A stretch of DNA of 64,000 nt from positions 558,001 through 622,000 of the forward strand of contig JAKFWC010000023.1 of assembly GCA_021732975.1 (NCBI GenBank), in the 5' to 3' direction. Below, piece after piece: positions 1 through 64,000 of this stretch (positions within the stretch are counted from its first letter, which is position 1; each line of letters opens with the position of its first letter). The stretch is from Planctomycetaceae bacterium. GTDB lineage: Bacteria; Planctomycetota; Planctomycetia; Planctomycetales; Planctomycetaceae. Below the pieces are notes generated by a model. The model was not told the DNA's origin. It made no database searches and saw only the letters and a list, made by a program, of their open reading frames with translations. Both the position numbers and the translations under genes were made by a program.

Positions 1-1045
1 AGAAGTAGCAGAAGAAGTAAATCAACGCGATGTAACACATTTCGTAGACGTAACCGTGATTCTGGAATGTCGCTTCGGCAGCGGTGAGGACCGGACCAAG
101 GACAGGGACATTTTCCAATAGCGGCACAATCATCTTGAGCAGGAACAACGGGAACATCAGCAGGCTGGACGCGAAAATGATTGGCATCACTCCCGACTGA
201 TTCAGCCGCAACGGCAGGAACTGGCGTTGACCACCAAACACGCGACTGCCGCGGACGTGCTTTGCGCTTTGCACGGGAATGCGTCGCTGGGCTTGTGTAA
301 TCAGTACGACACACACCACCACGGCAACGAACAATAATCCGAGTATCAGGAAGCGTTCAATTCCCGTCTGGCTGCCGAGTTTTACACCATTCTGGAAGGC
401 GGGGGCGAGCAGCGTCTTCCCGGCTTCCGGCATACGGGCGAGAATCCCCGCCATGATCAGCAGGCTGACACCGTTACCAATACCGTATTCGTCAATTTGC
501 TCGCCGATCCACATCAGCAGGATCGTTCCGGCGGTCATAGTAACGGTACAGGCAAGGTGGAAGAACAGTGTGTTGTATTCGGCAAGGATCAGGCTACCCG
601 AGCCCATCATGTTCTGCTGGCTTCCGAGCGACCGAATCCAGAAGAAGCTCTGGCCGAAACAGATGAAAACCGTGGCATAACGCGTGTATTCGTTGATTTT
701 CTTGCGGCCGGCTTCACCTTCCTTCTGTAGCTTTTCGAGCGGAGGGTAAACCGTGCCGAGAAGTTGAAAGATGATCGACGCCGAGATATACGGCATGATC
801 CCGAGGCCGAAAATGGTGCTCATGCCGATACTGGACGCCGAGAACAGCGACAGCATCGTCATCACGCGATCCATCCCACCGGACGAGTTGCTCATCCGGT
901 CGATGGTTTCCTTCAGCAGTTCCTGATTGATAAACGGCAACGGAATGGAGAAACCGAGCCGGTAGACAGCCAGGAGGATAAACGTCAGCAGAAACTTCTG
1001 CCGTAGTTCCGGAATGCGGAAGATCATCATGATTTTCGACAGCAT
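1..1045 (-). CDS. secY: Preprotein translocase subunit SecY (3' end cut by window edge)
   Basis: SecY is the channel-forming subunit of the SecYEG translocon in the inner membrane. About 348 residues are visible, starting MLSKIMMIFRIPELRQKF. The N-terminal region has the family pattern: first transmembrane helix, a plug-like stretch, GLGIMPYISASIIFQLL, then a cytosolic loop YPPLEKLQKEGEAGRKKI. Further helices follow (for example LILGLLFVAVVVCVVLITQA), with the SecY signature RRIPVQ and a loop containing VFGGQRQFLPLRLNQSGVMP. The frame is open at position 1, so the C-terminal helices lie outside. It is the last visible gene of the S10-spc array, 119 bases after rplO, the normal spc-operon position. 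Family assignment is certain; the ATG at 1045 is the natural start. Confidence 0.97.
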   Translation of the reverse strand, partial: MLSKIMMIFRIPELRQKFLLTFILLAVYRLGFSIPLPFINQELLKETIDRMSNSSGGMDRVMTMLSLFSASSIGMSTIFGLGIMPYISASIIFQLLGTVYPPLEKLQKEGEAGRKKINEYTRYATVFICFGQSFFWIRSLGSQQNMMGSGSLILAEYNTLFFHLACTVTMTAGTILLMWIGEQIDEYGIGNGVSLLIMAGILARMPEAGKTLLAPAFQNGVKLGSQTGIERFLILGLLFVAVVVCVVLITQAQRRIPVQSAKHVRGSRVFGGQRQFLPLRLNQSGVMPIIFASSLLMFPLFLLKMIVPLLENVPVLGPVLTAAEATFQNHGYVYEMCYIALIYFFCYF

Positions 1046-1164
1046 GGCTGATCCAATCCCTTTGCCGTATCCGTCGAACGTCGCAACAACACACTCGAAC
1101 CGAAACCGACAATCATTAATGAATTCTGCGAGCGTACCATGCTATCACAAACCCGCCGGGTGGT

Positions 1165-1620
1165 TTAAGCCCGATCAAGCCGGTCGGCAGTACCGCCTGC
1201 GGCAGCCAACTTCTGCTCGGCGCTGGCGGAGAAGCGATGGGCGGTGACCGTGAACTTCTTGGTCACTTCGCCGTCGCCGAGAATCTTGACCACGTCGAAG
1301 CGGCCCTTGGCCAAGCCCTTTGCTACCAGCATCTCGACGGTGACGGCGGTGCCGGCATCGAAGGCGTCATTGATGGCGCCAACATTAACTTCGGAAACGC
1401 GGATGGCGAATTCGTTGTTGTTGAATCCGCGTTTGGCCACCCGGCGGAAGAGAGGCATCTGGCCCCCTTCGTGGCCGAAGTGACGCGCGTAACCAGCACG
1501 GCTCTTCGCCCCCTTGTGTCCGCGGCCAGAGGTCTTGCCGTGACCGGAGCCAATGCCTCGACCAACACGCTTGCGTGGTTTCTGAGTGTGAATGCCCTGA
1601 TGGACGTCATCGATCATCAT
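1165..1620 (-). CDS. rplO: 50S ribosomal protein L15
   Basis: L15 helps assemble the large subunit. The 151-residue product has the diagnostic glycine- and arginine-rich N-terminus ([18 protein letters not shown], then [10 protein letters not shown]), the [17 protein letters not shown] block, and an L18e/L15-type C-terminal half. I placed the start at the ATG at 1620, giving [17 protein letters not shown], because the open frame further upstream lies inside rpsE and is not L15-like. The gene begins 2 bases after the rpsE stop, with a GGGGAG stretch in the end of rpsE as a possible ribosome-binding site, so the two are probably coupled. L30 (rpmD), which usually lies between S5 and L15, is absent. 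Confidence 0.96.
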
Positions 1621-1622
1621 AA

Positions 1623-2105
1623 TTAAAGCTTCACTCCCCGCAGGCGCGCGACTTCTTCGCGGCTGCGCAATGCTTTCAAAGCCACGAACGCGGCTTTGAC
1701 CACGTTCAGCGGGTTGCTCGACCCGCGGCATTTTGTGAGAACGTCCTTCATGCCGATCGACTCGGCGATCGCTCGGAGGCAGTCGCCAGCGATGATCCCG
1801 GTTCCAGGGTTGGCGGGCATGAACATCACGCGCGACGTACCGAACTGGCCGATGACCTGATGTGGAATCGAGCTGCCCGCCGAAGTCACTTTGATCATGT
1901 TCCGGTTGGCGGCTTTGACGGCTTTTTCCACGGCCTGAGGAACTTCGCCTCCTTTACCGTAGCCATAGCCGACACGGCCCTGGCCATCGCCGACCACCAC
2001 CAGAGCGGTGAAGCTGAAGCGGCGACCGCCCTTGACAACGCAGGCACAGCGCCGAATCTGGACCACCTTCTCGGGTGAGTCGGAATTTCCCGATCGTTCC
2101 GCCAC
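1623..2105 (-). CDS. rpsE: 30S ribosomal protein S5
   Basis: S5 is a small-subunit protein involved in translational fidelity and mRNA entry. The 160-residue product carries the N-terminal double-stranded RNA-binding fold ([39 protein letters not shown]) and the C-terminal half with [20 protein letters not shown] and [14 protein letters not shown]. Length matches the family. It follows rplR by about 100 bases and precedes rplO almost without a gap, in normal spc order. Confidence 0.97.
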
Positions 2106-2206
2106 GCCTGACTCCTCTATTACTTCTGCTGCTCAACAGGCTTTGTATCAAGCGAGTTGTTGAAATTCAAAATGTGGTTTAGGAAACCGTTCTGTTTGGT
2201 TGGATA

Positions 2207-2572
2207 CTAAAAATCGAGCCCGGCCTCGCGGGCGGCGTCGGCCAAGGCTTCGATTCGGCCGTGATAACGGTATGAACCGCGATCGAAGGCGACTTCGGAA
2301 ATCCCTTGTCCCACAGCCCGTTCTGCCAGCAATTTACCGACGGTCGTCGCGGCTTCCACCGTGCTGCCCGACTTATCGGTGGAGCGGAAGGTTGCCTCGC
2401 CGGTGGAGGCGGAAACCAGCGTCTTGCCCGCTTCATCGTCAATGATCTGAGCGTAAATATGCTTGCCGCTCTTGAATACAGTCAGCCGCAAACGGCCGCT
2501 GGCCCGCACGCGGTTGCGAACGCGGTATGCGCGACGTTGTTGCTGGAGACCGATTTGCTTTTGCAGTTTCAT
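2207..2572 (-). CDS. rplR: 50S ribosomal protein L18
   Basis: L18 binds 5S rRNA in the central protuberance. The 121-residue product has the L18 pattern: a basic N-terminus ([19 protein letters not shown]), [22 protein letters not shown], an Ala-rich helix, then [20 protein letters not shown] and the C-terminal AAREAGLDF. Its length and place after rplF and before rpsE are standard. The gap to rpsE is about 100 bases. Confidence 0.97.
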
Positions 2573-2660
2573 GATTCAGACCGTCCATCCCGCCGCGATT
2601 TGTCTTGATTGATCGGTACGCTGCGTTCGCGTGACCAGAATCAGAATGTGATTGTCGTGG

Positions 2661-3206
2661 TTAGCTACCGAAGGCTTTGCCGGCCTTGCGGCGGACGCGT
2701 TCGGTTGAATACTTGATGCCCTTGCCTTTGTACGGTTCCGGTGGACGAACGCGGCGGATTTCGGCAGCGAACTGACCAACCGCCTGGCGATCCGCCCCCT
2801 TCAGATTAATGTGCGTATTATCGGGGACTTCCACAACCACGCCGGCAGGTACGGGCAACTTAATGGCGTTGGCGAAGCCAACCTGCAACGTCAGCGTTTT
2901 GCCACTGAGCGAAGCCTGGTAACCGACACCCACGATTTCGAGCTTCTTTTCCCAGGGAGTGCTGACGCCCTGGACCATATTATTCAACAAGGCCCGCGTG
3001 AGACCATGCAAAGCACGACTTTCCCGAACATCATCAGGTCGTTCGACACGCAACTCCTTGGCTGCGGAATCGAAAGTGACCGACATCTTCGGATGCCACG
3101 CCATGGACAATTCGCCGTGTTTACCCTTCACCGACACCTTACCGTCGGCAACCTGAACGGTCACGCCGGCGGGGACGACTACGGGTTTTTTCCCAATCCG
3201 GGACAT
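2661..3206 (-). CDS. rplF: 50S ribosomal protein L6
   Basis: L6 lies near the factor-binding site of the large subunit. The 181-residue product starts MSRIGKKPVVVPAGV and contains the duplicated L6 fold, with RALHGLTRALLNNMVQGVS in the first half and the C-terminal signature PEPYKGKGIKYSTERVRRK. Length and position between rpsH and rplR are normal. Confidence 0.97.
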   Translation of the reverse strand: MSRIGKKPVVVPAGVTVQVADGKVSVKGKHGELSMAWHPKMSVTFDSAAKELRVERPDDVRESRALHGLTRALLNNMVQGVSTPWEKKLEIVGVGYQASLSGKTLTLQVGFANAIKLPVPAGVVVEVPDNTHINLKGADRQAVGQFAAEIRRVRPPEPYKGKGIKYSTERVRRKAGKAFGS

Positions 3207-3278
3207 GTTTGCTTACCTACGTCGAATCAATTTTCTGTCGCTGAATTTGCCACGGGGCGATCGATACCCTCGTCTGGG

Positions 3279-3674
3279 TTACCAGACGGTGCAGAGGATC
3301 TCGCCGCCTACTTGCTGCTGCTTGGCTTCCCGGCTGCTCAGCACGCCTTTGTTCGTGGAGATCACGCAGATCCCCAAGCCCTGGAGGACCACCGGAAAGT
3401 CTTTGGCAGCGGAATACACGCGGCAGCCCGGTGAGCTGATCCGCTTGATGTTCTGAATCACGCGTTCCCCGTTGGGACCGTATTTCAGGTTGACGCGGAG
3501 AACGCTTTGCGGCTGGGCTTCGATAATCGCGAAGTCCCAGATGTAGCCTTCCCGCTGCAGCACTTCCGCTACGCCCACCTTCAACCGCGACGTGGGCATG
3601 TCGACGAACGGACTCTCGTTCTGCAGCGCATTGCGCAGACGGGTCAGCATGTCGGCCACAGGATCGGTCATCAT
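3279..3674 (-). CDS. rpsH: 30S ribosomal protein S8
   Basis: S8 binds 16S rRNA in the central domain and in E. coli is the regulator of the spc operon. The 131-residue product starts MMTDPVADMLTRLRNALQ and ends with the family signature around LGICVISTNKGVLSSREAKQ. In most bacteria rpsN (S14) lies between rplE and rpsH; here only 46 bases separate the two and no S14 is encoded. Confidence 0.97.
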   Translation of the reverse strand: MMTDPVADMLTRLRNALQNESPFVDMPTSRLKVGVAEVLQREGYIWDFAIIEAQPQSVLRVNLKYGPNGERVIQNIKRISSPGCRVYSAAKDFPVVLQGLGICVISTNKGVLSSREAKQQQVGGEILCTVW

Positions 3675-3720
3675 CGCCAGAACGCCTTCAAGAAAAACGG
3701 ATCACCCGGGAATCAAACCA

Positions 3721-4275
3721 CTACTGTTGCTGGTCGGGCTTCTGGAACGGAAGTCCCATTTCCCGCAGCAACAAACGGCCTTCGTCATCGGTCGCCGCCG
3801 TGGTGACCATGGTGATGTTCATGCCCTGCGTAAAATTCACCTTGTCCGGATTAATTTCCGGAAAGGACATTTGATCGGCGAGGCCCATGTTGTAGTTTCC
3901 ACGGCCGTCGAAACCTTTCGGGTTCAGACCGCGGAAGTCGCGAACGCGGGGGAGTGCCAGATTGATCAGACGGTCGAGAAACTCGTACATCCGCTTGCCG
4001 CGGAGTGTTACCACGCAGCCGATTTCCATACCCTCGCGGAGCCGGAAACCGGACACGGCGTTACGGGCTTTGGTGATCTGCGGGCGTTGACCGGTGATTT
4101 GGCCGAGATGGCCGACCGCTTCTTCGAGCCGTTTCCGTTCGCCAATCGCCTTGCCTAAACCCATGCTCACCACAATCTTTTTCAATTGCGGCAGGGCGTG
4201 TGGATTCGTGCGACCAAGTTCCTTGGCGAGTGCCGGGACGATCTCTGACTTATAACGTTCTTGGAGACGAACCAT
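3721..4275 (-). CDS. rplE: 50S ribosomal protein L5
   Basis: L5 binds 5S rRNA and contacts the P-site tRNA. The 184-residue product has LKKIVVSMGLGKAIGE near residue 32, GQRPQITKARNAVSGFRLRE, and the late block FPEINPDKVNFTQGMNITMV, all L5 hallmarks. It follows rplX by 74 bases. The next gene in transcription is rpsH; the usual rpsN is missing. Confidence 0.97.
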   Translation of the reverse strand: MVRLQERYKSEIVPALAKELGRTNPHALPQLKKIVVSMGLGKAIGERKRLEEAVGHLGQITGQRPQITKARNAVSGFRLREGMEIGCVVTLRGKRMYEFLDRLINLALPRVRDFRGLNPKGFDGRGNYNMGLADQMSFPEINPDKVNFTQGMNITMVTTAATDDEGRLLLREMGLPFQKPDQQQ

Positions 4276-4349
4276 GATACCCTAAACCTTGAGAGCACGC
4301 CTCTTGGGCGACGACGTGCGGTCGCATCGGACGGAGCAGTATACCGGAA

Positions 4350-4709
4350 TCAGGTCGATTTGGTAGCGTAACGAGGACGCGGCGGCGAAATCACTCCGGC
4401 GGAAGCCTGGCACTTCTTGCAATACCGCTCCTTGCGGCCTTCCGGCGTGTAGCGATAGCCAATCCGTACACCCTTGCTGCAGGCGCTGCAGAAGAAGAGT
4501 GCGTTCGAGCCGTTGATCGGCTTTTCCATGGAGAGTCGGCCGCCCTGCGGGCTCTTGGGATGGCCGCGTTTCACGTGACGGTAAACGCGATTGACCCCTT
4601 CGACGAGCAGCTTTTCGCCACCGTCGAGGACTTCGATCACCTTCCGCGGTGCATCACTGGCGTCATCGCCGGTAATCACCACCACCATGTCGCCCTGTCG
4701 GATCCGCAT
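4350..4709 (-). CDS. rplX: 50S ribosomal protein L24 with a C-terminal zinc-ribbon-like motif
   Basis: L24 starts assembly of the large subunit by binding 23S rRNA. I chose the ATG at 4709 (MRIRQGDMVVVITGDD), which gives 119 residues and a KOW motif at the N-terminus; the frame stays open upstream but that part is not L24-like. The C-terminal part has two CxxC pairs, FFCSAC and RYCKKC, about 20 residues apart, which is the zinc-binding (C+) form of L24. It lies between rplN and rplE as usual. Confidence 0.95.
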   Translation of the reverse strand: MRIRQGDMVVVITGDDASDAPRKVIEVLDGGEKLLVEGVNRVYRHVKRGHPKSPQGGRLSMEKPINGSNALFFCSACSKGVRIGYRYTPEGRKERYCKKCQASAGVISPPRPRYATKST

Positions 4710-4797
4710 TGTCTTACCCTCGGCGTCCGTTGACTCGGCCCGCACTTGTTCGATTCGATGTCTTGTTGTTGCCCAAACCAAAGTCCGGGAATTCGCC

Positions 4798-5166
4798 TTA
4801 GACCACTTCTGCAGCCAGGCTGATGATCTTCATGTATTTCTTTTCACGGAGTTCACGGGCGACCGCACCAAAGATACGGGTGCCCTTCGGGTTGCCATCG
4901 TTATCCACGAGTACAATCGCATTGCTGTCGAAGCGGACGTAGCTGCCGTCTTCCCGTCGGGATGGTTTGCGAACGCGGACGATGACACCCTTCACGACCT
5001 GGCCATGCTTGACCGCTCCGTTCGGCAGCGATTTCTGCACTGCGACCACGATCACATCGCCCAGCGTGGCGTACCGCTTGCGGGAGCTGCCCAGAACCTT
5101 GATACAGCGCGCGGTCTTAGCACCGGTGTTGTCGGTGACATCAACCATCGTTTGCATTTGAATCAT
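4798..5166 (-). CDS. rplN: 50S ribosomal protein L14
   Basis: L14 sits at the subunit interface and is part of a bridge to 16S rRNA. The 122-residue product starts [17 protein letters not shown] and contains the family signature from [20 protein letters not shown] through NAIVLVD, then [20 protein letters not shown]. Length and neighbours (rpsQ upstream, rplX downstream) are standard. Confidence 0.98.
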
Positions 5167-5255
5167 GATGCTTGCTTTCGGTGCGGTGTCAACACCGCCG
5201 GTCGCGATATCGGTCTGAAATCAATTTCGGGAGCGGCTCATCGGTTCGGGGAAGA

Positions 5256-5528
5256 TCAGACCGAAGCGTCCGCAGCCGTGGTCGTGGTCACGGCTTTCTG
5301 AACAACCTTCACGAGCGCCCAGCGCTTCAATTTCGAGAGCGGACGGCTTTCGACGATCTCGACGATATCGCCGGCGTGCGAAACGTTTTCTTCATCGTGT
5401 GCATGGCAGACCATCCGCTCACGCATGGTTTTGCCGTACTTGGGATGACGATAAACGCGCTGCACCTCGACGCGCCGCGACTTGTTCATCTTGTCGCCCG
5501 TGACGGTACCAATCAACCGCTTCCGCAT
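5256..5528 (-). CDS. rpsQ: 30S ribosomal protein S17
   Basis: S17 is a primary 16S rRNA-binding protein of OB fold. The 90-residue product begins MRKRLIGTVTGDKMNKSRRV and contains HPKYGKTMRERMVCHAHDEE and the GDIVEIVESRPLSKLKRW signature. The Thr/Ala-rich tail (VTTTTAADASV) is a short extension. It lies 40 bases after rpmC in transcription order. Confidence 0.97.
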   Translation of the reverse strand: MRKRLIGTVTGDKMNKSRRVEVQRVYRHPKYGKTMRERMVCHAHDEENVSHAGDIVEIVESRPLSKLKRWALVKVVQKAVTTTTAADASV

Positions 5529-5568
5529 AACTGCTTCTTTCCCACGCCAGCCGCCAAGGCTGCCAAAA

Positions 5569-5772
5569 TTACTGAGGAGTGCCCGTATCCCGTTGCCGCA
5601 AAATCGTCTTCAACCGAGCGATCTCCCGTCGGAACTTCCGCAGGTTGCTCGGGGCGTCGAGTTTCTCGGTCGCCGCTTGAAACCGCAAGCGAAACAGTTG
5701 CTCCTGCGTTTCGCGCAGACTGAATTCCAACTGGTCGGTGCTCTTCTCGCGCAATTCAGCAGGCTTTGTCAT
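5569..5772 (-). CDS. rpmC: 50S ribosomal protein L29
   Basis: L29 lies next to the polypeptide exit tunnel and helps dock trigger factor and SRP. The 67-residue product is a two-helix protein starting MTKPAELREKSTDQLEF with the core LFRLRFQAATEKLDAPSNLR and REIARLKTILRQR. Its size and place between rplP and rpsQ are standard. Confidence 0.96.
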   Translation of the reverse strand: MTKPAELREKSTDQLEFSLRETQEQLFRLRFQAATEKLDAPSNLRKFRREIARLKTILRQRDTGTPQ

Positions 5773-5857
5773 GACTATCCACCTCGGAACCGTTGAAACT
5801 AACCGTCAACAGCGCCGCAGTTTTCCGATCTTGTATCCGACCAAATTTTCCAGGTGA

Positions 5858-6277
5858 CTACACGCTCGGGCGACGACCGACCAAACGGACTTTCACCGGC
5901 AGCTTGTAGGCCACGCGGGCAAAACATTCCCGTGCGGCTTCTTCGCTCACACCGCCCAACTCGAACAAGACCTTGCCGGGACGAACCACGGCAACCCAAT
6001 GATCCGGTTCGCCTTTGCCGGTACCCATGCGGGTTTCCAGCGGACGCGCGGTCATCGGCTTGTTCGGGAAGATGCGGATGTAAAGCTTGCCTTCACCACG
6101 CACGTATTGGGTTGCTGCGACGCGACAGGCTTCAATCGTCGTTCCGCGGACATGACCTGCATCGATTGTCTGCAGGCCCCATTCCCCGAACGCAACGGTG
6201 TTGCCTCGCGTGGCATTACCTTTTACGCGGCCTCTTTGTTCTTTGCGGTGCTTGACCCGTTTGGGCATGAGCGCCAT
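5858..6277 (-). CDS. rplP: 50S ribosomal protein L16
   Basis: L16 lies near the A-site tRNA elbow and 5S rRNA. The 139-residue product from the ATG at 6277 reads MALMPKRVKHRKEQRGRVKG and contains IRIFPNKPMTARPLETRMG, GKGEPDHWVAVVRPGKVLFE and GVSEEAARECFARVAYKLPV, the two L16 signatures. GAGGAG lies seven bases before this ATG and supports the start; a second ATG at 6268 is also possible. The first 62 bases overlap the end of rpsC in another frame, so expression of the two is probably coupled. Confidence 0.96.
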   Translation of the reverse strand: MALMPKRVKHRKEQRGRVKGNATRGNTVAFGEWGLQTIDAGHVRGTTIEACRVAATQYVRGEGKLYIRIFPNKPMTARPLETRMGTGKGEPDHWVAVVRPGKVLFELGGVSEEAARECFARVAYKLPVKVRLVGRRPSV

Positions 6278-6923
6278 CGCCGGACTCCTCGTCTCTGTAT
6301 TCGCCCAGGTTGACCCAGACTTTAACGCCAATCACCCCCATCGTGGTCCGGGCGACGGCGAATCCATAGTTAATGTGCTTCCGCAACGTCGACAGTGGAA
6401 TCGAACCCCGCATCGCCTTTTCAGTCCGGGACATTTCCGCCCCGCCCAAGCGACCCGACAGTTCGATCTTCACGCCATCGACGCCCGCTTCCATCACCTG
6501 GTCGAGCGACCGCTTGATGATTCGACGGAAACTTCCCCGCTTGACAATCTGCTGGGCGATATCTTCCGCCACGAGCAAAGCGCTGCGTTGAGGTTGATTG
6601 ATTTCAACGATCTTCAGATCCATCCGGCGACCGGTGAGGTCTTCCAGTTCGGCCTTCAGACGGTCAATTTCCTGGCCTTTACGGCCGATGATGATTCCCG
6701 GGCGAGCCGTGTGCAAGTGGACGATAACTTGATCGCGGGTCCGCTCGATTTCCGTCCGGGCGATGCCGGCGAATTCGTATTTCGTCTTTACGAAGTTGCG
6801 AATCTTGAAGTCTTCGACGAGCAGGTCGCCGAACTCGCGCTTGGTGGCGTACCACCGGCTGCGCCAGTCTTCCACGATCCCCACGCGAAAACCTGTCGGG
6901 CGAACTTTCTGACCCATGTTCAC
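6216..6923 (-). CDS. rpsC: 30S ribosomal protein S3
   Basis: S3 lines the mRNA entry channel. The 235-residue product begins MNMGQKVRPTGFRVGIVEDW, has the KH-type RNA-binding core with IIIGRKGQEIDRLKAEL, and the C-terminal S3 domain (ELSGRLGGAEMSRTEKAMRG, then GSIPLSTLRKHINYGFAVA). The last 25 or so residues are a hydrophilic, basic tail that is coded in the stretch shared with the start of rplP. The second Met at 6917 is an equally good start, giving the usual MGQKV beginning. Confidence 0.97.
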   Translation of the reverse strand: MNMGQKVRPTGFRVGIVEDWRSRWYATKREFGDLLVEDFKIRNFVKTKYEFAGIARTEIERTRDQVIVHLHTARPGIIIGRKGQEIDRLKAELEDLTGRRMDLKIVEINQPQRSALLVAEDIAQQIVKRGSFRRIIKRSLDQVMEAGVDGVKIELSGRLGGAEMSRTEKAMRGSIPLSTLRKHINYGFAVARTTMGVIGVKVWVNLGEYRDEESGDGAHAQTGQAPQRTKRPRKR

Positions 6924-6978
6924 TGAACCTTTTGCTGGATTAACCGCCAGCCGAATCTACGATCTGAATGCTGCGAGA

Positions 6979-7338
6979 CTATTCTTGTTCGCCAATCGCA
7001 TCGGCCACCGGGTCGCCCACGGCGACGGTGATGTGCGAAAAGCGTTTCTTGATCATGAAGCCAATGCCGCGGGCGTGCGGTTGAATCCGCTTGAACATCG
7101 GACCGCCGTCGACCTTGGCTTCCACGACGCGGAGCGAATCCACGTTGCGAGCACCGCGGTCTTCCGCATTGGCGATGGCGCTTCGCAGCACCTTTTCCAC
7201 CATCCGTGCACCGCGGTGAGGAAGAAAGCGGAGCGCGTCCAAGCCGTCGGAGGCCGACATGCCGCGAATCAAATCGACCACGTGCCGCACCTTGGTCGGA
7301 GCGATCCGGGCGAACTTAAAAACGGAACGATATGCCAT
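6979..7338 (-). CDS. rplV: 50S ribosomal protein L22
   Basis: L22 reaches into the nascent-peptide exit tunnel. From the ATG at 7338 the product is 119 residues, beginning MAYRSVFKFARIAPTKVRHV, with SAIANAEDRGARNVDSLRV and the L22 C-terminal signature FKRIQPHARGIGFMIKKRFSH. Two in-frame ATGs at 7347 and 7353 would add MGMGI; I prefer the MAYRS start because it matches family length. It lies 40 bases after rpsS. Confidence 0.96.
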   Translation of the reverse strand: MAYRSVFKFARIAPTKVRHVVDLIRGMSASDGLDALRFLPHRGARMVEKVLRSAIANAEDRGARNVDSLRVVEAKVDGGPMFKRIQPHARGIGFMIKKRFSHITVAVGDPVADAIGEQE

Positions 7339-7377
7339 AATTCCCATTCCCACCCACGGCCGTAGCCGCGATCTGCA

Positions 7378-7644
7378 TTACTTGCCGCGAGCCGTGTGAC
7401 CGCGGAAAGTCCGCGTGAGTGCAAATTCGCCGAGCTTATGCCCCACCATTTCTTCGGTCACATACACGTCGATGTGCTTGCGGCCGTTGTGAACCTGGAA
7501 GGTATGTCCCACAAAGTCGGGCGAGATTGTCGACCGGCGGGCCCAGGTCTTGATCGGCTCTTTCCGCCGTGCGCTATCGAGTCGCTCAACTTTCTTGAGT
7601 AACTTCGCGTCGACGTACGGACCTTTTTTCGTTGAACGACCCAT
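7378..7644 (-). CDS. rpsS: 30S ribosomal protein S19
   Basis: S19 is at the head of the small subunit and contacts S13. The 88-residue product starts [19 protein letters not shown] and has the signature [20 protein letters not shown] followed by [17 protein letters not shown]. It is in the normal place between rplB and rplV. Confidence 0.98.
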
Positions 7645-7706
7645 GATTTGCCTCTAACCGACCCGATTCTGATTCAATCTGTGTATCACGCTAATCGCAA
7701 GCGATA

Positions 7707-8567
7707 TCAGACCTTCAACTGGCCATAACGAACCGATTTGCGGCGGCGAATGATCGCATTCCGCGACGGCTTGCGAGGATTCCGAGTGCGGCCTCCCTTG
7801 GCGAGCTTGCCCGTCGGGCTGACCGGATGGCGGCCCCCGGCACGACGGCCTTCACCACCACCCATCGGGTGGGCGATCGGATTCATCGCCGAGCCGCGGA
7901 CGTAAGGACGACGGCCTTTCCAGCGGGTCCGACCGGCCTTGCCGATCACGATGCTGGAATGATCCGCATTGCCGAGGACACCAATCGTCGCTCGGCATTT
8001 GGCGGGGACGCGACGGGCTTCACCCGAAGGCAGGGTGACCTGCGCCCAATCACCATGGACAGCGTTCATCACCGCGGAAGTCCCGGCACTACGGACCATC
8101 TGGCCCCCTTTGCCGGGTTGCATTTCAATGTTGTGAATCGCGGTTCCGGGTGGGATCTTTTCGAGCGGCATGCAGTTGCCGACGTTCGGCTCGCAATCGG
8201 AACCGTTCGTGATTTGCGCTCCGGCGGCAATGCCTTCGGGAGCGAGGATGTATCGCTTTTCACCGTCCGCATACTGCACCAAGGCGATGCGGCAGGTGCG
8301 GTTCGGATCGTATTCAATATGGGTGACGGTACCGATGACGCCGTCTTTGTCGTTCCGGCGGAAGTCGATGATGCGGTACATCCGCTTGTGACCACCACCG
8401 CGATGCCGTGTGGTGATTTTGCCCTGGAAGTTGCGGCCGCCATGCTTCTTGAGGTGAACCAGCAGGGCCTTCTCGGGCTTCTTCTTCTTGTCCGTGATTT
8501 CCGCGAAGTCGCTAACCATCGCGCCGCGGCGGGCGGGACTGGTCGGCTTGTAAAATCGAACACCCAT
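7707..8567 (-). CDS. rplB: 50S ribosomal protein L2
   Basis: L2 is needed for subunit joining and peptidyl transferase assembly. The 286-residue product starts [20 protein letters not shown] and contains [19 protein letters not shown], the central beta-barrel, and the C-terminal signature [19 protein letters not shown] with the functional histidine. Length is slightly above the usual 275. It lies after rplW and before rpsS. Confidence 0.98.
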
Positions 8568-8627
8568 GATTCACGAACCTTCAAAGCAAATCAGGCACAG
8601 AGAGATGACCGGAACCAACACCATCCA

Positions 8628-8936
8628 TTAGAAGAACGCGATGCGGTCTTCTTCGTGCAATTCAACGATCGCCTTCTTCCAGGCCTGAGTATAACTTTCA
8701 ATCATTTTGTGCCGACGCGGCTTGCCAACGCGGTTCTGCGTTCGCACCCGCACCACACGCACCTTGAACAGCAACTGCACGGCATCACGGATGTCGTGTT
8801 TCGTTGCCAGCGGATTCACTTCAAATGTGTAGCAATTGTAGCGCTCGGAAAGGTGCGTTCCCTTTTCCGTGACCACCGGTCGAAAAACGACCTGATGCGG
8901 CTCCAACTTCACACCGGATTTCATGACGATGGCCAT
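8628..8936 (-). CDS. rplW: 50S ribosomal protein L23
   Basis: L23 is at the tunnel exit and anchors trigger factor and SRP. The 102-residue product has VVFRPVVTEKGTHLSERYN, YTFEVNPLATKHDIRDAVQ and VRVVRVRTQNRVGKPRRH, which fit L23 throughout. It starts 42 bases after the rplD stop. Confidence 0.96.
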   Translation of the reverse strand: MAIVMKSGVKLEPHQVVFRPVVTEKGTHLSERYNCYTFEVNPLATKHDIRDAVQLLFKVRVVRVRTQNRVGKPRRHKMIESYTQAWKKAIVELHEEDRIAFF

Positions 8937-8978
8937 GACTGCAAACCCTTCACCGACCGAAGTCGCACCGACAAAAAA

Positions 8979-9614
8979 CTAGTTGGACGCCGTCTGCTCA
9001 CGCAACTGCTTGAGTGCCGCCTCGGTCACGACCAACCGCTTGACCTTGAGCAGCTTGTAGGCATTCAAGTCAGCCGCCGGCGAAACGCCAACCGACGGAA
9101 TGTTGCGAGCCGACTTCCACATGACCGGATCGTGTCGCTCGACCGTGAATAAACATGATTGACCGGCGATACCGAGATTCTTCATCAGGCCGACGACCGC
9201 CTTGGTCTTCGGCTGGGCAACGACAAAGGCGTCAACAACGACGGCTTCGCCATCCATGAACTTGCTGAGGAGCGCCATCCGCGTTGCGAGCCGCATGGCC
9301 TTCTTCGGCATGGATTGACGGAACTCGGTCGGGAGCTTGGCAAAAATGTGGCCACCACCCCGGCGGATGCCCGATCGCTTCGTACCCATACGGGCGTTAC
9401 CCGTCCCCTTTTGCTTGAACAGCTTCTTCTTGCTGCCCGCAACTTCGGAACGGGTTTTGGTTTTAAAAGTACCTTGGCGAAGGTTCGCCTCGTACATCAC
9501 CACCGCGTCGTGCAGCAACTGCTTATTGATGCCGGGAGCAAGCTCGGCGGGGTCGAACTCGTAAGTCCGTCCGGTCGGCTTTCCCGTCTGATCGTGAATT
9601 GGCAGAGAAATCAT
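8979..9614 (-). CDS. rplD: 50S ribosomal protein L4
   Basis: L4 has an extended loop in the exit tunnel; in E. coli it represses its own operon. I chose the ATG at 9614 (MISLPIHDQTGKPTGRTYEF), giving 211 residues; the frame continues upstream but that part does not match L4. The product contains YEANLRQGTFKTKTRSEVAG, KKLFKQKGTGNARMGTKRS and GGGHIFAKLPTEFRQSMPKK, the loop signature. It lies 75 bases after rplC. Confidence 0.96.
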   Translation of the reverse strand: MISLPIHDQTGKPTGRTYEFDPAELAPGINKQLLHDAVVMYEANLRQGTFKTKTRSEVAGSKKKLFKQKGTGNARMGTKRSGIRRGGGHIFAKLPTEFRQSMPKKAMRLATRMALLSKFMDGEAVVVDAFVVAQPKTKAVVGLMKNLGIAGQSCLFTVERHDPVMWKSARNIPSVGVSPAADLNAYKLLKVKRLVVTEAALKQLREQTASN

Positions 9615-9689
9615 TTCGACACCTGAACCTGCTCGACACTTGAACTCAATGGGCAACGCGTCGTCCGAGACTACCGACAAGCCGAACAG

Positions 9690-10406
9690 TTACACGCAGG
9701 TCGTTTCGCGAACCATGACAAAGGCTCCGTTATGTCCCGGAACCGAACCGTAAACCAGCAGGAGATTGTTCTGCTCGTCGCAGCGGACCACTTTCAGGCC
9801 ACGAACAGTCGATCGTTCGTTACCCCAGCGGCCCGGCATTTTCTGGCCGAGAAACACGCGACCGGGGTCTTGGCGTTGTCCGGTCGAGCCGAGCGAACGG
9901 TGCGCCTTCTTCACGCCGTGCGAGGCGCACAAGCCGTGAAAGTTGTATTTCTTCATGACGCCTGTGAAGCCGCGGCCTTTGACTGTCCCGATCACGTCGA
10001 CGAACAAAGGCTTGTCGTCGGCCTTTTTCTTCCAGGACGAAAGCGATGCGACCGTCAGTACCTGGCCAACTTCGTAATTGGCCTGTTCGCCATCGGTACG
10101 GAATTCACGAACGAACCGCTTCGGCTCGCATTCGGCCTTTGCGACCGCAGTCGCACCCGCAGCCTGCTGGGCCTTCTGGCGACGACTGCCGAGCGCCGTG
10201 ACATGGCCACGCTCCGCACGGGAGGCCAAGCGGCGCGGCTTATCTGCAAACCCGAGTTGCACGGCGGAATAGCCGTCGCGCTCGGGGGTCCGCACCTGCA
10301 GCACCACGCAGGGGCCTGCTTCAATGACGGTCACCGAGACGCACGACCCATTTTCGTCGTACACCTGGGTCATCCCCACTTTGCGACCGAGAATGCCCTT
10401 GGCCAT
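9690..10406 (-). CDS. rplC: 50S ribosomal protein L3
   Basis: L3 binds near the peptidyl transferase centre. From the ATG at 10406 the product is 238 residues, beginning MAKGILGRKVGMTQVYDENG. The mid-region holds the L3 signature: GRGFTGVMKKYNFHG, SHGVKKAHRSLGSTGQRQDP, then KMPGRWGNERSTVRGLKVV. A start four codons earlier (10418) is possible. There is an Ala/Gln-rich insert around residues 75 to 95. The gap to rpsJ is 156 bases. Confidence 0.97.
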   Translation of the reverse strand: MAKGILGRKVGMTQVYDENGSCVSVTVIEAGPCVVLQVRTPERDGYSAVQLGFADKPRRLASRAERGHVTALGSRRQKAQQAAGATAVAKAECEPKRFVREFRTDGEQANYEVGQVLTVASLSSWKKKADDKPLFVDVIGTVKGRGFTGVMKKYNFHGLCASHGVKKAHRSLGSTGQRQDPGRVFLGQKMPGRWGNERSTVRGLKVVRCDEQNNLLLVYGSVPGHNGAFVMVRETTCV

Positions 10407-10562
10407 AACTACACCCAACCGACAACGCGACCCAAAACCGGAAACACCATTTTTCGCAGCAATGCTGCGATCAGACCGGGCTTGCGCACACTCCGTGCAG
10501 GCAGGCCTGTCCTGTGCGTCAGCAATGATTGCCGACGATCCACGAGCTTCGAGACAGGCCGA

Positions 10563-10889
10563 TCAGCCTGCCGACGCTCGAATCTTCACATCCACGCCCG
10601 CCGGCAGGCTCAACTTGTTGAGCGCATCGATCGTTTTGCCGGTAGGCTGAATAATATCAATCACTCGCTTGTGCGTGCGGATCTCGAACTGCTCTCGCGA
10701 GGACTTGTCGATATGCGGGCTCCGCAGCACTGTGTACCGCTCAATCCGCGTTGGGAGCGGAATCGGGCCGTGAACAACCGCACCGGTCCGCTTCGCCGTG
10801 TCGACGATTTCCGTCGCGGAGGTGTCCAAGACGGAGTGGTCATAGGCCTCCATCCGGATGCGGATTCGTTCCTGACGATTCCCTGCCAC
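10563..10889 (-). CDS. rpsJ: 30S ribosomal protein S10
   Basis: S10 is a small-subunit head protein that also pairs with NusB in antitermination (NusE). The 108-residue product contains [18 protein letters not shown], the signature [20 protein letters not shown], and [19 protein letters not shown]. It is the first gene of the S10-spc array. The start codon is GTG at 10889, read [14 protein letters not shown]. Confidence 0.97.
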
Positions 10890-10966
10890 TCGAACTGTCC
10901 TTCAGACAAAAGGTTACGTCGATCTCGCGTACCACCCCAAACGGACTAAGCCGCGGGGAATCGAAG

Positions 10967-10996
10967 ATGGTAATTATCCGAGGGCTTGTTTGTCAA
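10967..10996 (-). promoter_or_regulatory. Possible promoter for the S10-spc array
   Basis: On the minus strand a perfect -35-like TTGACA is followed after 18 bases by TACCAT, about 80 bases before the rpsJ start. The 217-base gap between fusA and rpsJ is AT-richer here than its surroundings. I infer a sigma-70-type promoter; the -10 box is only a partial match (an alternative TAATTA gives a short spacer of 14), so confidence is limited. The rest of the fusA-rpsJ gap shows no gene. Confidence 0.4.
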
Positions 10997-11106
10997 TCAT
11001 TCACGATTCGTTTCGTAGAATTCTTTGCGAGACAGGCCTGTAGGGCGGCCTTTTTAAGGGAATGCACCTCGGACCGATGTCTCAATGCACGCCGCAGATG
11101 TAAAAA

Positions 11107-13185
11107 CTACTCCATCATGGCTTTCAAGACCGATGGCGGAGCGGCGTCATACCGCAGTGGTTCCATTGAATATGACGCGCGGCCTTGCGATAAACTGCGA
11201 ATCTGGGTGGAGTAGCCGAACATTTCCGCCAGCGGGGCGTGGGCTTCGAGGACCACCAGGTCGTTTCGTCGCTCATTGTTCACAATGATGGCCCGACGGG
11301 AATTCAGATCGGCGGTGACGTTCCCGAGGAAATTGTCCGGGGTGACGACCTCCAGTTTCATGATCGGTTCCAGCAAAACCGTCCCCGCGGACTGCAGCGC
11401 GTCGTTAAAGACTTTTGAGGCCGCCGCCGCCAACGCCACATCGTTGGTTTCGCCTTCGCGTGAACGGACATCGAGCAGGGTGACTTTCAGGTGCATCAAA
11501 GGATGCCCCACCATCCCGCTGCCACGAGCCTGATCCGTCAGTGTCTGCAGAATCACCTTCTCCCACTCCGGCGGAATGGTTCCTGGCTTGAGCTTGCTGG
11601 TCACCAGGTACGGAACTTCGGCCTCGAACGGTTCGAGCCGAATTTTGAGCCCGGCATACAGCGACGCGGTCCCGGCCTGACGCTCGAAGACGCTTTCCTG
11701 GTCAACGGAGCTTTGAATCGTCTCGCGATAGGTCACGCGTGGCTTGTGGACCCGGACTTTCAGTCCGAAATCACGTTCCATCCGGTTACGGATGATTTCG
11801 AGGTGCAGTTCGCCCATGCCGCTGATGATCGTCTGCCCGGTCTCTTCGCTGATCTTTGCAAGGAACGTCGGATCCTGCTTAGCCATCAACCGGAGTGTTT
11901 CTTCCAGTTTCTTGCGTTCGGCGCTCGAATCGGGTTCGACGGCCATCGAGATCACCGTTTCGGGGAACCGGATCGCTTCGAGCAGAATCGGATGGTGCTG
12001 GTCGCACAGGGTGTCGCCGGTGACGGAATCTTTCGGCCCGACGATGCCGACAATGTCCCCCGCTTCCGCTTGCTCAAGTTGGGCTTTGCTGCTGGCCTGA
12101 ATTTTCCAGAGCTGGCTGATCAGTTCCTTTTCGCCGGTCCGCGGGTTGAGCAATCGGGAGCGGCTTTTCAGCACACCGGAGTAAATGCGGACGAAGCATA
12201 ACTCGGCGTGCTGGCTGGCCTGCACTTTGAAGACCAGGCCGCAGACCGGTTCGTCCGACGATGGCTTGCGGGTCTCGACGGCCTCTTTCTTCGGGTTCGG
12301 ATTCTTGCCGGTGACGGCGGGGACTTCGACCGGCGATGGAAGATAACTCACCACGCCATCGAGCACCGGTTGCACGCCGACGTAACTGAGCGACGCTCCG
12401 CAAAACAACGGCTGGATCTGCGATTGGATCGTGGCCTGTCGAATCACGCGGCGGATTTCCTCGGGCGGGATGTCGCCGGTTTCGTCGTAGAATCCGAACG
12501 CTTTTTCGTCGAACATGGCGACCGCTTCGATGAGCTTGCCGCGCCATTCTTCGACGCGATCTGCTTCCTCAGCGGGGATATCGCGAACGTCAATGTCCTG
12601 TCCCTGACGCTCCTTGCTGAAGTACAGGGCCTTCTTTTCGATAAGGTCGATAATCCCCTGGAAACCGCCGGGGCGATCGGCAGGTCCGGCGCCGATGGGC
12701 AACTGCAGCGCGAGGGGGTGGGCTCGCAAGCGCTGTTCGATCTGGCCGAAGGTTCGTTCAAAGCTCGCGCCGATACGGTCCATCTTGTTGATGAAGCACA
12801 TCCGCGGGACGTGATACCGGTCGGCTTGCCGCCACACGGTTTCACTCTGGGCCTCCACGCCTTCGACCGCGCTGAAGATCACCACCGCACCGTCGAGCAC
12901 CCGCAGGCTGCGTTCCACCTCGGCGGTGAAGTCGACGTGGCCGGGGGTGTCGATGATGTTGATCGCGTACTCTTTCCACTGGCAACTGACCGCCGCCGAG
13001 TAGATCGTGATGCCGCGTTTGGCTTCTTCGGGGTCGAAGTCCGTCACCGTGGTGCCGGAGTCGACATCACCCATGCGATGCGTCTCACCGGTGTAGAACA
13101 GGATCCGCTCGGTGGTTGTCGTCTTGCCCGCATCGATGTGCGCGACGATGCCGATGTTGCGGATGTGATCGATAGAGCGGAGCAT
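11107..13185 (-). CDS. fusA: Elongation factor G (EF-G2/spdEFG-like sequence type)
   Basis: EF-G is the GTPase that moves tRNAs and mRNA after peptide transfer; some paralogues act only in ribosome recycling. The 692-residue product has all GTPase motifs: [11 protein letters not shown] near residue 17, RGITI in switch [20 protein letters not shown], and NKMD. Domains II to V follow. It sits in the str position after rpsG. The switch region ([20 protein letters not shown]) and the C-terminal stretch ([27 protein letters not shown]) remind me more of mitochondrial EF-G2 and planctomycete/spirochaete spdEFG proteins than of E. coli FusA. The domain IV tip reads REGETND rather than the usual HxVDSS-like loop. 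Just before the ATG there is a heptamer repeat and no clear Shine-Dalgarno. Confidence 0.93.
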
Positions 13186-13280
13186 TGTCAGTTGTCCGTG
13201 GTCAGTTGTTAGTAGCGGAAGAATATTCGGTACGCGATCCGCGCTTGTCTTTCACAACTGACAACGGACCACTGACAACC
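13186..13280. repeat. Inverted pair of degenerate heptamer repeats before fusA
   Basis: Two stretches of heptad-patterned sequence face each other. The one at 13186-13210 reads in 7-base units such as GTCAGTT, GTCCGTG, GTCAGTT. The one at 13253-13280 is its imperfect reverse complement with units ACAACTG, ACAACGG, ACCACTG. About 42 bases separate them. The left arm directly abuts the fusA ATG and takes up the place of the ribosome-binding site. The pattern resembles the short tandem heptanucleotide repeats known from cyanobacteria; similar units recur at 26.8 kb. Confidence 0.7.
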
Positions 13281-13290
13281 GACCTCCTCA

Positions 13291-13326
13291 AACAAAAACG
13301 GCGTGAGCCCAAGGACTCACGCCGTT
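13291..13326 (-). terminator. Rho-independent terminator between rpsG and fusA
   Basis: On the minus strand an 11-base perfect stem (AACGGCGTGAG / CTCACGCCGTT) with an 8-base loop is followed by TTTTTGTTTG. This is a textbook intrinsic terminator placed about 45 bases after the rpsG stop and about 100 bases before the fusA start. It should reduce or stop read-through from rpsL-rpsG into fusA, so fusA may have its own promoter or be set by attenuation. Confidence 0.85.
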
Positions 13327-13372
13327 GCAATGATTCACGTAAGCCGCCGGGCGATCCCGATGCGACTGCTGA

Positions 13373-13846
13373 TTACCATGCGAAGTGGGCGAACGCCTTG
13401 TTGGCGTCGGCCATGCGGTGGACGTTTTCGCGCGTGGTGATGGCGGTTCCTTCCCGGCGGAAGGCGGCCATGAATTCGTCGGCGAGCTTGCGGTCCATCG
13501 GGCGACCCTTCTTGCCCCGGCAGGCGGCGAGCAGCCAGCGGATGGACAGCGTGAGCTGTCGCTTTTCACGCACCGGCACCGGCACCTGGTAGTTGGCACC
13601 ACCGACACGGCGGGACTTGACTTCCACCGATGGCTTGCAGTTTTCGACCGCGGCATCGAAGATTTCCAAAGCGTTGCGCTCGGGAATTTTTTCCTGGATC
13701 ATTTCCATCGCGCGGTAGAACACCATCTGCGCGGTGGCTTTCTTGCCGTCATGCATCAAACAGTTCACGAACTTCGAAACCAGACGCGAGTTGTAGCGCG
13801 GGTCCGGTTTGAGTTGCTCTTTACTCGCCGTCATGCGTTCGGCCAT
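13373..13846 (-). CDS. rpsG: 30S ribosomal protein S7
   Basis: S7 organises the small-subunit head and contacts the E-site tRNA. From the ATG at 13846 the product is 157 residues ([20 protein letters not shown]), the usual family size; AGGA lies eight bases upstream. It contains [38 protein letters not shown], and [18 protein letters not shown] at the C-terminus. The ATG at 13834 is the alternative start. The open frame upstream of 13846 is not conserved S7. Confidence 0.97.
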
Positions 13847-13930
13847 ACCATCGATCCTGCGAAACGCGGCATTCCTGCCGGCAATGATTGATTGCGAAAT
13901 TGTCTGCTGAAAAACGAAGTACAATGACCG

Positions 13931-14302
13931 TTATTTCGGGCGCTTGGCGCCGTAACGACTGCGGGCTTGCTTCCGCTTGGCAACGCCGAGGCAGTCGAGC
14001 ACGCCGCGGATGATCTTGTAACGCACGCCTGGCAAGTCGCGAACACGGCCGCCACGGATGAGCACAATCGAGTGCTCTTGCAAATTATGGCCTTCACCGG
14101 GAATGTACGCGGTGACTTCCTTGCCGTTTGACAACCGCACGCGGGCCACCTTGCGGAGGGCCGAGTTCGGCTTCTTCGGGGTCACGGTCTTCACCAATAG
14201 GCACACACCCCGCTTTTGTGGGCAGCCTTCCAGCACGGGCGATTTCGTCCGCGAGGGCTGAACCACGCGAGGCTTGCGAATCAGTTGGTTGATCGTCGGC
14301 AT
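13931..14302 (-). CDS. rpsL: 30S ribosomal protein S12
   Basis: S12 is at the decoding centre and controls accuracy. The 123-residue product starts [18 protein letters not shown], with [18 protein letters not shown] and [18 protein letters not shown], the two loops next to the A site. The lysine in PKKPNS is the residue whose change gives streptomycin resistance in other species; here the sensitive form is present. It is the first gene of the str cluster, followed by rpsG after 84 bases. Confidence 0.98.
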
Positions 14303-14454
14303 ACGTCAAAACCCAGATCGAATGGCGAGAAAATGAGACTCGAGTGGAGTTCATTTCAAGCGGATGTTCACTGCGGCAATAAATTCGGTGGTATCAAAAC
14401 CGCCGTCACGGACAGGTTCGTCATCGAGCCTTCTGCCGTGAACGGGAATCGAGC

Positions 14455-14483
14455 AGTTTACGGCAGGCCTGTGATAACTTCAA
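14455..14483 (-). promoter_or_regulatory. Possible promoter for rpsL-rpsG
   Basis: On the minus strand TTGAAG and TAAACT are separated by 17 bases, about 150 bases before the rpsL start, in the 232-base gap between rpoC and rpsL. Spacing is ideal for a sigma-70-type promoter; both boxes are imperfect. No gene is seen in the rest of this gap. Confidence 0.45.
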
Positions 14484-14534
14484 GGGTAACTCCCTGCCGA
14501 GAATCATAAGGATTTCGGCAAGGATGTTCTCCCA

Positions 14535-18824
<4,290 letters not shown>

Positions 18825-18915
18825 GGCGGACGCTCCTGATTAATGGTATCGAGACGGAGAAAACACAGCAGAACGCAAACCGCACGGCAACCGACTCCGC
18901 GGTTGCCGGCCCGGA

Positions 18916-22629
<3,714 letters not shown>

Positions 22630-23110
22630 GCGAGGCGGTCCCTCGAAATTCTGTGATGTCGGGCGGCTGCGCAACCCCGATCGTCACGCAGCGAAGACGA
22701 AACCGGACCGGGGCAGGTGAGCCGGTCACGGAGCGAGTTCTGTCAAGTTCGATCCCACTGATACGCAACCCGTTTCACCGCGGTGAAACATTCTCGACGG
22801 GGCCCACTCGGCCTGGTCGAGAGTGGTGCAAAGCCAGCCACGTGCGCATCCCTGGCACAAAGCCGACAAACATCGCGAGAGTGTCTGACAGAACGAGCGT
22901 TGGGCGCGACATCCTGCCGCATTCCCGAAAGGCGGTGCCGAAGCTTCACCGCAAATCTCCAGAGCGTGAAGGGCAACGAACGCAAGCCCGAAGGGAAGGG
23001 CTCCCTCCGGGCCAGGCGTTGTTGGAATTTCAGCTAGACTAAACCGCTCGAACCACGCCGTCAAATCACTGTCAAGAAATTTGGCCGCGACTCGACCAAA
23101 TTGGGCTTGA
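22630..23110 (-). other. Long rplL-rpoB intercistronic leader with a palindrome and a hairpin
   Basis: These 481 bases contain no credible gene. They hold an 18-base perfect palindrome at 22772-22789 (GTTTCACC and its complement) and a GC-rich hairpin at about 22986-23011 (GCCCG-AGGGA stem with one mismatch). In E. coli the same interval carries an attenuator and an RNase III site that set the ratio of ribosomal proteins to polymerase. I infer a similar role here; no run of T follows the hairpin on the minus strand, so it is not a plain terminator. Confidence 0.5.
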
Positions 23111-23506
23111 CTACTTGACCTCGGCTTGACCACCGGCTGCTTCGACTTCGGCCTTGAGCTTTGCCGCGTCTTCCTTGGACAGGCCGGTCTTGAGGGGCTT
23201 CGGCACCCCTTCGACCAAGTCCTTGGCTTCCTTCAGACCGAGGCCGGTCACGCCGCGGACCACCTTGATGACGGCGATCTTGTTGTCGCCGAAGCCGGTG
23301 AGAACGACATCGAATTCGGTCTTCTCTTCCGCAGCCGGAGCCGCGGCGGCACCGCCGCCACCACCGCCCATGACAACAGCCGCCCCAGCGGCCGGTTCAA
23401 TGCCGTGGGCTTCCTTCAGGTAGTCGACGAGCGACTTAGCCTGGAGCAGCGTGAGGTTCGCAATCTTGTCGCCGAGTTCTTTAATCGAGGCGTCGAAATC
23501 CGCCAT
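23111..23506 (-). CDS. rplL: 50S ribosomal protein L7/L12
   Basis: L7/L12 forms the flexible stalk that recruits translation GTPases. The 131-residue product has an N-terminal dimerisation helix ([20 protein letters not shown]), a Gly/Ala hinge ([18 protein letters not shown]), and the C-terminal domain with [20 protein letters not shown] and [19 protein letters not shown]. It follows rplJ by about 120 bases. Confidence 0.98.
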
Positions 23507-23629
23507 TTGTTCCCGATCCTTTCGTAACCGACATCAATCTCTAGAGCTTTGAAACTACCAGACAGTTCGCGCCTCGCGACCCGTCGCACACTTTTCCCAC
23601 GGAACTGCCCGAGGGCATTCCCAATTGGA

Positions 23630-24163
23630 TCAAACAGCCGCTGGGGCTTCGGTCTTGTCGGCAATGGACTTGATCGCTCCAGCGAGCTTACCACCCACAC
23701 CCTTGACGGCGCCGGCGATTTGCGAGCCAGGTCCGAGCAGGCAGCCAGCCACCTGCGACAGCAATTCCTTGCGCCCGGGGCTTTTGCTGAGGCTGACAAC
23801 CTGGTCTGTACTCAGCGATGTTTCGCCGATTGCCCCGCCCTTGAGGGCGAGTTCTTTGATGGCATCGACGGACTGCGCGATTTCTTTCGCCAGAGCGACG
23901 ATGTCTTCGCCACCCCAGACGATTGCCGACGGGCCGGCCAGCACATCGCGGACACCGCTGAGGCCGATATCCGACAAGGCCTTCCCGGCGACGGCGTTCT
24001 TAACGCCCATCACACGGATTTGCTTCTTGTGGAGATCGAGCCGCCATTTGTTGGTGGCGACCGCGTTCAGCTTCGAGACATCGACAACCAGCACTTCCCG
24101 GCAATCGCCCAAGGCGGCTTGCAGGTCGGCGATCATCATTTGCTTAACAACTTTGCTCATCAC
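23630..24163 (-). CDS. rplJ: 50S ribosomal protein L10
   Basis: L10 is the base of the stalk and carries L7/L12 dimers on its C-terminal helix. The 177-residue product has VLVVDVSKLNAVATNKWRLD and NAVAGKALSDIGLSGVRDVL in the rRNA-binding domain and a C-terminal Ala/Gly-rich helix. The gap to rplA is 64 bases, short for a classic L10 leader. Confidence 0.95.
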   Translation of the reverse strand: MMSKVVKQMMIADLQAALGDCREVLVVDVSKLNAVATNKWRLDLHKKQIRVMGVKNAVAGKALSDIGLSGVRDVLAGPSAIVWGGEDIVALAKEIAQSVDAIKELALKGGAIGETSLSTDQVVSLSKSPGRKELLSQVAGCLLGPGSQIAGAVKGVGGKLAGAIKSIADKTEAPAAV

Positions 24164-24227
24164 TCACCCAGTCGTGAATCGCTGCGAAAATCTTGAACAG
24201 GACAGCCAGTCACGGGACCGGCACGAA

Positions 24228-24932
24228 CTAGACGGCAACGGCAATGCCCGGAGACATCGTCGCCGTCAGGCAGACGTTGCGGATGTACTGACCTTTGGAC
24301 GTATTCGGCTTCAAGCCCCGCAGATACTTCAACAGCGCTTCGATGTTTTCCGTCAACTTCTGTTCGTCGAAAGAGATTCGGCCAACAACGCAATGGACAT
24401 TGGCTCCGTCATCGCAACGGAACTCCACCTTACCGGCCTTGTATTCCTTGACGGCATTGGCCACATCTTGCGTGACGGTTCCGGCACGCGGAGAAGGCAT
24501 CAAACCGCGCGGACCGAGAACACGACCGAGCGGGCCGACAACACCCATCATATCGGGAGTCGCGATCGCTACGTCGAAATCGGTCCAGCCCGCCTTGATC
24601 TTGTCGGCGAGTTCCTTGCCACCGACGTAATCGGCACCGGCAGCCGTGGCCACCGCGACGTTATCACCCTGGCAGAAGACGAGGACGCGTTTGTCCTTGC
24701 CGATACCATGAGGGAGAACAACCGAACCACGGACGCGCTGGTCGGCCTGCTTGGGATCGACTCCCAAGCGAATTGCGAGCGTCACCGTCTGGTCGAACTT
24801 GCACTTCTTGATAGTGGCTGGAAGCGATGGCTCCAGCGACTTCAGCAGCTTCACCGCGCCATCAACAGAAACCGTGCCGACAGACTTCGTCTGCTCGAGA
24901 AGATGTCGCACGCGTTTGGATTGCTTAGCCAT
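24228..24932 (-). CDS. rplA: 50S ribosomal protein L1
   Basis: L1 forms the mobile stalk at the E site and represses the L11 operon in E. coli. The 234-residue product starts [19 protein letters not shown]. It contains [20 protein letters not shown], the family signature near [20 protein letters not shown], and [20 protein letters not shown]. Spacing to rplK is 65 bases. Confidence 0.98.
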
Positions 24933-24997
24933 GATCCCGTGTTCCCAACCGATAAACCCGCGGAGCCAGGAGTGCCTGCTCGCTACGAGAGATGAAA

Positions 24998-25432
24998 CTA
25001 GTCCAGCACCTCAACGCCCATGCTGCGAGCCGTCCCGGCGATCACGCGGCAAGCCGCTTCCAGGTCCGGACAATTCATGTCCTCGAACTTGGTCTTGGCG
25101 ATCTCCAGCACTTGGGCCTTTGTCACGCGGCCGACCTTTTCGGTCTTGGCGTTTTGCGCGCCCTTGGCGAGCTTTGCGGCCTGCTTCAACAGCACCGAAG
25201 CGGGCGGGCTTTTCAGCACGAACGAGAAGCTGCGGTCTTCGTAGACCGTGACAACCGCCGGAACGATCATCCCGTTGAAATCGCGTGTCCGCTCATTGAA
25301 CTGCGAGACGAACTGGCCGAGGTTGATCCCGTGGGGGCCGAGTGCTGTACCAACAGGTGGGGCCGGAGTGGCCTTGCCGCCCGCAATCTGCACCTTCACC
25401 TGGGCCTTGATTTTCGCTGCTTTTTTCGCCAT
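24998..25432 (-). CDS. rplK: 50S ribosomal protein L11
   Basis: L11 is part of the GTPase-associated centre and is needed for RelA sensing. From the ATG at 25432 the product is 144 residues, [20 protein letters not shown], then [20 protein letters not shown], the flexible proline hinge, and the C-terminal rRNA-binding domain ending [11 protein letters not shown] start three codons upstream (25441) is possible. Confidence 0.97.
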
Positions 25433-25504
25433 GACCTTCAACCGCCGCTTGCGTGATCGCTACCGCTACCCGAGACCTGACGCCATGCCTTACCAGCTGG
25501 CGAA

Positions 25505-26086
25505 CTACATGCGCTCAACCTGCCAGTATTCCAAGTCGACCGGGGTCGGCCGTCCGAAAATCTGAATCAACACTGTAATCTTGCCGCTGGCGTCGTCGAT
25601 GGTCTCGATTGTTCCCTCGAAACTCTCGAACGCGCCTTCTTTGATTTTCACGTGATCGCCGGACTGGAACTCCATCTTCACCTTGAGCGGAGCTTCTTCC
25701 TTCTTGCTCTGTTCGCGACCCAGCATCTTCTGGATCTCGGCGTCCTGCATCGGAATCGGCTTCCCGGCCGAGCCGGTGAAGTCGCCAACCCCACTGGTAC
25801 TTCGTACCAAGTACCACGTATCGTCGTTTAACTCCATCTGGACCATCAGGTAGCCCGGATAGAGTTTCTGTTCGGTGACTCGCTTCTTACCGCTTTTGGT
25901 CTCGACGATCTTTTCGGTAGGGATCACGATCTCACCGAAAAACTCTTCGAGGCCTTCCTGCCGAATCCGACGGACCAGCGAATCGCGAATGGTTCGTTCG
26001 CGGTTACTCTGCACTTTCAGCACATACCACTGACGACCGCCGTTCGACGGCTCTTCGGTGACTGCGACAGGGGGTGCCTGATCCAT
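25505..26086 (-). CDS. nusG: Transcription termination/antitermination protein NusG
   Basis: NusG binds RNA polymerase and couples it to Rho or ribosomes. The 193-residue product has the NGN domain ([20 protein letters not shown], then [32 protein letters not shown]) and a C-terminal KOW domain ([20 protein letters not shown]). An N-terminal tail of about 18 residues precedes NGN. It lies between secE and rplK as in most bacteria. Confidence 0.97.
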
Positions 26087-26214
26087 GCTAATTGTGCCCT
26101 TTCACGGGCGCCTTTGACGACTCCCCGCAAGCGAGGCGTCGGCGGGGAATCCGACATAATGGCGAGAATGCTGCTCAATTGCAAGTGAGACGACCTGCAA
26201 GCCAGCCAACGACT

Positions 26215-26646
26215 TCAGAATCGCAAGACGCCGATCATCCGCAGCAGATACTGCCAGATCACGTCGTACATAAACAACACGAAACTGAAGAGGAACATTG
26301 TCACCAGGACGACGATCGTGGCCCGGCGCACTTCATCCGTTGCCGGCCAAGACACCTTCACCATTTCCGCTTCCACGTCCGCCAGAAAGTCGGCAAAGAT
26401 CGGGAAGTTGACGATTCGAAATGAAAACCAAGCCCCGAGCAGCCCGATAGCTGCCGGAATGCCATACTGGACTGCGGGTTCGGCTTCACCGAGGAAGGTG
26501 ATCATGAATGCCCAGGCACCAACCAGAATTGCACACAGGATAGCCGCCGCCGTCAAGGAGCGAACGAGACGGCCTTGATTGCGCTTATAGAAGTCGACAG
26601 CCAGCATCGAGTGCCAGAATCCACCGCTTTTTTCCACCTTCGCCAT
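26215..26646 (-). CDS. secE: Preprotein translocase subunit SecE (three-helix form)
   Basis: SecE clamps the two halves of SecY. From the ATG at 26646 (MAKVEKSGGFWHSMLAVDFY) the product is 143 residues. Two hydrophobic segments (LTAAAILCAILVGAWAFMI and IPAAIGLLGAWFSFRIV) precede the conserved amphipathic helix DVEAEMVKVSWPATDEVRRA and the final membrane helix VVLVTMFLFSFVLFMYDVIW. This is the longer, three-segment architecture. GGGA lies upstream of the chosen start. Upstream in-frame codons run towards the tRNA-Trp gene and are not included. Confidence 0.93.
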   Translation of the reverse strand: MAKVEKSGGFWHSMLAVDFYKRNQGRLVRSLTAAAILCAILVGAWAFMITFLGEAEPAVQYGIPAAIGLLGAWFSFRIVNFPIFADFLADVEAEMVKVSWPATDEVRRATIVVLVTMFLFSFVLFMYDVIWQYLLRMIGVLRF

Positions 26647-26724
26647 GACCGATCCCTGCCACGGAGCCCGCGGGCTCGCATCTCTACTACGCCGAGTCAT
26701 TCAGCTCTACTGATTTCGCAGCAA

Positions 26725-26797
<73 letters not shown>

Positions 26798-26801
26798 AGG
26801 G

Positions 26802-26885
26802 GAGTGGATAGGGGCTAGTGGATAGTGGTTAGCCAGAGAACTCCTTGCGTCTGGCTAACCACTATCCACTGCCCACTAACCACTA
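26802..26885. repeat. Degenerate heptamer repeats forming a 21-bp perfect hairpin after rpmG
   Basis: Between rpmG and tRNA-Trp the minus strand reads in seven-base units TAGTGGT, TAGTGGG, CAGTGGA, TAGTGGT, TAGCCAG, and then the reverse complement of part of this. The arms at 26817-26837 and 26850-26870 are perfectly complementary over 21 bases around a 12-base loop. The stop codon of rpmG is the first three bases of the first unit. Same kind of element as before fusA. No T-run follows on the minus strand, so it is not a standard terminator for rpmG. Confidence 0.8.
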
Positions 26886-27038
26886 TTTTTTCCGCGATTC
26901 CTTGTGGACCGTGTGCCGACGAAGCTTCTTGTTGTATTTCTTCAGTTCCAGCCGTTCGGTGCCGCGGGTTTCTTTGTTGGTACGGTAGCCCCGCACGCCG
27001 CTTTCAGTGCATTCGAGCCAGACATATTCGCGAGCCAT
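26883..27038 (-). CDS. rpmG: 50S ribosomal protein L33, zinc-free type
   Basis: L33 is a small protein near the E site. From the ATG at 27038 the product is 51 residues: MAREYVWLECTESGVRGYRT, NKETRGTERLELKKYNKKLR, RHTVHKESRKK. Only one cysteine remains of the CxxC pairs, so this is the zinc-free (C-minus) form. It lies between tuf and tRNA-Trp, where rpmG is commonly found before secE. Confidence 0.93.
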   Translation of the reverse strand: MAREYVWLECTESGVRGYRTNKETRGTERLELKKYNKKLRRHTVHKESRKK

Positions 27039-27063
27039 CGCGATGAATCCCGTCGCAGAGTGG

Positions 27064-27099
27064 AAACAACCCCGCCCCCCGAACAAACGAGGGGCGGGG
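27064..27099 (-). terminator. GC-rich hairpin after tuf
   Basis: On the minus strand CCCCGCCCC pairs with GGGGCGGGG around a 12-base loop and is followed by TTGTTT. It begins about 50 bases after the tuf stop and 26 bases before the rpmG start. It looks like an intrinsic terminator or attenuator that lowers expression of rpmG and the following genes relative to tuf. Confidence 0.65.
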
Positions 27100-27147
27100 A
27101 AAACATCATACCGGCATCAGCGGGCCAATGCCGCCGTTGTCGATAAC

Positions 27148-28344
27148 TTACTCAAGAATCTTGGTCACGACACCCGAGCCGACGGTCTTGCCGCCTTCGC
27201 GGATGGCGAAGCGGACGTTTTCCTGCATGGCCACCGGCTTGCCGAGGGTGACTTCCAGGCGAACGTTGTCGCCAGGCATGCACATTTCAGCCCCGTCGAG
27301 GAGCTTGCCCGAGCCGGTCACATCGGTCGTACGGAAGTAGAACTGAGGCTTGTACCCGCTGAAGAACGGCGTGTGACGGCCGCCTTCTTCCTTGCTCAGC
27401 ACGTAGACCTTGCACTCGAACTTGGTGTGCGGGGTGATCGTGTTCGCACGGGCCAGCACCTGACCGCGTTCGACGTTTTCCTTCGCGATACCGCGGAGGA
27501 GCAGGCCGACGTTGTCGCCCGCCTGGCCTTCGTCCAACAGCTTGTTGAACATTTCGATGCCGGTAACGACCGTATCCTGAATCGGCGCGAGGCCGATGAT
27601 CTGGACCTTTTCGTTGATCTTGATCACACCGGATTCGATACGGCCGGTGACCACGGTGCCACGGCCGGCGATCGAGAACACGTCTTCGATGGCCATCAGG
27701 AACGGCTTGTCGCGTTCGCGGGTCGGCTCGGGGATGTTAGCGTCCAGCGCTTCCATCAGGTCGCCGATGCACTTATTGAACTTCGGGTCGGCCGGGTTAT
27801 CGAGCGCGCCCTTCGCGTTGCCGCGAATGATCGGCACGTCGTCGCCGGGGAATTCGTACTTGTTGAGCAAGTCGCGAATTTCCATTTCGACGAGTTCGAG
27901 GAGTTCTTCGTCGTCAACGAGGTCGCATTTGTTGAGGAAGACGACCAGCGCGGGGACGTTCACCTGCTTGGCGAGCAGGATGTGTTCGCGGGTTTGTGGC
28001 ATCGGGCCGTCGGCGGCCGACACGACGAGGATCGCGCCGTCCATCTGGGCGGCACCGGTGATCATGTTCTTGATATAGTCGGCGTGGCCGGGGCAGTCGA
28101 TGTGAGCGTAGTGACGCTTTTCGGATTCGTACTCGACGTGCGAAACGGCGATGGTTACGGTTTTGGTTTCATCGCGAACCGTACCGCCTTTGGCGATATC
28201 TGCGTAGCTCTTGAACTTCGCCAGACCCTTGGCGGTTTGCACCGCGAGGATGGCTGCCGTCGTCGTGGTCTTGCCATGGTCGATGTGACCGATGGTGCCA
28301 ACGTTGACGTGCGGCTTCGTGCGCTGAAAGACTTCCTTTGCCAT
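27148..28344 (-). CDS. tuf: Elongation factor Tu
   Basis: EF-Tu delivers aminoacyl-tRNA to the ribosome. From the ATG at 28344 the product is 398 residues beginning [20 protein letters not shown]. GTPase motifs are IDHGKTTTT, the switch-II stretch [20 protein letters not shown], and NKCD; the domain II/III parts include [35 protein letters not shown] and [18 protein letters not shown]. It directly follows four tRNA genes, as E. coli tufB does. No second tuf lies after fusA in this window. Confidence 0.99.
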
Positions 28345-28541
28345 TGATGCTGCCCTTACGCCTTTCTGGAGCCCTCGGGATCCGGACGCCGGAACCGAGC
28401 CTTTGTGATTCAACTAGCACTGTCAGGTAAAAACCAACCCCGTCCACCTGAACGCGGCTTCTCGGTGAGGAGAAGCTTGTTCTGTGGGCTGCGGGTTCAA
28501 GGCTGCGGCCACCGCCCGCGGTTACGGCCGCTCGCCACGAG

Positions 28542-28614
28542 AGCTGCTGAAGGGATTCGAACCCTTGACCTCGTCCTTACCAAGGACGCACTCTACCGGC
28601 TGAGCTACAGCAGC
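28542..28614 (-). tRNA. tRNA-Thr (anticodon GGT)
   Basis: A complete cloverleaf on the minus strand: acceptor GCTGCTG/CAGCAGC, anticodon stem CGTCC/GGACG with loop TTGGTAA, T-loop TTCGAAT. It is the last tRNA before tuf. The 197 bases between it and tuf hold no gene; a small hairpin (GCTTCTC/GGAGAAGC, near 28453-28473) is visible. Confidence 0.97.
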
Positions 28615-28740
28615 GACACCACGGGCGCCGAGTGACTCGACAGCCCGCAGAAGATGGCCGATTGCAAGCGACTTGTCAACTCTGCCGGGAAGGAAACAAC
28701 AGTTTCCTTGTCCACGAGGACTTCGTGGAGCCCGAAAAGA

Positions 28741-28811
<71 letters not shown>

Positions 28812-28937
28812 AAGTGCGCTTGCGGAAAGGCCGGTCTTGCGAAAGCGATATGTCTCCTGTGATTTCGCTGCAAACGTTTTTGTTTACAGAGTTTCGGATT
28901 GGTTTGTTGCAGGACTCTTCGCGGTTGAAAGTCCGAA

Positions 28938-29019
28938 TGGTGGAAGCAGGATTCGAACCTGCGAAGGCAGAGCCACCAGATTTACAGTCTGGCCCCTTTG
29001 GCCGCTCGGGAATTCCACC
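28938..29019 (-). tRNA. tRNA-Tyr (anticodon GTA)
   Basis: An 82-base class II tRNA on the minus strand: acceptor GGTGGAA/TTCCACC, anticodon stem CCAGA/TCTGG with loop CTGTAAA, a long variable arm (GGCTCTGCCTTC region), and T-loop TTCGAAT. Confidence 0.97.
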
Positions 29020-29094
29020 GTCATTATTTTCGGCGAGCGACACCGAGACTGAACTCGCTTGCCGCCCTGGACTTTCAACGGGTTGCACACCAGG

Positions 29095-29167
29095 AGCTAG
29101 CGAAGGGACTCGAACCCATAACCCCCGGTTTACAAAACCGGAGCTCTACCAATTGAGCTACGCTAGC
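29095..29167 (-). tRNA. tRNA-Thr (anticodon TGT)
   Basis: A 73-base cloverleaf on the minus strand: acceptor GCTAGCG/CGCTAGC, anticodon stem CCGGT/ACCGG with loop TTTGTAA, T-loop TTCGAGT. It is the first gene of the four-tRNA-tuf transcript. Confidence 0.97.
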
Positions 29168-29197
29168 CAGCGCGTCCCCGCCAAGCCGGGACGTAAC

Positions 29198-29225
29198 AAT
29201 ATAGCGAGCAACAGCCTTCGTGCAA
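29198..29225 (-). promoter_or_regulatory. Likely promoter of the tRNA-tuf transcript
   Basis: On the minus strand TTGCAC is followed after 16 bases by TATATT, some 30 bases upstream of the first tRNA. The sequence after the -10 box (GTTACGTCCCGG) becomes GC-rich, as in stable-RNA promoters under stringent control. Position and box quality make this the best promoter candidate in the window. Confidence 0.6.
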
Positions 29226-29357
29226 GCGCGAATCATTTTCCTTCCGATGAGTAGCGACTCGTTGAGCCGAAACGTGCTATTCCGGCGGATTGGGTAAGGA
29301 AAATGGACACCGCCCACATGAAGCGGGTTCATGCGGGCGGCGGGGCCACAGTCGGGA

Positions 29358-29390
29358 AGAAGCCCACCCACAAGATCCGGGTGGGCTTCT
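29358..29390 (-). terminator. Hairpin after the sigma factor gene
   Basis: A 12-base perfect stem (AGAAGCCCACCC and its complement) with a 9-base loop lies 6 bases beyond the sigma gene stop on the minus strand. The following sequence is only weakly T-rich (TTCCC), so it may be a terminator of modest strength or an mRNA 3'-end hairpin. Confidence 0.55.
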
Positions 29391-29395
29391 GGGCG

Positions 29396-31063
29396 TTATT
29401 CAAGGCCGGGGATTTCCAGGTGCTCTTCCTGCGCCAGTTTGCGCATTTTCCGCAGCGCCCGCGATTCGAGCTGGCGGATACGCTCCTTGGTCACGCCGAA
29501 GCGGCTGCCGACCTGCTCCAGCGTTAGCGGTGCCCCGCCTTCGCTCAATCCGTACCGATGGACAATGATCTCCCGTTCACGCGGATCGAGATGGTCGAGA
29601 ATCGACAAAATCAATTCTCGCTGCTTCTGGTTGACGCGTTCATCCTTAAAGGCATCGCTGCGGGTGTCTGACGATGATTGAAAAACTTCTTCGTTGCCCG
29701 TCCGGAAGCGATCCAGTTGGACCGATTCCGCCGGAATTGACCGGGCATAGTTCTTCATGATCGCCCAACTGGCGTACGTGGAGAACTTGAAGCCACGGCT
29801 GAAATCGTACTTTTCGATCGCGCGAATCAGGGACATATTCCCATCGCTGACCATCTCGAAGAAGCTTGTATTGGGCTTCATATGGCGCTTGGCGATCGAG
29901 ACCACCAGCCGCAGATTGCTGCGGATCAGGAAGTTCTTGATTTCTGTCGCCTGTTCCAGAAAGTCTTCGATCTGCTCCATCTCTTTCGCCCGCGGATGTG
30001 AACGATCGAGTGATTTTCGCAGTTCTGCGGCTTTGAACCGTAGGTAATTCATCTTGCGGAAGTAATGGACTTCCTCGTCTTTCGTCAGCAGCGGAATCGC
30101 ATACAAGCTGGCCAGATACGGCGGCAGCCCGGGGGGCGGCTTGATCGCGGCCGACTTGCGTTCCGATTGCGGCGGTGGGGGCAAAATGACTTCTTCGGCG
30201 TCCGGCTGGTGAAAGTCCGGGCAGTCCATGAAGTCAATCGGTTGTTCGAGAAGCTGTTCTGCGCGAACCTCCATCACGATGCGGTAAATGCTGGTTTTCG
30301 TGCGATGATACTTTTCCGCGAGCGATTCGATGGCGATGCCATTGCGGCATTCGCGCACGATTTCACGGCGTTGTTCGGGTGTCAGCGGTTCGGTCGAATC
30401 GGGGAACACGGCGACCTCCGGGTGCTCGCGGTCGAAGTTCTTCAAGGTGTAGCGAATGGTTTCCGGCGACCGATCGAACTTGCGGGCCAATCGACGGCCC
30501 ACTTCGGTCGGGTTCGCTCCGGCCCGCGCCAGCCGGCGAGCACGGGCGATCATCTGTGTGCGTTCGACATCGCTGAGCTGGCTGAAATTGGAACCACGGG
30601 CCACTTCATTCGCGTGCCGAGAGACAAAACGCTCTACGCTTGAGCGCAGGAACGCCAGCCGTCGTTTACTTCCGAAGCGAAATCGTCGGCTCACCAATCC
30701 CCGATCACGCCATCGTGAGACGGTTTTCTTGGAAACGTTGTAGCGTTGGCTGACATCGTCGACGGTCCAGACATCTTCTCCGGCGGCATCGACGGAGAGG
30801 TCGACGCTATCGGAGAGATCTTCCACGAAACAGCGCAGGTCGTGCGCCGCTTCGGACGCCGTGACAATCAGGTCCGGATACATCTCCGAGCGATACGAAG
30901 TAATCTGCTCGCATAGTTCGGGATAGCGATATGACTTTCGCGGATCGAGTTCGCTGAGGAACTTTTCCGCGCGTTCCATTTGTTTCATCCGCACGTCGCG
31001 GGGGGCATACCGCATTTGCTGGTCGCGCAACTGCCGGAGTGCGGGATTTTGATACGTTGACAT
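29396..31063 (-). CDS. Sigma-70 family RNA polymerase sigma factor with N-terminal helix-turn-helix modules and no region 3
   Basis: Sigma factors bring RNA polymerase to promoters. The 555-residue product starts at the ATG at 31063, with GGGAG eight bases upstream. A helix-turn-helix like those of MerR/excisionase proteins is at 99-128 (WTVDDVSQRYNVSKKTVSRW); two more candidate HTH segments are at about 167-210 and 228-266 (ESLAEKYHRTKTSIYRIVME). A Pro-rich linker (290-312) leads to region 1.2 (about 313-345), region 2 (about 375-445, NLRLVVSIAKRHM, then KFSTYASWAIMKNYARS), and region 4 (482-545, PLTLEQVGSRFGVTKERIRQ). Only about 35 residues separate regions 2 and 4, so region 3 seems to be missing. 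It lies upstream of the tRNA-tuf genes. Its role cannot be told from sequence; it may be a planctomycete-specific main or alternative sigma. Confidence 0.9.
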   Translation of the reverse strand: MSTYQNPALRQLRDQQMRYAPRDVRMKQMERAEKFLSELDPRKSYRYPELCEQITSYRSEMYPDLIVTASEAAHDLRCFVEDLSDSVDLSVDAAGEDVWTVDDVSQRYNVSKKTVSRWRDRGLVSRRFRFGSKRRLAFLRSSVERFVSRHANEVARGSNFSQLSDVERTQMIARARRLARAGANPTEVGRRLARKFDRSPETIRYTLKNFDREHPEVAVFPDSTEPLTPEQRREIVRECRNGIAIESLAEKYHRTKTSIYRIVMEVRAEQLLEQPIDFMDCPDFHQPDAEEVILPPPPQSERKSAAIKPPPGLPPYLASLYAIPLLTKDEEVHYFRKMNYLRFKAAELRKSLDRSHPRAKEMEQIEDFLEQATEIKNFLIRSNLRLVVSIAKRHMKPNTSFFEMVSDGNMSLIRAIEKYDFSRGFKFSTYASWAIMKNYARSIPAESVQLDRFRTGNEEVFQSSSDTRSDAFKDERVNQKQRELILSILDHLDPREREIIVHRYGLSEGGAPLTLEQVGSRFGVTKERIRQLESRALRKMRKLAQEEHLEIPGLE

Positions 31064-31602
31064 GTTTTTAACTCCCCGTTCCAACTGCCAGGATGACAGA
31101 CAAAAACAGGTCTGAAGCTGTCCTTTTTCGTCGCGATGCGGTCCATTGCAAACGCAATGCCGTCGATCGACTTACCGTCATCAAAGTGTCAGACAAGCCC
31201 CAGCGGTCACCAGGTTCGCCGGATTCTCATAGTAAAGAACGAATTTCAGTCTCTCATGGATCAGATTCTTCTTTACGATTCCGAGAATGAGTCGAAATTG
31301 GTGTCTACCCGGATGAACTTACGTTAATTCGCAGCGGATCGTGGGAATAATCGAGACCCAGCCAGTTTTGGGTCGGGACGCTGGCGATACAGTTGTAAGC
31401 ACTTTTTTCAAAAGAAGTTACAACACAAGATATCATGTCTGCAACCGGAAATGGCTCTGCAACCTTACGGACACGCCTGCGGATTGCGAACCAACTGTCC
31501 TCTTTTGAAACGCTTGTGCGATTCTGAGTCAGTTCTTCGACGCTGGAAGGCGCAGTTGGTTTCACCGCTCGTCGATCTATACCGTCGAGTTCCAAAGACC
31601 TT
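31064..31602. other. Intergenic region without a credible gene
   Basis: About 540 bases upstream of the sigma gene and downstream of the CopD-like gene. Short open frames exist but lack family features or a good start. Presumably holds the promoter of the sigma gene; no clear boxes seen. Confidence 0.4.
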
Positions 31603-32097
31603 TCACAATTCTGGATTCGACACGCTGATTTTCGCGCGCATCGCTTTGGCTCCACCGACTTTAAGAAATCCGGAAATTCCTATAATGATCGCCGCCAGGG
31701 TTAACATGATCGTCAGCGTGCGCTTCGGGTTCGCCCGCAACCCGGCAAAGGCATTTGAACGGCCGACCATTCCGGAACTCATTGCGAAGAGCGCCAGCGC
31801 CAGCAGAATCTTGGTTCCCACCAGGGGATGATACAGCTTCCAGCGGATCGGTTCGGCGGCCGGCGTCGGTACGCCGAGATAGTTGTAGAACCCGGTCAGC
31901 AGGAAGAGACCGATTCCGATGTGGATAAACTTTTTCCACCGCCCCATTACCGCCGTGCGGAGTTTATCGTGTTCAGCGTCCGGCAATTCCGCGGCGGACG
32001 GCAAGAGCACAAACCGCTGAAACGCCATCCCGCCAATCAGCACAATCGCGGTGCCGACGTGAACCCAGCGGGAGAGAACATTGATGACATCTTCCAT
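31603..32097 (-). CDS. CopD-like integral membrane protein
   Basis: A 164-residue protein with four predicted membrane helices: WVHVGTAIVLIGGMAFQRFV, FIHIGIGLFLLTGFYNYLGV, LVGTKILLALALFAMSSGMV and TLTIMLTLAAIIIGISGFL. The first helix pattern, a histidine within RWVHVG followed by a glycine-rich helix, and the second (KFIHIGIGL) resemble the CopD/DUF4149-type membrane family linked to copper or unknown transport. The start at 32097 (MEDVINVLSRWVHVG) gives the family-like N-terminus; codons upstream run through a repeat and are not included. It follows the ABC-F gene on the same strand, separated by two palindromic repeats. Function is not established. Confidence 0.7.
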   Translation of the reverse strand: MEDVINVLSRWVHVGTAIVLIGGMAFQRFVLLPSAAELPDAEHDKLRTAVMGRWKKFIHIGIGLFLLTGFYNYLGVPTPAAEPIRWKLYHPLVGTKILLALALFAMSSGMVGRSNAFAGLRANPKRTLTIMLTLAAIIIGISGFLKVGGAKAMRAKISVSNPEL

Positions 32098-32178
32098 CGG
32101 AGAACTTTCATTTCGGTGTGAGGGTGATATCGGTTCGAGTGCAGGATTGTGGTGGGGTCGCCAGAAAGTACAAGGGTC

Positions 32179-32210
32179 GCACCCCGGCTGCTTCCGGGCA
32201 GCCTGGGTGC
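32179..32210. repeat. Palindromic repeat, CATCCCGGCTGC family, copy 1
   Basis: Imperfect hairpin GCACCCCGGCTGC / GCAGCCTGGGTGC with a short loop, followed by TTTT on the plus strand. Same family as the elements at 32238 and 35755. Confidence 0.7.
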
Positions 32211-32237
32211 TTTTGTCGGAGCGGGTTGCCAATTCGA

Positions 32238-32269
32238 GCATCCCCGCTGCGAGGGAGCAGCCGGGATGC
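32238..32269. repeat. Palindromic repeat, CATCCCGGCTGC family, copy 2
   Basis: Hairpin GCATCCCCGCTGC / GCAGCCGGGATGC around a 6-base loop (GAGGGA), 28 bases after copy 1 and 6 bases beyond the end of the ABC-F gene. May act as an mRNA 3' hairpin. Confidence 0.75.
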
Positions 32270-32274
32270 AGCGT

Positions 32275-34173
32275 TTAGTTGAGTTCCATCGCCTCTTCCC
32301 AATGGGCATACAACCCTTCGAGAGCCGTTTTCGTCTTTTCAAAGCGGTCCATCGTGGCCTGCATCCGGGCGGCATCACGATGGATTTCGACATTCGCCAG
32401 GTCGGCCTGACATTGTTCGAGCATTCCTTCCTTCTCGGCGATGTCGGCTTCGATGTCGCTCACTTTGCGGAAGGGGAACTGGCGTTTGCGCTTGGTGTCT
32501 TTTACTGTGGAGCGAATGGTTTCGGTGGGTTTTGTTGAAGAAACGGTTGATTTTTCTTCCGCAGAGCGCAAGCGGGAGAAGGCGATGTAATCGGTGTAGT
32601 TTCCGGCAAACTCGAACCAGCGCGTCGGTTCGTGAACGAGGAGGTTCGTCGCCACGCGGTCGAGAAAATAGCGGTCGTGACTGACGAACAACACCGTTCC
32701 GGCGAATTCTTTCAATGAGCGCTCGAGGGCATCGCGGGACCACAAATCGAGGTGGTTGGTCGGCTCGTCGAGCACCAGCACATTCGGTTCGAGTGAAAAC
32801 AACCGGGCGAGCGCGACTTTGCTTTTTTCGCCGCCGCTCATGGCACCGACTCGCTGTAATGCCAGTTCGCCGATGACGCCGAACCGCGCGAGTATGTCGC
32901 GCAGTTGGCCGTCGTTATAGCGGGCGATCTGCGGCGGGCGAATCGCTTCCATCGCCGTCGCGTTGGGGTCAACACTGCTCAATTGCTGGTCAAAATAGGC
33001 GATTTTGACATTCGCTCCCAGTCGCACGGTCCCGCGATCGGGTTTCAATTCGCCGAGCAATGTCCGTAGCAGTGTCGTCTTGCCGGAACCGTTGGGACCG
33101 AGCCAGCCCCAGCGTTCGCCGCGACTGATGCGCAGGTCGAGCTTGTCGAACAACGGCGGATTGTCCCCGAAACGTTTCGACAACCCGACGGCATCGACCA
33201 CCCAATCGCCGGTGCGGGTCGGCTCGGGAAAGCCCATCTGCGGGCCGCGGATATCGCTGATCCGCTCGACTTTTTCGAGCCGCGCGAGTTTCCCCTCGCG
33301 ATCTTTGGCCCGTGTGGCCCCGACACCGTAGTTATTCTTCTTGATGAACTCTTCCGCGCGGGCGATGTACTCCTGCTGTTTTTCGTAGGCTTTTTCCGCG
33401 GCCTGCTGACGTTCCTCGCGCTGCTGCCAGTAATGGGAGAAATTGCCGGGGTAATCGCCGATGCCGCCGCGGTGCAGTTCCAGAATCCGCGTGCAGACCC
33501 GGTCGAGAAAGTAACGGTCGTGGCTGACAACGATCAGCGACTGGTTGCCATCGACGAGGTACTTTTCGAGCCACTCCGACGCTTCGATATCCAGATGGTT
33601 CGTCGGTTCGTCGAGCAGCAAGACTTCCGGCGCGCTGAGTAGCAACTGTGCGAGCAGCACACGGTTCTGTTGACCGCCGCTGAGTGAGGAGAGCGTCTGA
33701 TTGTACTGGCTGGGCTGGAATCCGAGACCAAACAGCACCTCGTCGATGCGATGATCCACCACAAAGCCATCACGGTGACTCAATTCGTGCTGCACGACAT
33801 CGAGACGTTTCGTCAACCGGGCTTGTTCGGCCGCATCACACGGTTTCGCCAGGGCTTCGGCCAGTTCCGCGGCTTCCGTTTGCAGCCGGAAAATCTCGCC
33901 CAGACCTTCGCGGGCTTCTTCGATCAGCGTCTTTCCCGCTGCGAAATCGGGCTGCTGTTCGAGCACTCCCGCCCGGCAACCACTTCCCAGTGACACCTCG
34001 CCGGAATCGGGGTGATCCAGTCCCGCGAGAATTCGCAGCAGCGTGGTTTTTCCGGCCCCATTCGGCCCGACCAGCCCAATGCGTTCCCCCTTGTTCAGAT
34101 CGAACGTGATTCCATCGAGGATCGGAGCCCGATCAAACTGGCGAACGACATCAGTCGCGGAGAGCAGCAGCAT
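32275..34173 (-). CDS. ABC-F family ATP-binding protein (Uup-like)
   Basis: ABC-F proteins are soluble twin ATPases that act on ribosomes or nucleic acids, not transporters. The 632-residue product (ATG at 34173, MLLLSATDVVRQFDRAPI) has two nucleotide-binding domains: Walker A GPNGAGKTT and GPNGSGKTT, signatures LSGGQQNRV and MSGGEKSKVALA, Walker B VLLLDEPTNHLD and VLVLDEPTNHLD. Between them is a charged linker (about 235-310, rich in Glu, Gln, Lys and Arg). The C-terminal 100 residues form a coiled coil (DIEADIAEKEGMLEQCQADL), as in Uup. No membrane segment is present. It is likely the first gene of a unit with the CopD-like protein. The exact role (Uup, EttA or other) is not decided. Confidence 0.93.
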   Translation of the reverse strand: MLLLSATDVVRQFDRAPILDGITFDLNKGERIGLVGPNGAGKTTLLRILAGLDHPDSGEVSLGSGCRAGVLEQQPDFAAGKTLIEEAREGLGEIFRLQTEAAELAEALAKPCDAAEQARLTKRLDVVQHELSHRDGFVVDHRIDEVLFGLGFQPSQYNQTLSSLSGGQQNRVLLAQLLLSAPEVLLLDEPTNHLDIEASEWLEKYLVDGNQSLIVVSHDRYFLDRVCTRILELHRGGIGDYPGNFSHYWQQREERQQAAEKAYEKQQEYIARAEEFIKKNNYGVGATRAKDREGKLARLEKVERISDIRGPQMGFPEPTRTGDWVVDAVGLSKRFGDNPPLFDKLDLRISRGERWGWLGPNGSGKTTLLRTLLGELKPDRGTVRLGANVKIAYFDQQLSSVDPNATAMEAIRPPQIARYNDGQLRDILARFGVIGELALQRVGAMSGGEKSKVALARLFSLEPNVLVLDEPTNHLDLWSRDALERSLKEFAGTVLFVSHDRYFLDRVATNLLVHEPTRWFEFAGNYTDYIAFSRLRSAEEKSTVSSTKPTETIRSTVKDTKRKRQFPFRKVSDIEADIAEKEGMLEQCQADLANVEIHRDAARMQATMDRFEKTKTALEGLYAHWEEAMELN

Positions 34174-34264
34174 GGGTCGCAAACAAAGTGGTTAACATCT
34201 CAACACGTCCGGCGGATAGGCAATGGTAGAGGACTCGACTATGATGCGGCAACCGCACCCGAAG

Positions 34265-34286
34265 CCCACGGTTTCTGAACCGTGGG
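34265..34286. repeat. Palindromic repeat CCCACGGTT
   Basis: Perfect 9-base stem (CCCACGGTT / AACCGTGGG) with loop TCTG, between the divergent ABC-F and mqnD genes. A short dispersed-repeat candidate; only one copy in this window. The remaining bases of this 160-base gap presumably hold both promoters. Confidence 0.6.
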
Positions 34287-34332
34287 TCTCCCCGGTCGAG
34301 CAGAGACATTTGAAAACCGCTGAGAAAAGCCC

Positions 34333-35160
34333 ATGTTGATCCGTGTGGGACACAGTCCCGATCCCGATGATGCGTTCATGTTCCACGCCCTGGCGAACGA
34401 CAAGATTCCCACGGGCGATTATCAGTTCACGCACGAATTGCAGGACATCGAAACCCTCAACCGCCGGGCGCTCAAGGGCGAACTGGAGCTGACCGCGGTC
34501 AGCCTGCACGGCTATGCGTACCTCACCGACAAATACGCGCTGTGTGCCTGCGGGTGCAGCATGGGCGATAATTACGGCCCGATGGTCGTCGCCAAGCAGC
34601 CCGGCGCACTCGGCGATTTCCGCAAGAAACGGATCGCCATCCCCGGCACCATGACCACCGCCTACCTCGCCCTGCGGCTCGCGCTGCCGGAATTTGAACC
34701 GGTCGTCTATCCCTTCGATGAAATCCTGAACGTGACGCAAGCCGGTGAAGTTGACGCCGGGTTGATCATTCACGAAGGCCAGTTGACGTATCAGAATCAA
34801 GGCCTGCACCTGATCACCGATCTCGGCCAATGGTGGTTGAAGGACACCGGGCTGCCGTTACCTCTCGGGGGCAATGCAATCCGCCGTGATCTCGGCGAAA
34901 AAGCCATGCACGATGTCACTGTGCTATTGAAGCAAAGTATCCAGTACGCCCTCGATCACCGGGCGGAAGCGTTGCAGCATGCATTGCAGTACGGCCGCGA
35001 TTTGGATCGCAGCCAGGCGGACAAATTCGTGGGCATGTACGTCAACGATTGGACGATCGATTTCGGCCCCCGCGGCCGCGAAGCCGTGTCGACGCTCCTC
35101 AAACGGGCGTATGATGAAAAGATCATCCCGCATCCCGTGAAGCTGGAATTCATCTCTTAG
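34333..35160 (+). CDS. mqnD: 1,4-dihydroxy-6-naphthoate synthase (MqnD)
   Basis: MqnD converts cyclic dehypoxanthinyl futalosine to 1,4-dihydroxy-6-naphthoate in the futalosine route to menaquinone. The 275-residue product starts MLIRVGHSPDPDDAFMFHAL, the family hallmark, and has a periplasmic-binding-protein-like fold: ELTAVSLHGYAYLTDKYAL, IAIPGTMTTAYLALRLALPE, GEVDAGLIIHEGQLTYQNQG with the catalytic-site histidine, and PLPLGGNAIRRDLGEKAM. Length is typical. No other mqn gene lies nearby, so the pathway is scattered. The presence of MqnD shows that this organism makes menaquinone by the futalosine route. Confidence 0.95.
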   Translation: MLIRVGHSPDPDDAFMFHALANDKIPTGDYQFTHELQDIETLNRRALKGELELTAVSLHGYAYLTDKYALCACGCSMGDNYGPMVVAKQPGALGDFRKKRIAIPGTMTTAYLALRLALPEFEPVVYPFDEILNVTQAGEVDAGLIIHEGQLTYQNQGLHLITDLGQWWLKDTGLPLPLGGNAIRRDLGEKAMHDVTVLLKQSIQYALDHRAEALQHALQYGRDLDRSQADKFVGMYVNDWTIDFGPRGREAVSTLLKRAYDEKIIPHPVKLEFIS

Positions 35161-35182
35161 ATTACTTGCGTGGACGCTTACC

Positions 35183-35725
35183 GTGGGAACACGAATCAAC
35201 GCGGTATTCTCGCATGCGATCGTGGATCACACAAACGTTGACGGTGTGATGACGCGCCTGAAACAAGCCGAAGAGGCGATTCGCATTCTCGTAGCATATT
35301 GGGATTCCGTTGGGCAACCCGAAGAGCTTCGCTGGCAAATCCACCATTGGCCTCCTAAGTATGACGACGGAAACCTGCGCATAACGGGCCCGTTGTTTCT
35401 CACAATCAGCCCCGTTACGGTCCATGTCCGTGCGGGCGGGAGATGGCGTGGCTTTCTCAGCATTCCGGAATTGCGAGATGCTCACCTCCGAGCGATCCGT
35501 GCAATCGCGAGAAGTTTCGGAGCATCGCGGCTTGCCTGGTTTCTCGATACCGACTCGGTTGTAGACACTCTCGTTGCTGGGGGGGCCTTCGACAACTGTG
35601 TGGAAGAACTTCATCGTTGTTGGGGACCACCAGAACCTGCCATTGACCACATTTCACACGAAATCGCTGCTGAAACAGAGCGAGGTGTTCCTACCGTGTG
35701 GTATCTTGATTGCGTGGACAGTTAA
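35183..35725 (+). CDS. Hypothetical protein
   Basis: A 180-residue soluble protein that I do not recognise. It begins with GTG at 35183 (MGTRINAVFSHAIVDHTNVD) 22 bases after mqnD, so it may be co-transcribed. It has no signal peptide or membrane segment. The stretch AYWDSVGQPEELRWQIHHWP and the Trp/Asp-rich remainder (SRLAWFLDTDSVVDTLVAGG, HRCWGPPEPAIDHI) suggest a compact globular domain. Codon use looks like that of a real gene. The start is uncertain because no ATG is available. Confidence 0.6.
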   Translation: MGTRINAVFSHAIVDHTNVDGVMTRLKQAEEAIRILVAYWDSVGQPEELRWQIHHWPPKYDDGNLRITGPLFLTISPVTVHVRAGGRWRGFLSIPELRDAHLRAIRAIARSFGASRLAWFLDTDSVVDTLVAGGAFDNCVEELHRCWGPPEPAIDHISHEIAAETERGVPTVWYLDCVDS

Positions 35726-35754
35726 CCGACTTACGTTGTTTGCCATCAACAAAG

Positions 35755-35784
35755 CATCCCGGCTGCGAGGAAGCAGCCGGGATG
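35755..35784. repeat. Palindromic repeat, CATCCCGGCTGC family, copy 3
   Basis: Perfect 12-base stem CATCCCGGCTGC / GCAGCCGGGATG with loop GAGGAA, 30 bases after the hypothetical gene. Close to it (35798-35816) is a fragment reading in CCACTAC and CCACTGG units that looks like a remnant of the heptamer repeat. Confidence 0.8.
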
Positions 35785-35824
35785 TGATCTGTCCTTCTGA
35801 TCCACTACCCACTGGCTCTTCGCC

Positions 35825-37447
35825 TTGCTGAAGATCACCCCCAAACGCCGTTACCTCGTCCGCTTCGCACCGAAGCGGATTCCGCATCTGTTTACGGATG
35901 TGCTCATCATTGGGGCGGGGATTGCCGGCATCCGGGCGGCGTTGTCGATTGATCCGAAGTTGAACGTTGTTGTGGCGACCAAGGGCCGGATTGATCATTC
36001 CAACAGTGCGTATGCTCAGGGGGGCATCGCGGGGGTGTTCGATCCGCTGGATGACATCACCAATCACTTTGCCGATACCATTGCCGCCGGGAAGGGAATG
36101 TGCCATGCCGATATCGTCGACATGGTGGTGAAGGAAGCCCCGCAGCGGATTCGCGAACTCGTCTCCTACGGCGCGGCGTTCGATCAATCCGACGGCGAAA
36201 TGGCCCTCACGCAGGAAGGGGGTCACAGTCACCGCCGGGTGGTGCATGCCCTCGGTGATGCCACCGGTAAAGAAATCATGCGGGCACTCATCGCCCGGTT
36301 GAAAAGTGAACCATCGATCTCGGTGTGGGATGACACGTTCACGATCGATCTGCTCACCCACGGCGGCGAATGTCGCGGGGCGTTGATGTGGAATCCGCAG
36401 CACGGCAAGACGTTCGTCTGGGCGAAGCAGACGATTCTCGCCACCGGCGGCGCGGGGCGATTATTCCGCGAAACCACGAACCCCGAGATTGCGACCGCGG
36501 ATGGTCAAGCGATGGCGTTTCGCGCCGGCGCCGAGCTGCGCGACATGGAATTCATGCAGTTTCATCCTACGGTGCTGTACATCGCCGGTAGTTCGCGGCA
36601 CCTCATTTCCGAAGCCGTGCGCGGCGAAGGGGGTATCCTCCGCGATTGTCACGGCGATCGCTTCATGAGTGATTACAGCCCGCAATTGGAACTCGCCCCG
36701 CGCGATGAAGTCAGCCGGGCCATCACCCGCCAGATGGAGAAGACGCGACATCACTGCGTGTATCTCGATGTCACGCATCTCGACAAAGCGCTGATCGCCG
36801 AGCGGTTTCCGCACATTGGTAAGGTCTGCGCGAGTTTCGGTCTCGATCTCACGAAAGATCTGATTCCGGTTCGTCCGGGTGCCCATTACATGATTGGTGG
36901 GGTCACACTCGACACGGAATCCCGCACCACGCTGCCGCGGTTGTGGGCGGCAGGGGAAGTGACCTCCAGCGGACTCCACGGCGCGAATCGCCTCGCCAGC
37001 AACAGCCTGCTGGAGGGCCTGGTCTTCGGACTGCGGGCTGGGCGGAATGCGTCTCAAGCGGCGCTGGGCGAGGAAGACCGGTTCACCGCGCTGCCGCTGG
37101 ATGACGATCCGCTGCCGTCGCTGCCGGATGACGGCTTGAATCTCGACGACCTGCTGAACTCGCTCAACAGCGAGATGTGGCGGAACGTCGGCATTGAACG
37201 CAATGCGGAGGGATTGGAAGCGGCGTTGCAGCGAGTGGAATTCTGGGATCGTTACGTCGGCCCACGCGAATTCAATTCGACGAAAGGCTGGGAACTGCAG
37301 AACATGCTCCTCGTTGCCCGCTTGATGATCGCCTCGGCGATGGCCCGCAAAGAAACCCGCGGCGTGCATACGAGATCAGACTTCCCGGCGACTGATCCTG
37401 CGCAGACCGAGCACCTGTGCTGCGTCTCTGATTACGGTTCACGGTGA
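35825..37447 (+). CDS. nadB: L-aspartate oxidase
   Basis: NadB oxidises L-aspartate to iminoaspartate, the first step of de novo NAD synthesis, with FAD. The 540-residue product has the dinucleotide site VLIIGAGIAGIRAALSI, the succinate-dehydrogenase-like block HSNSAYAQGGIAGV, QEGGHSHRRVVHALGDATGK, LATGGAGRLFRETTNPEIAT, MEFMQFHPTVLYI, SEAVRGEGGILRDCHGDRF, VRPGAHYMIGGV and GLHGANRLASNSLLEGLVFG. The C-terminal helical domain follows. The start is TTG at 35825, adjacent CTG being possible; no ATG gives a full N-terminus. nadA and nadC are not in the window. Confidence 0.95.
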   Translation: MLKITPKRRYLVRFAPKRIPHLFTDVLIIGAGIAGIRAALSIDPKLNVVVATKGRIDHSNSAYAQGGIAGVFDPLDDITNHFADTIAAGKGMCHADIVDMVVKEAPQRIRELVSYGAAFDQSDGEMALTQEGGHSHRRVVHALGDATGKEIMRALIARLKSEPSISVWDDTFTIDLLTHGGECRGALMWNPQHGKTFVWAKQTILATGGAGRLFRETTNPEIATADGQAMAFRAGAELRDMEFMQFHPTVLYIAGSSRHLISEAVRGEGGILRDCHGDRFMSDYSPQLELAPRDEVSRAITRQMEKTRHHCVYLDVTHLDKALIAERFPHIGKVCASFGLDLTKDLIPVRPGAHYMIGGVTLDTESRTTLPRLWAAGEVTSSGLHGANRLASNSLLEGLVFGLRAGRNASQAALGEEDRFTALPLDDDPLPSLPDDGLNLDDLLNSLNSEMWRNVGIERNAEGLEAALQRVEFWDRYVGPREFNSTKGWELQNMLLVARLMIASAMARKETRGVHTRSDFPATDPAQTEHLCCVSDYGSR

Positions 37448-37463
37448 ACGCGTCGCTCCATCA

Positions 37464-37608
37464 CAGTCCGGAGCGCGAGCGACGGCAGTCTGGAATCGCA
37501 AAAGCTTTGATATCGGAATTCGGAGCAAGACACTGGCAGAGTCAGTGGCACACACAGCAAACCAGGCTTTGTCTGAACCAGGACATCCGTTGCTCGCGCT
37601 CCGGACTG
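37464..37608. repeat. MITE-like element with 22-bp terminal inverted repeats
   Basis: A 145-base unit in the convergent gap between nadB and the secretin-like gene. Its ends, at 37464-37485 and 37587-37608, are inverted copies that match at 21 of 22 bases (core CCGGAGCGCGAGC). Inside, at 37531-37554, lies a copy of the GCCACTGGC-type arm described at 43448, so two repeat families are nested. No open frame of note. Confidence 0.75.
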
Positions 37609-37629
37609 AGACGGAGTTGTGTCACCTGA

Positions 37630-38790
37630 TTACGGTGTGGTCATTTTCACGTCGAGCTCTTTCAACAACTCCGCCACTTCCGTGTGAACTTCCGCGCGGT
37701 CGACGATCACCAGAATTTCCGACGGCAGGCTCGGGAATGTGTTGGCAAGGTCTGGACATAACCGGCCCGCGGGATCAGGCATCACCGCCAACCGTCCTGT
37801 TCGCGGCGTCATCACGGGACGAATCAGGGGCAGCAAATCGGCCATGCGGATGACCTGCGGGCGGTAAATTTTTGTGATCTGCGGCTGCCGGCGCATCGCC
37901 CGGTCTTCGGCCATTCCCCGGGGCATCACGCGCAGCAAGTGCTCTTCCCGTTCCACACCCAGTTTCGTGTGTTGCAGCACCGCATTGATGGCTTCCCCGA
38001 GCGTGATATCCCGCAGGGTGATCGTTGTCCGTTCGGTCACCTCGGGAGAAAATTCCAGCTTCAAACCAGCCAGATCGCAGAGCATTCCGAATACATCCCG
38101 CACGGGGGCCGATTTCACTTCGAGTGAAAAGCGGTCGCGGTCTGCGGCGGTCCGCTCGATCTTGATCATCGCCGTCGACTCTCGATCGTTGAGGGGCGAG
38201 AAGACTTCCGGTCGGACGGGTGCAGGTTCTGCGGTGGCCCGTTCAATCATGGTTTGCGTCGCTTGCCGCGCGAGGAGTTCAATCCCAAAGGCGATGCGGG
38301 CCAACTGTTGTTCCTGGCTTTTGCAACAGTCCGCAACAACGGCTGCGGGAGCCGGGGCAATCGCTGGAGTCGGCGGGGCGAACGGTTCCGGCATCGGCTC
38401 AGCATCTATCAACTCGGCGGTCGGTGCCCGGCGCGGAAACAACGCATCCGCGGGATCGAAGTCGTCCCGTTCCGTTGCCTTCGCCGGCGGTGGCGGGAAG
38501 TCTTCGGGATCGATCTGAGCCAGCAGTGTTGCGGGTGATGACGAAACCCGGCGAACCGGTGTTGTCTGTTGCGGAGGATCGGTTTCGACCGTCTCCAGCG
38601 CGACCGGTGATGCCGTCGGTTTCGTTGGGCGGATCATGGAAGCGTACGCCATCAGCGACATTGCTTCGCCGGGCTTTCCCTGCGAAGCAAGCATCCCGCG
38701 CAGGGCCGCGGCTACGCCAAGGATGCCGAGCGCGAGCCCGAGTGTCATTGCGGCCGTTCGCAGACTGGCTGGTCCCCCCGACATTTCCAT
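37630..38790 (-). CDS. Secretin N-domain (STN)-like membrane-anchored protein
   Basis: A 386-residue protein with one N-terminal membrane segment (about 10-30, TAAMTLGLALGILGVAAALR), a long Pro/Ala-rich linker (about 45-150), and a C-terminal half that resembles secretin and TonB short N-terminal domains: VKSAPVRDVFGMLCDLAGLK with VTERTTITLRDITLGEAINA, then a second fold ending SEILVIVDRAEVHTEVAELL. This is the N0/N1 pattern of type II, type III and type IV pilus secretins, but no beta-barrel pore follows. It is the second gene of a unit with the GspC-like gene, 20 bases apart. GAGGGGGT lies just before the ATG; the second Met (38784) is possible. The partner and role are unknown. Confidence 0.7.
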   Translation of the reverse strand: MEMSGGPASLRTAAMTLGLALGILGVAAALRGMLASQGKPGEAMSLMAYASMIRPTKPTASPVALETVETDPPQQTTPVRRVSSSPATLLAQIDPEDFPPPPAKATERDDFDPADALFPRRAPTAELIDAEPMPEPFAPPTPAIAPAPAAVVADCCKSQEQQLARIAFGIELLARQATQTMIERATAEPAPVRPEVFSPLNDRESTAMIKIERTAADRDRFSLEVKSAPVRDVFGMLCDLAGLKLEFSPEVTERTTITLRDITLGEAINAVLQHTKLGVEREEHLLRVMPRGMAEDRAMRRQPQITKIYRPQVIRMADLLPLIRPVMTPRTGRLAVMPDPAGRLCPDLANTFPSLPSEILVIVDRAEVHTEVAELLKELDVKMTTP

Positions 38791-38810
38791 ACCCCCTCGC
38801 CGCGAGGCGT

Positions 38811-39191
38811 TCAGCGCCGTTTTTGTTCCACCGGTGTGGCGACCAATTCTGCCTTGGGAACGGCGTGCAACCGGACGCTCTCGGCTTCAATTTTGACGAC
38901 TCGGAAGCTGGTCCCATCGCGGAGAATCTGTTCCCCCTGCCTCACGACGCGGCCGTCAATCACGGTGTAGCGGTGCTCACCGGCAATCGATGTTCCCTGC
39001 ACGCAGACATCTCCCATGGTGGATGCCAACGGCAACACGATTTCGCGGGGAGCACTGGACTGTTCCGGTGGCCGCGGCCGTCGCGCTGCGGCCACCATCG
39101 GTGACAACCACGTGACGGAACCTATCAGCAACAATCCCAGCACCAACGGCGATTTTCGATGGGGGGAATTCGGGGCAAACAACGCGATCAT
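38811..39191 (-). CDS. Small secreted protein with GspC/PilP-like C-terminal motif
   Basis: A 126-residue protein. The ATG at 39191 (MIALFAPNSPHRKSPLVLGL) gives a signal-anchor or signal peptide (LVLGLLLIGSVTWLSPMVAA). The rest reads TSIAGEHRYTVIDGRVVRQG, EQILRDGTSFRVVKIEAESV and RLHAVP, a pattern like the HR/PilP domains of GspC, GspB and PilP (Gly-Arg-x-x-x-x-Gly, then Val-x-x-Ile-x-x-x-x-Val). It is upstream of, and probably co-transcribed with, the STN-like gene, which fits an inner-membrane partner for a secretin-like protein. The match is remote. Confidence 0.6.
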   Translation of the reverse strand: MIALFAPNSPHRKSPLVLGLLLIGSVTWLSPMVAAARRPRPPEQSSAPREIVLPLASTMGDVCVQGTSIAGEHRYTVIDGRVVRQGEQILRDGTSFRVVKIEAESVRLHAVPKAELVATPVEQKRR

Positions 39192-39332
39192 TGGTTTGTG
39201 TCCCCAGCCGCAATGATGGCAATCCAGTCCGTACAACTTCTGCAATCGTTACCATCGGCAAAACTTCGCGCGGGCCGTTGATGGATTTCGCGTGATCGGC
39301 AGAAATGGCCGAAGATCGGGAGAGACATTTCG

Positions 39333-39393
39333 CAGCCCGGAGCGCAAGCGACGGAAGCACTTCGGAAACGGCTGTTGCTTGCGCTCCGGGATG
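39333..39393. repeat. Inverted repeat, CCGGAGCGCAAGC family
   Basis: Arms at 39333-39354 and 39373-39393 share the complementary core CCCGGAGCGCAAGC. It is the same family as the ends of the element at 37464-37608. Confidence 0.7.
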
Positions 39394-39416
39394 CGAAGTG
39401 TCGACCGGAGAAGACA

Positions 39417-39448
39417 ACGACCTCGATGGCGTGAGCCATCGAGGTCGT
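39417..39448. repeat. 14-bp perfect hairpin
   Basis: ACGACCTCGATGGC pairs with its complement around GTGA. One of four hairpins packed between 39.33 and 39.66 kb. Confidence 0.75.
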
Positions 39449-39506
39449 CTGCGTCCGCATCGGGCGGTCGGCCTGTCTCCCAAGCCGTACCGCGGGGTAA
39501 AATATG

Positions 39507-39557
39507 AGAACGCGGCAAGGTCCCCTCGAAGCTCCCAGCTCCTCCTTGCCGCGTTCT
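39507..39557. repeat. 14-bp perfect inverted repeat around a 23-base loop
   Basis: AGAACGCGGCAAGG and its complement flank 23 bases. It may form a stable RNA or cruciform; no open frame. Confidence 0.7.
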
Positions 39558-39575
39558 ACACTCTTCCGTAGCAAG

Positions 39576-39655
39576 CCACGGTCGAGGCAGTCGGTCGGTT
39601 CGTCGCGTCACCGTTTGGCGGCAACACACGAAACATAGGTCATGCCCGACCGTGG
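39576..39655. repeat. Inverted repeat CCACGGTCG
   Basis: CCACGGTCG at 39576-39584 and its complement at 39647-39655 bracket 62 bases. A short dispersed repeat candidate. The whole gap 39192-39749 (558 bases) contains only such repeats plus the presumed promoters of the divergent flanking genes. Confidence 0.55.
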
Positions 39656-39749
39656 TCAAATTTGCGGCGCTCCGTTTATTACCATTTTGCAGAAACCCCA
39701 TCGTTTCGTGGCCATTTCGCCTCATTCCGGCTGACGTTAGACTTGGGGC

Positions 39750-40733
39750 ATGAATCCCGATGCACTCCAATTGATCGACGCGAATCACGAAGGCCAGACC
39801 GTGTTGGCGGTCCTGCGTTCACTGTTGCCCGGGGCATCGTGGAACGATTGCCGCCGCCAGTTATCGGCCCGGCGGGTGCTCGTCAACGGCGTGCTGTGCA
39901 TCCATGAAGCCCGGCGGTTACAACGTGGCGACGAAGTTCGGTTGCTCGCCGATCCGGCCACTTCGGCGCTCAAACCAGCGCAACTCGTCATCCATTACGT
40001 GGACGAACACATCGTGGTGGTTGACAAGCCGATCGGCGTGGTCAGTACGCGGCGACCCGAAGAACAACATTGGCCCGCGGAAAAGAAGCGATTAGCCCCG
40101 ACGCTGGATGAATTGGTCGCGGCGCGGCTGCGAGCGATTCCCGTCGTCGCGGTGAAGCCTCGTAAGCCGATTGCCCTGCCGCCGTTGCTTCGCGTACAGC
40201 GGTTGGACCGCGAGACCACCGGAATCATCGTCTTTGCCCGCACGACTCCGGCCGCAGCCGTCCTGATCGATCAGTTCGCGGAGCATCGAGCTGAGCGCGT
40301 GTATTACGCGGTCGTCCCCGGTTGTCCCCCCGTCACCACGATTCGTTCGCACCTGGTGCGCGATCGCGGTGATGGCCATCGCGGTTCGAGTCCCGACGGC
40401 AAACACGGTGTCCCTGCCGTGACGCATGTGCGACCGCTGGAAACACGCGGCGGCTTCACGAAAGTGGAGTGCCGCCTGGAAACCGGTCGGACGCACCAGA
40501 TTCGCATCCATCTGTCGGAACTCGGCTTCTCCGTGTGCGGCGACCGGGAATACGGAAATCCCGTCGGTCAGGTACAGCCTGACCGACGCAATGCGAACCA
40601 GCCACCGCGGTTGGCATTACATGCGGCGTTTCTCGCGTTCATTCACCCCGCCACGCAGCAGCGGATGGAGTTCACCTCACCGTGGCCCGCGGACTTGGAT
40701 GACTGGTGGCAGAACGCAGTCGTTGCTTCGTAG
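39750..40733 (+). CDS. RluA-family pseudouridine synthase
   Basis: RluA-type enzymes convert uridine to pseudouridine in rRNA or tRNA. The 327-residue product has an S4-like N-terminal domain (WNDCRRQLSARRVLVNGVLC, RLQRGDEVRLL), then the catalytic domain: VDEHIVVVDKPIGVVSTRRP, the active-site motif RVQRLDRETTGIIVFARTT with the catalytic aspartate, ERVYYAVVPG, and the C-terminal ETGRTHQIRIHLSELGFSVC with GDREYGNP. There is an insert (residues about 105-140, RLAPTLDELVAARLRAIPVV) compared with E. coli RluD. Target site cannot be given. Confidence 0.93.
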   Translation: MNPDALQLIDANHEGQTVLAVLRSLLPGASWNDCRRQLSARRVLVNGVLCIHEARRLQRGDEVRLLADPATSALKPAQLVIHYVDEHIVVVDKPIGVVSTRRPEEQHWPAEKKRLAPTLDELVAARLRAIPVVAVKPRKPIALPPLLRVQRLDRETTGIIVFARTTPAAAVLIDQFAEHRAERVYYAVVPGCPPVTTIRSHLVRDRGDGHRGSSPDGKHGVPAVTHVRPLETRGGFTKVECRLETGRTHQIRIHLSELGFSVCGDREYGNPVGQVQPDRRNANQPPRLALHAAFLAFIHPATQQRMEFTSPWPADLDDWWQNAVVAS

Positions 40734-40856
40734 GGCAGGCTCCTGCCTGCCATCAAAGCACCACGTGTGGCATGGTGTGCCAGTGGCACACGCGGAGGAC
40801 GATCCATCCACGATGATCGGCGCTGCTCGTTTGGATGGCAGGCAGGAGCCTGCCTA
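40731..40856. repeat. Composite inverted repeat GGCAGGCTCCTGCC
   Basis: Arms at 40731-40754 and 40833-40856 are near-perfect inverted copies (core GGCAGGCTCCTGCCTGCC, itself partly palindromic). Between them at 40766-40793 is a copy of the GTGCCACTGGC-type repeat. The element begins on the stop codon of the pseudouridine synthase and ends just before the convergent small membrane-protein gene, so it may stop transcription from both sides. Confidence 0.75.
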
Positions 40857-40865
40857 CGAGTCGGA

Positions 40866-41072
40866 TCACAGTCCCAGCGAGAAGAACCATAGCACGGCAA
40901 ACACGCCGGCCATCGCACCGACGATTGTCGCGAATAACCGCGCGGCCCGCTTCAGAATCCGCTCGGGCAGTTCGTAACGGCTGGCGCTATAGACGAGACT
41001 GATGATCGCGGCGAGCGGCATCAGGTACCACGTGACCGTCAAATCGGCGATGGCGAATACGGTCCAGTTCAT
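40866..41072 (-). CDS. Small membrane protein
   Basis: A 68-residue protein with two membrane helices (TVTWYLMPLAAIISLVYSAS and LFATIVGAMAGVFAVLWFFS) separated by a basic loop (RYELPERILKRAARL). I do not recognise the family. It follows the DUF6677-like gene by 30 bases on the same strand and is probably its operon partner. Confidence 0.75.
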   Translation of the reverse strand: MNWTVFAIADLTVTWYLMPLAAIISLVYSASRYELPERILKRAARLFATIVGAMAGVFAVLWFFSLGL

Positions 41073-41102
41073 GCGGAAAGACCTTGTGTGTCGCGAGGCG
41101 AA

Positions 41103-41993
41103 TTACTTGGCCGCGACGGTCGCAGCATTGGCGGGAACATCGGTCCGGTCGGGACCGGGGTTCGGTGGTGGTGGTTGCTCATCCCCAAATCCATACGCCG
41201 GACCTTCGATGGCGTCCCAGATCGCGAGCACGTTCAGAAAACCTGCAATGAGTGTGAACGCGATGGCCAGATCGTAATACTTGCCGAGTCGGCCGTGCAG
41301 ATCCTGCACCAGCGCGGGATCGGGCGGGGCATTGAAGGCGTCAAAAAATGGACGCGGAATCGAGCCGCGAATCACCATCGCCTCATTCGGATGCTGATCG
41401 GGCGAGTGAGCGACATGCATTTCCAACCCGCGCTGAAATCCGCCGCTGATCGGACGATCGAGCTTTAATCCGCCGGAAAGTTCCAATTCAATCGGCTGCC
41501 CGTCTTTCGTCCCGTGAAACACGCCGCGCGTCTCCGGCAGCGAGCCTTCCCGAGAGGTCTTTAATTCAATGTGGCCCACGAGTTCGCCAGAGACATCGTC
41601 GCGCGTCGGTCCGGTTGTCAGCAACCGGCCGGTGAACGGAGCCGAAATTGGTTCCGTCAGGTCGAATTCATCGTGATTCTCCGGGGTGTCCGAACGCCGC
41701 GATTGATAGAGCGCCACCAGCGATGGCAAGCCGACCCCGGACTGTCCCAGAAACGTCAGCGAGACTTTTTTCAGATCGCGACGGATGGGTGCTTGATAAA
41801 CCACGGCTCCTTCACCCAGTCGCATGCCGCCGAAGTAAGCTCCGAGGATGCAGACGAAGTAAATCAGCCCCTTGAACATGCGGCCCTGGTAGAAATGTCC
41901 GAGACCGGGGACGAGATAGGCCAAGACTCCGGCGATGAGGACGTTCTTTTCCTCCCACGGACGGCGGCGATCATCGGACGGCGGGACTGGCAT
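41103..41993 (-). CDS. DUF6677-like membrane protein
   Basis: A 296-residue protein (from the ATG at 41993; an ATG at 42059 would add 22 residues). The N-terminal part has KNVLIAGVLAYLVPGLGHFY followed by QGRMFKGLIYFVCILGAYFG, the hairpin of two membrane helices seen in the DUF6677 family of planctomycetes, with the GLGHFYQGR motif also found in TM2-type domains. The middle (about 90-240) is a hydrophilic, beta-rich domain. A third helix (YDLAIAFTLIAGFLNVLAIW) and a Pro-rich tail close the protein. Function unknown. Confidence 0.8.
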   Translation of the reverse strand: MPVPPSDDRRRPWEEKNVLIAGVLAYLVPGLGHFYQGRMFKGLIYFVCILGAYFGGMRLGEGAVVYQAPIRRDLKKVSLTFLGQSGVGLPSLVALYQSRRSDTPENHDEFDLTEPISAPFTGRLLTTGPTRDDVSGELVGHIELKTSREGSLPETRGVFHGTKDGQPIELELSGGLKLDRPISGGFQRGLEMHVAHSPDQHPNEAMVIRGSIPRPFFDAFNAPPDPALVQDLHGRLGKYYDLAIAFTLIAGFLNVLAIWDAIEGPAYGFGDEQPPPPNPGPDRTDVPANAATVAAK

Positions 41994-42107
41994 CAACCCA
42001 CAACTTTCGTCAAGGTGCAAACCCACCCCGTCTTCCGCGCGGAAGCGGGCTGGTCTCATGCCGTGAGTGTAACAGATTTCCCGACTTTTCGGCCAGACCG
42101 ACGAGGC

Positions 42108-42695
42108 TTACCCAGCCACAGGCGTTGGAGTTTCATCCGACTGCGTCTTCTCGACCAACAGCAGTTTCGGCGAAAATCGTTCTCCCACATGTCCCGAGTA
42201 CCACTTCACCAGCAGAGAGGGGGGGAAGGCAGCCACGGTTCGTTCCACAGCAGTCGTTTCCTCGAAACCGCCGGAATGTCCGGGATAGGCGAGAATCGTC
42301 AACCGGCCGCCGACGTGCAGCAGAGAAATTGCGTCGTCGATCGCCGCAAGGGTCGAGGACGATTTCGTGACGATCGATTTGTCGCCGCGAGGTAGATACC
42401 CCAGATTGAACATCACCGTGGAAACGCAGCCGCGATGCTGCGGTTCGATCCATTTTCGCATGTGAGCGTGATCGTCGTGAATCAGCCGGACATTGGTCAT
42501 GCCCGCGGCCGTCAATCGCGTGGCCGTGCTTTTCAACGCAGATTCCTGAATATCGAAGGCATAGACCTGGCCCAACGGTCCCACTCGTTGAGCGAGGAAC
42601 AGCGTGTCGTGTCCGTTGCCCGCCGTGGCATCGATTACGATGTCCCCGCTGGCTGCCCCACAGAGTTGGTGAGCTTGTTCTGTGAGCGAGAGCAT
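42108..42695 (-). CDS. mnmM: MnmM-like class I SAM-dependent methyltransferase
   Basis: MnmM (YtqB) methylates nm5(s2)U34 of certain tRNAs to mnm5(s2)U in bacteria lacking MnmC's methyltransferase half. The 195-residue product has the SAM-binding motif GDIVIDATAGNGHDTLFLAQ (about 17-36), the acidic strand end VYAFDIQESAL, and VMFNLGYLPRGDKSIVTKSS, which is the strongest sign of the YtqB/MnmM family. The start ATG overlaps the stop codon of the FAD-dependent oxidase by one base (TGATG), so the two are translationally coupled. That neighbour is of the type expected for the preceding step. Family call is confident; the substrate is inferred. Confidence 0.85.
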   Translation of the reverse strand: MLSLTEQAHQLCGAASGDIVIDATAGNGHDTLFLAQRVGPLGQVYAFDIQESALKSTATRLTAAGMTNVRLIHDDHAHMRKWIEPQHRGCVSTVMFNLGYLPRGDKSIVTKSSSTLAAIDDAISLLHVGGRLTILAYPGHSGGFEETTAVERTVAAFPPSLLVKWYSGHVGERFSPKLLLVEKTQSDETPTPVAG

Positions 42696-43897
42696 CAGGG
42701 CCCCTTAGCTCGGCGGGATAGATCGACCGACGGATCGAGTCGCTCGGCACCAGAGATGACCCGCGTCAGATGCCGGGCGAAGTAGGGAGCCATCAGCGAA
42801 CCCTTCGACGCCAGGCCGTTCAGAAATCCCAATTGTGGCGATTGTGGGCGAAACCCCAGTGCCGGCCGCGGATCGCGCAGAATCGGTCGCACTGCGGCGA
42901 CATGATCGAACACTTCATACGATCCGCTCACGACCGTCTGCAATCGCGCTTCCAACTCCCGGCGGCCTTCTGCGGTGGGGATGTTATCGAACCGGGACCA
43001 GTCGTAAGTTGAACCGACGCGCACCACGTCACCGCCGATGGGAGCCAACCATACGTCACCGTGGATCACACGGCGTTCCGTCCAGCCGGGAATCCGCACG
43101 GTCAGAATCTCCCCTTTCGCAGGTTGGAATTCGATGTTCGCGAACCACGGATTGTTGGCGCCGCCGTATCCCTGACAGCAAATCAACCGATGGGCATGCA
43201 ATTGCCATCGCGGTAATTCCACACCATCCGTCGTCAACACGACATCGTTGGGAAGTTGAACATCGGCGGTAAGGCAGGAATCGTGTTGTTCCAGAAAGTG
43301 TCGTGAAACCTCCAGAAAGGGCGCGACATCCAACCGGCCCCCGGCCAGCATCTCAAAACAACCCTGCGGCGCGAGGAACCGGTGCCGGTCGATGTCGGGA
43401 GCAGGCGGTTGTCGGACAACGTTTCCACGGATATCGGCTTCGTTCCGGTGTGCCACTGGCTCTGCCAGTGGTTTCTCTTCGATGGAACCCCCGATGCCCA
43501 CTCCTTCCGGAGCACTGGCAGAGCCAGTGGCACACATCGAAGCCGGAGGCGTGACGAATTCTCCCGACGCGAGGCGGCGTTCAAAATACCGCAAATCATC
43601 CGGACCGGTGAAGCATCGCACCATCGGACCGGAATGAAAAAAGGCCGTGCCGGTCGACTGCTCCACGCGGCGATAGAACTCGACGGCAACCGGCCAGAAC
43701 TCGCTCCACCGCCAAGTGGGAACCAGCCGCTGCCCGGTGATGGGCGTCATCAACCCCGCCGCCACTTTGGAAGACGTGACCGCTTCCGCGCGATCGATCA
43801 CCATCACCCGCAGACCGGCCCAATGACACCACCATGCCAGCGTCGTCCCCGCGAGGCCTTGTCCGAGAATGATGATGTCGAAGTGCCGGCTGCTCAT
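42695..43897 (-). CDS. FAD-dependent oxidoreductase (DAO/MnmC(o)-like)
   Basis: A 400-residue amine-oxidase-type flavoprotein. FAD binding: FDIIILGQGLAGTTLAWWCH at residues 6-25 and VMVIDRAEAVTSSKVAAGLM with the TGQR motif (MTPITGQRL). The C-terminal half has EILTVRIPGW, WLAPIGGDVVRVGSTYDWS and a late FAD contact region VRPILRDPRPALGFRPQ with GLASKGSLMAPYFARHL. This is the DAO fold also used by the oxidase half of MnmC and by glycine oxidase. It overlaps mnmM by one base. Residues about 121-152 (MCATGSASAPEGVGIGGSIE) are coded by a palindromic repeat and are probably not conserved. The substrate could be cmnm5U34 in tRNA; a free amino acid is the alternative. Confidence 0.8.
   Translation of the reverse strand: MSSRHFDIIILGQGLAGTTLAWWCHWAGLRVMVIDRAEAVTSSKVAAGLMTPITGQRLVPTWRWSEFWPVAVEFYRRVEQSTGTAFFHSGPMVRCFTGPDDLRYFERRLASGEFVTPPASMCATGSASAPEGVGIGGSIEEKPLAEPVAHRNEADIRGNVVRQPPAPDIDRHRFLAPQGCFEMLAGGRLDVAPFLEVSRHFLEQHDSCLTADVQLPNDVVLTTDGVELPRWQLHAHRLICCQGYGGANNPWFANIEFQPAKGEILTVRIPGWTERRVIHGDVWLAPIGGDVVRVGSTYDWSRFDNIPTAEGRRELEARLQTVVSGSYEVFDHVAAVRPILRDPRPALGFRPQSPQLGFLNGLASKGSLMAPYFARHLTRVISGAERLDPSVDLSRRAKGP
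43448..43535. repeat. Palindromic repeat pair inside the FAD-oxidoreductase gene
   Basis: Arms at 43448-43470 and 43513-43535 are perfect inverted copies over 23 bases, separated by 42 bases. Each arm is itself a hairpin (CACTGGC-TCT-GCCAGTG). The reading frame of the host gene passes through it without a stop. Related single arms lie at 37531 and 40766. Confidence 0.85.
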
Positions 43898-43924
43898 CCC
43901 GACGATTGTATCGCGCTGTCTCTC

Positions 43925-44605
43925 TCAACGCTGATCGAGAGACGGGGCAATCGAAGGGAAACCACCTCCAAAACCACCCTGTTGGCCGCCGAAACCGCCG
44001 CCACCGCCGAAAAATCCCGGATTCGATGGGTCGTGTTCAAAGAGCGCGTCACCCTGTTCGAGCCTCTGGATGAGTTCGCCGATTTCTTTGTGGGTGGCTC
44101 GCGTCTGGACAATGATCACGACCGAATGATCGATAATGGGGTTGGCTGATGCGGCGATGTCTTTGGAAATCGGCGCGGTGGGATTCAACAGTCCCGGTTT
44201 GGATGCCATCTGACGGATCGTGCCCGGCGCATCGGGATGATCCGCAGACTTCCAGGAATCGGGCTGCACCAGTTCCGGTAGCAGGCGTGTGACTTCGGTC
44301 GCCATCGTCGTCGGCAGCCGATAGTATCGCGTCAGCACTTCACGGGGATCGATGCTCCGCAGTGGCCTTGGCTTCGATGACTTCAACGCGAGACGATAGT
44401 TTTCGAGCAATCGCAACACATCATCGAGCACTTTTTCCGATTGACGAACCACCATCACGCCGGGAAGAGCGAACACAATCTTGCCCCCCACGCCATCGGT
44501 GGCGCTCCAGTGTGAACTGGTTTGACTTTCAATCGCACGTTGCAGCGAGTTCGATTCGGTCGCATCCTGACACAGGTCACGGACATCGAAGACCGCCGTT
44601 TTCAT
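43925..44605 (-). CDS. STN-like secreted protein, C-terminal part (downstream of a frameshift)
   Basis: From the first Met (44605) this frame gives 226 residues, but the same frame is open further upstream and encodes a stretch (HQLTLEDGALWISTVARIDE) that is the natural continuation of the preceding gene. It therefore appears to be the C-terminal part of one protein of about 565 residues. It has an STN/secretin-N-like region (RYYRLPTTMATEVTRLLPEL) and SVVIIVQTRATHKEIGELIQ, then a Gly-rich tail (GFFGGGGGFGGQQGGFGGGF). It ends 27 bases before the FAD-oxidoreductase gene. Confidence 0.6.
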   Translation of the reverse strand: MKTAVFDVRDLCQDATESNSLQRAIESQTSSHWSATDGVGGKIVFALPGVMVVRQSEKVLDDVLRLLENYRLALKSSKPRPLRSIDPREVLTRYYRLPTTMATEVTRLLPELVQPDSWKSADHPDAPGTIRQMASKPGLLNPTAPISKDIAASANPIIDHSVVIIVQTRATHKEIGELIQRLEQGDALFEHDPSNPGFFGGGGGFGGQQGGFGGGFPSIAPSLDQR

Positions 44606-44658
44606 ACTTTCATCGATGCGGGCGACCGTCGAAATCCAGAGTGCTCCGTCTTCGAGTG

Positions 44659-45627
44659 TCAGTTGATGTGTAATTGCGACAACAATACCTGGAAGACGGT
44701 TTTCAATTTCTGGTCTGTGAGTTTGAGAGTGAGCGGAGTGCGATGTCGCACCCCTTCCTCCTGCAAGCCTTTGTGATCGAGCCGAATCACCATCCCCGAC
44801 AGATGTTCGAGTTCGGCGATGACGGCCGAGAGGGCCGTTTCCTGAAAATCGACGGAGATGGTTTGTTCCAGCTTTGCCCGGAGCGGTTCATGCTGTGGAG
44901 GATCGTTCGTAAATGTTCGTCGTCCATGTTTTCGCAGGGCTGCGAGCAGGCCGGCTAATTCCCGATGAACCGGGTGCGTGGTTTTGGCGAAGAGGACATC
45001 CCCCAACAGCACCAGTTCACCGCCAACGCCATCGACCTGTTCCCATTGACCGCTGGTACACTCCGAGATGGCTTGGAGAATGTTCGACGCTTCGTATCCC
45101 GCATCGAGCAAATCGCCGAGATTGTAGGACACCGTGACGAGGAACTCGTCCGCATGGGCTTTCGTCGTGATGTGAATCAGTCCGGCCGACATATACCAAT
45201 CGAGCTTGAGGGCATGCAGCCGATCCAGCAGCAGGTAGACCGGTTCATCGTGGAGTTGATCGTTCACCGGATCGCTCACCAGATGGCCTTCATCACTGAG
45301 TTGCTGGCGATCCAGCAGCACGCCTGTTCTCAGTTCCGTTTGCAGCCATGTGGCGACATCCTTCAGAGACGCTTCTTTGAACGTGACGGTGGCGGGTTTG
45401 GCGAGCATCTCGGGAACCAATGTCGCCGGATCGACGGTCTGTGGTTCATCCAGTATCACAATCTTGGAACGGTCCACTTCCGTCGTTGCCTCTTTGGCAG
45501 CGCGACGCGGCGTCGTGACGGGCTTCGGTACCCCATCACCACCGGCGAACTGCGCCCATGCCGGGTGCAGTCCAACACCGAAGGTGAAGATCATCGCCGT
45601 CAACACGCTACGAAGTCGATGACTCAT
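44659..45627 (-). CDS. STN-like secreted protein, N-terminal part (frameshifted)
   Basis: A 322-residue product starting MSHRLRSVLTAMIFTFGVGL with a cleavable signal peptide (cut near HPAWA-Q). It holds two repeats of an STN-like unit: VTFKEASLKDVATWLQTELR with RTGVLLDRQQLSDEG, and ISVDFQETALSAVIAELEHL with LTLKLTDQKLKTVFQVLLSQ. The frame stops within the second unit (QLHIN), where the downstream frame continues it, so a one-base shift splits the gene. The frame further upstream of 45627 runs into the kinase gene in another frame and is not coding. Either a real disruption or a sequencing error; I saw no slippery heptamer. Confidence 0.7.
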   Translation of the reverse strand: MSHRLRSVLTAMIFTFGVGLHPAWAQFAGGDGVPKPVTTPRRAAKEATTEVDRSKIVILDEPQTVDPATLVPEMLAKPATVTFKEASLKDVATWLQTELRTGVLLDRQQLSDEGHLVSDPVNDQLHDEPVYLLLDRLHALKLDWYMSAGLIHITTKAHADEFLVTVSYNLGDLLDAGYEASNILQAISECTSGQWEQVDGVGGELVLLGDVLFAKTTHPVHRELAGLLAALRKHGRRTFTNDPPQHEPLRAKLEQTISVDFQETALSAVIAELEHLSGMVIRLDHKGLQEEGVRHRTPLTLKLTDQKLKTVFQVLLSQLHIN

Positions 45628-45818
45628 GAAGTCGCTCCCGGACAAGGCGGAATAAAACGGGGATCCCGTGGCGACGATTGCGTCGTATGGAAATGGAACG
45701 CGAAACAGCCGGGATGATCCACAGAAATGGGTCCGTTCGTGAAGAAATGAGAAAGACGCGGCTCTCTGACATGATTCCTCTCTCCCTCTCTCTGTCTTCT
45801 GTGATTTCTGTAGACCTT

Positions 45819-48800
45819 CTATTTTCCTTCCATCGCCGTTCTCATCGTCGTGGTGATCCGCAATGCGGCGAGTGGGGGTGTTGGCTTCCAGTCGACGGTG
45901 AGCCACAGGATGGCGGTGCCGTCGCGGCTGCCGGTGAGGACTTGCTTGCCGTCGGGGGAGAAGCTGACGCTGGTCACATCTTGGGAGTGGCGGCTGAGTG
46001 TGAGGACTTCTTTGCCGGTGCGGGCGTCCCATAACTTTGCAGCTTGATCGAGGCTGCCCGTCAGTGCGCGGGTGGCATCGGGAGAGAACGCGACCGATGC
46101 CACCGGAGCCGTGTGGCCGGCGAGCGTCAACAGGCAGTTCCCTGTGGCGACATCCCACACTTTGGCGACGTTGTCTTCGCTGCCGGTGATCAACCGTGTC
46201 CCGTCGCGCGACAGGTCCGCCGTCAGCACGGCCCATTGGTGTCCGGAAAACTTCCGGATGACCGCGCCCGTCGCGGTATTCCACAACCAGGCGGTCTTGT
46301 CGCTGGATGTGGTGACGGCCATTTTCCCATCAGAGGAGAACAAAGCCGACCGCACCCGGTCGGTATGCCCGGAGAATGTTCGCACGACTTTGCCCTCGGC
46401 AACGGTCCATAATTTGGCCGTGCCGTCGTCGCTCGCCGTCAGCACGAATTGACCGTCGGGGGAAAAGGCCGCGGAGTTGACGAACGCGGTGTGTTCGCCT
46501 TCCAGCTTGCGGACGGCTTGCCCGGTTTCGGCGTTCCAGATGCGGGCGGAATTGTCCCAACTGCCGGTGACAATGAGCGTGTTGTCGGGCGAGAACCGGG
46601 CCGAGGCCACCGCACCGTGTGGGCTGAAGGTCATCCGTTCGCGACCGGTCTTCAGATCCCACAAGCGGGCATCATTGCCGCCGATGGTGAGGACCGCATC
46701 ACCTGGAGCAAAGTTCGCAGCCCACAATAACCCGCCGGTCCGTTTCAGATCGATGAGGGGCGACAACGAGCCGCCGACTGCCGGGGATTGGATCTCGCGG
46801 CCCGTTTCCAGTTCCCACATCCGGACGACGCGGCTTTCGGCCTGAGAGACGAGCAATTTCGCACCATCGTCGGAGATGTCGATCGCATGGATCAATTCTT
46901 CAAATGGTCCGAAGGTGTTCAGCACTTTTGCGGTGGTGATGTCCCACACGCGGATCAATTTGTCGGCACACGCCGTAACCACGCGCTGCCCGCCGGGAAC
47001 GACGGCTATTGTCAACACGCTATCGGGATGTTTCAGGATCGCGTCGACAATTTCCTTGCCAGTTGCCACATCCCATTGACTGACGGTGTTGTCGCCGCTG
47101 GCGGTGAGCGCACGGTTTCCTTCCGGAAGAAATGCGGCTTTCGCGATCCGGCGAGTGTGGGCTTTTAGTTCGAACCTTTTCTCGCCGGAAGTGACATCCC
47201 ATAGCGCGGCGTAACCTTTGGCATCGCCGGTGAGAAGCGAGTGCTCATCCGGAGAGAGCGCGATGGCCGTCACTTCAGCGCGATGGTCGGGGTACGAACG
47301 CAAGAGTTCGCCCGTTTTCACATCCCAGAGTTGGGCCTGCTTGGTGTTCCCGCCCGTGAAGAGTCGTGAACCGTCGCGACTCAAAACGGCGGCTGCGGCC
47401 CGGCCGGTGCGGTCGAACCGTCGCACTTGTGTCCCGGTGGTGACATCCCAGATGCGGGCCGTGTTGTCGACGGCCGCGGTGAGCAACCCCCGACCACGAT
47501 CAAAGAACTGGGCCGTCGAAGCCAGGAACTGATGGCCTTCCTCGAACGTGTGCTTTAACTCACCCGTCGTACTGTTCCAGGTCCGGGCGGTCCGATCACA
47601 ACTGGCGGTCACCACCCATTCCTGATTCGGCGAGAACGATGCCGCCAGTACGGCATCGGCGTGTCCCTCGAACTTGCGGCCCTGCAATGACCGGAGTTCT
47701 TCATACCTGGCGATGCTCCACTCACGCACCGTGGCATCGTGACTGGCGGACAGCAGCGTACGGCCATTAGGTGATGCCGCAGCGGCGCGGACCGCGCTAT
47801 CATGCCCGCGGAATGTTTTGATCAGCGCTCCGCTTCCCATATCCCACAATCGCACGGTGTTGTCTTCGCCGCCGCTGAGAAGCAGCTTGCCGTCATCGAT
47901 CACGGCGAGCGAACGAACGGCAGTGGCGTGCCCGTCCCATTCGCGGAACCTTGCGGGCGGGGTGACACGGTCCCTTTTTTCCAGATTGCGGAAGTTGTAC
48001 GCCTGGAGTTCTTCCGGCTTCCAGACCAGCACGCGGTGATCGAACCCGCCGGTGGCGACCGATTGCCCATCGGCGGCGAACGTGGCACAGTAGACCGGCC
48101 CGCGATGTCCCGTGAACGCGGGGCTGCGACTGACGCCATCGACACTCCACACAATCGCGGTCCCATCCTGACTGACTGTGACGATACGCTGTTCATCCGG
48201 AGAAAATGTGGCCTGCCAGACCCACCAGGTATGACCGCGGAACGCTCGCAGTTCCTTGCCCTCGGCGACATTCCACAAGCGGGCCGTCTGATCGTACGAG
48301 GCCGTGAGCAGCCGTTGTCCATCTTTGGAAAATGCGACGCTGAGTGCCGCGTCGTCGTGACCGGAAAACATCTTCACGTGTTGACCGTCTGCGGCATTCC
48401 AGAGTTGCACGAAGCCGCTGGGATCATCGCTGGCCGTGGCGAGCTGTGTGCCATCCGGGGAGAACGCCACGCTGTGTACATAGACACCGCCGTGTTTCAA
48501 CGTGTGTAGCAATTTCCCGGTGGAGCGGTTCCAGATCTTGGCGGCACCATCCCATCCGCCGGTGGCGAACATGTTGCCATCGGGGGAAACGGCGAGGGCA
48601 TCGAGTGGCGCGCCGGCCGGGAACGTGCGGGTGCTTTGGCTGCAGAGATGCATCAGCCGCCCCCATTCCCAGTTGCGAAGTTCCGGCTTGCAACCGTCGA
48701 GCAATTGTCTTGCGGTGTCGAAGGCATTCTCATTGATCTTGGCGGCGGCGAGACCAATCCGCGCGATGTAGGCTTCGTACTCTTCGGCGCGCTTGGCGAG

Positions 48801-50978
48801 TTCTTCTTTCGCGCGGGCCTCTTCGGCAACCCGTTGTTGCTGTTCGGCGCGGTCGCGCGATTTGACGGCGTCCTTCTTAGCCAGTTCTTCCTGTTCGCGC
48901 GCCTGTTCCGCTTCGAGGCGTTTGCGATCGGCATCAGCCTTCGCGGCCAACGCCTGTTGTTTCGCGATCCTTTCATCATCCCGCGCGATGTCGGCCAAAC
49001 GCTTTTCTTCTTTAGCTTCGCCTTCGGCTTTGCGAGCGATCCCCTCTGCCGTGCGGGCCTTTTCGGCTTCGTACTTGATCCAGAAGAACGCTACCGTCAC
49101 TGTGGCGAAGACGACTGCGGCGAGTCCCACCGCCATTTTCCTCAACGCAGCCAGTCGACCCTTGCGGGCTTCGCGCTCCTGTTTGTCGCCGAGCAATTGC
49201 TGTCGCAGCGTGGTGTGTTCGGCCACTTGCTCATCGAGCAGTGATAGCCCGAGATCGAAATCTCCGCGACGACGTGCGCTCTCAGCATAAGCTTGCTGCG
49301 CCTTGGCAATTCCGGCTGCGGCCCGCTTGTTACCGGACCACAGTTCGTACGCTTCCTGAAAGCCGAAGAGCGCCTTCGCATAGGCTTGGTACTCGTCCGA
49401 CCGCTGCGCTTCCACGAGGTCGTCTTCGGCGCGGCTGGACAGCAAAATGCTCTCGCTATGCGATTGATAATCACGGATGGCCGACTGAAATGAACGGGCA
49501 TCGGCATACCGATCGGCAGGTTCGGTCGCCATCGCCTTCATGGCGATGTCGACGAGTTCGCCTGTCTTGTCGGTCGGCGTGATCTCATTTCGTGCCGCCG
49601 CCATGAGGCATTTCATGGCGTTCTTGCCTTTGTGCGGCGGTTCCCCGGTCACGATTTCGTAAAGCATTGCGCCGAGCAGATAGACATCGCTTTGCGCAGA
49701 AATCTTTTCGATCGGCCCGGTCGCCATTTCGGGCGCCATGTACGCCGGCGTGCCCCCCATCGACTGCGTTTCGGTGATGCTCGCCGACTTGCGGAAGTGC
49801 TTCGACGGTTGTGCGAGGCCCCAATCCATCACCAGGACTTCACCATATTCACCGAGCATGGTGTTCTCGGGCTTCAAATCGCGATGCACCACGCCACGGG
49901 CGTGCGCGAAGGCAATTGCATCGGCGACCCGCATCAGGATGTCGAGGTTTTCCGTCAGCGACTTCTGCGAAATCACCTCATCCCAAGGCGTACCCTGCAC
50001 TTTTTTCATCGAGTAGAACAGCGCACCGGTGCTGTTCTTACCGACATCGTAAATCGGCACGATGTTGGGGTGATCGAGATCGCCGGTGACCACGGCTTCG
50101 GCGAGGAACTTCGCCTTCTGTTTGTCGTTCTCGGCGGCGGGCCCTTTGATCATCTTAAGGGCGACACTGCGGTCAATCGAAGTCTGCCGGGCGTCGTAGA
50201 CCACGCCCATGCCCCCTTCGCCGAGGATTTTCAACAACTCGTACTCGGCATCATTTGCATCCGGCGTGACCTTCACATCGCGTAACGATTTGGTCTTGAT
50301 AACCAGCGTATTCTTCGCCACTTTGGTGGGCTTTTCGCGGGCCTTCATCGTGGCGCCGGGGCGCGTGTTCGCCCCGTCGTCGTCGCCCCATTCGGATTGA
50401 ATCGTTCTGATCAGCGACTCGGGGACATCGTTGGAGACAAAGGTCTTGTCGTTCGCCAGCGAAGCGTGATCGGCAAACGATTCCGTCACAAACGTTTTGC
50501 CGCCATCGTTCTCATCGACGACGAGCGTTCGATCAGCTCCGGTCGCATCGCGCGCGGAGGAAAAATCTCCCACGATGGTGCGATCGGCCTCGTGATCCGC
50601 CGGGGGAACTTCGATGCCGATGGTCTTCAGGCCGGATTGGTCTTCCGGTGGGAATTCGTCGGAAGCGAAAGTTTTGTTGGGATCGGCGTCCTCGGCTTTC
50701 GATGCCGCAGGAGAAGATTCCTGCGAAACGAACTCGTCAGAAACAAACGTCTGATCGGTGGCGTTCGCGGCCTCGTTAGAGAGCGAGGATTCACCGGAAC
50801 GATTTGGTCCCGATGATGCATCGTCGGCGGGCGAAGAGAGCACTTCGCTCATCAGCGTCGCGCCGCCATCGTCCGAGGAATCGAGGCTGGAGGTCAGCCG
50901 CTTGTGACACGCCGAACACAGGCCGGAAACGAGGTCCGCCCCCTGAACGCGTTGGCCACAGTGTGGACATTTCAACAT
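45819..50978 (-). CDS. Membrane-anchored Ser/Thr protein kinase with 21 WD40 repeats
   Basis: A 1,719-residue protein. Residues 1-25 are a zinc ribbon (CPHC at 4-7, CSAC at 21-24). Residues 70-195 carry repeated short motifs of the type TFVSDEF, TFASDEF, TIVGDF, TLVVDEN, TFVTESF and TFVSND. The kinase domain (about 246-520) has the P-loop GEGGMGVVY, VALKMIK, HRDLKPEN at 365-372, MDWGLAQ in place of DFG, and GTPAYMAPE. A membrane helix is at about 614-635, then a long charged coiled coil to about 760. The remaining 900 or so residues are WD40 repeats; I count 21 units, which would make three seven-bladed propellers outside the membrane. The signal sensed and the substrates are unknown. It follows the giant exoprotein gene by 143 bases on the same strand. 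Confidence 0.95.
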   Translation of the reverse strand: MLKCPHCGQRVQGADLVSGLCSACHKRLTSSLDSSDDGGATLMSEVLSSPADDASSGPNRSGESSLSNEAANATDQTFVSDEFVSQESSPAASKAEDADPNKTFASDEFPPEDQSGLKTIGIEVPPADHEADRTIVGDFSSARDATGADRTLVVDENDGGKTFVTESFADHASLANDKTFVSNDVPESLIRTIQSEWGDDDGANTRPGATMKAREKPTKVAKNTLVIKTKSLRDVKVTPDANDAEYELLKILGEGGMGVVYDARQTSIDRSVALKMIKGPAAENDKQKAKFLAEAVVTGDLDHPNIVPIYDVGKNSTGALFYSMKKVQGTPWDEVISQKSLTENLDILMRVADAIAFAHARGVVHRDLKPENTMLGEYGEVLVMDWGLAQPSKHFRKSASITETQSMGGTPAYMAPEMATGPIEKISAQSDVYLLGAMLYEIVTGEPPHKGKNAMKCLMAAARNEITPTDKTGELVDIAMKAMATEPADRYADARSFQSAIRDYQSHSESILLSSRAEDDLVEAQRSDEYQAYAKALFGFQEAYELWSGNKRAAAGIAKAQQAYAESARRRGDFDLGLSLLDEQVAEHTTLRQQLLGDKQEREARKGRLAALRKMAVGLAAVVFATVTVAFFWIKYEAEKARTAEGIARKAEGEAKEEKRLADIARDDERIAKQQALAAKADADRKRLEAEQAREQEELAKKDAVKSRDRAEQQQRVAEEARAKEELAKRAEEYEAYIARIGLAAAKINENAFDTARQLLDGCKPELRNWEWGRLMHLCSQSTRTFPAGAPLDALAVSPDGNMFATGGWDGAAKIWNRSTGKLLHTLKHGGVYVHSVAFSPDGTQLATASDDPSGFVQLWNAADGQHVKMFSGHDDAALSVAFSKDGQRLLTASYDQTARLWNVAEGKELRAFRGHTWWVWQATFSPDEQRIVTVSQDGTAIVWSVDGVSRSPAFTGHRGPVYCATFAADGQSVATGGFDHRVLVWKPEELQAYNFRNLEKRDRVTPPARFREWDGHATAVRSLAVIDDGKLLLSGGEDNTVRLWDMGSGALIKTFRGHDSAVRAAAASPNGRTLLSASHDATVREWSIARYEELRSLQGRKFEGHADAVLAASFSPNQEWVVTASCDRTARTWNSTTGELKHTFEEGHQFLASTAQFFDRGRGLLTAAVDNTARIWDVTTGTQVRRFDRTGRAAAAVLSRDGSRLFTGGNTKQAQLWDVKTGELLRSYPDHRAEVTAIALSPDEHSLLTGDAKGYAALWDVTSGEKRFELKAHTRRIAKAAFLPEGNRALTASGDNTVSQWDVATGKEIVDAILKHPDSVLTIAVVPGGQRVVTACADKLIRVWDITTAKVLNTFGPFEELIHAIDISDDGAKLLVSQAESRVVRMWELETGREIQSPAVGGSLSPLIDLKRTGGLLWAANFAPGDAVLTIGGNDARLWDLKTGRERMTFSPHGAVASARFSPDNTLIVTGSWDNSARIWNAETGQAVRKLEGEHTAFVNSAAFSPDGQFVLTASDDGTAKLWTVAEGKVVRTFSGHTDRVRSALFSSDGKMAVTTSSDKTAWLWNTATGAVIRKFSGHQWAVLTADLSRDGTRLITGSEDNVAKVWDVATGNCLLTLAGHTAPVASVAFSPDATRALTGSLDQAAKLWDARTGKEVLTLSRHSQDVTSVSFSPDGKQVLTGSRDGTAILWLTVDWKPTPPLAALRITTTMRTAMEGK

Positions 50979-51121
50979 GATGTCTTACCGTCAGAACATG
51001 GATTCAAGCTCGAGTGACGCTGGTCGTCGGGAGTGTGATGATCGCACTCCACATCCCGAGTGTTCGTCTTCCCTGACGGTTCTGGTCGGATGAATTCGCG
51101 GCGTTCGCGAAACCCTTCGAA

Positions 51122-54100
51122 TTAGAACATCCCGTACTTTCGCAATAACCGGGCACCACGTCCGAACGCGGCTTCGGGTGTGCCCTCCGCTTCCACCGCC
51201 ACAACCAGCGCGGAGTCACAGTCGTCGATTTCGATTAGTCCATCTTTGGGAGAGCATGCGTCACGCCATGCCCGGTGTGCGCGCCACCCGGTCCAAGCGA
51301 TCGATGATTCCTCTTCATTCGTTATACCAGCCGCAGCAGGGGCTACGGCATTGTCTGGTCGAAGGGCGTCGGCTGGTCCGGTTTCCGGAACATCGACAGG
51401 TGGTGTCAGCAACTTCGGTTTCATCAGCGACGGCGGTCGGTCGCCGATATTGTCGTTCCCTCCGGCGATGCGTCCCTGGCGGACATCGAACTCTTGCAGC
51501 AACCGCGTCCGCGTTTCGCCCGCTTCCCGCAGGACGAACCGGTAATGACCGTCCGGCAAGCCGCGGACCACGCCGTCGAGATCGTCGAGCACATCTTCCG
51601 AGAGGACCACGCGATCCTGCAGTTTGCCGTCCGCAGTGAAGACTTCCAGCAGCACCACCCGTTCATCGAAGAGCAATTCTTCCGTCCGCGTGATCGTGTC
51701 GTCCACCACATTCACCTGGGCCGGCGCTTGCGGCGCGGCGAGCAGCGATGCATCCACCTTCGGCTGTTCGGGGAACGTCAGATAGACAACGGGGGGCGTC
51801 AGATCGAACGCGAAACTCGCCAAACCATCGCCTGGCGTTTTGAAGACGGTCGTCAATACCGTCTCGTTGAGCACACCAAACGACGCGGGCGTCACCGTTT
51901 GTCCGTCCGCAAAGAATTGAATGTTCGGATCGTAACTTCCATTCGCGACTAACTGTGTTCCGGCTATGGGGGATGGATTCGCTCCCGATGTGAAGCCAGG
52001 GGCCAGGACCGTGATTTTCAACGGAATATCTTCCGCCGGGTTGAGCGGATTCGGCGGCCCGAGATATTTGTGCTCGAAGACGAGATCCTGCTGATTCGCC
52101 TCGGTGACGACGAACGTTTCGATTGTGCCATCGCCCCAGTCGATGACAATCACGGTGCCGATTTCCAACGGTCGCTGCACCGTCATGAAGATCGTCCCTA
52201 CGCCGAGGTTCGTGATTTGCGGCGTGCTGACGTTGATCAGTTCAGGGGGGATCGCCGTAATCGCGCCGGTCGCTGACTGAATGACGACATCGTTATCGAT
52301 GATGACCTCGCCCACGGCATTGCCGAGGATCTTGCCGCCGTTGACGACAGAGATGTCGACAGCGCTGCCGGTGTCGTTGATCAGCAGGTGATGCCCCGCC
52401 TGCAGTTCAATATTGCCATTGCCGTTAGTGGCCGCGATTACCGCGTTGATCACGAGGTCGTCGTCGGTGCCGCCGTTGTTCGTCGCTCGCAGGAAGACAT
52501 CGCCGCCGGTCGCATTGCGGACAGCGCCATTAACGTTGACGGCCCCGTTGTTGATGACACTGATCACGGCGGCCGTCGCTCCGTTGTTGGTGATGCCGGT
52601 GATGCCATCGACGGTACCGATTGTCAGCAAGCCGCCGGTGTTGTTGTCGATGCGGATCCCGCCAGAGAGCGCATTGGTCAGCGCCAGTTGAGCGACGGCC
52701 GTATCGAGCGCGTTGCCGTTGCCGATGCCGGTCACCGACCGAATCACGAGATTCTCGGCGATAATGTCTGCGCCACCAATATCGCCACCATCGATGATGC
52801 CACCGGATGTGGACGCGAGCGAAACGGTCGCGGTCGTGATCACCTGGCCGATGGTGATATTGCCGCCGGCATTCATCGCGATCTGGCCGCTGCCGGCATT
52901 GATCGTGGCCCCATCCGCCATCGTCAAGGCCCCACCACTCCCTCCCAGCGTGTGGTCAGCATCGGCGTTCACGGTCACATTGCCGGTCTGCGAGAGAATC
53001 TGTGCCACTGCGGTCATCGAGAAGTTGTTTGCCGCGTTGATCAGAATCGCGCCGGAACTCGTTTGCACTGTTGAGGCGACGAGGACATTCGATGTCGCAT
53101 CGGTCGCCGCGAGGAGGATGTTGCCGTTCGTGGCCGACACGCCCGGTTGACCGGCAACGACCGTCAGATCGCCGATTGATTGCACCGTCACATTTCCCGC
53201 AGCGGATTGGATCACCGAGCGAACGAACAAGGCGTCGGCTTCTTCAATAGAGATGTTGCCGGTGGTGGAGTTGCTGGCTGCGAGGGCATTGATCTGCGTT
53301 TCGAGCGCGGCATTGGCACCGGCACCGATTGTTGAACCGATCCCGTTTGCTGCGCTGAGTGTGACGATTGCTCCGGCGCTATTGGCAACGATGTTGGCTC
53401 CCAGCACGTCGCCACCGTCGATGATGCCGCCCGTCGTGCTGCGGATGAGCACGGCATTGCCGGACGCGTTCGTGGTCCGAACTTGCCCGAGCGTCACATT
53501 GCCGACGGCTTGCATTGCGATCGTGCCGCTGCCGACATCGGTCAGCGCTCCGTCCTGCATGAACAGCGCTCCGCCGACCGTGGCCGAGAGATTGCCATTG
53601 CCCGTGGTGATCGGCGCAGAAGCGGCCTGAGTGAAGTTGTTCCCGACAGTCAGCGACACGGCTCCGCCACTGGTACTCACGGCCGCGGCGAGGCTCAGAT
53701 TTCCATCAACGGTGGCCGAAAGCATTCCACCGCCGGTGCTAATGGGGGCCGTCGTCGTCTGCGTAAAGTTGCCATCGATATCAAACCGCACGTTCCCGCC
53801 GGTGGTGGAGATCGCCCCTTGATGAACCGCGTTTCCGGCGATGGTTTCGGTCAACGTGCCACCGTTTGTGGTGATGGGGGCTGTGACAGCTTGAGTGAGA
53901 TTTCCGCCGACCAGCAGCGACACATCACCACCACGCGAGTTGACGGCGGCATTCAGCACGAGATCAGATGTGCGTCCGGTCGTCACCAGTGCGATCGCGC
54001 CTCCTTGTGATTGCACGCCGGGACCACCAACGGCCACGGTCATGGTGCCACCGGCCGTCAGAATGATGGCTCCGAGACCGTTCTGTTCCGCGCCAAGAAT

Positions 54101-57100
54101 CGTGATCGCATCGAGTTCGTCGATCGCGATACTCTCCGTGGCGCTGTTGGTGAGGACGAGTTGATTCACCTGTGTTTCGAGGGCGGCATCGGCCGCGAGT
54201 CCGGCCTGGCTGCCGATGCCGTTGGCGGCGGTGAGCATGACGACCGCAGTGGGCGACATCACGACAATATTGGGGCCGCTGCTGTCGCCACCATCGACGA
54301 TGCCGCCGTGCTGCGATGTAACTTTGATCGCATTGGCCGTGGTGTTGCTCGACACGAGTTGGCCGAGAATGATCGACTCATCGGCGAGCAGTTGGAGTGT
54401 GCCCGTGCCGACGATGATCTGGGCCCCGTCCATCATTATGATCCCGCCACCATTACCGTTGCTGTCGGCATCGGCATCAGCGCGGACCACCACATTGCCC
54501 GAAGCCGACGTGATGAGTCCATTCGCTCCCATCGTGATGTTGTCATCGGCCAGCACCTGCATTTGTCCCGCAGCGGTGGCGACCGAGCCATCGATGCGGA
54601 TGTCGTCACCGGCCTGAAGCAACAAGTTGTTCGCTCCGTTGAGTGACAACGGTCCAAAGACGCCGATGCTTCCCGCCGTCAACAGGGTGACATGTTCATC
54701 GAGCGAGACCGTACCGTCGGTTCCCACCTTGATGCCCGCAGTGTGTGTTGCCGAGCCGATGACGAGGTTTTGAGTCTCGATCGTGTCGAGTTGCTCATCG
54801 GTGAAGTTCAGGTCCTGCGTGGCATCTTCCAGGCCGATGGAGGTTGTGGCATGCAATGTTTGCAGCGTGACCGTCGAACCCATTGCTCTGGTGAATGTCG
54901 TGGGCAAGGTGATGGCATCCGCGGTCAGCGTGATGATTTGCCCGTGACTGTCCATCGACGATGTTCCCATCGCGAACTGAATCGACTGTGTCGTCAGCTG
55001 AATGCCTGCGGCATCAAACGTATTTACCGCTCCCACGATCGTGGTCGTTCCCAGTCCCGACTGTTGCAGCAGATGATTGGCGGTGATCGCGCTGCCGAAA
55101 GTCACGTTGCGGGCGTCCACAATCTCGACCGCGTTCAATGGGCCAACGCTTCCGATATTGCCGGTGACGGTGATGTCCCCGGTGTCTGTCGAAAGGAACA
55201 GCGACGGAGCAAACGGAGTCAGCGAGTCGATCGTTCCGGTTACCAGGAGCGAACCAGCCGCCCCGGTCTCGATCGTCACATCGCCAGTGAGTGTTACGGC
55301 CCCGGTGAGGGAAACGTTGCCGCTGTTCGTGGTGATTTCCGCGGCAGTGATGATTTGCGGACCGGTCAGAAATACACCACCCACCCCCGCGGTGATGTCC
55401 GCGGCTTCGGCAAGTGTGAGCACAGATCCGGCGATGAGCGAGACTTGATTCCCCGCCGTGAGTGCCTGCATTGCGGTCAGCGTCGTTCCCGTCTGGGCTT
55501 GCAGGTCACCGTTTGTGGCCGTCACCGGCGCATTCAGCAGAATGGAAGCCCCGGATGATGTCAACGTGACATTCTCTCCGGCGACGAGTGCTGCCTGTAC
55601 GGTGATTGTGCCCGTGGCGGTGTAGGTCACATTCTGACCGGCCACGAACGTGCTCTCCTGCAGAATCGAGCCATCGCTGTGAATTGTCGCCGTGTTGGTC
55701 ACCTGTACGGGACCGTGGAAGGTGATCGATGTGGTGGCGGCTTGAATCGTCAGCGTGTCGATGTTGACGGCCGCCAATTCAACGACGTTCGCTTGCTGGA
55801 CGAGGAGCGTTCCTCCACCGGCGAGCGCACCGGTCACCGTGAGATTGCCCTGGGTGCCGGCGTTAATTGTGACATTATGCCCGCCGGTGTTGACGGTCGC
55901 TTGGAAGGTGATACTGGCACCGCTCGCGGCGGCGGCTGTGGATGTGAACAGAGTCTGTGCCGCGACGATCACCGCATCGCCGTAGGTTTGCGGTCCGGTC
56001 GTGCGCACCAGTCCCCCGCCGATACGTGTCGAGCCACCGGCATTGGTGGTCACGCTGCGGACAGCCTGTCTGTTGCCCACCGCACCCTGAAAGTCAGTCA
56101 ATCCGGCGGTGTTGACTGTGAGGTCGTGGTTCCCGTTGACGGTGCCCTGGAACACGATGTTGCCACCGGACACGCTGGTGAGAATTGTGTTTGCGGCGAG
56201 GATCACGTCGTCGGCGTAGACCTGCACGCCGGTGGTGGTGACGCTGCCGCCACGGATTTCGGTGGTGCCGCCCCCGTTGGTGACGACACTCGACAGCGCC
56301 ACGAGATTTCCCACCGCCCCCGTAAAGGTGGTGGTTCCCACAGCGGTGACGTTGAGGGCCGACGATGTGCCGCCGACACCGTCGTCATTGACGGTTTGCT
56401 CGAAGAGAACTGTCCCACCGGCGGTGACTTGCAGAGCGCCCGTCAGCACCACGGCATCGCGGAACGTCACCGAACCGTTGTTCGCGATAATGGCCGATTT
56501 CGCGAGAATCGCATCCCGCGCATCCACCACAATCGCTCCGCCGGTCGAATGGATGCGGCCGTCGATGACGATGTCCGCTGTCGTCGGAGCCCCGGTTTGA
56601 GGACGCAGTGTGATGTTTCCCGTCGCGACGAGTTGATCGTTCGCTCCGTCGGCATCGATACGGATGCTGTCACTGCTGCCCGCGGTCACGAACAAATCCG
56701 AACCGGATAGCACGATTTCATCGGCGGACACGATCTGCCCGGCAGCGGTCACCTGCACGCCTCCGATGCCGTCGTTATTGGAATCGGCCGTGATCAGCAC
56801 ATCGGCTCCGACACCGGTGGTGGTCACGACAGCGTTGATGATCACATCGCGCGTGGCCGACAGATTCAGCGTTGTCGCCGACGTTTGCGCGACGTTGATC
56901 ACCAGATCGGGGCTGTTGCTCAGGATCGTGATGTTTCCCGCACCGGCGATGAGCGCGGCATTCAGCACACCGCCGCTCACCATGATCACCCCGCCCGTCC
57001 CGCCTTGCGTGTTGATTGCTTCGAGAATGCGGACTTCGCCATCGATGACGAGCGTGACATCGCCCCCATTTCCGGGGGAACCGGTGCTGACCCCGCTCAC

Positions 57101-60100
57101 TCCATTCACGGTTCCAACATCGAGGTCTCCGGCCGCGCGGAAGGTCAGCGATCCTTCAATCTCCGCCGCGAGAATTTCCACCGTGTTTTGTTGATCGACG
57201 GTAAACGTCCCCGTTCCCAGCAGCACGAGTTGATTCGCGGTGATGGTGGAACTGGCCCCTTCATGGAAGCCGTTCCCCGCCGTGATGGAGACGATCGCTC
57301 CGGCGGCAAGGATGTCTTCACCGGAACCGCCGAGAATGAGTTGTCCGCCGGTGGTCAGCGTGACATTGCCGCCGCTGGTCGTGAGCCCCACCACGCCGCC
57401 GACGTTGGGGATGCGGTAGATCGTGAGATTGTTCGCATCACGGAATGTGAAACTCTGCCCCGCTCCAGTCACGACCGCAGCCAGAATCGCGGCATCGTTC
57501 GTCGCCTGGTTCATCATCACGGCGTCGAAAGAGCGAATCTGCAATTCCGAGGCGATCACATTCCCGCCGGTTTGAACGATCCCCCCGCGGTCGCCGTCCG
57601 CACCGCTGGCTTCGTGATCGGCAGTGAAGTTGATCCGGCTCAATCCGCCCACCGGTGCACCGAAACACTGGATCGTCCCGGCAGTCTGGATAATGTCGTC
57701 GCCCGCCTGGAACGTGATCTCGCCCAGTCCGGTGAGATGGATGATACTCGCCGCAATCGTGAGATCGTTGATCGAACCGACATCATCACCGGCAATGAAG
57801 TTAAATGTCCCGCCGACCTGTGTGTTCATCGCAATCGTTAGGGAACCCGAGGCGAACAACGTCCCCCCGCCGAAACCGAGGGACGTGGTCAAACCATCGA
57901 CGGCGGTGAGCGTGAGATTGCCCAGGTTCGAGATGTTGGCCCCCGCGCCGGTGCAGGAGAACGCCAGTTGGTTGACCGCAGTGTCGATATCGACATCAGC
58001 CCCGGGACCAACTCCAATGCCGGTTCCGGCGCGCAACGCCGCAGCATGTGCCGTGATGTTGGCCGCTTCTCCGCCGAGGTTATCGCGAATCTGGCGGTCC
58101 GCGGTGATGGAAACCACGCCGCCGATTATTCCCGCGCGGATATCACCGATGGACGCGCTGCCGGTGACCCCGACCACAATTCTCACGGCGTTCGCGGTGT
58201 TGTTGGTTGTCTGAATGACCGCCGACCCGGCCTGGGTGAAATCGTGATTCCCGGCACCGTCCTGATTCACGAGCAGGGAAATTGTCGACGCTCCGGCATT
58301 GAGCCCGGCATTGGCATTTAGTGTCAGTGTGTCTTGTGACGTGAGTTGAATCGCACCGACGGTGACGACATCGGCTGTATTGAAGATGATTGTTCGCGTG
58401 TTGACGATCAGTTGTCCGCCGATACCGGTCCCGCTGGTGCCATTGAACGTCGTCGTGCCGGTGCCGTTCTGCTGTGTGAGATCACCCACGAGCCGCACGG
58501 TGTTCCTGAATGTGACATCGTTCGCCGCGGTGACCATGAGGCTGTCGAGGGCGGTGGTGCCACCGACCGCGCCGGTGAATGTGATATCGCCGGTAGTGAG
58601 CGACGGATTCGTGATGGTGAGCGTCACATTGGACCCGGCGGCACCGGTGGCTTCGTTCAGCGTGCTGCCGAAGGTGATCCGCCCCGCGGTGAGGGACCAG
58701 TCGCCACACACCTCGACGGCGGGCGTGAACGTAATTGTCGAGGCGATGACCCATGTTTCGCAGACGGAAAGCACTCCCCCGGCGGACAGATTGAGAAACG
58801 CGAGCCCGTCAGTATCGCTGCCCGGCGTCGCCCCTGTGCCGAGATCAGCCTGAATGCGGATGTTTCCGGTGGCCGTGATGATCGTCAATCCGTCATCGGG
58901 TGCGCCCCCGAGATCGTTGGAATCGAGCGTTCCATTGATGGAGATGTCGCCGCTGGTGGATTGCAGCGTGAGCGACTGGTCGAGCCGCGTGAAGCCGTTG
59001 AGTGTAATATCGCCATCACTGGTGGTGATGTTCTTCGTCAGTGCGGTGAGGAAAGTGCTAGTGATGACGACATGACCTCGCCCCATTGCGGCTCCGGTTG
59101 TGTCGATGGCTCCATCAATTAACACCGACTCCGCGGAGAGCGTGACATCGCCGATGGAAATGATCGCATTCTGCGTGGTGATCAACCCGGCCGAAGCAGT
59201 CGATGAAAACGTCAGCGTCCCAATCGCGACATTTGCACCGATGGCTCCACTGACGAGAATCACGCCGCCCGCGGAACTCGTCACCGCCAGCGATTCACCG
59301 CCGACAACGCCATCAATCGCGTTCAAGAACTGAACGGAGCCACTCTCGGTGTTGATCGTGGTGTTGCCCGCCAGGAAAACATCGCCGATGAAGGTGACGC
59401 CTCCTTCGTCGGTCGTGATGGTGCCGTTGAGTGCGATGCGATTCGCGAAAATTGTGACGCTGCCGTTGAACGGATCGGCGTCCTGCGTGTCGATATCGCC
59501 GTTGAGAATGAACTCGTTGGCGAAGACCGAGAGCGAGCCGGGATGTGTTTCATCTTGTCCGAGTTGCATCGAACTGGAGACGGTCACCGTGCCGCTGACG
59601 TTGATATCGACCGCGGCGAGTTCCGACGTGTTCCCGACCGCGCCGGTGAAGGTGACGTTATTCCCGCCGGTGACTGCCAGGGTGAACGTACCATCCACGG
59701 TCGACGCAAACTGAATGTTGCCCGCTCCAGAATTCAGCGACACATCCGCCAGCAGTTCCACCGCCGAGGCGTAGTTTTGCAGGCCGTCGGTCGAGACATT
59801 CTGGGCCAGACCAATCGCACCGCTCGCAGTCATCAATTCGAGTGCCGAGCCGGAGTTCGTCAAAGCGATGCCGCTGGTTCCGCCTGCCGTGCCGACAAGG
59901 AAACCGTTCGCACTGTGATAGGTCAACGCCCCGGCCAGATTTGCGGCGATGGTGTTCACCGCATGACCATTGTCGAGAACCGCATCTCCACTGCCGAGGA
60001 TTTCGAGTTCCGCGGCCATGATCAATCCCATCACCCCGTCGTCGATGCCCGTGAAGCTGCTGAGTTGCACCAGCCCCTGCGCGGTAACCGCCCCGTGAAT

Positions 60101-61063
60101 CGAAAGCAAGCCGTTGGAGGAGACGATGGAGACCAGGTCGAGGTTCGCTCCACCGATGCCCCCCACGGTGATGTCGCCACCAGCGGAGAGCGCGACGCTC
60201 GAGGTCGCGGAATGGTTGACCGAGAACACCGACCCACTGGTCATCGTGAGATCATCACCGGCATTCGCTCCCGCGGTCACGGTCAGAGCCCCGTCCAACA
60301 CGGACACGTCGCCATCCGCGGAAAATGTGATGTCGTTCGCGCCGGTAATCGACACGTTGCCGGTATTCGCGGTGATAGCTCCGTCAACCTGCAACAGCGA
60401 GCCGTCCAGCGACGATGCTCCGGCATCGAGCGTCACCCCCAACCCGGCCTGAATCGATCCCGTTGTCAGGTCATCGCCCGCGGTCAGCGAGACGCTCCAC
60501 GAACCACCAGGGTCGGACGCTGTGATCGAACTGCTGGCGTCCATCAACAAATCGTTCGCTGCGCTCAGGCTCACATCGCCCGCGGTGCAATGCAGGTCGG
60601 CTCCCGCACTAAAGGTGATGTCGTTCAGCGCTTGAATCAGCACGCTCCCTTCGTCCGCAATCACATCCTGTTGGAACGAGACATCTTCGATGCCGGACGT
60701 AATATTCAGCGCCGCGACATCGATCGGGTTCGCCCCGCCAAAGAGAATGGCCTGGTTGGCACCATCCCCCACAAACGTGAGGCTATCGATATCTCCCAGC
60801 GCCAGCACGATGTCAGCCGTGCCACCGTCCGTGTCGGAGATGACGAGATTGTTGGCGTTGTCGACGCTGACCGTGACGGTTTCGTTCCCCGTGATATCGA
60901 TGATGACATTGGGATCAACGCCGGAGGCCAGCGTTGCGGAGAGAACGCGGCGCTCTTCCAGCCGCTCCACGGTGAGGCGGGCAAAACTAGCGAGGGGATC
61001 AGCGGGCGCGGGGCGCTCTCGGCGCTGTTCGAGCCATTGCCATAACCACGTCGATATCGGCAT
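51122..61063 (-). CDS. Giant beta-repeat exoprotein with planctomycete LEPR-XLL-type signal
   Basis: A 3,313-residue protein, the largest in the window. The N-terminus MPISTWLWQWLEQRRERPAP is followed at about 28-43 by FARLTVERLEERRVLSA, matching the LEPR-XLL type export signal common in planctomycete surface proteins. The body, residues 60 to about 3,000, is a very long array of short beta-strand repeats rich in Gly, Thr, Asn and Val (for example GNVSITGANDITFSADGDV, TLNANAGLNAGAS), similar to filamentous haemagglutinin-type beta-helices, poor in Cys and Trp. The last 300 residues differ: a PKD-like or beta-sandwich stretch (GTVIVIDWGDGTIETFVVTE), a segment EELLFDERVVLLEVFTADGK, and a charged C-terminus ending LLRKYGMF. 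No autotransporter barrel or LPXTG motif. Probably surface or secreted; function unknown. Confidence 0.9.
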   Translation of the reverse strand: MPISTWLWQWLEQRRERPAPADPLASFARLTVERLEERRVLSATLASGVDPNVIIDITGNETVTVSVDNANNLVISDTDGGTADIVLALGDIDSLTFVGDGANQAILFGGANPIDVAALNITSGIEDVSFQQDVIADEGSVLIQALNDITFSAGADLHCTAGDVSLSAANDLLMDASSSITASDPGGSWSVSLTAGDDLTTGSIQAGLGVTLDAGASSLDGSLLQVDGAITANTGNVSITGANDITFSADGDVSVLDGALTVTAGANAGDDLTMTSGSVFSVNHSATSSVALSAGGDITVGGIGGANLDLVSIVSSNGLLSIHGAVTAQGLVQLSSFTGIDDGVMGLIMAAELEILGSGDAVLDNGHAVNTIAANLAGALTYHSANGFLVGTAGGTSGIALTNSGSALELMTASGAIGLAQNVSTDGLQNYASAVELLADVSLNSGAGNIQFASTVDGTFTLAVTGGNNVTFTGAVGNTSELAAVDINVSGTVTVSSSMQLGQDETHPGSLSVFANEFILNGDIDTQDADPFNGSVTIFANRIALNGTITTDEGGVTFIGDVFLAGNTTINTESGSVQFLNAIDGVVGGESLAVTSSAGGVILVSGAIGANVAIGTLTFSSTASAGLITTQNAIISIGDVTLSAESVLIDGAIDTTGAAMGRGHVVITSTFLTALTKNITTSDGDITLNGFTRLDQSLTLQSTSGDISINGTLDSNDLGGAPDDGLTIITATGNIRIQADLGTGATPGSDTDGLAFLNLSAGGVLSVCETWVIASTITFTPAVEVCGDWSLTAGRITFGSTLNEATGAAGSNVTLTITNPSLTTGDITFTGAVGGTTALDSLMVTAANDVTFRNTVRLVGDLTQQNGTGTTTFNGTSGTGIGGQLIVNTRTIIFNTADVVTVGAIQLTSQDTLTLNANAGLNAGASTISLLVNQDGAGNHDFTQAGSAVIQTTNNTANAVRIVVGVTGSASIGDIRAGIIGGVVSITADRQIRDNLGGEAANITAHAAALRAGTGIGVGPGADVDIDTAVNQLAFSCTGAGANISNLGNLTLTAVDGLTTSLGFGGGTLFASGSLTIAMNTQVGGTFNFIAGDDVGSINDLTIAASIIHLTGLGEITFQAGDDIIQTAGTIQCFGAPVGGLSRINFTADHEASGADGDRGGIVQTGGNVIASELQIRSFDAVMMNQATNDAAILAAVVTGAGQSFTFRDANNLTIYRIPNVGGVVGLTTSGGNVTLTTGGQLILGGSGEDILAAGAIVSITAGNGFHEGASSTITANQLVLLGTGTFTVDQQNTVEILAAEIEGSLTFRAAGDLDVGTVNGVSGVSTGSPGNGGDVTLVIDGEVRILEAINTQGGTGGVIMVSGGVLNAALIAGAGNITILSNSPDLVINVAQTSATTLNLSATRDVIINAVVTTTGVGADVLITADSNNDGIGGVQVTAAGQIVSADEIVLSGSDLFVTAGSSDSIRIDADGANDQLVATGNITLRPQTGAPTTADIVIDGRIHSTGGAIVVDARDAILAKSAIIANNGSVTFRDAVVLTGALQVTAGGTVLFEQTVNDDGVGGTSSALNVTAVGTTTFTGAVGNLVALSSVVTNGGGTTEIRGGSVTTTGVQVYADDVILAANTILTSVSGGNIVFQGTVNGNHDLTVNTAGLTDFQGAVGNRQAVRSVTTNAGGSTRIGGGLVRTTGPQTYGDAVIVAAQTLFTSTAAAASGASITFQATVNTGGHNVTINAGTQGNLTVTGALAGGGTLLVQQANVVELAAVNIDTLTIQAATTSITFHGPVQVTNTATIHSDGSILQESTFVAGQNVTYTATGTITVQAALVAGENVTLTSSGASILLNAPVTATNGDLQAQTGTTLTAMQALTAGNQVSLIAGSVLTLAEAADITAGVGGVFLTGPQIITAAEITTNSGNVSLTGAVTLTGDVTIETGAAGSLLVTGTIDSLTPFAPSLFLSTDTGDITVTGNIGSVGPLNAVEIVDARNVTFGSAITANHLLQQSGLGTTTIVGAVNTFDAAGIQLTTQSIQFAMGTSSMDSHGQIITLTADAITLPTTFTRAMGSTVTLQTLHATTSIGLEDATQDLNFTDEQLDTIETQNLVIGSATHTAGIKVGTDGTVSLDEHVTLLTAGSIGVFGPLSLNGANNLLLQAGDDIRIDGSVATAAGQMQVLADDNITMGANGLITSASGNVVVRADADADSNGNGGGIIMMDGAQIIVGTGTLQLLADESIILGQLVSSNTTANAIKVTSQHGGIVDGGDSSGPNIVVMSPTAVVMLTAANGIGSQAGLAADAALETQVNQLVLTNSATESIAIDELDAITILGAEQNGLGAIILTAGGTMTVAVGGPGVQSQGGAIALVTTGRTSDLVLNAAVNSRGGDVSLLVGGNLTQAVTAPITTNGGTLTETIAGNAVHQGAISTTGGNVRFDIDGNFTQTTTAPISTGGGMLSATVDGNLSLAAAVSTSGGAVSLTVGNNFTQAASAPITTGNGNLSATVGGALFMQDGALTDVGSGTIAMQAVGNVTLGQVRTTNASGNAVLIRSTTGGIIDGGDVLGANIVANSAGAIVTLSAANGIGSTIGAGANAALETQINALAASNSTTGNISIEEADALFVRSVIQSAAGNVTVQSIGDLTVVAGQPGVSATNGNILLAATDATSNVLVASTVQTSSGAILINAANNFSMTAVAQILSQTGNVTVNADADHTLGGSGGALTMADGATINAGSGQIAMNAGGNITIGQVITTATVSLASTSGGIIDGGDIGGADIIAENLVIRSVTGIGNGNALDTAVAQLALTNALSGGIRIDNNTGGLLTIGTVDGITGITNNGATAAVISVINNGAVNVNGAVRNATGGDVFLRATNNGGTDDDLVINAVIAATNGNGNIELQAGHHLLINDTGSAVDISVVNGGKILGNAVGEVIIDNDVVIQSATGAITAIPPELINVSTPQITNLGVGTIFMTVQRPLEIGTVIVIDWGDGTIETFVVTEANQQDLVFEHKYLGPPNPLNPAEDIPLKITVLAPGFTSGANPSPIAGTQLVANGSYDPNIQFFADGQTVTPASFGVLNETVLTTVFKTPGDGLASFAFDLTPPVVYLTFPEQPKVDASLLAAPQAPAQVNVVDDTITRTEELLFDERVVLLEVFTADGKLQDRVVLSEDVLDDLDGVVRGLPDGHYRFVLREAGETRTRLLQEFDVRQGRIAGGNDNIGDRPPSLMKPKLLTPPVDVPETGPADALRPDNAVAPAAAGITNEEESSIAWTGWRAHRAWRDACSPKDGLIEIDDCDSALVVAVEAEGTPEAAFGRGARLLRKYGMF

Positions 61064-61552
61064 TGCGCGACTTTCAAACGCCGTCGTGAAGGGTCACGAT
61101 GGCGTCGGACCAGGGAATTGGTCACACCCCGGTCGCGAATCCATGCTGCCGGAATGGCGAACGCGCGCGGGGAGCGATCCTGCCGCGAAAACTCAGCAAA
61201 CACCGGTGGTGAAGGACATTGAGGAGGCGGCCCGCACTTCCCGCACGCCCTCACCACCGGCGCAAGTTCGCTGAATCCGTACTTTTGCGGCCCTTTCAGG
61301 CTAAAGCAGAGTTCCATTGATGTCCACAAGCAAATGTGAATTCTGGAAACGTCAAGTCTCGCGGCATTGTCGAGTTACAGGTCACCGCTCGAACGACAAA
61401 GTCCTCGTGATCGCACTGTCAAAACCTGCCGATTGTGCCGGGGATGCGTGAAAGTTCAACGACTCTGTGGAAGCCCGCGATGCCGCGACGAAGGATTATG
61501 AGGATCGCACGGTTCCATCGAGTCGCGCGGCCGTCCTGTGGAATCTCGAAGC
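61064..61552. other. Divergent intergenic region
   Basis: About 490 bases between the giant exoprotein (minus) and the small secreted protein (plus). No open frame with family features. It should contain the promoters of both genes; I could not identify convincing boxes. Confidence 0.4.
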
Positions 61553-62269
61553 ATGACGCCGTTGATGAACCCGACTGCTGGCGAGGCCACCACGCCGTCG
61601 TGGCAATCGACTTGGTGTCTGTTCGCCATGCTGCTGGGGACCACCGCGACCGTCTCGGCACAAACTCCGCTGCCACCGTCACCGGTACAGTCCGCCACGT
61701 CGGTGACCACGAAATCGTTGCTGGACGACCGACCGATCGGCAGTTTGAGGGCCTCGCTCGCCGCACCGACACCAGTTCAGCCTGCGAATGTGGCCGGCGA
61801 ACATCTCCAGGCAAAAGCCGTCGAGACGGCGTATCTCGACTGCGGCCGCCCGTGGTGTCTCTCACCCTATGAATGGGACGCTCCGAATTCCAAAAGCCTG
61901 CCCCTCTATTTTGAAGAGCCGGAACTCGAGCGGATGGGGTACTACTACGGTAAGCCTCAGGATGGCACGTTGCGACGGATCATCACACGGCCGTTGACGA
62001 CCGTGATGGCCGCGGAAACCGACGAATTCTGGTTGAAGCAGCGGTACTTCCAGAAGGAAGCAGAACTCGACTACAACCAGCCACAACTGAATGTGCTGCA
62101 ACCGATTGTCTCCGCCGCCAACTTTTACGGCCGCGTGTTGATGCTTCCGTACCTGTGGGGCGTGTATCACCCGAAAGACGCGATCTTCGACCTCGGTGAA
62201 GACAACCCCGGCAGCCCGGTACCCTACCGCAAACGGTATGTTCCTCTAGGCGTCTTTGGCGAGAAATAA
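61553..62269 (+). CDS. Conserved planctomycete-type secreted protein
   Basis: A 238-residue protein with a signal peptide (QSTWCLFAMLLGTTATVSA, cut before QTPLPP). A Pro/Ser/Thr-rich stretch is followed by a conserved-looking core: SLPLYFEEPELERMGYYYG, LNVLQPIVSAANFYGRVLML, PYLWGVYHPKDAIFDLGEDN and GSPVPYRKRYVPLGVFGEK. I recall similar cores (PLYFE-ELER, FYGR-LLPY, PGSP-PYR) in other planctomycete proteins of unknown function. Starts at GTG 61538 and ATG 61562 are alternatives. It stands alone on the plus strand in a minus-strand neighbourhood. Confidence 0.75.
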   Translation: MTPLMNPTAGEATTPSWQSTWCLFAMLLGTTATVSAQTPLPPSPVQSATSVTTKSLLDDRPIGSLRASLAAPTPVQPANVAGEHLQAKAVETAYLDCGRPWCLSPYEWDAPNSKSLPLYFEEPELERMGYYYGKPQDGTLRRIITRPLTTVMAAETDEFWLKQRYFQKEAELDYNQPQLNVLQPIVSAANFYGRVLMLPYLWGVYHPKDAIFDLGEDNPGSPVPYRKRYVPLGVFGEK

Positions 62270-62326
62270 TCTCTCTTGCCGCTTGCCGCTTCGCAGAATC
62301 CCCACGTTCGCGCCGTGATTCGGACC

Positions 62327-64000
62327 TCACCGCGCCGCCAATCCCGGCACCACAATATCCGTGGGGAGCGGCGAGGTGACATCGTGGCTGAGAATCTGCG
62401 ATTCGCCGACGAAGTAACTGTTCGCCCCTTCAACGACGAGGTTATACACTGGCTCGCGACCGCCGGGGCTGACATCAGTCACGACCACGGTTCCCTGCAC
62501 GCCGTGCAAACGATCGCCGGGTTGAATCTCCTTCGCCATCCGCCAACCTTGGCCAGACACCCAGAAGTAATGCCCCAGCGTCGCTTGAATGCTGTCGCCT
62601 TTTGTGTGCAACGTCGTTAACGGCTGCGGGGAACGGACCGTCGTGCGAATCACCGGTTTGTAGGACAATTCGCCAGTTTGGATCTCCTTCGCCAAGACCA
62701 GATCGCCGATGCGCAGAGACTCGATGGAACGCATTCCCGTCGAGGTTTTGATGGGTGTTCCCGCAGGAAGGCAGGACGAGGAACGTTCAGAGAGGGCGAT
62801 GGGGGTTTCGGGAACGTAGATCTCAGTCTCGGAAATCTCCACGAGGCTTTTCTGCTCTGGGGATTGAGCATCCGTGCCGGTTTCCTGGTGCCACCAATGC
62901 CAGAGACTCTCCGGGCGATCTACCAGTTCCATTCCGGTTGCGGTGCTGATTGCCTGCGCGACTCGCTTGTTTAACTCCGTTTGCTGGCGATTTTCCTGGG
63001 CAACTCGATCTTGTTGAATTTGGATTTCTTCCTGAATCTGCCTCTCCAGGTCGCCGATGATCCGGCTGCGTTGATTGACGCTGGCCATGCGGAGCGTTTC
63101 GCGACCGATCCGTGCGAATGGGATCGTTTCTCCGCCCGCTTGGAAGGCTTGCGTCCGTGGAGCATTCTGACCAACTGAGACAACGGAATGATTGATGCGT
63201 TTTACAGCGTCCCATGTCTCCGTTTGAAACTGCACGCTTAAAACCACTGCCCCCCGTTGCAACGATCTGCGAGAAGGCGGAGCCACGTGGGCGGTGGACT
63301 CAATGGGAGTTGCCAGAAGTGATAAGACCACAGGCACATAGTGTTCCCGGCGACGATCTCGTAACGCATCGGCCGCCAGATTTCGCAACGGCTCGGTCGG
63401 CGCGATGATCGACTGCCGTGCCAAGGCCAGCGTGGAATCGATCGAACGCATTCGCTTGCACCAACCGACAAAACTCGCTGTCAACTCGGACGATTCGGAA
63501 GTCAGTTGCCCTTCCATGGCGGGAATCGCAGTGGGGTCGTCGATCTCGTTCAGTTCGGTTTGTGCGATTGCTCGAACCGTCGGATTTGTGTCGTTAAGAC
63601 GTTTATGCAACCTCGTCGCGCGCGGAAGCCATACCTTATATGCTGACTCGGTGGCTTTCCGATGTCGTTCGATTTCCTGCCGCTCATCTTGGCTTAGCCA
63701 TTTGCCATCAACCGCGGTAAATCCCAAACGTTGCCAAAGAACGGGCTGATTGGAATTGATGTCGAGTGCCGCCCATAAATGGGCTCGTTCTTGTTCGCGC
63801 AGCTTCTGGTCGCGACTCCAGTTGGCGAGGACAAGGTGTTGCTCGGCTGCAAGGGATTCATTTCCACGACGAGACTCATACTCACGGAGGCGATCATCAA
63901 TGACCGTGGAAGCATCGTAAAACTGCCAGCCATCGCTGGTACGAACGTACCCCGCGGCCCAACGGGCGCGGTCGGAATGATCCAATGCCCCGCCGAGATC
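62327..64000 (-). CDS. Protein with C-terminal Hint domain (5' end outside the window)
   Basis: The frame is open to the window edge; about 557 residues are visible. The visible start region (ARWAAGYVRTSDGWQFYDAS) and HEAT-like stretch (LNDTNPTVRAIAQTELNEID, LRNLAADALRDRRREHYVPV) are followed by a charged coiled coil (IIGDLERQIQEEIQIQQDRV). The last 145 or so residues are a Hint (hedgehog/intein) domain: the start cysteine in SSCLPAGTPIKTSTGMRSIE, SLRIGDLVLA, the TxxH block QATLGHYFWVSGQGW, GDRLHG, and VYNLVVEGANSYFVGESQIL ending SHD. The usual terminal HN is HD, so protein splicing is unlikely; self-cleavage at the Cys remains possible. No toxin module follows. A TTG at 63985 is an unlikely start. 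Confidence 0.85.
   Translation of the reverse strand, partial: DLGGALDHSDRARWAAGYVRTSDGWQFYDASTVIDDRLREYESRRGNESLAAEQHLVLANWSRDQKLREQERAHLWAALDINSNQPVLWQRLGFTAVDGKWLSQDERQEIERHRKATESAYKVWLPRATRLHKRLNDTNPTVRAIAQTELNEIDDPTAIPAMEGQLTSESSELTASFVGWCKRMRSIDSTLALARQSIIAPTEPLRNLAADALRDRRREHYVPVVLSLLATPIESTAHVAPPSRRSLQRGAVVLSVQFQTETWDAVKRINHSVVSVGQNAPRTQAFQAGGETIPFARIGRETLRMASVNQRSRIIGDLERQIQEEIQIQQDRVAQENRQQTELNKRVAQAISTATGMELVDRPESLWHWWHQETGTDAQSPEQKSLVEISETEIYVPETPIALSERSSSCLPAGTPIKTSTGMRSIESLRIGDLVLAKEIQTGELSYKPVIRTTVRSPQPLTTLHTKGDSIQATLGHYFWVSGQGWRMAKEIQPGDRLHGVQGTVVVTDVSPGGREPVYNLVVEGANSYFVGESQILSHDVTSPLPTDIVVPGLAAR

Follow-up and report, generated by a model that had tools for sequence, protein, structure and literature searches.

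The question raised by this locus is whether a flavin-dependent oxidase gene that runs into a gene for the tRNA methyltransferase MnmM supplies that enzyme with its substrate, so that the two products together would do what the bifunctional protein MnmC does in E. coli. The locus lies in a 64,000-nucleotide stretch of DNA from a Planctomycetaceae bacterium, the whole of which is referred to below as the window. The gene pair consists of the following features.

42695 to 43897, minus strand: FAD-dependent DAO-fold oxidase (400 aa, ATG start; open reading frame and PF01266)
42108 to 42695, minus strand: MnmM (YtqB-type), putative nm5(s2)U34 methyltransferase (195 aa, ATG start; NF053511)
42693 to 42697, minus strand: TGATG stop/start overlap of one base at the oxidase/MnmM junction

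The gene pair and its junction

The initial annotation, made from the letters alone, had claimed that a DAO-type flavoprotein gene and an MnmM-family gene overlap by one base (TGATG), and this held, both open reading frames being present where it had placed them. At the junction, GGGCCCTGATGCTCTCG, the two genes share a single A, which ends the oxidase stop codon TGA and opens the MnmM ATG, and in relatives from the same family the two genes overlap by 1, 4 or 13 nt. Gene identity and the overlap are shown; translational coupling as the mechanism is inferred.

The product of the second gene scores 181.2 bits against the NCBIfam equivalog NF053511 (tRNA_U34_MnmM; cut-off 135) and 131 bits against PF06962. 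Residues reported as essential in B. subtilis MnmM include D34, N101, Y104, K110, Y141 and H144 (PMC9976899), and all six have counterparts in the window protein (D30, N97, Y100, K106, Y137 and H140, respectively), K11 not being assigned. Except for K106, these counterparts are invariant across eight aligned MnmM sequences. On score and residues together, there is little doubt that this gene is MnmM, the methylation of nm5s2U34 itself being inferred.

Linkage, co-inheritance and pathway context

In a phylum sample of 199 genomes (oxidase matches counted at E < 1e-20), the oxidase was found in exactly eight genomes, all from the window's own family, and these same eight are all the MnmM-positive genomes of that family in the sample. 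A profile built from these family oxidases was then run over GTDB genome contigs and yielded 317 relatives; the 80 best were retained, and 79 named loci were scored. Relatives were found in Planctomycetota, Hyphomicrobiales, Verrucomicrobiota and Acidobacteriota. Scoring revealed that (i) at 22 of the 79 loci a single open reading frame encodes both proteins, the oxidase at the N-terminus and MnmM behind an in-frame linker of 4 to 30 residues, (ii) 37 carry MnmM just downstream of the oxidase on the same strand, and (iii) the oxidase at the other 20 is without an adjoining MnmM, and a number of these loci lie at contig ends. Fusion and adjacency together account for 59 of the 79 loci; the pairing is far beyond chance and is no local accident. 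Named hosts include Schlesneria, Gimesia, Gemmataceae, Hyphomicrobiales and Verrucomicrobiota; an adjacent pair is present in the isolate Persicirhabdus sediminis (Verrucomicrobiota) and on the complete chromosome CP018226, and a fused form in Acidobacteria bacterium Mor1 (L112, 538 aa); a fusion from Schlesneria (L081) has 564 aa, and the split operon is seen in relatives of Gimesia or Planctomicrobium type. Searches of E. coli genomes for related DNA and of plasmids for a related protein found none.

On a quick tree of the oxidases, fused and unfused states interleave, with at least eight changes. The patristic distances of oxidase and MnmM are correlated (Spearman 0.57, n = 44 linked loci; none of 500 permutations reached this value), and the pairs from Hyphomicrobiales fall together in the oxidase tree and the MnmM tree alike. 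In the model of a natural fusion (L109), two domains are predicted with confidence: the N-terminal domain matches glycine oxidase and MnmC, and the C-terminal domain matches B. subtilis MnmM in its complex with an anticodon stem-loop (8h0s, Z 29.9).

Co-inheritance was scored in a class sample of 249 genomes: the oxidase is present in 93 of them, MnmM in 84 and both genes in 68; in 60 of the 67 pairs that could be located, the genes are adjacent or fused. The Fisher value for this co-occurrence, 1e-24, is overstated since the genomes are related. A fairer measure comes from the window's family, in which 51 genomes carry both genes and 17 carry neither, with no discordant genome. The pair occurs in 20 genera of the family and genomes without it in 12, the single genus holding both kinds being the window's own. 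Four of the 51 genomes (G024, G248, G268 and G324) have kept both genes though these lie far apart. The concerted presence and absence in this family is shown, as is the recurrent linkage and fusion.

Outside the window's family, 25 of the 93 oxidase-positive class genomes, mostly from families f82 and f88, are without MnmM, and 16 of the 84 MnmM-positive ones, all from family f81, are without the oxidase; neither gene therefore strictly needs the other. An oxidase with the signature residues described below is kept in G207, G222, G277, G354 and others of the class sample with no MnmM in the genome, and is found with no MnmM beside it at loci L087, L092, L094 and L096. Several of the oxidase-only genomes are named Gemmataceae or Isosphaeraceae. 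It is possible that such genomes use another methyltransferase, or that they stop at nm5U, which may then be the end product at the wobble uridine; no alternative methyltransferase was recognised, in the list of open reading frames, beside the oxidase where MnmM is missing.

In family f81, loci L182 to L187 have MnmM without the oxidase, without TIGR01212 and with no evident partner gene adjoining; this family may rely on the MnmEG ammonium route or on an unidentified oxidase. No oxidase-like gene was seen beside MnmM in f81 or in the distant genome G107. Two genomes of Planctomycetota family f56, G071 and G107 (loci L035 and L032, respectively), carry MnmM over the cut-off without this oxidase and with no TIGR01212 over the cut-off, and in G107 MnmM is followed by a short open reading frame that reads like a KdsC-type phosphatase.

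The assembly of the window's own genome (G000) is 65% complete, and absences rest on G228, a near-complete genome of the same genus, and on other near-complete relatives. MnmG is above its cut-off in G000, and a full-length MnmE homologue, the genome's best match, scores 221 bits where the strict cut-off is 253. Neither the MnmC(m) domain (PF05430) nor a YtqA-type radical-SAM protein was found in G000 or G228. Clear PF05430 matches in the class sample (60 to 83 bits) were confined to family f2, where eight genomes gave them; neither the oxidase nor MnmM is present in any of the eight. Marginal matches (23 to 25 bits), mostly in much longer frames and probably due to chance, came from some of the oxidase-positive genomes. 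TIGR01212, the radical-SAM YhcC/YtqA family that includes MnmL, was found in none of the 93 oxidase-positive and none of the 84 MnmM-positive class genomes. The presence of MnmG and of the MnmE homologue is shown, and so is the absence of the known alternatives. MnmL as the partner of MnmM in these genomes was rejected on the absence of TIGR01212 from the oxidase-positive and MnmM-positive members of the class sample; this model also covers E. coli YhcC, and its presence elsewhere does not prove MnmL.

Fold and active site of the oxidase

The window oxidase scores 70 bits against the Pfam DAO family (PF01266; cut-off 27.9), and the families that it matches above their cut-offs are general FAD families only. 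Its best single NCBIfam score is with the ThiO model (TIGR02352; 72.8 bits), below the curated cut-off of 250.8, and E. coli MnmC itself obtains 58 bits against that model. Against the MnmC oxidase half (MnmC1, TIGR03197) it scores 33.9 bits, below the curated cut-off of 174.2, and three oxidase-MnmM fusions (62.8 to 68 bits) also fall below this value.

An AlphaFold2 model of the oxidase is confident (pLDDT 89.1, pTM 0.88). In structural alignment of this model (VIA-align), glycine oxidases rank first, with Z of about 34 to 37 (top 36.9), and iminodiacetate oxidase reaches 33.4, the MnmC oxidase half (3pvc, 3sgl, 3ps9 and 3awi) 32.7 to 32.9 over ~340 residues, and sarcosine and dimethylglycine oxidases about 30 to 32. 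The DAO/glycine-oxidase fold of MnmC(o) is shown by the model. The Foldseek/VIA ranking alone cannot separate glycine oxidase from MnmC, both being near the top, and in both sequence and fold the oxidase lies at least as close to glycine oxidase as to MnmC(o). Whether its ancestry lies with ThiO or with MnmC(o) was not resolved by a quick tree, in which the branch of E. coli MnmC(o) measures 8.3 changes per column.

The oxidase also has a feature that the initial annotation had missed.

43403 to 43549, minus strand: private in-frame insert in the oxidase (about residues 117 to 165, limits approximate)

By alignment, this insert of ~50 residues is missing from relatives of the window oxidase; it is modelled as disordered, with pLDDT < 50 at residues 124 to 155, and holds a perfect 23-nt inverted repeat (43448-43470 and 43513-43535). 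A 21-nt dispersed repeat, GTGCCACTGGCTCTGCCAGTG, forms a perfect inverted pair within the insert (43448-43535), and a third copy, with one mismatch, lies at 37531-37551 of the window. Tentatively, it looks as if a small palindromic repeat element had inserted in frame.

Active-site residues were matched by sequence alignment to glycine oxidase (GO; 3if9), and their conservation was followed over 66 oxidases of the family. Arg302 of GO is its carboxylate-binding residue; it corresponds to R337 in the window oxidase and is invariant (66/66). The Arg329-Asn330-Gly (RNG) stretch of GO is Ser-Lys-Gly in the window oxidase and S/A-K/R-G in all 66, with Ala in place of Ser in four and K/R365 in every one; E. 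coli MnmC has SRG at the same position, plus the Arg. GO Tyr246 is replaced by W283, an invariant Trp (66/66) that is found at this position in neither reference (GO or E. coli MnmC). Among Tyr246, Arg302 and Arg329 of the GO active site, the family retains only Arg302, and the MnmC(o) pattern of an S-basic-G motif with a carboxylate-binding Arg is met. This pattern is shown. As R337 is conserved, the site fits a carboxymethyl substrate, and we infer from the alignment that it would suit a carboxymethylamine and is no plain glycine-oxidase site.

Proposed function, known systems and rival readings

We consider it likely that the two enzymes together are a functional analogue of bifunctional MnmC, in which the oxidase would make nm5(s2)U from cmnm5(s2)U for MnmM; the enzymatic function is inferred, without tRNA data. 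MnmE-MnmG would put cmnm5 on tRNA U34, from glycine, and the DAO-fold flavoenzyme would, via FAD, oxidise the C-N bond of the carboxymethylamino group. Hydrolysis of the imine would give nm5(s2)U34 and glyoxylate, the reduced flavin would be reoxidised, probably by O2, and MnmM with SAM would convert nm5(s2)U34 to mnm5(s2)U34. The stop/start overlap would couple translation of the two proteins in the window's lineage, and in many relatives both putative activities lie on one chain, oxidase first. The substrate and reaction of the oxidase and the order of the steps are inferred, not shown. A bolder reading, which we also hold to be probable, is that of a second, independently assembled bifunctional wobble-uridine enzyme, composed of a distinct oxidase subfamily of the glycine-oxidase/MnmC(o) superfamily and of MnmM in reversed order, spread as a unit over Planctomycetota, Alphaproteobacteria, Verrucomicrobiota and Acidobacteriota and repeatedly fused or split; it would provide the oxidase for MnmM organisms without MnmC and MnmL.

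The proposal of the initial annotation that the coupled oxidase supplies nm5U for MnmM is supported, the reaction being inferred. A lack of recurrent co-occurrence, a full-length mnmC elsewhere in the genome or an active site like that of glycine or sarcosine oxidase and unlike MnmC(o) would have refuted it; all three were checked and none did. The two families recur together, many relatives fusing both proteins; no MnmC-type methyltransferase was found in G000 or G228, MnmG and a full-length MnmE homologue being found in G000; and the active site is not simply that of GO, Ser-Lys standing for Arg329-Asn330 much as Ser-Arg does in MnmC(o). Structural comparison with the MnmC oxidase half, a further point that it had raised, gave the Z values above, glycine oxidases being higher. 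Its statement that the first step lacks an assigned enzyme in MnmM bacteria is corrected, MnmL being listed (PMC12548931), and its description of a split MnmC system held in part, a single bifunctional protein being present in many Planctomycetota.

The pair resembles E. coli MnmC in that a FAD oxidase of DAO/glycine-oxidase fold is joined or coupled to an nm5U34 methyltransferase, in the S-basic-G motif and conserved carboxylate-binding Arg, and in the two steps proposed. It differs in that (i) its methyltransferase is MnmM and not MnmC(m), the two having poor sequence homology and different structures (PMC9976899), (ii) MnmC has the methyltransferase N-terminal to the oxidase, whereas the family fusions have the oxidase N-terminal, (iii) its oxidases are below the MnmC1 cut-off (34 to 68 bits in the proteins scored vs 174.2), and (iv) the window pair is split by the stop/start overlap, whereas E. 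coli MnmC is a single bifunctional protein. MnmC(o) itself shares the fold of glycine oxidase and can function as a domain on its own (PMC3648344, PMC3936742). The MnmL-MnmM system of Bacilli (YtqA radical SAM and YtqB) has the same last-step enzyme, but there the first step is assigned to radical-SAM MnmL, whose family the oxidase-positive class genomes lack. A 2025 review (PMC12548931) names MnmL as an alternative to MnmC for the nm5s2U step and refers to Jaroch et al. 2024 (J Bacteriol, PMC11025329; on alternate mnm5s2U routes), who reportedly assigned the first step in Bacilli to MnmL and whose abstract reportedly mentions fusion proteins and alternate arrangements; an earlier published notice of the oxidase-MnmM arrangement in that work is possible. 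ThiO, CmiS2 and the iminodiacetate oxidase IdaA share the fold, are the closest solved structures (Z 33 to 37) and likewise oxidise an amine at the C-N bond beside a carboxylate, but they act on free small-molecule substrates and have no MnmM linkage in anything seen here, and Arg329 and Tyr246 of GO are replaced in the window oxidase family. The stand-alone MnmC2 of A. aeolicus (DUF752) is likewise a methyltransferase for the same step without a fused oxidase, but, being an MnmC(m) homologue, it is not MnmM, and to our knowledge it has no partner oxidase gene of this kind.

According to the MnmM paper of 2023 (PMC9976899), the enzyme that takes the place of MnmC(o) in MnmM organisms was unknown and alphaproteobacteria are without mnmC(o); planctomycetes are not among the main mnmM lineages that it names. 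If our proposal is true, the oxidase family is a candidate for the missing oxidase of bacteria without MnmC and without the radical-SAM substitute, one that is directly assayable and covers part of that gap, and the same two-step pathway was assembled twice, with different methyltransferase families and opposite domain order. Natural fusions allow a simple biochemical test, as one protein would carry out two sequential tRNA steps.

A referee may hold that the oxidase is a glycine oxidase (ThiO-type, for thiamine synthesis) or another small-amine oxidase with MnmM as an incidental neighbour. For this speak the ThiO model as the best NCBIfam score, the structural ranking (Z 36.9 for glycine oxidases vs 32.9 for MnmC) and the oxidase without MnmM in some lineages; against it, 72.8 bits is far under the cut-off of 250.8 and E. 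coli MnmC itself obtains 58, GO Arg329 is gone with an MnmC-like S-K/R-G in its place, and repeated MnmM fusion with concerted presence and absence is unexpected for a thiamine enzyme. We regard this reading as unlikely, and an ordinary ThiO neighbour was rejected as the main reading on the fusions and the family-wide concordance. Equally improbable, in our judgement, is that the oxidase acts on U34 otherwise, for instance by N-demethylating mnm5U in the manner of sarcosine oxidase or by oxidising some other wobble precursor, MnmM then catalysing either the reverse reaction or the following one. The DAO fold does include N-demethylating sarcosine and dimethylglycine oxidases (Z about 30 to 32), and the Trp that replaces GO Tyr246 is peculiar to this family, but the conserved carboxylate-binding R337 suits a carboxymethyl substrate, and demethylation plus methylation would be a futile cycle.

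A further point against our proposal is that MnmEG makes nm5U directly from ammonium, as shown in E. coli (PMC3936742), so that MnmM does not require the oxidase. MnmM might then use nm5U from this route, with a metabolically unrelated oxidase and a coupling that reflects shared regulation only; family f81, which has MnmM without this oxidase and with no related gene adjoining, agrees with such a reading. Many lineages, however, have covalent fusions, and the 51/17/0 concordance extends to genomes in which the genes are unlinked; we consider this reading the least likely of the three.

Two further genes of the window lie on either side of the pair. An RNA pseudouridine synthase gene (PF00849; 39750-40733, plus strand), another RNA-modification gene, is found near it, and an open reading frame of 1719 aa (45819-50978, minus strand) reads by eye like a Ser/Thr kinase domain followed by many WD40-like repeats.
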